This document shows positions 1 through 33,627 of a stretch of 33,627 bases of DNA, piece by piece. The notes below the pieces were generated by a model. It saw only the letters and a list, made by a program, of their open reading frames with translations, searched no databases and had not been told where the DNA came from. Origin of the DNA: Methanobacteriota archaeon (GTDB lineage: Archaea > Thermoplasmatota > Poseidoniia > Poseidoniales > Poseidoniaceae); contig JAACDG010000012.1 of NCBI GenBank assembly GCA_009937025.1, positions 1-33,627 on the forward strand, read 5' to 3'. The stretch's first letter is position 1. Every line of letters begins with the position of its first letter. The position numbers and the translations under genes were made by a program.

Positions 1-1798
1 ATGAGGTTTGTTCATCACTTCCAGCATCACCGCCGGACATTGCATCATCTTGAACAGGGCAAGATGTTGCTTTTGAATCTACAAGTAATTGATTAAATGA
101 ATTTCCTGTGTTGTCCGAATCACTTTTTTCATCGATTTGTTCATCGGAATCCACCATTGCAATGATTGTATAATTTCCACCTTGGGCGTATGACGGAATC
201 GTCACCATGAGTTGGAAGATACCAGTTTCATTGATATCCAATGCCGAGATACTCATATTGCCAATTTCGATATCGTGGTCAGCAAGACCGCCATCGACAG
301 AAAGCCATGCGGTAAGTAGAGAGGCCGGAGCGAGTTGAGTTCCCGTGTTGTTGACTTCCACATCATAGGTAATGCTGTCACCAGCATTTGCTGAAAGAGG
401 GCCAGTGATATTTTCAATCAAAAGATTTGGTGCAGGTGTTGAATAATTTGTCCATACATCAAGCGTCCAATTAACCCCCGTTCCTGAGCGCGAGAGGTTG
501 ACATAATACGTGCCACTTATTCCATCAAATGAAGTACCAAGGGAAGAAACTAAACCATCGTTTCCAGCAAATGAAGCCGAACCATCAACATCAACAGCGC
601 CATAGGTGAGGTCGATAAAAGTAGTAACCGCTTGGTCGAGAGTGAGTGTTACATCAATCGAGTGGTCCGCAGGAACATCGAATGCGAAGACATCATTTTC
701 ATCGATGCCGTCAATACATCCAGTGTATGAAGCGGTAACATTCGACCCCATTGAAGTTGCATTCGATTGTTCACTTGCAGCATCACTGCCCAAACCAGCA
801 TCGTCTTGACCGTTTGGATGAAGGTCTTCACACGATTCTCCCACCAGCATTACACCAGTTGATGCTAAGAAATTATTCGACTCGTTGTTTTCGGTTACGT
901 TATCGTACCCATCGACAAAGAGCAACCAGTAATAGGTGCCGTTTGCTAAATTCGACGGAAGATCAACCTGCGCGGTTGTCGTACGACTCGTATTTTCATT
1001 GAGAGCAGCTTCTGGTTCAGATGTATCGATGAGGTCATCAGTGATACTATATGTTTGGTCCGTCGAGAGAACAAATTGAACTTCAAAAGGGTCTGAAGTT
1101 GCATTGTAAATATTCTCGACGACGTATTCGACGTTTACTGTCGCACCTGGTTGACCCGAGGCAGGCTCGTTAATCGAAGTTAACGTTAAATCGGGTTGAG
1201 GTGGAGTATCATTGGTCCATGTTCGGAGAGAATATTGTCCATCACCGCTGTAGACAAAGACTTCAATGAAGAAATTTCCTGCGTTACCGGAAATAGAAGT
1301 TCCCGAAGTACTCACTTTTTCCAAAGCAGTTACCGATTCAGAGGAATCCACATATGCCCCTGATGAATCGATAAGATAGAGGTCAAAATCAGCATTGCTT
1401 GGAACCGTCAATTCAACATCAACATCTTTGCCAGCAGTAATGGTGACCTCATACCAATCTTCGGTATCGGTAGAATCCATACACCCTTGGTCACCTGTTT
1501 GCCCACTGTTAGGGTTTGTACCAAGGCTTCGAGAAGTGTTTGCATCACTCCCTGCATCACCGGGCGTACCAGCATCAGATTGAGTTACACACGCAGCACG
1601 GCCACTGGTAGCAGATGGATGATGAGGTTCTTTGAACAAGAGTTGATTTGGCTGTTTTACCAAATCCATTTCTATTCGTTCTTCCGACACCTCGATTTCC
1701 ATTAATCCCTGTTCGTCAAGGGCGGATACCATGGGCACCATTGCTGCAAAAAAGAAGAGGAGGGCAAGGCCAAGGGCTGTTCGGCGAGTATTCTGCAT
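1..1798 (-). CDS. Secreted/surface multi-module protein (PPC-like and CARDB-like modules), partial at the left window edge
   Basis: Absent from the ORF track because it has no stop inside the window. Manual reverse translation from ATG at 1798 is open to base 1: MQNTRRTALGLALLFFFAAMVPMVSALDEQGLMEIEVSEERIEMD... with a clear signal peptide, then repeated Cys/SDAGTPGDAGSDANTS/...DTEDWYEVTI modules and CARDB-like stretches (PQPDLTLTSINEPASGQPGATVNVEYVVEN; PAPNLLIENITGPLSANAGDSITYDVEVNNTG). Confidence 0.85.
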   Translation of the reverse strand, partial: MQNTRRTALGLALLFFFAAMVPMVSALDEQGLMEIEVSEERIEMDLVKQPNQLLFKEPHHPSATSGRAACVTQSDAGTPGDAGSDANTSRSLGTNPNSGQTGDQGCMDSTDTEDWYEVTITAGKDVDVELTVPSNADFDLYLIDSSGAYVDSSESVTALEKVSTSGTSISGNAGNFFIEVFVYSGDGQYSLRTWTNDTPPQPDLTLTSINEPASGQPGATVNVEYVVENIYNATSDPFEVQFVLSTDQTYSITDDLIDTSEPEAALNENTSRTTTAQVDLPSNLANGTYYWLLFVDGYDNVTENNESNNFLASTGVMLVGESCEDLHPNGQDDAGLGSDAASEQSNATSMGSNVTASYTGCIDGIDENDVFAFDVPADHSIDVTLTLDQAVTTFIDLTYGAVDVDGSASFAGNDGLVSSLGTSFDGISGTYYVNLSRSGTGVNWTLDVWTNYSTPAPNLLIENITGPLSANAGDSITYDVEVNNTGTQLAPASLLTAWLSVDGGLADHDIEIGNMSISALDINETGIFQLMVTIPSYAQGGNYTIIAMVDSDEQIDEKSDSDNTGNSFNQLLVDSKATSCPVQDDAMSGGDAGSDEQTS

Positions 1799-1843
1799 AG
1801 CCTTACGGCTACTTGCACCATTATCAAACCTCGGATAACCGCT

Positions 1844-2776
1844 TCAAGCGAATGCTTGCTCGATTTCGCTTGACAAGTTGTCAAAGCGACCTTGAAGTTC
1901 TTTCATTGCACCGTTGAAAGCCTGCTCTGGAGTAAGGCTTCCATCTGTTTCGTAATTGAAGACATATGCGCCATCAACAGGCTCCATAGTGATTGCATCG
2001 TCGAAGTCTGCATCCCGGTTTGTGCCAGGGCCGACTTGATGAAGTGCATTTTCAAGATCAAGGAGATGATTGACATCGGTTAGTTTCTTGTCTTTACCGA
2101 AAAGTTTGGCATCGATTGGCTTACCATCAGAAGTTGTTAGGCCAAGGTCAAACAAAACCTTCGCTTTCTTTGGCTTGTTGAGAGTTGCAACATGGTGTTG
2201 GCGGAATCCAACAGCGGCAACAGGAGACCACTTTGCATGGTCTCGACCACGGCCAAGTGTTGCAAATGCGTAGAATTCGAGGTATTGGCCCTTTGAAAGA
2301 ATGGTCAAAGGAATACGCTTGTGCTCTTCTCGAATATCGAACATTTGGTCAGAAATAGTTGTGAGGTCACCGGCATAGACTGTGCGGTATTCTTCATCAG
2401 AATCTTCAGAAGGTCCCTCTTTTCGAATGTGGTAAAGAACTTGACAAGTCATGCAACCTTTCGATTCTTCAGCCATGTCTTTGCAAGTTGGGCAATCATC
2501 AGGGAATGTGATGCCTTCTTCAGGGAATGTAGGAACAGGAATCATTGCCAAGCGGTGAGCAATTGTTTCGTCAGGCAAAACGTTGACAGATTCGAAAACT
2601 TGTCCTTTGTTATCTTGATGAGTTCCTTGGTCGAAATTGACTCGGTCGATAGCCAGTTTAGGAACATCAGCAATGAGTGCACGGCGAACAGCATTCACTT
2701 GTGCAGCATCTGTGTTTGTCAAAAGAATTCGAATTGCATTGCCTTTTGGCCAGCCATCAACGATTTGTACATCCAT
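1844..2776 (-). CDS. rpo3: DNA-directed RNA polymerase subunit D (Rpo3)
   Basis: Archaeal RpoD-like sequence (LTNTDAAQVNAVRRALIADVPKLAIDRV...; CMTCQVLYHIRKEGP...TVYAGDL). Start set at MDVQIVD (2776), preceded by a GAGGTGG Shine-Dalgarno; follows rps11 as in other archaea. Confidence 0.95.
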   Translation of the reverse strand: MDVQIVDGWPKGNAIRILLTNTDAAQVNAVRRALIADVPKLAIDRVNFDQGTHQDNKGQVFESVNVLPDETIAHRLAMIPVPTFPEEGITFPDDCPTCKDMAEESKGCMTCQVLYHIRKEGPSEDSDEEYRTVYAGDLTTISDQMFDIREEHKRIPLTILSKGQYLEFYAFATLGRGRDHAKWSPVAAVGFRQHHVATLNKPKKAKVLFDLGLTTSDGKPIDAKLFGKDKKLTDVNHLLDLENALHQVGPGTNRDADFDDAITMEPVDGAYVFNYETDGSLTPEQAFNGAMKELQGRFDNLSSEIEQAFA

Positions 2777-2793
2777 TTTTTCCACCTCAAAAA

Positions 2794-3180
2794 TCAAACA
2801 CGGCGACCACGACGGCCACCCTTCTTCTTCGTCCCATCGTGAGCAATTGGTGTCACGTCTTCGATACGAGTGATTGTCATTCCAGCACGAGTTAGTGCAC
2901 GGATTGCAGCTTGTGCACCAGGTCCAGTATTGTTGGAGAGGTTGCCACCAGGTGCTCGGTATTTGATGATAAGTTGTGTGAATTCCTTGTCTTTAAGGTC
3001 GTCAGCCATCTTTTCAGCAGCACGAGTTGCAGCGAATTGGCCGCCACTGTCCTTGGAAGATTTGACAACTTGTCCTCCCGAACAGGTTGTGATTGTTTCA
3101 GCACCGGTGAGGTCGGTAGCCGTCATCAAGATGTTGTTGTAGGAACTGAAAATGTTGATAATTGCACGTCGTGTCATCAC
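2794..3180 (-). CDS. rps11: 30S ribosomal protein S11 (uS11)
   Basis: [24 protein letters not shown]...[25 protein letters not shown]...[12 protein letters not shown]-type sequence with the [12 protein letters not shown]-terminus. Confidence 0.97.
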
Positions 3181-3839
3181 TCATCGCCTCCAGTTTCATT
3201 TGCCGATGGTGCTTCTTCAGCAGCAGCAACCACTTCTTCAGCGAACTCTTTGCTTGCTTCTGGGTCGACTTCTTCTTCTTCAACACCGTATTCGGCAGAA
3301 GATGCACGTCCGTCAATCGCTTTTCGGATTGGGTGCTCTGAGTTATCGATCCACGGGCAACTTGGATGCCAGGTGAGTTGTTCTTCTTCATCTCGTGAAA
3401 GAGGGTAGGAAGGGATAGTGACTTTTTGATTTCCAATGACTATTTTACCATGGGTAACAAATTGTCGAGCCTGCTTCATCGAGATTGCAAGTCCCTTGTA
3501 GTAGACTTGAGCTTGGAGACGGCGGTTGAGAATGTCCTCAGTGCTCAAAGAAAGAATATCGTCGAGTTTGGCGTCGGAAGCAATCAGTCCTTTGTTGTGA
3601 AGAGAACGAAGTAAGTCTTCCATCTCTCGCTTTCCATGAGGTTCACTTGTATCGACCATACCAATCAAGCGCATTGCTTGTCGTCGGTGTCGGCGAAGTT
3701 GGGATTTAGCCTTCCAGATTTCGCGCATGTTCTTCAAACCGTGATTGGCTTGAATAGCGTGTTCTTCTTCGATACGAGCAGCCTTCCAAGGATGGGAAGG
3801 CGTGTCAAACTTAGGTCGTGCAAACTTTGGTTCTCCCAT
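3177..3839 (-). CDS. rps4: 30S ribosomal protein S4 (uS4)
   Basis: Archaeal S4 sequence ([15 protein letters not shown]..., S4 RNA-binding region [36 protein letters not shown]) with an acidic C-terminal tail. Confidence 0.97.
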
Positions 3840-3855
3840 TCATCATCCCTCCAAA

Positions 3856-4323
3856 TCACTTCTTTCGGCTCACACCAAGGGTGAGTCCACCACGGCCATT
3901 TGAACGGCCACGTTGTCCACGAACTTTGTTTCCGCTTGCGTGGCGAACACCACGGTAGCATTTCATGGTTCGAAGTCGGTTAATATCGTCTTCAAGAGTA
4001 AGGGAGACCTGTTGTCCAGTGAGATGCAATTCATCTCCTGTTTCGAGGTCCCGTTGGCGGTTAAGCATCCAAAGTGGGACTGTTTCTGCATAGCCTTCGA
4101 TTGCAACACGGAGTGATTCCTGTTCTTCAGCCGAGAGGTGTCCGGCGAGTGAAGCGGGGTCGAACCCAGTGTTCTTACAAATCTGAATTGCAGTTCTTGG
4201 GCCAACGCCTTTCACAGCAGTCAATGCTGTTGCAAGGGTCTTCTGCCCATCCATATCGGTATCTGCCATACGCAAGATGTACGAGAAATCATCTCCCAAA
4301 TCTTCTTCCTTTGGTCGTGCCAT
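3856..4323 (-). CDS. rps13: 30S ribosomal protein S13 (uS13)
   Basis: FSYILRMADTDMDGQKTLATALTAVKGVGPRTAIQI...LRTMKCYRGVRHASGNKVRGQRGRSNGRGGLTLGVSRKK; strong SD GGAGAGGTG upstream of ATG. Confidence 0.97.
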   Translation of the reverse strand: MARPKEEDLGDDFSYILRMADTDMDGQKTLATALTAVKGVGPRTAIQICKNTGFDPASLAGHLSAEEQESLRVAIEGYAETVPLWMLNRQRDLETGDELHLTGQQVSLTLEDDINRLRTMKCYRGVRHASGNKVRGQRGRSNGRGGLTLGVSRKK

Positions 4324-4342
4324 AGTGTTTCACCTCTCCTTA

Positions 4343-4434
4343 ACACAGAGTGTCAAGCAGGTTCCCGACCAACCTCCCCTATATCAAGACCGCGATACGC
4401 CTTCGCGGTACTGAGAAGCGAAAACCCTTGGTTT
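4343..4434 (-). promoter_or_regulatory. Structured leader upstream of the rps13 operon: four consecutive short stem-loops
   Basis: Perfect inverted repeats: ACAC/GTGT (4343-4353), AGGTT/AACCT with 7-nt loop (4359-4375), ACCGCGA/TCGCGGT with 7-nt loop (4389-4409), AAACC/GGTTT (4422-4434). They lie between the 4480 gene end and the rps13 SD. Confidence 0.45.
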
Positions 4435-4479
4435 CAGAGCCTTTTTTTAAAGCCAATCGTGGTGCTAAAAGGGTGCCAA

Positions 4480-5775
4480 TTATTCTGCAATACAAATGAG
4501 GAACATTTCATCGCCAGGCTGCTGAACCAGAAAAGCCTCTCTCCGACCGTGTCTTCGAGCGAGTTGTCGGTCAATAGCACCCTGAATTTTAGGCTGAATT
4601 TCAGGAGCCAGTGGGACGCGAATCGTCATCTTTGCAACATCATGCTCGAGAACCAATTCCACCAATTGATCAACGGTGTCAAGTCCGAGCTGGATTCGAG
4701 CCAAGGCGACAACACGCCCAGTAGCCTGAACCAACATCCGGTCCATTTCATTCTCAAGGCGCAATGGGTGTTTGTGGTGTATTTGGGGGCGACGTCCTTC
4801 AACGTCCCCCCACGTGATGTGTTCGGATTTTGTAACACTCTTCAACCATTCATCCGCCAACCCACTTTCAACAAGCGCTGCATCGAGAATACTGATTCTT
4901 TCACCACGTCTTGGAGGTTGGCGGAGATGCACGGGTAACCCATCTCCTGAAGCGAGACTTTCACCGCCGGAAATGACATATGCTTCTTCAGTTATCGAAG
5001 GCGGAATACGAACAAAACGCCGCGCTACACCTGCAGTAGAGGCACTGCCAAGCCACAACGCGAGACGGTCAACACGCCCTCGACCTCGCGAAGTCCACAC
5101 CCATGTTCGGGTGATTCCATTCCAAACTTCATCGACCATTCTTTCGACGGCAAGACGTTGTTCGTGGGTGAGGCGGGGCGACAAATCGAGAAGTAAAGCC
5201 GGGCCGTTTTCACCTTCGGCCAAATACGGAGCCCAACCCTTGAACACTTCATCGAGTCGAGGGGCCATTTCATCAAGGCCGTGAGTACGACTGTTCCGAG
5301 GGCGAGCAGGGTCCAGGTGGAGCAAGGCAATCGGGGGAAGCCGTTCCGAGTTGAGATGTTCAGCAATCGCTGAACAAACGCTTGCACCATCCCGCCCATC
5401 ACCAGCGACAATACGGGTATTTTGCATGCGAACAGAATTCAATTCATTTCGATATTGAGCAATGGATTGCAGATTGACTGCACTGGCTTGAGCACGCATT
5501 ACATCCAATTCCACACCAATTCCAGGTCGCTGAAGGAGAGCCATATGGGCGCCGAGTTGGATGCCACTCCCACAAGCACAATCCAGAATATATCCTTCAG
5601 GGAGAGAGAGTTGTGTTAAGAGAGTTGAACGCGCTAAAGCAACCTGCCAAGGCGTGGCCAACGGTTTCCCTTGACTGGCATGATAGAAAACCAAAGTTCC
5701 AGCAGCAGTGGAATCAGGTGCATATTCAGTTAAACCTGCTGAGTCAGTTGAATTGGGGTTGAAAATTTCAAGCAT
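4480..5775 (-). CDS. Class I SAM-dependent methyltransferase, possibly with a THUMP-like C-terminal region
   Basis: Motif I ILDCACGSGIQLGA, acidic GVELDV, and HLDPARPRNSRTHGLDEM motif; C-terminal domain of unknown specificity. Confidence 0.75.
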   Translation of the reverse strand: MLEIFNPNSTDSAGLTEYAPDSTAAGTLVFYHASQGKPLATPWQVALARSTLLTQLSLPEGYILDCACGSGIQLGAHMALLQRPGIGVELDVMRAQASAVNLQSIAQYRNELNSVRMQNTRIVAGDGRDGASVCSAIAEHLNSERLPPIALLHLDPARPRNSRTHGLDEMAPRLDEVFKGWAPYLAEGENGPALLLDLSPRLTHEQRLAVERMVDEVWNGITRTWVWTSRGRGRVDRLALWLGSASTAGVARRFVRIPPSITEEAYVISGGESLASGDGLPVHLRQPPRRGERISILDAALVESGLADEWLKSVTKSEHITWGDVEGRRPQIHHKHPLRLENEMDRMLVQATGRVVALARIQLGLDTVDQLVELVLEHDVAKMTIRVPLAPEIQPKIQGAIDRQLARRHGRREAFLVQQPGDEMFLICIAE

Positions 5776-5784
5776 ATCTATGCC

Positions 5785-6387
5785 TCATTGGCCGGCTACA
5801 TCACTTCGAGTCATGATGCTTTCAAAGTGAATTCCAGCCTCTGCAAACGCTTCCTTTGCTCCTTCTTCGCGGTCCACAATACTGATGACGGCAACGACTT
5901 TACATTCGGTATTCTGATGGATACGTTCCACTGCTTTGATCGCCGAACCCCCTGTCGTTGTTACATCCTCGACGATGACGATGGTTCCACCGCCTTCAAG
6001 CGAGGACCCTTCTATACCAGGCGGATTGTTCGTCTTTCTTCCACCGCGCCCTTTCGCTTCTTTACGAACCATGAATCCAAGACGAGGAGTATCGGCGGGC
6101 GAAGTAGCAACAGCAATTGCCGTTAAAGGCACAGCACCAAGTTCCAATCCTCCTACGAAATTAACATTCAATGCGTCCATCCGGAGATTGAAAAGCGCAC
6201 CCAAAAGGTGCGTAGATTCAGGGTGCATCATGACGGGTTTTGTATCAAAAAACCAGCGAGAATTACGCCCACTTGCCAAGGTGAAAGCATCATCACTTCC
6301 GCCATCGATGAATGCCAAATCCCGTACAAGTTCAACAAGACGGGGCCAACTTGAATGAGAGCGAACGCTCGGGTGGACGGACATCAA
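5785..6387 (-). CDS. pyrE: Orotate phosphoribosyltransferase
   Basis: PRPP-binding motif VIVEDVTTTGGSAIKAVERI, FTLASGRNSRWFFDTKPVMM and GLELGAVPLTAIAVA. Confidence 0.9.
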   Translation of the reverse strand: MMSVHPSVRSHSSWPRLVELVRDLAFIDGGSDDAFTLASGRNSRWFFDTKPVMMHPESTHLLGALFNLRMDALNVNFVGGLELGAVPLTAIAVATSPADTPRLGFMVRKEAKGRGGRKTNNPPGIEGSSLEGGGTIVIVEDVTTTGGSAIKAVERIHQNTECKVVAVISIVDREEGAKEAFAEAGIHFESIMTRSDVAGQ

Positions 6388-6501
6388 ACTGTGGTTTTGC
6401 GCCGCATCAATGAACTTTGCTTCTCATGGCTGTGAAACCGATGCCATGTGATTTGAACGCGGCACTCATAAACGGTCGCCCCCAAGAGTCAAAGGAATCA
6501 C

Positions 6502-9500
6502 ATGCCCCCGTCAGATGAGTCAGGTACAAAACGAGGGCACAACCCGCTTCTCGGCCTTGATATTGAACGGTTGGAGGCTGAAATGGAAACCTATCACCAA
6601 TGGCTTGATGAGCACGCTGATGAAGCATACATCATTGCTGAAAAAGCAAGAAAACTGGGATATGACCTCAAAGAACATGTCGAAATACCAAGGGCTGCAG
6701 ATCTTGCAGGTCGAACAGAAAAACTTCTTGTCGAATATCTCGATGGTTACGAAGTTGCAGAAGATATTCGAAAACTCTTGGCCGAACACGACCGAGAAAC
6801 AACTTCGATTATGATGGCTCAAAGCGTTGCACGTGGATTTAGGGAACAAGGGCACGACCTCATTACAGCTATCGATGTTGGTTTGCGAGTTGGTTTGGCG
6901 GTATTGACCGAAGCAGTACTCGTCGCCCCACTTGAAGGCATCAGCGAAGTACGTCTCCTCAACAACATTGACGGCTCTCAATTTGTTTCTGTGCATTTCG
7001 CAGGACCGATTCGAGCAGCAGGTGGTACTGCCCAAGCACTTGCTGTTTTGATCGCAGACATGATACGCAGAGAACTCAACATTGGGCACTATCAACCAAC
7101 AGACCCAGAAGTCGAGCGCGTCAAAGAAGAGTTTGGCTTGTACCGTGGCAATTTACAATATCGCCCTTCTCCAGCAGAGATTGATGAGATTGTCCGTGCG
7201 TGTCCGATAATGATTAACGGGGAATCAACAGAGCGTATTGAATGTTCAGGATATGGGCGGGTACGGAACATTGACGAGCCCCGAATCCGCGGCGGCGTTT
7301 TGCTTGTTATTGGTGAAGGAATGTGTTTGAAAGCACCAAAAATTCAGAAACACACAGAACGCCTTCAAGTTCCTGGATGGGACTTCATCTCTAAATTCGC
7401 TTCAAAAGGAAAATCCGATGATAACGACGGGGACGAATCTCAATTTAAATCGCGTAAGGTTCCGATGATTACCAAATTCATGAAAGACATCATCGCAGGC
7501 AGACCCGTTTTTGGTGCCCCTCTCCAACCGGGTGGATTCCGATTACGATATGGTCGAGCCCGCCCATCTGGGCTCGCTGCCGCCTCGACCAACACCGCAT
7601 CGATGTTGGCGATGGACGACTTCATCACGATCGGGACACAGATGAAAATAGAACGCCCAGGTAAGGCGTGTGCCATCACCCCATCCGATGACACAGATGG
7701 CCCATGGGTCGTCTTACGGGACGGCCGATTCCTCCGTCTTGATGACGCGAAAAGTTACACTGCAATCGGTTCGCAAGTTGCCTCGGTTTGGGACAATGGG
7801 GAACTCGTTCTAGGCTATGGCGAATTCATGGAGAATAACAAGAAATTGGTTCCAGCAGGATACTCAAATGATTGGTGGGCCAGCGACCTCCTTGAAGAGT
7901 TGAACTCCGAAGATGCAGTTGCAGAATTTGCGAGCATCATAGAACAACCCCGCACATCGTTTCCAAACGGCATACCCGGCATTCATCCTGAAGATGCTGA
8001 AGACCCCGGAAAGCAACACATCGCCCGACGTAAGTGGCATGTGTTTTTGGCCGCTTGCACTGTAAATTGGGGCCAATGCAAACTTCTTGCTCATCGATTT
8101 AAGACTTCTATTCCAGCCCCACATAACCCTTGGTTCCTCGATTTACCAATAGAGTGGGTACCTTCGGTATTGGAGTTAATCGACCAAGCGACCATCGAAC
8201 CATTTGGGACATCGAACACACCTCCTCCGGAAATCGAAGAACATCTTCAAGCCATGCCGTTACCTGAAAAACGGCAATTACGTATCCCGGGCGGAGTTCG
8301 TAATTGGTCTCCTGAAATGATGGATAGATTGCGTCCAGAACGGCTTGATAATTTGGCTGAGTTCGAAATACCCGGTCCAAACCTGCAGCCTTTAACACCG
8401 ATTTTTGCAAAAGAAATGCCTGAAGCATGGGCATATATCCAACACGGTTTGGCGAAAGGCGCGGCGATGATTTTGGGGTTGCGTCATCATCACGACGGCG
8501 AGGATTTGGTCATCACAACGGGTTGGCCGGCTTTACTTGAGGGCTTTGGATACAGTTTTGAAGATGAAAAGCCACTTCGAATTGTTGATGCAAAAACACG
8601 CTTTGAAGAACGAATACATCAATTGAGACAATCTCAAATCACGCTCACTGAAGAACGAGAACGTCTCGAAGTACTCCGGCAGGCGCGTGCCACAGTTCGT
8701 ATTGCTGCAGAAACGAATGCACGGCAGCGAGGGCTTGGTATTGCTGAAACAGATGAAGTTGGCCGCCAAGCTGCAGCCCAAGTCCCCAATCCTGGGCCGG
8801 CGGATCCCAAACTGTATTTGGCTGCCCAAATTCATGAAGACGACCATATCGTGGACGGGATTCTTTTGCAAGTCCGAAAAATTTCAGATTTACGCTGGGA
8901 ACATGCGGCGCCGGTTCGAATTGGATGCAGAATGGGCCGGCCCGAGAAAGCAGCCCCCCGTGTCATGAATCCCATGACTCACGCACTCTTCCCCATCGAC
9001 TTGAATGGTGGTAACCAAAGGTTGCTTGCCAATGCTGCCAATAAACAAAGCATTCGCGTTCAAATGGGCCGTCGAACATGCAAGAAATGCGGCAAAGAAT
9101 CACCCTTTATTCTCTGCCATCACCGTCTTGTTGATTCAGATGGTCACGAACGGGTCGGAGAAACATGTGGCGGCCGTACGAAAATGCGAGAATCGGACAA
9201 TAAAAAACGCCGACGCCGAGGTGAAATTCAAACGGTTCGCTTGGATACGATGATTGAAGATGCTCGCATCCGTTTAGGCATCGACCGTATCCCTCGACAA
9301 GTCAAATGCATGAAACAAATTGCCAGCCGAGACCAAACACCAGAAGCGATTGAAAAAGGACTCTTGAGGGCCAAACACAAGTTGCCCGTATTCCGTGATG
9401 GAACAGTTCGATTCGATATGAGCGATGTTCCAATCACCCACTTTACGCCAAGAGAAGTTGGGGTCCCATGGCAAACACTTGAATCGCTGGGCTATGCGAA

Positions 9501-9624
9501 CGATTGCGAAGGAAATCCGCTTCAAAACGATGAGCAAATGTTGGAGATATTCCCTCAGGATTTCATCGTCAGCAAAAATGCGTGTGAATTCTTTGTCCGT
9601 ACTGCACAATTTATTGATGAATGA
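6502..9624 (+). CDS. polC: DNA polymerase D large subunit DP2, N-terminal portion (ends at in-frame TGA)
   Basis: 1040 aa PolD DP2 sequence (SQFVSVHFAGPIRAAGGTAQALAVLIADMIRREL; RMGRPEKAAPRVMNPMTHALFPI; zinc motif CKKCGKESPFILC). Ends ...FFVRTAQFIDE at TGA 9622-9624, just before the catalytic domain. Confidence 0.93.
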   Translation: MPPSDESGTKRGHNPLLGLDIERLEAEMETYHQWLDEHADEAYIIAEKARKLGYDLKEHVEIPRAADLAGRTEKLLVEYLDGYEVAEDIRKLLAEHDRETTSIMMAQSVARGFREQGHDLITAIDVGLRVGLAVLTEAVLVAPLEGISEVRLLNNIDGSQFVSVHFAGPIRAAGGTAQALAVLIADMIRRELNIGHYQPTDPEVERVKEEFGLYRGNLQYRPSPAEIDEIVRACPIMINGESTERIECSGYGRVRNIDEPRIRGGVLLVIGEGMCLKAPKIQKHTERLQVPGWDFISKFASKGKSDDNDGDESQFKSRKVPMITKFMKDIIAGRPVFGAPLQPGGFRLRYGRARPSGLAAASTNTASMLAMDDFITIGTQMKIERPGKACAITPSDDTDGPWVVLRDGRFLRLDDAKSYTAIGSQVASVWDNGELVLGYGEFMENNKKLVPAGYSNDWWASDLLEELNSEDAVAEFASIIEQPRTSFPNGIPGIHPEDAEDPGKQHIARRKWHVFLAACTVNWGQCKLLAHRFKTSIPAPHNPWFLDLPIEWVPSVLELIDQATIEPFGTSNTPPPEIEEHLQAMPLPEKRQLRIPGGVRNWSPEMMDRLRPERLDNLAEFEIPGPNLQPLTPIFAKEMPEAWAYIQHGLAKGAAMILGLRHHHDGEDLVITTGWPALLEGFGYSFEDEKPLRIVDAKTRFEERIHQLRQSQITLTEERERLEVLRQARATVRIAAETNARQRGLGIAETDEVGRQAAAQVPNPGPADPKLYLAAQIHEDDHIVDGILLQVRKISDLRWEHAAPVRIGCRMGRPEKAAPRVMNPMTHALFPIDLNGGNQRLLANAANKQSIRVQMGRRTCKKCGKESPFILCHHRLVDSDGHERVGETCGGRTKMRESDNKKRRRRGEIQTVRLDTMIEDARIRLGIDRIPRQVKCMKQIASRDQTPEAIEKGLLRAKHKLPVFRDGTVRFDMSDVPITHFTPREVGVPWQTLESLGYANDCEGNPLQNDEQMLEIFPQDFIVSKNACEFFVRTAQFIDE

Positions 9625-10623
9625 TTGGTTCGATATTATGGGATGGAGCCTTACTACAACGTCAATACGGCAGACGACTTGGTCGGCCAACTCATTTGCG
9701 CTTTAGCCCCACACACCTCTGGCGGTGTCTTGAGTCGAATCATTGGTTGGGCGGATTGTTCTGGGGGCTATGCCCACCCCTTATTCCATGCAGCGAAGCG
9801 AAGAAATTGCGACGGCGATGAAGATGCCATCATGCTCTTGATGGATGGCTTGCTTAATTTCAGCAGAGAGATTTTGCCTGCGAACAGAGGAGGGCTCATG
9901 GATGCCCCTCTGGTCCTCACCACTCGATTGAATCCGACCGAAGTTGACAAAGAAGCCCTCAACGTTGACTCCGGGTGGTTTTACAGTCGAGATTTTTACG
10001 AAACTACGCTTTCCCAACCGCATCCGAAAGAATGCGCTGAAAGGATGGACTTTGTTGAAAGACGTCTGGGCTCAGTAGCGGCAGTACGCGGATACGGCTA
10101 TACACACGATTGCCATTCTATCGACCAAGGGCCGGCTCTTTGTGCTTACAAAACCCTTGACACAATGATTGACAAAATGAACGGTCAATTAGACCTTGGA
10201 CACCGTTTACGCGCTGTTGATGTTCGTACGGTCGCCTCGAGTGTTGTTCGTTCACATTTCCTACCTGATTTACGTGGCAATCTCAACGCCTACGCTCGGC
10301 AAAAAATACGTTGTCTCAAATGTGCACATTCATATCGCCGAATGCCTGTCGCTGGGAACTGTATTCAGCCGAAAAAAGAAACAGGAAGAGGGCTTACCAG
10401 TGTCGGCGTAGAAAAGTCCGAAGGTGGATTGTGCGGTGGAAATTTGGCCTTGACTGTTTCAGAAGGCGCTGTTCGAAAGTACATCAAAGTCACTAAGCAC
10501 GTCATGGCGACCTACGGTGTCGACGTATATACAAAGCAAAACGTAGAATGGTTGTCCGATAGCGCCGACTCCTTATTCAACAACGACCGCGCCAAACAGT
10601 TATCTTTGTCCGACTTCCTCTAA
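9625..10623 (+). CDS. polC: DNA polymerase D large subunit DP2, C-terminal catalytic portion (same frame, directly after the TGA)
   Basis: Same frame as the upstream ORF: LVRYYGMEPYYNV...LAPHTSGGVLSRIIGW...FHAAKRRNCDGDEDAIMLLMDGLLNFSREILPANRGGLMDAPLVLTTRLNP; ends with PIP-box-like QLSLSDFL. Confidence 0.92.
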   Translation: MVRYYGMEPYYNVNTADDLVGQLICALAPHTSGGVLSRIIGWADCSGGYAHPLFHAAKRRNCDGDEDAIMLLMDGLLNFSREILPANRGGLMDAPLVLTTRLNPTEVDKEALNVDSGWFYSRDFYETTLSQPHPKECAERMDFVERRLGSVAAVRGYGYTHDCHSIDQGPALCAYKTLDTMIDKMNGQLDLGHRLRAVDVRTVASSVVRSHFLPDLRGNLNAYARQKIRCLKCAHSYRRMPVAGNCIQPKKETGRGLTSVGVEKSEGGLCGGNLALTVSEGAVRKYIKVTKHVMATYGVDVYTKQNVEWLSDSADSLFNNDRAKQLSLSDFL

Positions 10624-10632
10624 GTCTCGAAT

Positions 10633-10670
10633 TGGTAGTTAAAATACCATGATTCCGGAATCGACTTTTT
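10633..10670 (+). terminator. Possible terminator/promoter junction after DP2
   Basis: Stem-loop TGGTA-gttaaaa-TACCA (10633-10649), then perfect palindrome GATTCCGGAATC (10651-10662) followed by GACTTTTT. The same T-rich/ATG segment could be a TATA-like element for 10709. Confidence 0.3.
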
Positions 10671-10708
10671 ATGAAATGAGCAGTAGAAAGGAGTAAGGGG
10701 CAACCGAA

Positions 10709-11284
10709 ATGGACGAAGCGACACTCGTGCTCAATATTATTCTCTATGTCTTGCTTCCACTTTGGGGCGTTGCCAGTATGCTTGATTGGTGGTGCCACAA
10801 ACAAACTGATATCGAGGCCACATCTGGGCTCCGTGAAGCGAATATTCATTGTTTGATGGGCGCTCAAATCGGACTTCCTTTGGTTCTCTCGCTCGTCTTT
10901 GAAGTCAATGTTCTGATTCTTCTTTTGTGTTTTGCAGCGCTGATTGCTCACGAATTCATCGCTCATTACGATGTACACTTTACGACTGGGAAACGAGAAA
11001 TCAGTATATGGGAAGTACATGCGCACAACTATTTGGCAACTCTACCCTTCTTCCTCATTCTCTTGATTATCGTACGTAAATGGGAAGTGTTCCTCGATAT
11101 GATAACCCTTGATTGGGCTGGTGGTTTTTCTTTGCAATGGCGACAAGAGCCTCTGGGAGCCTCTGGGAATTATGCAGCAATATACATTTTCACGATGTCC
11201 CTTTTAGTCGTCGGCCCCTATATTCAGGAATGGTGGCGTTGTTGGTCATATGAACGTAAACAAACTCGGGAGGCTACAGAATGA
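10709..11284 (+). CDS. Uncharacterised polytopic membrane protein with conserved-looking His residues
   Basis: Multiple hydrophobic segments; LDWWCHK, GLREANIHCLMGAQIGLPL, AHEFIAHYDVHFTTGKREISIWEVHAHNYLATLPF, VGPYIQEWWRC. SD GAAAGGAG upstream; stop overlaps the next start (ATGA). Confidence 0.8.
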   Translation: MDEATLVLNIILYVLLPLWGVASMLDWWCHKQTDIEATSGLREANIHCLMGAQIGLPLVLSLVFEVNVLILLLCFAALIAHEFIAHYDVHFTTGKREISIWEVHAHNYLATLPFFLILLIIVRKWEVFLDMITLDWAGGFSLQWRQEPLGASGNYAAIYIFTMSLLVVGPYIQEWWRCWSYERKQTREATE

Positions 11285-12417
11285 CAGTCTACATTACCAG
11301 CACAGGTTCCTTTTTACCTGGTCCAGCGATCCAGGTCGACCAAGTTGAGAACATTCTTGGAGCAGTTCATGACAAACCCTCTTCACTCAGAGTTCAAATT
11401 CAAAAAGCAAACAAGATACAAACTCGCCATTATGCAATCGATGAAAATCAACAAACCACCCACAGCAACACAGAAATGGCAACGAATGCTGCTGAACAAT
11501 GCCTTGACCGTGCCTTTCTCAATCGCGAGAAAGTGGGCATGTTAGCCGTTGCTTCGACACAAGGAGACCTCCCTGCACCAGGTATGGCGAGCATGGTTCA
11601 GGCTGAATTAGAATTACCCGAAATCGAGATTCTTACCACTCATGGAATATGCTCATCATCCATCATGGCACTCAAAGCTGCTTGGAACAGTTTGCGTCTT
11701 GAAGAGCATGAAGCGGCTTTAGTTTTGTCAAGTGAGTTAGCCAGCAGACTTCTCAAAAAGCAACGTTATGAGGCTGCAACAACCTCGACCTTTGCTGCAA
11801 AACGAATCGATTTCAGTACCGAATTCTTGCGATGGATGCTTTCAGATGGTGCAGGCGCACTCTTGCTGCAAAACAAACCAGCTCCCAAAGGCCTCAGTTT
11901 ACGAATCGATTGGATACGAGGATTTTCTCATGCACACGCTCTCCCAACTTGTATGAGCGTTGGTTCAGCTGGCCGCCCAACCGATTCGCGAACATGGCAA
12001 GATTACAACACCTATGCAGAAGCGGAACAAGATGGAGCCCTTCTCCTTCGTCAAGACGTTCGCTTACTTGATAATCTCATGCGAATGGGTGTCGATGGCT
12101 ATTTGCGATTGGTCGAAGAAGGCGTAAGTAAACCAAGCGAAGTGGACCACTTTTTGTGCCATTACTCAAGCCATCACTTCAAAAATAAAATTCTTGAAAT
12201 GCTCAATACAGCCGGTGTTGGAATTCCCGAAGAGCGCTGGTGGACAAACCTTTACTCACGCGGAAATACCGGAGCAGCATCTCTTTTCATAATGCTTGAT
12301 GAATTTTTGCGTACCGATGAAGTAACGGTGAATGTCGGCGACAGAGTACTCTGTTTTGTTCCCGAGAGTGGACGTTTTAATACGACCTATCTCCAACTCA
12401 CGGTGGTGGAAGAATGA
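11281..12417 (+). CDS. 3-oxoacyl-ACP synthase III-like (FabH-fold) beta-ketoacyl synthase
   Basis: Thiolase-fold KAS III with catalytic Cys in THGICSSSIMALKAA, His in FLCHYSSHHFK and Asn in YSRGNTGAASLF. Confidence 0.88.
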   Translation: MTVYITSTGSFLPGPAIQVDQVENILGAVHDKPSSLRVQIQKANKIQTRHYAIDENQQTTHSNTEMATNAAEQCLDRAFLNREKVGMLAVASTQGDLPAPGMASMVQAELELPEIEILTTHGICSSSIMALKAAWNSLRLEEHEAALVLSSELASRLLKKQRYEAATTSTFAAKRIDFSTEFLRWMLSDGAGALLLQNKPAPKGLSLRIDWIRGFSHAHALPTCMSVGSAGRPTDSRTWQDYNTYAEAEQDGALLLRQDVRLLDNLMRMGVDGYLRLVEEGVSKPSEVDHFLCHYSSHHFKNKILEMLNTAGVGIPEERWWTNLYSRGNTGAASLFIMLDEFLRTDEVTVNVGDRVLCFVPESGRFNTTYLQLTVVEE

Positions 12418-13163
12418 ATAATGGTGACATATCAATCGAAGGCGGAGAAACCGCTCCAGCAGAAGAAAGCGTACCTGAAGGCGTCGTATTGAATCCCCAT
12501 GCACAAGTTTGTCTCCAACATTTACTTCGAGTTTGGCTTGGTTTTGAACGAGACTTGTCCAAAGTACCACTCTTGCGCCGCATTGATTTAGGCACTTTCA
12601 CCGTTGAAGACCATCAGGTGTTTTTGAGAAATATCCGCCAACAAGTTATCGAAGGTTCGCGTTGGATTACCCGAACTGCAAGCAGTTTTGACCGTAATCA
12701 TTCCGAAATACGCTCGACCATCATCAGTCATGCTGTTGATGAGCACCGAGATTACGAGATGCTTGAGAAAGATTATGTTGCATCAGGAGGTAAACTTGAA
12801 GATATTTTGAATATGGAGCGGAATATTGGTTCAGAGGCTTTACATGGATTCCTTATGCACCGTTCTTCACGTCCAAATCCAATTGACTTGCTCGGTGCCA
12901 TGTGGATAATTGAAGGATTGGGAGAAAAAATGGCTCACTCATGGGCTGAACGGATTCAAGAACTCACAGGACTTTCCGAAGACTCGACTCGATTTATGAC
13001 CTATCATGGTCATAATGACAGTGAGCATATGCAGCGCTTTTACGCAACACTTGACAGCGTTGGTGTCAATGAAGAAGCCATTGCAAGCATAGTGAAAACA
13101 GCAAAAGTGGTTGCTCGCCTGTATCGATTACAATTGGAGGAAATAGAATATGACGTCCAGTGA
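12414..13163 (+). CDS. Heme-oxygenase-like diiron oxidase (HDO) / iron-containing redox enzyme family protein
   Basis: All-helical; candidate metal ligands in HAVDEHRDYE, IIEGLGEKMAHSW and H-x3-D-x2-H within YHGHNDSEHMQRFY; ATGA overlap with the KAS III gene. Confidence 0.72.
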   Translation: MNNGDISIEGGETAPAEESVPEGVVLNPHAQVCLQHLLRVWLGFERDLSKVPLLRRIDLGTFTVEDHQVFLRNIRQQVIEGSRWITRTASSFDRNHSEIRSTIISHAVDEHRDYEMLEKDYVASGGKLEDILNMERNIGSEALHGFLMHRSSRPNPIDLLGAMWIIEGLGEKMAHSWAERIQELTGLSEDSTRFMTYHGHNDSEHMQRFYATLDSVGVNEEAIASIVKTAKVVARLYRLQLEEIEYDVQ

Positions 13164-14073
13164 ACCTACATTATCTCGTAAAGAGCGTCGAGCCAAACGC
13201 CGTCTTGAGAAAGCGCTGGCCAAAAACCACGGACGAATGCCAGCAACACTGAGTGATGCACTGAGTGGAGATGATAGTCTACCATTGGATTTCGAAGCCA
13301 AAGAATACTGGCTCAAAGATCTTCAAAACCCATTGCGCGTAATTATACTGCCGACATTGAAAATTCTTCTCAGCATTACACTTCACCTCACCTATTACCT
13401 CAAACGCCTTTCACCTATTCAATGGAGGGCATACAGATTTCTTCAATGGCAAATCTGCTTTTTCATGAAATATTTTGTTCGCCCGGAAGCAAACATTCTG
13501 ATTCTACGGCATTTCCAAACCGAGAGCAATCTATTGAATTTCGTTATTGACAATTCAGGAAAAGAAGGCGTTGAACCCGTACTCATTTATCCAAAAGTCA
13601 TTCAAGATTTAATGGTCCAGACCTTTGTCCACCATGACCAAGGCGTATTGATGACAATGCGTGACCTTGGTGAAATAAAAGGTGAGAATTGGCCAATTGC
13701 CGAAGCGGATTTACTATGGACAAATTGGAAACCAATCGACATTCAATACACCCTTTCGCAAAAGCGTTGGACTCAATTCCTTGATTTTGAAACAGCACAT
13801 GAATTATTCAAAACGACGTTCTGTTTTTGGCTTACAGCCAAGGAATATGAAGCCGCAATCAATTCGTTTCAATTCGACCATTCAGTCGGTTTGCGCATTG
13901 ATGAAATAATTGGCGCTGCCCATTTTGCTGACCTTGCCCATAACAGATTCCCGATGATTCTTGTTGGCCCAACCGGGCTTTCCTATCGTTTCCTCATGCA
14001 TGGCTTCTTTGTCGAACACGCCCATGCACATCTTGAACGAATGCGAGCAAACTTGGGGTTGGCAAATCGATGA
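13150..14073 (+). CDS. Uncharacterised protein encoded within the KAS III/HDO/desaturase block
   Basis: 307 aa, basic N-terminus, hydrophobic segment PLRVIILPTLKILLSITLHLTYYL, His-containing LRHFQTESN and VEHAHAHLERM. Overlaps HDO by 14 nt and the desaturase by ATGA. Confidence 0.8.
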   Translation: MTSSEPTLSRKERRAKRRLEKALAKNHGRMPATLSDALSGDDSLPLDFEAKEYWLKDLQNPLRVIILPTLKILLSITLHLTYYLKRLSPIQWRAYRFLQWQICFFMKYFVRPEANILILRHFQTESNLLNFVIDNSGKEGVEPVLIYPKVIQDLMVQTFVHHDQGVLMTMRDLGEIKGENWPIAEADLLWTNWKPIDIQYTLSQKRWTQFLDFETAHELFKTTFCFWLTAKEYEAAINSFQFDHSVGLRIDEIIGAAHFADLAHNRFPMILVGPTGLSYRFLMHGFFVEHAHAHLERMRANLGLANR

Positions 14074-14819
14074 ATTATGCCTTTCTTCTGTTCTGGTATG
14101 TCTTCATTGGCCTTGGTGTTTCACTCGGGACCCATCGATTGATTTCGCACAATTCATTTCAATCGAATCCCGTTCTCAAGTATCTCTTGGTCTATGCAGG
14201 TACGCCAGCCGGACCTCCTATTCAATGGGCACTGAATCATCGAATTCACCACAAAACCACTGATACCGCCGAAGACCCACATTCCCCATATTTCGGCGGG
14301 TTTTGGCATGCTCATTGCGGATGGTATCCCCCAACAAGCAACACATTCATCGCAATATTATATGCCTTAGCGGGCCCTATCCGTACCATAATTGACCCTT
14401 TCATCTGGAAAAAATTACCAGAAAACCTACCAAAGGATTTGGATGTTCCCTTGTTGAAATTTATGAGCCGCCGGCCGGTTAATTTCTTCTTAGCCCTCAC
14501 ACACCTCTTGCCTTTTTACCTGTTTTACATTGAATTTGGATGGCTTGGAATTGGCCTTGCACATATCATTACGGTTTTGTTTTACAACATCGGAGATTCA
14601 ATATATTCCGTTTCCCATTTAGTTGGTTCACGAGACGACCCGAATACAGAGGCTCGAAACTTTCTTCCAAGCGCTCTGCTAACGATGGGCGAGGGAAACC
14701 ATGCCGAACATCACCGTGTTCCAGGAAATGCAAGCTTTGGCGGATTTGACCCGGGTTACTTTTTCTTACGAATCATGAAAGTTATTCGTATGGTCAAATT
14801 GAAACCGCATCGCGATTAA
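14070..14819 (+). CDS. Membrane fatty acyl desaturase (Delta9/acyl-CoA desaturase-like)
   Basis: Three His boxes: HRLISH, HRIHH, and EGNHAEHH. Confidence 0.92.
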   Translation: MNYAFLLFWYVFIGLGVSLGTHRLISHNSFQSNPVLKYLLVYAGTPAGPPIQWALNHRIHHKTTDTAEDPHSPYFGGFWHAHCGWYPPTSNTFIAILYALAGPIRTIIDPFIWKKLPENLPKDLDVPLLKFMSRRPVNFFLALTHLLPFYLFYIEFGWLGIGLAHIITVLFYNIGDSIYSVSHLVGSRDDPNTEARNFLPSALLTMGEGNHAEHHRVPGNASFGGFDPGYFFLRIMKVIRMVKLKPHRD

Positions 14820-14897
14820 ACGTTCTTTGGCGAATTGAAACAAATAACGTATCGCTCTCATCGGCGACTTCATCAATCACCAACCCCTGGTCAACTT

Positions 14898-15734
14898 ATG
14901 CGAATCAGTCATCGAACACAAAAAGGCGAAGAAGCCTATCCTACTGAAATACCACAATTCGGCCTTGGCGTCTTTTTGATGGCTGATGACGGTGACTGCA
15001 AATCCTCTGTATTGGCTGCTCTTCATGCAGGCTACAACCATATCGATACGGCAAGCATGTATCAGAATGAACGCGACGTCGGCCGAGCGCTCAAAGAAAC
15101 GGGTATCGAACGTTCTTCAGTTTTCATCACGACAAAACTTCGACGTGGAGATGCTGTTGGATATGAAGAGGCAATCGAACAATGTAAGAAATCGCTCGAA
15201 CTCTTGGATACGGATTACATCGACCTCTATCTCGTTCATGCACCGCCTGTTGACCCTGAGCATCGCGCCCCGGTTTGGAAAGCAATGGAGTACTGCCTTG
15301 AACAAGGATGGGTCAAATCAATCGGAGTTTCGAACTATGGGGTAGCCCATTTGGATGCGATGAAGAAGTATGCCAACTATATGCCAAGTGTGAACCAAGT
15401 CGAATACAATCCTTGGCTCCAACGCCCCCACCTTAAGCAAGCAACAGAGGATGCAGGTGCCAAATTGATGGCGTATTCCCCCCTCGCCCGGGGCAAAAAA
15501 GTCGCTGACCCAAAACTTGGAGAAATCGCTCAACGGCTTAATTGCACTCCTGCTCAAGTCGCCATCAAATTCTGTTATGACCAAGGTTGCATCACGATTC
15601 CAAAGTCGAGTAACCCCTCACGCATCGTCGAGAATATCGCTTCACTCAACATTGACATTTCGAGTGAGATGGATGCGATTATCGCGTTGGAAGAAAACTA
15701 TGTTTCAGGATGGGACCCAACCACTGAACCTTGA
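14898..15734 (+). CDS. Aldo/keto reductase
   Basis: FGLGVFLMADDGDCKSSVLAALHAGYNHIDTASMYQNERDVGRAL, VFITTKL, YIDLYLVHAP, SIGVSNYG, NQVEYNPWLQ, IPKSSNPSRIVEN. ORF opens at 14835, but MRISHRT (14898) is a more plausible start. Confidence 0.93.
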   Translation: MRISHRTQKGEEAYPTEIPQFGLGVFLMADDGDCKSSVLAALHAGYNHIDTASMYQNERDVGRALKETGIERSSVFITTKLRRGDAVGYEEAIEQCKKSLELLDTDYIDLYLVHAPPVDPEHRAPVWKAMEYCLEQGWVKSIGVSNYGVAHLDAMKKYANYMPSVNQVEYNPWLQRPHLKQATEDAGAKLMAYSPLARGKKVADPKLGEIAQRLNCTPAQVAIKFCYDQGCITIPKSSNPSRIVENIASLNIDISSEMDAIIALEENYVSGWDPTTEP

Positions 15735-15764
15735 GTTAAGCCAAAATAAGAGCCACACTATCCT

Positions 15765-16130
15765 TTGGTTATGGCGAAAATCAACATCGATGAAAAATTA
15801 ACCAAGTTTTCAGGTCACTGGTCGCCACGCGTCGTAGCAGAAATGAACGATTATCAGTTCAAACTGGTCAAAATCCAAGGTGAATTTGTCTGGCACAATC
15901 ATGTGGATACCGATGAAGTCTTCATCGTCGTCAAAGGTTCAATGGGCATAGAAATGAAACATGAAAACATCACGCTCAACGAGGGTGAAATGTATGTTGT
16001 ACCAAAAGGGGTTATGCACAAACCATATGCTATCGAAGAATGTCATGTGATGTTGGTTGAGCCACAGGGTGTCGTAAGCACCGGCGAGGAAGAAGGCGAA
16101 CTCACGGCAGAAAACGATGTTTGGGTGTGA
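15765..16130 (+). CDS. Cupin-domain protein
   Basis: GEFVWHNHVDTDEVFIVVKGSMGIEMKHENITLNEGEMYVVPKGVMHKPYA: standard cupin motifs 1 and 2. Confidence 0.9.
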   Translation: MVMAKINIDEKLTKFSGHWSPRVVAEMNDYQFKLVKIQGEFVWHNHVDTDEVFIVVKGSMGIEMKHENITLNEGEMYVVPKGVMHKPYAIEECHVMLVEPQGVVSTGEEEGELTAENDVWV

Positions 16131-17199
16131 GGTTATGAGCGAGTCGCTGATCGATGAAGACATCCGGAGAGCGAGGACACTCCCTTCCCAATTCTACACT
16201 GAGGTAGATGAATTTGAGCGCCTGAAAAGCGTTTTCACAGGCTGGCAATTTGCTGCACATCGATCTGAATTGGAGAGCAATTCAATTCAACCACTCGAAC
16301 ATATTGAGGCTATCAACGGTGAATCAATGGTTTTGATGAAAGGCCAAGAAACAAATTGTGTTTCCAATGTTTGTACCCACCGAGGAATGCGATTAGCACT
16401 CGAAGCGTGCAGCAAAAAAACACTGCAATGCCGCTATCATGGACGCACATTCGATCTTGACGGAACCTTTCGCCATATGCCCGAATTTGAACAAGCCATA
16501 GGCTTTCCAAGTGAAGAAGACAACCTCAAACAATTTCCTCTCAAACAATGGATGGGGATGTTTTTCACTGCACAAGGCGAGGGAATAGATTTGCCCTGGG
16601 ATCTGCTTGAGCAACGCTTGGGGTTCCTCGCACCAGAATCATACTCCCACGATACAGACCGAGAGCGAGACCACAGTGTTGATGCCAATTGGTTGTTGTA
16701 TGTTGACAATTTCTTAGAAGGGTTTCACATTCCTTATGTTCATCCTGAACTCAACCAAGCACTCGATTATTCAGGCTACATCACCGAGACCTTTGACGGC
16801 GGGGTGTTACAAATCGGCAAGGCAATGGATGGCGATGTTAAGTTCGATTTACCACCAGGCCATCCAGATGAAGGCCAAGATATCGCTGCGTACTATCTGT
16901 GGCTCTTCCCGAACATGATGTTCAACTTCTATCCGTGGGGATTATCGGTCAACGTGGTTATTCCAGTCTCACACAACCGGTGCCGCGTACTCTATCGCGG
17001 CTATGTCAGCGATGCAGAACTTGCCAATCAAGGCGCAGGTTCAGTGCTTGATACCGTTGAACATCAAGACCAGTGGGTGATTGAAGAAGTGCAGAAAGGT
17101 ATGGCGTCAAAAGCCTATGACCGAGGAAGATATTCACCGACCAAAGAGCAAGGTGTGCATCATTTTCACAGAATGCTCACACAGTTTATCGGCGAGTAA
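16117..17199 (+). CDS. Rieske [2Fe-2S] non-heme iron ring-hydroxylating oxygenase, alpha subunit type
   Basis: Rieske motif CTHRGMRLALEACSKKTLQCRYHGRTFDLDG, catalytic-domain DNFLEGFHIPYVHPEL; overlaps the cupin gene by 14 nt. Confidence 0.92.
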   Translation: MFGCEVMSESLIDEDIRRARTLPSQFYTEVDEFERLKSVFTGWQFAAHRSELESNSIQPLEHIEAINGESMVLMKGQETNCVSNVCTHRGMRLALEACSKKTLQCRYHGRTFDLDGTFRHMPEFEQAIGFPSEEDNLKQFPLKQWMGMFFTAQGEGIDLPWDLLEQRLGFLAPESYSHDTDRERDHSVDANWLLYVDNFLEGFHIPYVHPELNQALDYSGYITETFDGGVLQIGKAMDGDVKFDLPPGHPDEGQDIAAYYLWLFPNMMFNFYPWGLSVNVVIPVSHNRCRVLYRGYVSDAELANQGAGSVLDTVEHQDQWVIEEVQKGMASKAYDRGRYSPTKEQGVHHFHRMLTQFIGE

Positions 17200-17227
17200 G
17201 CACCAAAAGAAAACCGAACGAAAGACT

Positions 17228-17261
17228 GCTCAAAAACACAGAACACAGTATGTTTTTGAGC
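17228..17261 (+). repeat. Perfect 11-bp inverted repeat (stem-loop)
   Basis: GCTCAAAAACA (17228-17238) / TGTTTTTGAGC (17251-17261), 12-nt loop, in the 17199-17299 intergenic gap. Confidence 0.7.
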
Positions 17262-17298
17262 AAGTGTTCAAGGACTGTGTGGGCACAGATTTGCGCCA

Positions 17299-17820
17299 AT
17301 GGACTTAGATTCTGCATCTCAATGGGCTGAAGTTTTAGGACTGGTAACCATTTTTGGAGCAGCGATTTACAGCTGGATTACAATTAAGGAAATGAAGAAG
17401 GACAGAAAAGCGTCATCTTCATTGAAACTGTCTGAATTATGGCAAAATAAAGACTTCTCACACGGAAGCATCTCAATCTGGATGCAACCTGATGACTTGA
17501 AATCATTCAAAGAATTGGAAGAGTTTCATGGAGAAAATTATCCTAAAGTTTTCACCGTATTGCTGACTTGGGAAAGCATAGCAATTACTCTTCACGATGG
17601 GCATTTTGATTTCGATGTTGTTCGAAAACAATTTTCTCTCTCCATGATTACTGCATGGCAAAAGAACAAGTTGATTATTGAAAATTTCAGAAAAGAGCAG
17701 GAAAGCGAGCAAGCGTTTGAATGGCTTCAATGGGTTGCTGAAAGAATGATTGACTATTATGACGGCGAAGATGAAGTCGTTCCTGCACAAATCGCTTACA
17801 AAGATTGGAAGCCTTCGTAA
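17299..17820 (+). CDS. Hypothetical protein, N-terminal TM helix and cytoplasmic helical domain (DUF4760-like style)
   Basis: VLGLVTIFGAAIYSWITIKEMKKDRKASSSLKLSELW...; single TM plus acidic helical domain. Confidence 0.65.
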   Translation: MDLDSASQWAEVLGLVTIFGAAIYSWITIKEMKKDRKASSSLKLSELWQNKDFSHGSISIWMQPDDLKSFKELEEFHGENYPKVFTVLLTWESIAITLHDGHFDFDVVRKQFSLSMITAWQKNKLIIENFRKEQESEQAFEWLQWVAERMIDYYDGEDEVVPAQIAYKDWKPS

Positions 17821-17866
17821 TCCGAATTTGACTGAAAAAAACTCAGGTTTTCGAATGAGAATTGAG

Positions 17867-18730
17867 TCAAGCGACCGTTGGGTCCATGTGGAAGTGATTC
17901 ATTCCGAAGTTCTGATAAATTTCAGGCATCTCACCGTTCTTCGAATAAAGATAGAGTGCAGTAACTGCGACTTGTTCAGCCGCATTGGTCCATGCCAGTG
18001 CAATAGAAACTCCGACAACGCCAATTCCTAAACCGATGTACCAGAGTGGGCCAAGTGCAACCATCATGACAAACGAAACGATGGCGATGAGGACAACGAA
18101 AAACCCTCCAATCAAACCAATTCCAAGGCCAGAAGTGATGTTTTCACCCCATGTTTTGAAAAACATATTCTTACTTGATTTGAGACTGTCACCAAGACCT
18201 TGGTCTTCGATAATCATGTGTGGAATCATGAAGAACGTCATCATCCACCAAACAGCCGCTCCAATGGCGGTAAGAATAATTGCAACAACTGCAGCTCCTC
18301 CTTTCTGATATCTTGCAGCTTGGTTGAGAAGTTTCAACAACAAACCAACCGTTCCTGCTATGATTCCCCAGAGGATAATAATGTGGATTTTACTCATTGC
18401 AGCGGACACACCGTCCATAAAACTCGGGTCGCCACCAGTAAGTCGGATATGTGAATTTGCTACAATGGCACTGTTCCAAAACGTTACAATAATTGAAAGA
18501 ACCATGTATCCTACAAAGATGAAAGCCATGAATGCCCCAGTCATTTGCCCTTCAGCATCAACAGCCCAATCCTGTTCCAGATATTGCGGTATACTCATTG
18601 CAGCCATCGTCAAAATACTCAAAATACCACAAATAAACATGTAAATAATCAATTCAGGGTCTTTCTTAACCACTGACATACTTAATTTGCTCATTTTCCA
18701 TCCGCGGCCTATCGTTGCAAAGAAACCCAT
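17867..18730 (-). CDS. Polytopic membrane protein (DUF6159-like)
   Basis: MGFFATIGRGWKMSKLSMSVVKKDPELIIY... with several TM helices and FMIPHMIIEDQGLGDSLKSS. Confidence 0.7.
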   Translation of the reverse strand: MGFFATIGRGWKMSKLSMSVVKKDPELIIYMFICGILSILTMAAMSIPQYLEQDWAVDAEGQMTGAFMAFIFVGYMVLSIIVTFWNSAIVANSHIRLTGGDPSFMDGVSAAMSKIHIIILWGIIAGTVGLLLKLLNQAARYQKGGAAVVAIILTAIGAAVWWMMTFFMIPHMIIEDQGLGDSLKSSKNMFFKTWGENITSGLGIGLIGGFFVVLIAIVSFVMMVALGPLWYIGLGIGVVGVSIALAWTNAAEQVAVTALYLYSKNGEMPEIYQNFGMNHFHMDPTVA

Positions 18731-18796
18731 GTTGCTTTACAGGTAGGGGGAGTACATGTGGTTGCCGGTAATTTTTGAACTCTTACGCCCAAATAT

Positions 18797-20518
18797 TCAC
18801 CAATATTCGACACGCGGTGCCTTGATTCGCAAATTTGTGCTTTGATAATGGAACATGTCTGCCAACAGCGTTTGGAATTCCAAATAACAAGGGTGTTTGT
18901 GTAGGCCGAGTGTTTTGGATTCATTGGAAAGCCGAATTAAGATGAACTTCGGACGATTTCCACGAGAAAAGAGCCATTCATGTACCACTTGAATGTAAGT
19001 AATACGAAGTGATTCACAAAATGCTTCACCAACTGTTTGCGGCTCAAGCGAAACTAACGATGGCCAATCATCAGGCACCCACTTGTCATTGAAGTGATTC
19101 CATGAAGGTTTGAAAACCAATTCTGCATACGAGCGTTGAATTGGGCGTAATTTGGATTCCAACTCTGCAACCAGCCCTTTTTTGTTAAAGGCTTCAGAAA
19201 GTTTCTCAACATATGCGGGATAGACTGGAGGGTCGATGACCACTGAATATCGCGCCTTACTTGTCCCCAAATGTGGATATATTTCCCATTCACGAGTAGG
19301 GTTGTCATTGAAGTCGTACTCATTTCGCTCCCACTTTTCATCATCCAATTCAGGCGGTGGCGGGGGTGGAAGTTCTTCTGGATAGATGACCACTCTTGCA
19401 CCAGAGTTGGAAAGCGTATCTAAGAGAGTCTCCGAGATGTTTTCACCCCGAACGATAATTCGACGGTTTTCAATAGGAACATCTGAACTTCGAATTTGGG
19501 AAAGGAACGTGAAGAGGTTGTCAATCTTCATGCTTGCAATAAGAGAGACATCGGCTGCAGATAGGGCCCATGAATCAATTGGAATTCCTGGCGTATCTGA
19601 AAACAAAGGAGTAGAACGCATCGAGACCCAGTTTTCGTAGGCTTGAATATTCTCAATTTGCTCATCACCTCGGATTCGAAGCAAGTCGTTCTGCCATTGA
19701 GAAAGTTGTTCAGGGTTAGTGTCCTCAATCGTCAAGTCGCCATAGGTATAGCCTGTGTAAGCAGGAGCGGGAGGGGCGATTTCAGTTGTGATCTCAAGGT
19801 CCCCTTCCTGTCGAGACTCGAGATATTCTTGTTGCCTTCTCTGCCGACTTGCCATACGAGCAATTGGGTTGAGTGATTCTTCAAGGGCGCCCCCGACTTC
19901 TTCGACGGCTTGCTCGACATCGTCTCCTGCTTCAACGATATTGACGAATGAACCTCCGCTTGCACCACTCACTTGGCGAAATACATTCACCGATGAATCG
20001 GGCAATCCAAGTCCAATGATGTGAAACTCAACATCAATACCAATTTTTTTGATTGCCTCGATACATGGCTGGAACCCCTGTACTCCATTGAACGGCGGAG
20101 GGGAACTCATGTCCATTCCATCACTGATTAAGAAAAACAACCAATCGACACTGTCCTTGCCGAGTTCTTCAGCCTCTTCGACCAAGAATTTCCAAAGATA
20201 TGTCCCCCCATTGGCTTTTGGAAACTGTATTTTCAATAAATCCTCATGGCTACGAAAGTCAAGAGGAGCAAGGACTCTGGAGCGGCCTCTGCTGTTAATG
20301 GTCGAAACTTTGGTTTGACGGTCTTTGAATGTCGGAACAAGATTTTCCCACATTGCTTTAGCAACTAATTGCTTTTTCACTTTTCCTTTGAGCCCGATAC
20401 CTCGTCGAATTTTGCTGAAAATAGAATTGGCCTCTCCGGAGAAATCTTCACTCATTTCACCTTGAATTCGTTCATTCATTGAACCAGAGGTATCGACATA
20501 AATTGCTATTTTCACCAT
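18797..20518 (-). CDS. von Willebrand factor A (vWA) domain protein with long uncharacterised C-terminal region
   Basis: MIDAS motif DTSGS (MVKIAIYVDTSGSMNE), GGTYL and LISDGMD; Start placed at MVKIAIYVD rather than the ORF start at 20551. Confidence 0.82.
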   Translation of the reverse strand: MVKIAIYVDTSGSMNERIQGEMSEDFSGEANSIFSKIRRGIGLKGKVKKQLVAKAMWENLVPTFKDRQTKVSTINSRGRSRVLAPLDFRSHEDLLKIQFPKANGGTYLWKFLVEEAEELGKDSVDWLFFLISDGMDMSSPPPFNGVQGFQPCIEAIKKIGIDVEFHIIGLGLPDSSVNVFRQVSGASGGSFVNIVEAGDDVEQAVEEVGGALEESLNPIARMASRQRRQQEYLESRQEGDLEITTEIAPPAPAYTGYTYGDLTIEDTNPEQLSQWQNDLLRIRGDEQIENIQAYENWVSMRSTPLFSDTPGIPIDSWALSAADVSLIASMKIDNLFTFLSQIRSSDVPIENRRIIVRGENISETLLDTLSNSGARVVIYPEELPPPPPPELDDEKWERNEYDFNDNPTREWEIYPHLGTSKARYSVVIDPPVYPAYVEKLSEAFNKKGLVAELESKLRPIQRSYAELVFKPSWNHFNDKWVPDDWPSLVSLEPQTVGEAFCESLRITYIQVVHEWLFSRGNRPKFILIRLSNESKTLGLHKHPCYLEFQTLLADMFHYQSTNLRIKAPRVEYW

Positions 20519-20651
20519 GCTGAAGCGCCCCCGTATGAGGGTTAATGGCATTGATATATCATTTAATAGTACTTATCCGACTTTCGACTTTAACCGAGAA
20601 AAAGCCGATTTAAAACAATAGTTAGATAGTTGAACACCTCTTGTATGAATC

Positions 20652-22085
20652 ATGGTGGAGCGGAAACTGAGCCCAGACGGGAAGTCCGAATGGACCGGTT
20701 CGGAATGGGTTCCAGTCGGTACAGAAGTGCACCATGCGCCAGGGGCAAATGTCTACACTCAGCAAAAAATTGTTGACAGCGTCATTATGGGCAACCTTAC
20801 TTCGCAAACAATTGTACAAAACAGTCCTGAGGATATGGCAAAAGCCATGGTATTGGCCCTTGAACAAATTGGATTTGTGGGGAATGTCCAAAACTCAAAA
20901 CCGTCGAATCAACAGATGTCTAATGTTCAAAACCTTTTGAAAGCAGGTGATAAACTCAATTCTCAAGGTATCAAGATTCAAGGTTCAACCGATTTGAAAC
21001 TTGGAAATGCAGCTCGTTTGACCGGGCGATATCAAGGGGCCATGGAACATTACCAAAGAGCGCTCAAGACATTCCGCGAAGAATCAAATCGCAGTGGCGA
21101 GGCGGATGCCCTCCTCAACATTGGATATCTTGCTCTGAATCAAGGCGATGTACCTGGCGCCTATGTGAATTTCCAAGATGCGCAAGCAATGAAATTAGAA
21201 CTCGGCGAGAAAAATGGCGAGGCCGATGTAATTTTAGCCATGGCAAACCTCGCTCTTAGCGGTAATGAATACGAACAAGCGCAAAACTTGTTTTCTCAAG
21301 CCCTCGAAATTAAGGAATCACATGCCGATGAAAACGGTGTCGCAATTGCTCTCAACGGCCTTGGAAACATTCTTGAATCGAAAAAAGAATATGAGGGGGC
21401 GCAACTTCACTATCGCCAATGCTTGATCATCAAACGAAAGCAAAAGGATTTGGAAGGTGAAGCAATCATTCTCGCGAATCTTTCCACAGTTGCTGAACGC
21501 CTTGGAAACATGAGTGATGCCCAACGCCTAACCAATGAAAGCGTCGCAATCAAGCGGCAAATTGGTGACAGGAGGGGCGAAGCATTCTCCAATATCCAAC
21601 TCGCAGACCAAGCCAAACAACGTGGCGACTTCGTCGAGGCCGAGCGTTTGTACAAAATGGCATTGAAGATGAAAAAGAAACTTTCAGATTTACGCGGCCA
21701 ATCCGACACTCTCAACCTTTTGGGCGTCTTTTTCGAAGAACAAGACCAATTTGTTGAAGCAGAACGTTACTTCAATGAATCACTCGATATTATGCGCCAA
21801 CTTGGCGACCGTCAAGGCGAAGGAATAGCCCAATTTAACATTGGAAATACCCTGCTTTATCGTCATCAGTTTGAGGACGCTCAAGAGAAATTTGAATTGA
21901 GTTTACGCCTTGCTAAAACGGTGAATGACCATGAAGGGCATTCGGATGCACTCATTCAACTCGCCGCTATTGCAGAACAGGGGCAAGACATTCAACGCCG
22001 CCAAACCTTGTTAACTGAAGCTGCTGCAGTTTTACGTCAAAACAATCTCCCTGTTACCGGTTGGCTTCAAGAAAACGGTTTCTAA
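20652..22085 (+). CDS. Tetratricopeptide-repeat protein with N-terminal DGKxxWxGxxW motif
   Basis: About eight ~40-aa TPR units (GDVPGAYVNFQDAQAMKLELGEKNGEADVILAMANLAL...). N-terminus SPDGKSEWTGSEWVPV. Confidence 0.88.
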   Translation: MVERKLSPDGKSEWTGSEWVPVGTEVHHAPGANVYTQQKIVDSVIMGNLTSQTIVQNSPEDMAKAMVLALEQIGFVGNVQNSKPSNQQMSNVQNLLKAGDKLNSQGIKIQGSTDLKLGNAARLTGRYQGAMEHYQRALKTFREESNRSGEADALLNIGYLALNQGDVPGAYVNFQDAQAMKLELGEKNGEADVILAMANLALSGNEYEQAQNLFSQALEIKESHADENGVAIALNGLGNILESKKEYEGAQLHYRQCLIIKRKQKDLEGEAIILANLSTVAERLGNMSDAQRLTNESVAIKRQIGDRRGEAFSNIQLADQAKQRGDFVEAERLYKMALKMKKKLSDLRGQSDTLNLLGVFFEEQDQFVEAERYFNESLDIMRQLGDRQGEGIAQFNIGNTLLYRHQFEDAQEKFELSLRLAKTVNDHEGHSDALIQLAAIAEQGQDIQRRQTLLTEAAAVLRQNNLPVTGWLQENGF

Positions 22086-22156
22086 TGTTGCGAAATTCAT
22101 CTTCGGCATATTTGAGTCAGAGAATCTGAAGCGGACCAATCGAATGCCGACGCACA

Positions 22157-22918
22157 TCACGAAAACAGTGCTCGATTGATATCTTCACGAGTAATTGAAC
22201 AAAATTGGCCAAGCCCAAGCGCATATTCTTCTAACACTAATCCTTCGGTTGACACACGATGTAAATGGCTCACATGATTTCCAAGTGTTGTGAACATTCG
22301 GCGGATTTGCCGCTTCTTGCCCTCATCGATTGTCAGCAAAGCGCACGATGGGCTTTCCAAGTCGATGATTGCTGGGCGAGTTTGAAACTCTTCTAACGAG
22401 CCGTATTCGACCACAGAGACATTCACGCCTTTTCGAATTGAATCGAGTTGAGCATCGGTAATCGGCTCTTCAGTTTCGACGCGATAGGTCTTCTTGATTT
22501 TCCTATTTGGGTCAGGTACTGAATGAACCAATTTTCCATCGGTTGTCACCAATAACAAACCAGTTGTGTCTTCGTCAAGCCTTCCAACGGTTACGAGCGT
22601 TTCGTAAACAGTGGGTTCCACGGCATTGCGAAACAGTTCATAGACCGATACTTTGTTGAGTTCAAGTTCTTGCGAATTCAGTCGAGAACAAATACAACCC
22701 GCAGGTTTGTTGAGGAGAAAATAGACATCACTTTGGGGTAGAAACAATTCTTTGCCACGGTACTTTACTGTGCGTTTTGCAGGTTTGAATTCATAGGCGA
22801 TGTTTTTGATAACCGAATCATTGACGGTGATGTCACCATCCCAAATGGCTTGTTTGACATCACTTTTTGATGTGAACTCCCCACATTTCGAAAGAAATTG
22901 ATGAAGCCGTAGTTTCAA
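22157..22918 (-). CDS. RsuA/RluB/RluE-type rRNA pseudouridine synthase
   Basis: N-terminal S4-like domain (LHQFLSKCGEFTSKSDVKQAIWDGDITVNDS) and catalytic VGRLDEDTTGLLLVTTDGKLVH, KTYRVE, EGKKRQIRRMFTTLGNHVSHLHRV. Confidence 0.92.
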   Translation of the reverse strand: MKLRLHQFLSKCGEFTSKSDVKQAIWDGDITVNDSVIKNIAYEFKPAKRTVKYRGKELFLPQSDVYFLLNKPAGCICSRLNSQELELNKVSVYELFRNAVEPTVYETLVTVGRLDEDTTGLLLVTTDGKLVHSVPDPNRKIKKTYRVETEEPITDAQLDSIRKGVNVSVVEYGSLEEFQTRPAIIDLESPSCALLTIDEGKKRQIRRMFTTLGNHVSHLHRVSTEGLVLEEYALGLGQFCSITREDINRALFS

Positions 22919-23066
22919 TTGAACACGCTCATCTTCACGTGTATTGGCTGTGTTCTTAGCAGTTCCCTATGCTATACCATTCACATTTGAGAATAATTTG
23001 CAATCCGAATACAAAGTCAAATTATTCATCGAGTGCATCAATGCTGAGAACGTCTAAGATACAATT

Positions 23067-24221
23067 TCATTCGGCAGCATCAGCATACCCATAATACCAC
23101 TCAGAATTGTATTCCCAACTCCCATCCATACTGCCAATATTGACCTCTACGGCTATTTCACATCCTCCATTATCGCCGGAGCATATGTTGGTGAGACTGT
23201 CTTCGTAAACTATCAAACTTTCACCCACAGCCCAGTAACCGTCCTCGTTAACATCTAATTCATCAAATTCACACCCGGAATTTCGGCTTAACTGCCACCA
23301 CTCGCAAGTATAGGACTCTCCAGTTTCGGCGACGATTTTTATTGAAACGAATTCCCAGTGCCTCTCTGAATTACCTTGAAGCATATCAACAACGACCAAC
23401 GCATCACCTGCATCTTCACTCATGACATGCCCGTCTGAAGAATCCCAAGCATCACGGACATCAAAGACAAAATTGGCATCATCTTCTGAATCTGCCATTA
23501 CAGGGTTCATTAAAGCGTTTCCAATGCCATATGCGAGGAGACCGCCCAATATAATCACGATGACGCTGATCACCAAGACCACTTTCACTTTTTTATCGTC
23601 TTTTTCAGCAATTTGGGAGCCGAGTACTTCTCCATCCTCCGGAATGGCAAGTGACACATATTTTTCTTCGGAGTTTCTAGATTTTGCACGAATAATGAGG
23701 GACATTATACCTACAATCAAAAGGCCACCAATACCACAAAATCCTGAAAACATGGCGTCTTGATCAAACATTGTTTCGTCCTGAGTAGGGCAATTATAGT
23801 ACACTTCTGAGTCACATGCGTCATAATACGCATTTGCAGCTTGCGCCATGTAGAAAGCAGTTCCTGCAAAGAGCAATATCAAAAGCATAATCGATGCAGG
23901 TAGTACCCACCATGCCGACTTATTCATCATTGTCAAAACCGAAACAGTAATGATTCCGACAATGAAGAGAAGAGAGACATATGTTAGAATCTGTATGATA
24001 CCAATTGCATCGGCGAAATCATCTCCTTCGGAAGTGCCTTCGTCTTGGAAACCGGAAATATTGTCGGCATTTACGCCGAGAACAAATCCTACAATAAATA
24101 AAATCATAACCACAGACATCAATATGCCCGTTGAACCAGATAAAATCCTCAAGATTTTTGGAGGTTTACTCTCTGTTTCACCAATCATTTGGTGTTGAAA
24201 ATTGGGGTCGAAGGCCGGCAT
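23067..24221 (-). CDS. Hypothetical multi-TM membrane protein with acidic C-terminal ectodomain; 5' end appears disrupted
   Basis: Several TM helices then acidic domain with Cys pairs. Reading frame likely extends upstream to ATG 24436 through a TGA (24383-24385) and a one-base deficit near 24261-24263. Confidence 0.65.
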   Translation of the reverse strand: MPAFDPNFQHQMIGETESKPPKILRILSGSTGILMSVVMILFIVGFVLGVNADNISGFQDEGTSEGDDFADAIGIIQILTYVSLLFIVGIITVSVLTMMNKSAWWVLPASIMLLILLFAGTAFYMAQAANAYYDACDSEVYYNCPTQDETMFDQDAMFSGFCGIGGLLIVGIMSLIIRAKSRNSEEKYVSLAIPEDGEVLGSQIAEKDDKKVKVVLVISVIVIILGGLLAYGIGNALMNPVMADSEDDANFVFDVRDAWDSSDGHVMSEDAGDALVVVDMLQGNSERHWEFVSIKIVAETGESYTCEWWQLSRNSGCEFDELDVNEDGYWAVGESLIVYEDSLTNICSGDNGGCEIAVEVNIGSMDGSWEYNSEWYYGYADAAE

Positions 24222-24482
24222 TGGAAGTGGGGCTGGAACCGAGTCCGGCAGAGGAGAGCACCCATCATTGGAGCAGAAGTATCTTCAATTTCGACAGGCA
24301 TTGCCTGGGATTCTGGAGTTTCAACTTCATTGACAGTGTTCTCTGGGGTAGATGTTGTGTGTTCCTCGTCAGTCTTCGGATTTCAGTTTTCTCCATCCCA
24401 TATCCATTTTCCATCTTCAGAAACTTCGCCAACCATATTAAATGAGAGTATGGTTCTGCTTTTGAATATTACTTTTTCATTC

Positions 24483-27155
24483 TTAAAGTTCAGTTATGTC
24501 TTTACGTTCAGTAGAAATTCCGAATTCTTTCTCGGCTTTCTCATAGACCTTGGCCTCAATTGAACCGTCTCTTACAAGGGAGGAGAGCGCTGCAAGCGCA
24601 ACGGCTGCTCCATCGATTTCAAAGAATCTGCGAAGCGCTTCTCGAGTATCTGAGCGGCCAAATCCGTCCGTTCCTAAGACGGTGAAGTGACCTGTGACCC
24701 ATTGGCGAATCATATCGGGGACCGCGGCCATATTATCGCTGACAGCAACAACCGGGACCTCTGCATTCCCAAGCATTTGTTCAACCCATGGCTGTTTAGC
24801 GGTTTTTGCCGGATGCAAGCGATTCCATCGGTCGCATTCCAAACCTTCTCGGCGTAATTCTCCATAAGAGGTGGCTGAATATATTTCGGAACGAACGCCA
24901 TATGCTTCGAGTTTTTCAACAGCATCAAGCACCTGCACCATGATTGGACCTGAGCCGATAAGTCGGACGATTGGACCGTCGCCCTTCGGGGCACTGCGCA
25001 GTAAATACATGCCTCGAATGATGCCTTGGTCAACACCTTGTGGTTTTGGTGGCATAGGATAATTCTCATTGTAGACAGCGATATAATGGATGACATCCTT
25101 ATCTTGTCCATACATTTCATCAATGCCATGGCGAATGATGGTTGCCAATTCGTAAGCAAACGCTGGGTCCCAGGCACGGACAGCCGGATTGGTGTGTGCC
25201 ATGAGGAGTGAATGCCCATCTTGGTGTTGCAAACCTTCACCGTTGAGTGTAGTTCGGCCCGAAGTAGCCCCCATTAGGAAGCCGCGAGCGCGCTGGTCGG
25301 CTGCAGACCATATGAGGTCAGCCACACGCTGGAATCCGAACATAGAATAGAAAATGTAGAAAGGGATTGTCGGATAATGGTGTGTTGCAAAAGAAGTAGC
25401 TGAAGCAATAAACGTAGAGGTTGCACCGGCTTCATTGATGCCTTCTTCCAAAAGTTGGCCTTTGGCTGATTCCTTGTATTTCATCAGAACTTTGTGGTCA
25501 ACTGGCTTGTAGAGTTGACCCTCGGGGTGATAGATTCCAAATTCAGAAAACAATGGGTCCATTCCGAAGGTACGCGCTTCATCAGGAATAATTGGGACGA
25601 TACGCTTACCAAACTCCTTGTCTTTCATCAAAGAGCGTAGAATTCTAACAAAGGCCATAGTGGTTGAGACTTGCATTTTTCCTTTGGTACCTTCATCAAA
25701 TTCAGCATACGTTACTTCTTCTGGTAATGTCAAATCAAATTTAGGCACAACACGAGTTGGCATGAATCCATCCATAGCAGCACGACGTTGTTTGGCATAA
25801 GCAACCAATTCCGGAACATCTTCGGGCATAACATAGGGGTACTTTTCCAAATCTTCATCCGAGAAACCGAGTCCTAAATCATCGCGCATGTATTGGATAC
25901 TTTCCATTCCCGCCTTCTTCTTTTGATGTGTTGTGTTCCGGCCTGCAAAGGCTGGGCCAAGCCCAAATCCTTTGATGGTGCGCATCAATACAACGGTTGG
26001 TTGCCCTTTGTGAGCGGTAGCTTGGGCATAAGCTGCGTGGAGTTTGACGAAATCATGACCTCCAACATCGGCACACAAATCGATTAAATCGTCATCACTT
26101 AAGTGTGAAACAAGGGCTTGTAATCCATCCGAATTAAACAATTCTTTGCGGATGATTGCTCCTTCAGCAGTCATGATTCGCTGTTCATCACCGTCGACCA
26201 ATTCATCAAGGCGTGCAGCAAGAAGTCCCGCAGAATCGCGAGCAAACAAATCATCCCAACCGGTGCCCCAGAGAACTTTGATGACGTTCCATCCAGCACC
26301 ACGAAATCTCCCTTCGAGTTCTTGGACGATCTTCGAATTGCCACGAACGGGGCCATCAAGTCGTTGCAGATTACAGTTCATGGTCATGACAATATTATCC
26401 AGGCCTTCGCGCCCTGCAAGAGAAAGTTGAGACAATGATTCCGGTTCATCGGACTCACCATCACCCATAGTATACCATACACGGGAGTTTGCAGTTGAAA
26501 CTAAACCTCGGTCTTCGAGATAGCGGTTGAAACGAGCTTGGTGAATGGCAGTCATTGCACCAAGCCCCATGCTTACGGTTGGGAACTCCCAGAAATCTGG
26601 CATGAGTCTCGGGTGCGGATATGAAGACAAACCTTTGCCGCCAGTTTCTTGACGAAACGCTTCCATTTGTTCATGAGTCAAACGCCCTTCAAGCCAAGCA
26701 CGAGCGTAAATGCCAGGAGAAGCATGCCCTTGCCAATAGAGGTGGTCGCCTTGCCCAGCGCCATCTTTGCCTCGGAAGAAATGATTGAATCCAATCTCCC
26801 AAGCATGAGATGCGGAAGCATAGGTCGAAATGTGGCCCCCAATACCTTCGAAGTTTCTGTTCCCACGTGTGACGACCATCATCGCATTCCATCGGATGAT
26901 ACCATGGAGGCGTTCCTCCATTTCCAAATCGCCGGGATATGTGCCTTGGTTTTCAGGATGAATGGAATTGAGATAAGGGGTATTGACCACATCGATTTCA
27001 ACGCCAGCATGGCGAGCAGCATCAACTGTAGAAAGTAAGAGACGTCGCGCTTCTTCATCGCCGAGTTGGTCACGAACAGCAAGGATTGAATCGACCCATT
27101 CCTGTGTAGCAACAGGGTCTGGGTCCGGTAAAGTTCCTCGAACACCGAAGCGCAT
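24483..27155 (-). CDS. aceE: Pyruvate dehydrogenase E1 component, homodimeric (AceE type)
   Basis: 890 aa; HPRLMPDFWEFPTVSMGLGAMTAIHQARFNRYLEDR, TPP motif GDGESDEPESL...NIVMTMNCNLQRLDGPVRGN, HHYPTIPFYIFYSMFGFQRVADLIWSAADQRARGFLMGATSGRTTLNGEGLQHQDGHSLL, GTDGFGRSDTREALRRFFEID. Confidence 0.96.
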   Translation of the reverse strand: MRFGVRGTLPDPDPVATQEWVDSILAVRDQLGDEEARRLLLSTVDAARHAGVEIDVVNTPYLNSIHPENQGTYPGDLEMEERLHGIIRWNAMMVVTRGNRNFEGIGGHISTYASASHAWEIGFNHFFRGKDGAGQGDHLYWQGHASPGIYARAWLEGRLTHEQMEAFRQETGGKGLSSYPHPRLMPDFWEFPTVSMGLGAMTAIHQARFNRYLEDRGLVSTANSRVWYTMGDGESDEPESLSQLSLAGREGLDNIVMTMNCNLQRLDGPVRGNSKIVQELEGRFRGAGWNVIKVLWGTGWDDLFARDSAGLLAARLDELVDGDEQRIMTAEGAIIRKELFNSDGLQALVSHLSDDDLIDLCADVGGHDFVKLHAAYAQATAHKGQPTVVLMRTIKGFGLGPAFAGRNTTHQKKKAGMESIQYMRDDLGLGFSDEDLEKYPYVMPEDVPELVAYAKQRRAAMDGFMPTRVVPKFDLTLPEEVTYAEFDEGTKGKMQVSTTMAFVRILRSLMKDKEFGKRIVPIIPDEARTFGMDPLFSEFGIYHPEGQLYKPVDHKVLMKYKESAKGQLLEEGINEAGATSTFIASATSFATHHYPTIPFYIFYSMFGFQRVADLIWSAADQRARGFLMGATSGRTTLNGEGLQHQDGHSLLMAHTNPAVRAWDPAFAYELATIIRHGIDEMYGQDKDVIHYIAVYNENYPMPPKPQGVDQGIIRGMYLLRSAPKGDGPIVRLIGSGPIMVQVLDAVEKLEAYGVRSEIYSATSYGELRREGLECDRWNRLHPAKTAKQPWVEQMLGNAEVPVVAVSDNMAAVPDMIRQWVTGHFTVLGTDGFGRSDTREALRRFFEIDGAAVALAALSSLVRDGSIEAKVYEKAEKEFGISTERKDITEL

Positions 27156-27346
27156 GTCTTCCTCCTCCTTGTTCTACCGTCCAACCGTGGGGTTTTCCCC
27201 CCCTCGCTTGAAACCCAGTCATGATGTACTCATAATTGTCTTTTGACAGAAAGTAAGGGTTTGGCGATGCATGCATCGAATCGAGTGCCGTATTTTCATG
27301 TATTACCGGAGAAACCAATAAAAGCCGATTACTCAGCGAGCAGGTT

Positions 27347-27526
27347 ATGTCCGTCGAGGCTATGGTTCAAACGATGATTGATGATTTAACTGCCGCTCTT
27401 GCTGATGCTGTCAAGCATGACAAGGGTAACGCTGCTGCTGGTACCCGTGTGCGCAAGGCTATGCAAGGTGCAAAGTCCGCTGCTCAAGCAGTGCGCTCCC
27501 AGGTCCAAGCAGACAAGAACGCTTGA
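27347..27526 (+). CDS. Small Hc1/H1-like histone (59 aa)
   Basis: Absent from the ORF track. Manual translation: MSVEAMVQTMIDDLTAALADAVKHDKGNAAAGTRVRKAMQGAKSAAQAVRSQVQADKNA. The KGNxAAGTRVRKAMQxxKxxAQxVRxxVQ core matches the Hc1-like histone H1 domain as remembered. Confidence 0.8.
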   Translation: MSVEAMVQTMIDDLTAALADAVKHDKGNAAAGTRVRKAMQGAKSAAQAVRSQVQADKNA

Positions 27527-27528
27527 AG

Positions 27529-29004
27529 TTAGGAGCGCGTGAACACGCGCCACTCGCCTCCACCGTTGAGAAGATCTACTTCTCCACTTGATTCAAAAAT
27601 CCACCCATTGGGTGTTAACGTTACGTCAGGTGAAACAACGAGCGTTGTTACTTGCGATAAAGAGGAGTTCAAATCTAACTCCCAGTTCGAATCCATCGAC
27701 CTCCAATGTCCGGTAATCGCATTTTCCTCCGCATCAAGCGGAGCATAGAATGTATAGAGCCAGTGCATACCCAAGGTGTCTTCTGAAACAAAGAGGAATT
27801 CATCACCGCTTTCAAGTTCCATTGCACTTGCCGCTTCATCGGTCCACATGGTTTGTCCATGGAATGCTGCAAGAAGCGAGAGTGGTAACAAGAGAACAAC
27901 GACCAAACCCATGACTTTGGCTTTTGCAAGTGGGGCATCGTACGTTGGAATTTCAACATGATGTCGCAGTTGTTGAAGGAGGAGAACAAAAGGAATAAAC
28001 AGTAAAGTCGCATATCGCCCATTATTACCCATTGTCCAAATTATGCCCGGCCAATCAGCCCCCCATATACTCGCTTCATACGTCCAAAGAGCAGCGACAT
28101 AGAACACCACGGCTGTCAAGAGACCGCCGATATATCCAGCCATCATGGCAATTTTTGAGTCTTCGACTGAACCCAATCCATGGAGCATAGAGCCGATAAA
28201 TGGCCATAAAACCATACCAAATAAAGTGAAGATAACAAGGACATCCAAGAGTGAAAAGGCAAACGCAGTCGTGTATCTAACAGGGCTTTCAGCCAGTATT
28301 GCCAGTGTGCTGTTGTAGCCAAGAATGCCGAGAAGAATCATGGACAATGCTACGACTGCAGATACAACGATTCCGACAACATGGGGCTTCGACATCCATT
28401 TGGTTCCCTCCCCGCCTCGCCGAACCATTTCGTTCCAAACAGTGACCAATACCGCCAATACAAGGCCACCAACAAACACATCAGTTCCATCTGAGAACCC
28501 TTTTGCATAAGGCATCATCATGAAAGATATCCCACCAAGGAATGATTGCAAGGGTCTGTTTTTTGAGGATAATAGTCCAGTAAAAAGAATCAACGCAACA
28601 GCACAAAAAGCTGCTAAATACACTTCTTCATAACCCCGGCCAACTGAAAAAATAAGCGCTGGGGAAAGCGAAAGAATAGCTGCAGAGCGCACACCTCCCC
28701 ATCGATACAAACAAACAGTCATGCCGGCGAATGTGAGGAGTGCCATGATTTTGATACCAATCTCCGACATCTCATACAAAGGCAAGACGATTCGATAACC
28801 GCCATCATCCGGATTACTTTCTCCTGCGATTTCAGGTCGCAGGTCGCCCCAAGGTAATGCGCCGTTTTCATCAACGGCCATTTTGACTTGTGTATCCAAT
28901 CCTAAATCGCTGGTGAAACATACGATGACATTGAGCAGAATGCCCAAAATCAGTAGTCGAGTCCAAAGACGGTCATCTTCGAAATTCAACCGCTCCATAG
29001 GCAA
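27529..29004 (-). CDS. Polytopic membrane protein, possibly a GT-C-type glycosyltransferase
   Basis: About 10 or more hydrophobic helices followed by a C-terminal soluble domain; functional assignment tentative. Confidence 0.6.
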   Translation of the reverse strand: MPMERLNFEDDRLWTRLLILGILLNVIVCFTSDLGLDTQVKMAVDENGALPWGDLRPEIAGESNPDDGGYRIVLPLYEMSEIGIKIMALLTFAGMTVCLYRWGGVRSAAILSLSPALIFSVGRGYEEVYLAAFCAVALILFTGLLSSKNRPLQSFLGGISFMMMPYAKGFSDGTDVFVGGLVLAVLVTVWNEMVRRGGEGTKWMSKPHVVGIVVSAVVALSMILLGILGYNSTLAILAESPVRYTTAFAFSLLDVLVIFTLFGMVLWPFIGSMLHGLGSVEDSKIAMMAGYIGGLLTAVVFYVAALWTYEASIWGADWPGIIWTMGNNGRYATLLFIPFVLLLQQLRHHVEIPTYDAPLAKAKVMGLVVVLLLPLSLLAAFHGQTMWTDEAASAMELESGDEFLFVSEDTLGMHWLYTFYAPLDAEENAITGHWRSMDSNWELDLNSSLSQVTTLVVSPDVTLTPNGWIFESSGEVDLLNGGGEWRVFTRS

Positions 29005-29050
29005 CGGTTCGGGGGGAGAGGTTCAACCCTTTCGGACACTTCGGGGGTAC

Positions 29051-30097
29051 ATGGGCGGAATTTTAGAGGGGATTCGAATCGTCGATGTCTCGCGAATATT
29101 GGCAGGTCCATATGCGACCCAAATGCTGGCAGACCTTGGCGCTGAAGTTATCAAAATCGAAGCACCATGGGGTGATGACACCCGCCATTGGGGTCCGCCA
29201 TTTACCACAGGATTCGATGGAAAGCAGGTAGCGGCCTACTTCTTATCATGCAACCGAGGTAAAGACATCGTCACCTTTGACCTCAAACGTGAAACAAAGG
29301 AAGTACAAGCATTGATAGAAACTGCCGATGTTGTTGTTGAAAATTTCCGACCAGGCACTCTTGAGCGCCTCGTGGGTCCTTTACCAAGCGAGGTCATACT
29401 CTGTTCGATATCGGCTTACGGCGCCACTGGCCCTCGACGCGATGAACCGGGTTACGATGTCGCTTTACAAGCTCGAAGTGGCATAATGGGAATCACTGGC
29501 CAAGCCGGTGGAGCGCCGGTCAAAGTTGGCGTTGCATGGATTGATGTCATCACAGGCCTCAACGCCGGGAATGCAATTCTTGCTGCTTTATTGCATAAAG
29601 AAAGAACAGGTGAAATCATGCGAATTGATTTGTCGCTTTGGGATTGTGCTGTTGCCGCATTGGTAAATCAAGCTCACAATGCAATGGCGAGTGGTAAAAA
29701 TCCAACTCCAATGGGTTCTGCTCATCCGAATTTGGTGCCATACCGTGCCTTTGAAGCAAAAGACGGTTGGTTTGTTATCGGTGTCGGCTCAGATAATCAG
29801 TGGCTCACTTTAGTCGATGCTTTGGCGCTTGAGAATCAAGAAGACTGGGCTACGAATGAAGGACGAGTTCATGCCCGAGAAGCAGTCGAGACCTGTGTCT
29901 CAAATGCTGTATCACAGTTCAATCGAAATGAACTTGAACAAAAATTAGTAGGTGTTCCATGCGCACCAGTCAATACAATTCTCGAAGCACTTCAAGACCC
30001 ACAAAGCGTAGCGCGTCAAGCAGTGACTCAATACCAAGGCGTTGATGTATTGGCAAGTCCTTTGCGTTTTATGCAATCTTCAAAACGAGAAGAGTGA
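29051..30097 (+). CDS. CoA-transferase family III (CaiB/BaiF)
   Basis: LEGIRIVDVSRILAGPYATQMLADLGAEVIKIEAPWGDDTRHWGPPF..., NRGKDIVTFDLK, VVVENFRPGTLERL, GYDVALQARSGIMGITG. Start MGGILEG chosen over the ORF start at 28883. Confidence 0.93.
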   Translation: MGGILEGIRIVDVSRILAGPYATQMLADLGAEVIKIEAPWGDDTRHWGPPFTTGFDGKQVAAYFLSCNRGKDIVTFDLKRETKEVQALIETADVVVENFRPGTLERLVGPLPSEVILCSISAYGATGPRRDEPGYDVALQARSGIMGITGQAGGAPVKVGVAWIDVITGLNAGNAILAALLHKERTGEIMRIDLSLWDCAVAALVNQAHNAMASGKNPTPMGSAHPNLVPYRAFEAKDGWFVIGVGSDNQWLTLVDALALENQEDWATNEGRVHAREAVETCVSNAVSQFNRNELEQKLVGVPCAPVNTILEALQDPQSVARQAVTQYQGVDVLASPLRFMQSSKREE

Positions 30098-31108
30098 AGT
30101 TTGACCACCTTCACGAATCAAACCGATTTCTCGTAATTTGTCAAACGCATTGTCCATTCGTCGTTGGCTAAATTGACGTTCAACTTGTAAGAATTGGATG
30201 AGCCCCTTGACATCGATTTGCCCTGGAAGCAGGTCTTCATCATCAACATCAACAGCAGGGTGGTGGTGGAAGATTTCACGAATTTCACTCAGCCGTTGAG
30301 GGACCTCCTTGTCTTTTACTTGACAAATGGCTTCGATGGACCCGTGCTCTTTGATGAGTTTGATTCCTGTCTTCGGTCCAATACCTCTGATGCCAGGATG
30401 GAAATCTGTACCAATCATGATGGCTAAATCAATCAATTGCGCTCGGCTGAGGTCATGGCTTTCAAGCATGGCGTCCAAGTCAATCATTTGCGCCCGTACA
30501 ACACGTCCATGCTGCTTTGAACCATCACTCATGAGATTACGAACGAGGTGGGGTGTGCCATAGAGCAGTGCATCCCAATCTTGAGTTGCAACAACATCGA
30601 GTTGTCCTCTCGCAGCCATCACTGCTGCTTGCCCTTCTCCTTCTGCTTTTGCCACAACCCAAGGCACACCGAGTAAATCGAGTAATTGCTTTGTTTCATC
30701 AACCATCTCTTGAGTATAATGCATGATACGAGGAGCCATCTTTTGGGCCAAAGCAAAATCTCCAGCAGCCAACGCTTCCTTGTGTACACGCTCAGCTTCA
30801 TCTCGACGCGCTCGACGAGATGCCAATTCATCGGCTTTCAATTCTGGTGATTCTCCATCGAAAATGTACACTGGCTTGATGCCGAGGTTCAACAACGTCG
30901 CCGTTCGATTGAGAAAACCCATTAAATGGGAAACAACCTTTCCATTTTCTGCTCGAAGAGGCCCCCCATCTCCTTGGGGGGAACGGTCTCGCATTGTTGT
31001 CAGAAATTGGAATGCAGTGAGAAAGGCGTCAATGCCAACGCGCTTTCCAGAAAGACTCGCCAAATCGATGTTTTCAGGCGTAGCGAGGTCTCGAAGATTA
31101 CAGCCCAT
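30080..31108 (-). CDS. fen: Flap endonuclease 1
   Basis: GKRVGIDAFLTAFQFLTTMRD, PVYIFDGESPELKADELASRRARRDEA, VVAKAEGEGQAAVMAARGQLDVVATQDWDALLYGTPHLVRN, MIGTDFHPGIRGIGPKTGIKLI; C-terminal PIP-like QTSLFSF. Start MGCNLRDL (31108). Confidence 0.96.
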   Translation of the reverse strand: MGCNLRDLATPENIDLASLSGKRVGIDAFLTAFQFLTTMRDRSPQGDGGPLRAENGKVVSHLMGFLNRTATLLNLGIKPVYIFDGESPELKADELASRRARRDEAERVHKEALAAGDFALAQKMAPRIMHYTQEMVDETKQLLDLLGVPWVVAKAEGEGQAAVMAARGQLDVVATQDWDALLYGTPHLVRNLMSDGSKQHGRVVRAQMIDLDAMLESHDLSRAQLIDLAIMIGTDFHPGIRGIGPKTGIKLIKEHGSIEAICQVKDKEVPQRLSEIREIFHHHPAVDVDDEDLLPGQIDVKGLIQFLQVERQFSQRRMDNAFDKLREIGLIREGGQTSLFSF

Positions 31109-31183
31109 GGAGGGAATACGGGGCGACAGTATGTGTATATTCGCATCCGAATCGGTCAAGAAGGCGAGGCGCAAGCGCTCACC

Positions 31184-32323
31184 ATGGCGAGTCATGTAGC
31201 GAGTTTACGTGGCTGGCATCCCGCATTGGCTCGAGCAGAGATATCAGCGCTCCTCCCACATGCTACATTGACGCGACTTTCTTCTCGGAGATTGGTCGAA
31301 CTCGAGGGAGACATTTCTCTTCAAGAAATGCAATCTGCAGTTCAGTGTGCAAGTGGGTGCCAAGCCTTGCTTTGCCATGCTGTGGTTTGGAAGAGAGAGG
31401 AGGACTCTTCCGCATTTTTTGAACGTATTCAAACGTATCTCACAACCCATCCTCGTAATGGCTCAGTTGCCGTTCGTTCGATGAAGCATGAAGGGAAAAT
31501 GGTAGGTGTTAGCAGTCGAGAATTCGCTGGGAAAATTGGTGGCATGATGTCAGCCCAAGGCTATGAAATCGACCTTGAATCTCCTGAACACCGGCTTGGA
31601 ATGGTGCTTGATGCCAGTGCTGGAATCATCGCATGTGGCTGGATGGTTGGTTCAGGAGACGACTCTGATGGAATCGTTTCTCGCCGTGCAACCGACCGAC
31701 CATTCTTCAAACCGGTTAGCCTTGACCCCCGTCTGGCCCGGTTGGCTGTCAATGTAGCATCAGGCCCTCGTGAGAAAGGAGCAACATTGGACCTCATGAC
31801 CGGCACCGGTGGATTTGTTCTCGAAGCAGCCCTTTCGGGCCGTGAAACATACGGCATCGACCTCGACCCTTTGATGATTGAAGGTGCCCAGAAAAATCTC
31901 GATTGGGCAATGCCTCATTCGGATGCAAAATTGCTCTTAGGTGATGCAACTCAATTATCTGCAGCACTTCCCAAACAAGCACATCGCCGTATCAGTGGAT
32001 TTGTTCTCGATCCACCGTATGGGAGAAACTCACAAGGTTCTCTCGACCATGCTGAATTGATTCAATCCGTACTTCAGAGTGCTCGAGATGTTGCTGCTGA
32101 AGATGCTGATTTAGTGTTGATCTTACCGATGCACCCATTTGGAGAACTCGCCGATGAAGCACTCGTAGTAGGGGCGCCAGTGGACCTTTTACATGGCCAA
32201 TGGAATGATATCGAATCAACTTTTTCGATAACAGGATGGCGCATCAACCAACGATGGGTAGAGCATGTTCACGCCAGTCTTGGCCGACTCATACTTCACG
32301 CAACAATTGTTCCTCAAGATTGA
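31184..32323 (+). CDS. tRNA (guanine10-N2)-methyltransferase-like (TrmG10), THUMP/SAM methyltransferase
   Basis: LDLMTGTGGFVLEAALSGRETYGIDLDPLMIEGAQKNL and FVLDPPYGRNSQG motifs. Start at MASHVASLRGWHPALARAEISALLP. Confidence 0.85.
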   Translation: MASHVASLRGWHPALARAEISALLPHATLTRLSSRRLVELEGDISLQEMQSAVQCASGCQALLCHAVVWKREEDSSAFFERIQTYLTTHPRNGSVAVRSMKHEGKMVGVSSREFAGKIGGMMSAQGYEIDLESPEHRLGMVLDASAGIIACGWMVGSGDDSDGIVSRRATDRPFFKPVSLDPRLARLAVNVASGPREKGATLDLMTGTGGFVLEAALSGRETYGIDLDPLMIEGAQKNLDWAMPHSDAKLLLGDATQLSAALPKQAHRRISGFVLDPPYGRNSQGSLDHAELIQSVLQSARDVAAEDADLVLILPMHPFGELADEALVVGAPVDLLHGQWNDIESTFSITGWRINQRWVEHVHASLGRLILHATIVPQD

Positions 32324-32693
32324 GAAGAACAATCGCATCTTCTTCAGTTGGTTCAGGAAATTGGGTCTTGTGTGGGCAACCTTCATCGAGGATTGCTTCA
32401 TCGTTTTTATTCAATACATTCGGATAGGTACGGCACCCTTGGGGCCTCACTTCATACACTGAACACATACCTTCTGCATGAATGTCGGCAGATGAAGTCA
32501 ACAAAAAGACACACGCACGAGTTTTTTCATCATTAAGGAGGGTGAGTATGCCGTTATTTTGCCAAGTGAAATCTTCGATAGCCATTCCGGTTCTGCGCGT
32601 TAAGAGGGCAGCTTCTGCCTTGGTCAAGGGCATGGTTGTCTCTCGACAACAGGCGGAGCAACCTGTTGGGATGCATGGGAGAGAGCGCGCCAT
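32289..32693 (-). CDS. YkgJ-type cysteine cluster protein
   Basis: CIPTGCSACCRETTMPLTKAEAALL...RACVFL...GMCSVYEVRPQGCRTYPN...EGCPH. Start at MARSLPC (32693); the longer ORF would run into the tRNA. Confidence 0.85.
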   Translation of the reverse strand: MARSLPCIPTGCSACCRETTMPLTKAEAALLTRRTGMAIEDFTWQNNGILTLLNDEKTRACVFLLTSSADIHAEGMCSVYEVRPQGCRTYPNVLNKNDEAILDEGCPHKTQFPEPTEEDAIVLLNLEEQLLREV

Positions 32694-32748
32694 AGACGAG
32701 CCAACCCTTCCGCCTTCTTCAAGAAGGGGGGGCATCTGGCAAGGATAA

Positions 32749-32822
32749 GGGCGATTAGGGTAGCCTGGATATCCTGACGGGCTTCGAACCCGTCGACGCG
32801 GGGTCGAATCCTGCATCGCCCA
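32749..32822 (+). tRNA. tRNA-Arg (anticodon TCG)
   Basis: Cloverleaf folded by hand: acceptor GGGCGAT/ATCGCCC, anticodon arm ACGGG-CTTCGAA-CCCGT, T arm GCGGG-GTCGAAT-CCTGC, D-loop AGCCTGGATA; discriminator A, no encoded CCA. Confidence 0.9.
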
Positions 32823-32916
32823 CTGTTCAGGAGTACCTTTGGATAAAGACTCTATGTCGGCTAATTATTCCTAAAATACCGGGAAAATTTTAAGACGCTG
32901 TGAGAAAGTTTTGTCC

Positions 32917-33446
32917 ATGGACAGTTTGCAATCACTCACCGTTATTGAACTGAAAGAAATCTTAAGAGGCCAGGGCAAAAAAATATCTGGGACAAAAAAA
33001 GAATTGATTCTCAGGTTAGAGAATGGTGTGGAGGAAAAGTATCTCAGCCTTGATGATGATTCAACTCCTCTTGAAAACACTGAATCAACCTCGGTTCTGA
33101 AAAAACGAATTTCTTGTAAGTATTGCTTTCAAATATTGAATATACCCGAAGAATACGAGGGGAAGTGGAGTGTCCGAAATGTAATCGCAGTTTCACTCGG
33201 AACCAGCAACAGGCCATTGAATCCGGTTCACTTACAACGCCGCTCCTGTGTCTTACAGCCATCGCATTTGTCGCTGCCATTATCTCATTTTTGGCCTATG
33301 GGCTAGAAGACAATGGTGGTCTTTATGCGGGGTACGGATACGTTCTTTTCAGTTTCGGCAGTATAGCAGTAGGTTGCTTTTTTGGACTGCTATGGCTCAT
33401 CGCTATGTTCGTTGAAAGCCAGAATAAATATCGTTCAAGGTCTTGA
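32917..33446 (+). CDS. SAP-domain / zinc-ribbon / two-TM protein, interrupted by an apparent one-base frameshift
   Basis: Frame 1: MDSLQSLTVIELKEILRGQGKKISGTKKELILRLENG (SAP) ... ISCKYCFQILNIPEEYEG. Frame 2: GEVECPKCNRSFTRNQQ... plus two TM helices. Adding one G to the GGGG run at 33159-33162 fuses them into CKYC-x15-CPKC. Confidence 0.7.
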
Positions 33447-33627
33447 GCAAGAAATCAAACATTCAAAGGCTCAGAGTTCAGAATAATAGTTGCATTCCAG
33501 ACGACATGGGTTTCGACTCACAAAAGTGAATAAGTGGGTTGTTTATGTTCACGAGGGTTCCTCCATAACACCCTTTGATTCATCTTGTCCATACACATGG
33601 GCTTGCTATGGGCCATATACATCGGTA

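Follow-up and report, generated by a model that had tools for sequence, protein, structure and literature searches.

A recurrent ketosynthase, HDO and DUF6999 gene cassette in Poseidoniaceae and Gammaproteobacteria, a candidate source of a non-isoprenoid lipid

The window, the whole stretch of DNA analysed here, comprises 33,627 nucleotides of contig JAACDG010000012.1 (positions 1 to 33,627, forward strand) in assembly GCA_009937025.1, from a Methanobacteriota archaeon of the Poseidoniaceae. Between positions 10709 and 14819 it carries five genes on the + strand. The first, g1 (10709-11284; 191 aa), encodes a small His-rich membrane protein of about five helices and is followed by g2 (11281-12417; 378 aa), a StlD/DarB-like KAS III, and g3 (12414-13163; 249 aa), an iron-containing redox enzyme of the HDO kind. 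Thereafter come g4 (13150-14073; 307 aa), a helical DUF6999 protein, and g5 (14070-14819; 249 aa), an accessory acyl-CoA-type desaturase that we term type A. Judged from the ORF coordinates, successive genes overlap by 4, 4, 14 and 4 nt, and the ATGA of the g1/g2 junction can be read directly at 11281-11284. Archaeal relatives retain the overlaps in 42/43 (g1/g2), 43/43 (g2/g3) and 41/43 (g3/g4) cases, and bacterial relatives in 26/32 (g1/g2) and 28/29 (g3/g4). It follows from this retention that the overlaps are not chance. The preliminary description of five overlapping genes is thus borne out, and family models uphold its KAS III, HDO and desaturase calls. It was wrong in placing the His-rich membrane protein last, since g1 is the first gene and the desaturase the last. 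Genes for an aldo-keto reductase, a cupin and a Rieske protein lie downstream; these do not adjoin the cassette at other loci and were rejected as parts of it.

The best-scoring family for g2 is StlD/DarB, with 372 bits to NF005293 against a curated cut-off of 450 that is not reached; the cut-off of NF053539 is likewise not reached (322 bits, cut-off 550). In contrast, the FabH model scores only 65 bits. By far the nearest solved structure is StlD (5gk0, E=5.5e-68), to which g2 is 36% identical over the full length, compared with 22% for E. coli FabH. The triad C124, H294 and N329 is invariant and aligns with that of 5gk0. DarB and StlD condense a 3-oxoacyl with a 2-enoyl or acyl thioester; the chemistry of the family is that of cyclohexanediones and resorcinols, and its products are specialised metabolites of the signal, pigment or antioxidant kind. 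Among the cassette loci, the annotation of L022 included, neither a DarA/StlC-type aromatase nor a dedicated ACP gene is present in the conserved set or in the annotated Pseudoalteromonas locus. Control StlD/DarB-like loci in Prevotella, Bacteroides and Streptomyces include none that bears DarA and none with HDO or DUF6999.

The g3 protein passes the PF14518 cut-off (36.1 bits, cut-off 28.9). The preliminary description had singled out the HDO metal site for a conservation check, and the putative ligands E80, H106, E110, E167 and H198-x3-D202-x2-H205 are invariant in 39 sequences. From sequence, this set possibly fits the 3H/3C or 3H/4C HDO pattern, in which H-x3-D/E-x2-3-H lies on core helix 3; the spacing of the first ligands differs from that of SznF. 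A search of the PDB with the g3 profile returned 3DDE, a structure to which no function is assigned, as the sole significant match, and up to E = 10 the matches were 3dde, 6iuq, 6n63 and 9ypi.

Its neighbour g4, previously labelled an unknown protein, belongs to an existing family, DUF6999 (PF22523; 290 bits, gathering score 27, E 1.7e-86), of which we found no mention in the literature searched. Residues R120, H121, H162, D163, D212, N238, D243, R280, H284 and E289 are invariant, and the predicted structure (pLDDT 88.9) gave no significant PDB fold match. We considered and rejected a degenerate HDO: the best Foldseek matches to PolF HDO chains had E ~1, probability 0.07 and TM 0.14, and profile-profile comparison with g3 gave a probability of 1%. 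For g1 there is no Pfam or NCBIfam family, and no Pfam family scored above chance in any of its 31 members, in which H30, E36, E43, H47, H81, E82, H86, E102, H104 and H106 are invariant. Its AlphaFold model (pLDDT 92) is entirely helical and found no match in a PDB fold search. With neither family nor fold match, an FA_hydroxylase, a desaturase or another known membrane iron enzyme was rejected, and a PDB hit to the ADP/ATP carrier (E 0.002 over 52 positions) was judged chance.

The desaturase g5 scores 51.4 bits against PF00487 (cut-off 29.7), with His boxes HRIHH at 57, HAEHH at 211 and, by reading, HRLISH at 22; its best PDB match is stearoyl-CoA desaturase 4ymk (1.5e-16). Among relatives, the g5 slot is patchily filled, holding two unrelated kinds of desaturase and standing empty in some. 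Gammaproteobacterial cassettes are without a desaturase, and therefore g5 is not essential. A desaturase or FA hydroxylase beside the KAS, HDO and DUF6999 trio nevertheless recurs in three groups. The type B desaturases of archaea and of operons with a KAS-HDO fusion are 44% identical, and the KAS proteins of the same only ~43%. We conclude that g5 is an exchangeable accessory to a g1-g4 cassette, which corrects the earlier view of all five genes as the natural unit.

The order g1-g2-g3-g4 is fixed in Ca. Poseidoniaceae, in Gammaproteobacteria and in one Myxococcales MAG; the archaea have it in common with marine bacteria. Across 146 relatives the cassette is all-or-nothing, with 28 complete copies, one cut by a contig end and one remnant (DUF6999 in 29, KAS in 28, g1 in 28 plus a remnant). 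It occupies several genomic sites within archaea and is patchy within one genus; plasmid copies occur in one Pseudoalteromonas and, decayed, in Nostoc. In the KAS tree the archaeal proteins form one clade with 100/100 support inside bacterial diversity, and the best reading is that the cassette is bacterial-derived and moved horizontally into archaea. The proposal of a pathway in an archaeon thus holds for the recurrent unit, whose neighbourhood is found in bacteria and in other archaea, and fails for its being archaeon-specific, as the tree marks the cassette as bacterial-type. The expectation that no characterised cluster has this gene set also held, as we found no paper describing g1-g4 in the literature searched. 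Moreover, six divergent Pseudomonadota loci encode KAS and HDO as a single protein, with DUF6999 next; unlike these, locus L116 keeps KAS and HDO as separate genes. Fusion in these distant Pseudomonadota is independent evidence that KAS and HDO act in series, and we found no description of such a handover from a KAS to a diiron oxidase by fusion.

The genome assembly is fragmented and MAG-like (186 contigs). That the genome is archaeal, as first described, is supported by 17 cassette loci at which the gene for the large subunit of archaeal PolD lies immediately upstream, and by the title Ca. Poseidoniales of many records. The genome also encodes a PfaA-like synthase, a FabI-like reductase and a phosphopantetheinyl transferase, which plausibly supply acyl-ACP, and its acyl-CoA dehydrogenases are a possible alternative source of enoyl- and oxoacyl-CoA. 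The PfaA-like synthase occurs in 97/146 genomes, i.e. nearly the whole family; its co-occurrence with the cassette is consistent but not discriminating, and was rejected as proof of supply.

These data support the earlier suggestion of a single functional unit with acyl-thioester chemistry. On balance, we lean towards a cassette that condenses two acyl thioesters and then oxidises the product with the HDO to yield a non-isoprenoid lipid in an O2-dependent manner. By analogy with its relatives, the KAS would most likely form a cyclic 1,3-dione, or a ketone related to it, from a 3-oxoacyl and a 2-enoyl or acyl thioester. As the next enzyme of the pathway, the HDO would use O2 to aromatise, hydroxylate or cleave this product, DUF6999 may perform a further step or hand the product on, and g1 and the desaturase may tailor chains at the membrane. 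The result would be a fatty-acyl-derived, non-isoprenoid lipid or lipid-like metabolite whose synthesis requires O2. Counting against this proposal are the g2 score below the StlD/DarB cut-off, the lack of a conserved DarA aromatase or ACP, the dispensability of g5 and the want of a functional anchor for g1 and g4.

A possible, though less probable, reading is that the cassette makes a diffusible signal, pigment or antioxidant (dialkylresorcinol-like) rather than a structural lipid. This would account for its patchy carriage within one genus and its movement between sites, and agrees with the plasmid copies and with the kind of product known for StlD/DarB enzymes; however, comparison of the cassette loci reveals no conserved regulator, exporter or receptor, and partners of membrane type, namely g1, the desaturases and the FA hydroxylase, suggest that the product is bound to the membrane. 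We think it rather unlikely that the KAS, as a FabH-like enzyme or chain extender, supplies a special acyl chain that the desaturase and g1 modify for membrane adaptation, with no cyclic product. The desaturase and FA-hydroxylase neighbours and the similarity of g5 to stearoyl-CoA desaturase speak for it, but g2 lies far nearer StlD/DarB than FabH, and an HDO fused to the KAS is unexpected for plain chain supply. Doubtful to a greater degree is the alkene-type pathway suggested initially, in which the HDO would act as UndA does and decarboxylate a fatty acid or beta-keto acid to a 1-alkene or a long-chain ketone or alkene. UndA itself works on free fatty acids, with no need of a KAS. The HDO family membership, the acyl-condensing partner and the precedent of UndA, an HDO whose substrates are fatty acids (PMC13108848), favour it, yet the g3 profile did not detect UndA among solved structures even at E = 10, and a StlD/DarB-like KAS, together with the fusion, points to a KAS-derived substrate; the 1-alkene claim is thus unsupported. 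Lastly, bacterial contamination of an archaeal bin or chance gene overlap, to which the fragmented assembly and at least one in-frame stop in an essential gene might point, is refuted by the repeated archaeal flanks, polD directly preceding the cassette in 17 loci. The presence of the cassette in dozens of Poseidoniales records and the monophyly of the archaeal KAS also speak against this reading, which has a negligible chance of being correct.

Surface oceans harbour Marine Group II archaea in abundance, and the cassette bears on which lipids they make. Environmental work could attribute none of the known archaeal lipids to the group and did not settle what lipids it makes (PMC6962369); genome studies note fatty-acid genes together with a G3P backbone of the bacterial type (PMC6461757, PMC7852524). 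That uncultured Poseidoniaceae use KAS, HDO and DUF6999 to build an undescribed O2-dependent lipid from PfaA-like synthase chains, and that this forms part of Marine Group II membrane lipids, is a speculative extension that we hold to be improbable as a whole. Rheinheimera, Arsukibacterium, Vibrio and Pseudoalteromonas, all culturable, carry the cassette as well, which makes part of the Marine Group II lipid question testable at the bench, and the KAS-HDO fusion represents a natural handover from ketosynthase to diiron oxidase.

In comparison with known systems, g5 shares the HxxHH boxes of stearoyl-CoA-type desaturases but is short (249 aa), cassette-borne and swapped for an unrelated desaturase in other Poseidoniaceae. 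The g3 protein shares the PF14518 match, H-x3-D-x2-H and conserved carboxylates and His with the HDO superfamily (UndA, SznF, BesC, CADD, AetD, PolF); its genetic partner is a ketosynthase, a pairing that we did not find described for characterised HDOs. StlD is of the same family as g2 over the full length, with the same triad and the stretch FLRWMLSDGAGA in common. StlD/DarB pathways (stilbene, dialkylresorcinol, 1,3-cyclohexanedione) possess a DarA/StlC aromatase and a DarC carrier protein, whereas the cassette set is without these and has in their place an HDO, which is fused in some loci, along with DUF6999 and the His-rich membrane protein. Bartoloside-type cyanobacterial dialkylresorcinol clusters differ in having a CylC-type halogenase instead of the HDO and in the presence of DarA, with DUF6999 not reported, but they likewise pair a DarB homologue with an oxidase of the dimetal kind that acts on acyl chains (PMC8406957).

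The five forward-strand ORFs at 10709-14819 and all four of their overlaps lie exactly where the preliminary description had placed them, as confirmed by ORF calls and direct reading, and the operon is real. The gene identities also stood, but the His-rich membrane protein, which had been put last, is actually the first gene (g1), followed by KAS III (g2), an HDO of the PF14518 type (g3), a DUF6999 protein (g4) and a desaturase (g5). In 43 archaeal loci the g1/g2 overlap is kept in 42 and the g2/g3 overlap in every one, both mostly at 4 nt, and the g3/g4 overlap is kept in 41, mostly at 14 nt. Almost without exception, complete loci show the order g1-g2-g3-g4, whether they come from Poseidoniaceae, from Gammaproteobacteria (Rheinheimera, Arsukibacterium, Alkalimonas, Vibrio, Shewanella, Endozoicomonas and Reinekea, among others) or from a Myxococcales MAG. 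Among 146 archaeal relatives, where carriage counts are inflated by kinship, DUF6999 occurs in 29, with KAS in 28 of those genomes and g1 in 28; the sole mismatch is G030, whose contig ends within g3 (locus L015). Carriage is patchy inside one genus, and the cassette follows polD in certain lineages but a ribonucleotide-reductase-like gene or other genes elsewhere. Therefore, the four genes have been gained, lost or moved jointly more than once. A genome with neither KAS nor DUF6999 retains an 82-aa piece of g1 (G078, contig C40, 8772-9017), likely the last trace of a cassette that has been lost.

The host genome (1.88 Mb, 83% complete; the window is its contig C10) is that of a Poseidoniaceae-type archaeon, and the same cassette recurs behind the same polD large-subunit gene in other archaeal loci. 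The 25 DUF6999 hits among 392 sampled genomes of the host's phylum all fall in Poseidoniaceae. In the window the PolD gene (6502-10623) contains an in-frame TGA at 9622-9624, a codon for Leu in 15 relatives, which probably reflects misassembly or mutation in this MAG and not recoding. Close behind g5 on the same strand are genes for an aldo-keto reductase, a cupin and a Rieske ring-hydroxylating oxygenase (14835-17199), absent beside the cassette in other loci. A long ORF on the reverse strand (24483-27155) resembles, by eye, a homodimeric-type pyruvate dehydrogenase E1.

In the KAS tree, the archaeal sequences group together in a single clade (100/100), whose sister is the Myxococcales sequence (91/76) and which lies within bacterial diversity; the outgroup, StlD, is distant and some outgroup branches are long. 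Transfer from bacteria to Poseidoniaceae is the simplest reading of this topology, which singles out no exact donor.

In a second group of DUF6999 operons, from Pseudomonadota, an N-terminal KAS and a C-terminal HDO are joined in one protein of 631-655 aa, directly followed by DUF6999; at one locus (L116) KAS and HDO are two genes. In most cases a PF00487 desaturase and a PF04116 fatty-acid hydroxylase are encoded ahead of this block. As g1 was not found in fusion-type operons, the minimal core is KAS, HDO and DUF6999. An apparently decayed set of these three, without annotated genes, lies on the Nostoc flagelliforme plasmid pNFSY08 (L023, ~3831-6453), 0.6 kb past a cytochrome P450 gene.

The desaturase is accessory and has been recruited repeatedly. 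The slot after DUF6999 holds a type A gene (g5) in the window lineage and at L085-L088 and L095, and at many other Poseidoniaceae loci a type B gene, which is not significantly similar to g5 but shares 44% identity with the desaturase found in the fusion operons. The Myxococcales locus has a type A gene just upstream of g1, and no desaturase accompanies the gammaproteobacterial cassettes or several archaeal ones behind polD. An MMPL/RND-type transporter gene, possibly for a lipid exporter, lies just upstream of the Myxococcales desaturase and cassette (L065, 2231-4759).

The best-scoring model for g2 is the StlD/DarB subfamily (372 bits against a curated cut-off of 450), and StlD is its nearest solved structure. 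None of the residues C124, H294 and N329 varies among 31 relatives, and all three line up with StlD and E. coli FabH. The g3 protein passes the PF14518 cut-off, and E80, H106, E110, E167, H198, D202 and H205 do not vary across 39 sequences, fused forms included, a pattern compatible with the 3H/3C or 3H/4C ligand sets that define HDOs (PMC13108848). DUF6999, to which g4 has a Pfam match, went unmentioned in the literature searched. No family model matched g1, although ten of its His/Glu residues are conserved. Confident AlphaFold models of g4 (pLDDT 88.9) and g1 (pLDDT 92) gave no fold match among solved structures. The closest match of g5, a membrane desaturase, is stearoyl-CoA desaturase.

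Host contigs C98 and C115 (L124, L123) encode a type I synthase with KS, AT, a second KS-like region, ACPs, KR and DH, together with an adjacent FabI-like enoyl reductase and a 4'-phosphopantetheinyl transferase. The synthase, a single 3045-aa gene product in G003, most resembles PfaA, from the synthases of polyunsaturated fatty acids (926 bits against a cut-off of 1010); the gene, for ~3,000 aa, is intact at L135 (2434-11571). Of 146 Poseidoniales-type relatives 97 carry it, which amounts to almost the entire family; two f2 copies (G110, G120) carry a TGA. Acyl-CoA dehydrogenases are also encoded by the host, and it is plausible that acyl-ACP and enoyl/3-oxoacyl-CoA substrates are both available.

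Taken together, the sequences directly support the gene identities, the conserved putative catalytic residues, the invariant linkage and the KAS-HDO fusion. The cassette is apparently an undescribed bacterial-type biosynthetic unit carried by some members of Marine Group II, archaea acknowledged to make lipids of unknown identity (PMC6962369). What is new is how the genes are combined and fused, rather than a demonstrated new class of active enzyme. A lipid role, as first suggested, is reasonable, but an alkene product is not supported; roles for DUF6999 and g1 are guesses. DarB and StlD join 3-oxoacyl and 2-enoyl thioesters to give a 1,3-cyclohexanedione (PMC5515871), and by analogy the g2 KAS may run this or a related condensation, whose product the HDO would oxidise with O2. 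Two Streptomyces linear plasmids (L118, 8721-17149, and L119) carry a different cluster, in which a StlD/DarB-like KAS occurs with acyl carrier proteins, FabF, FabG, an FAD oxidoreductase and a P450, and without HDO or DUF6999. No DarA-like aromatase or carrier-protein genes were found in the conserved set here, which suggests that either the oxidative step takes the place of the known aromatase or the product differs.
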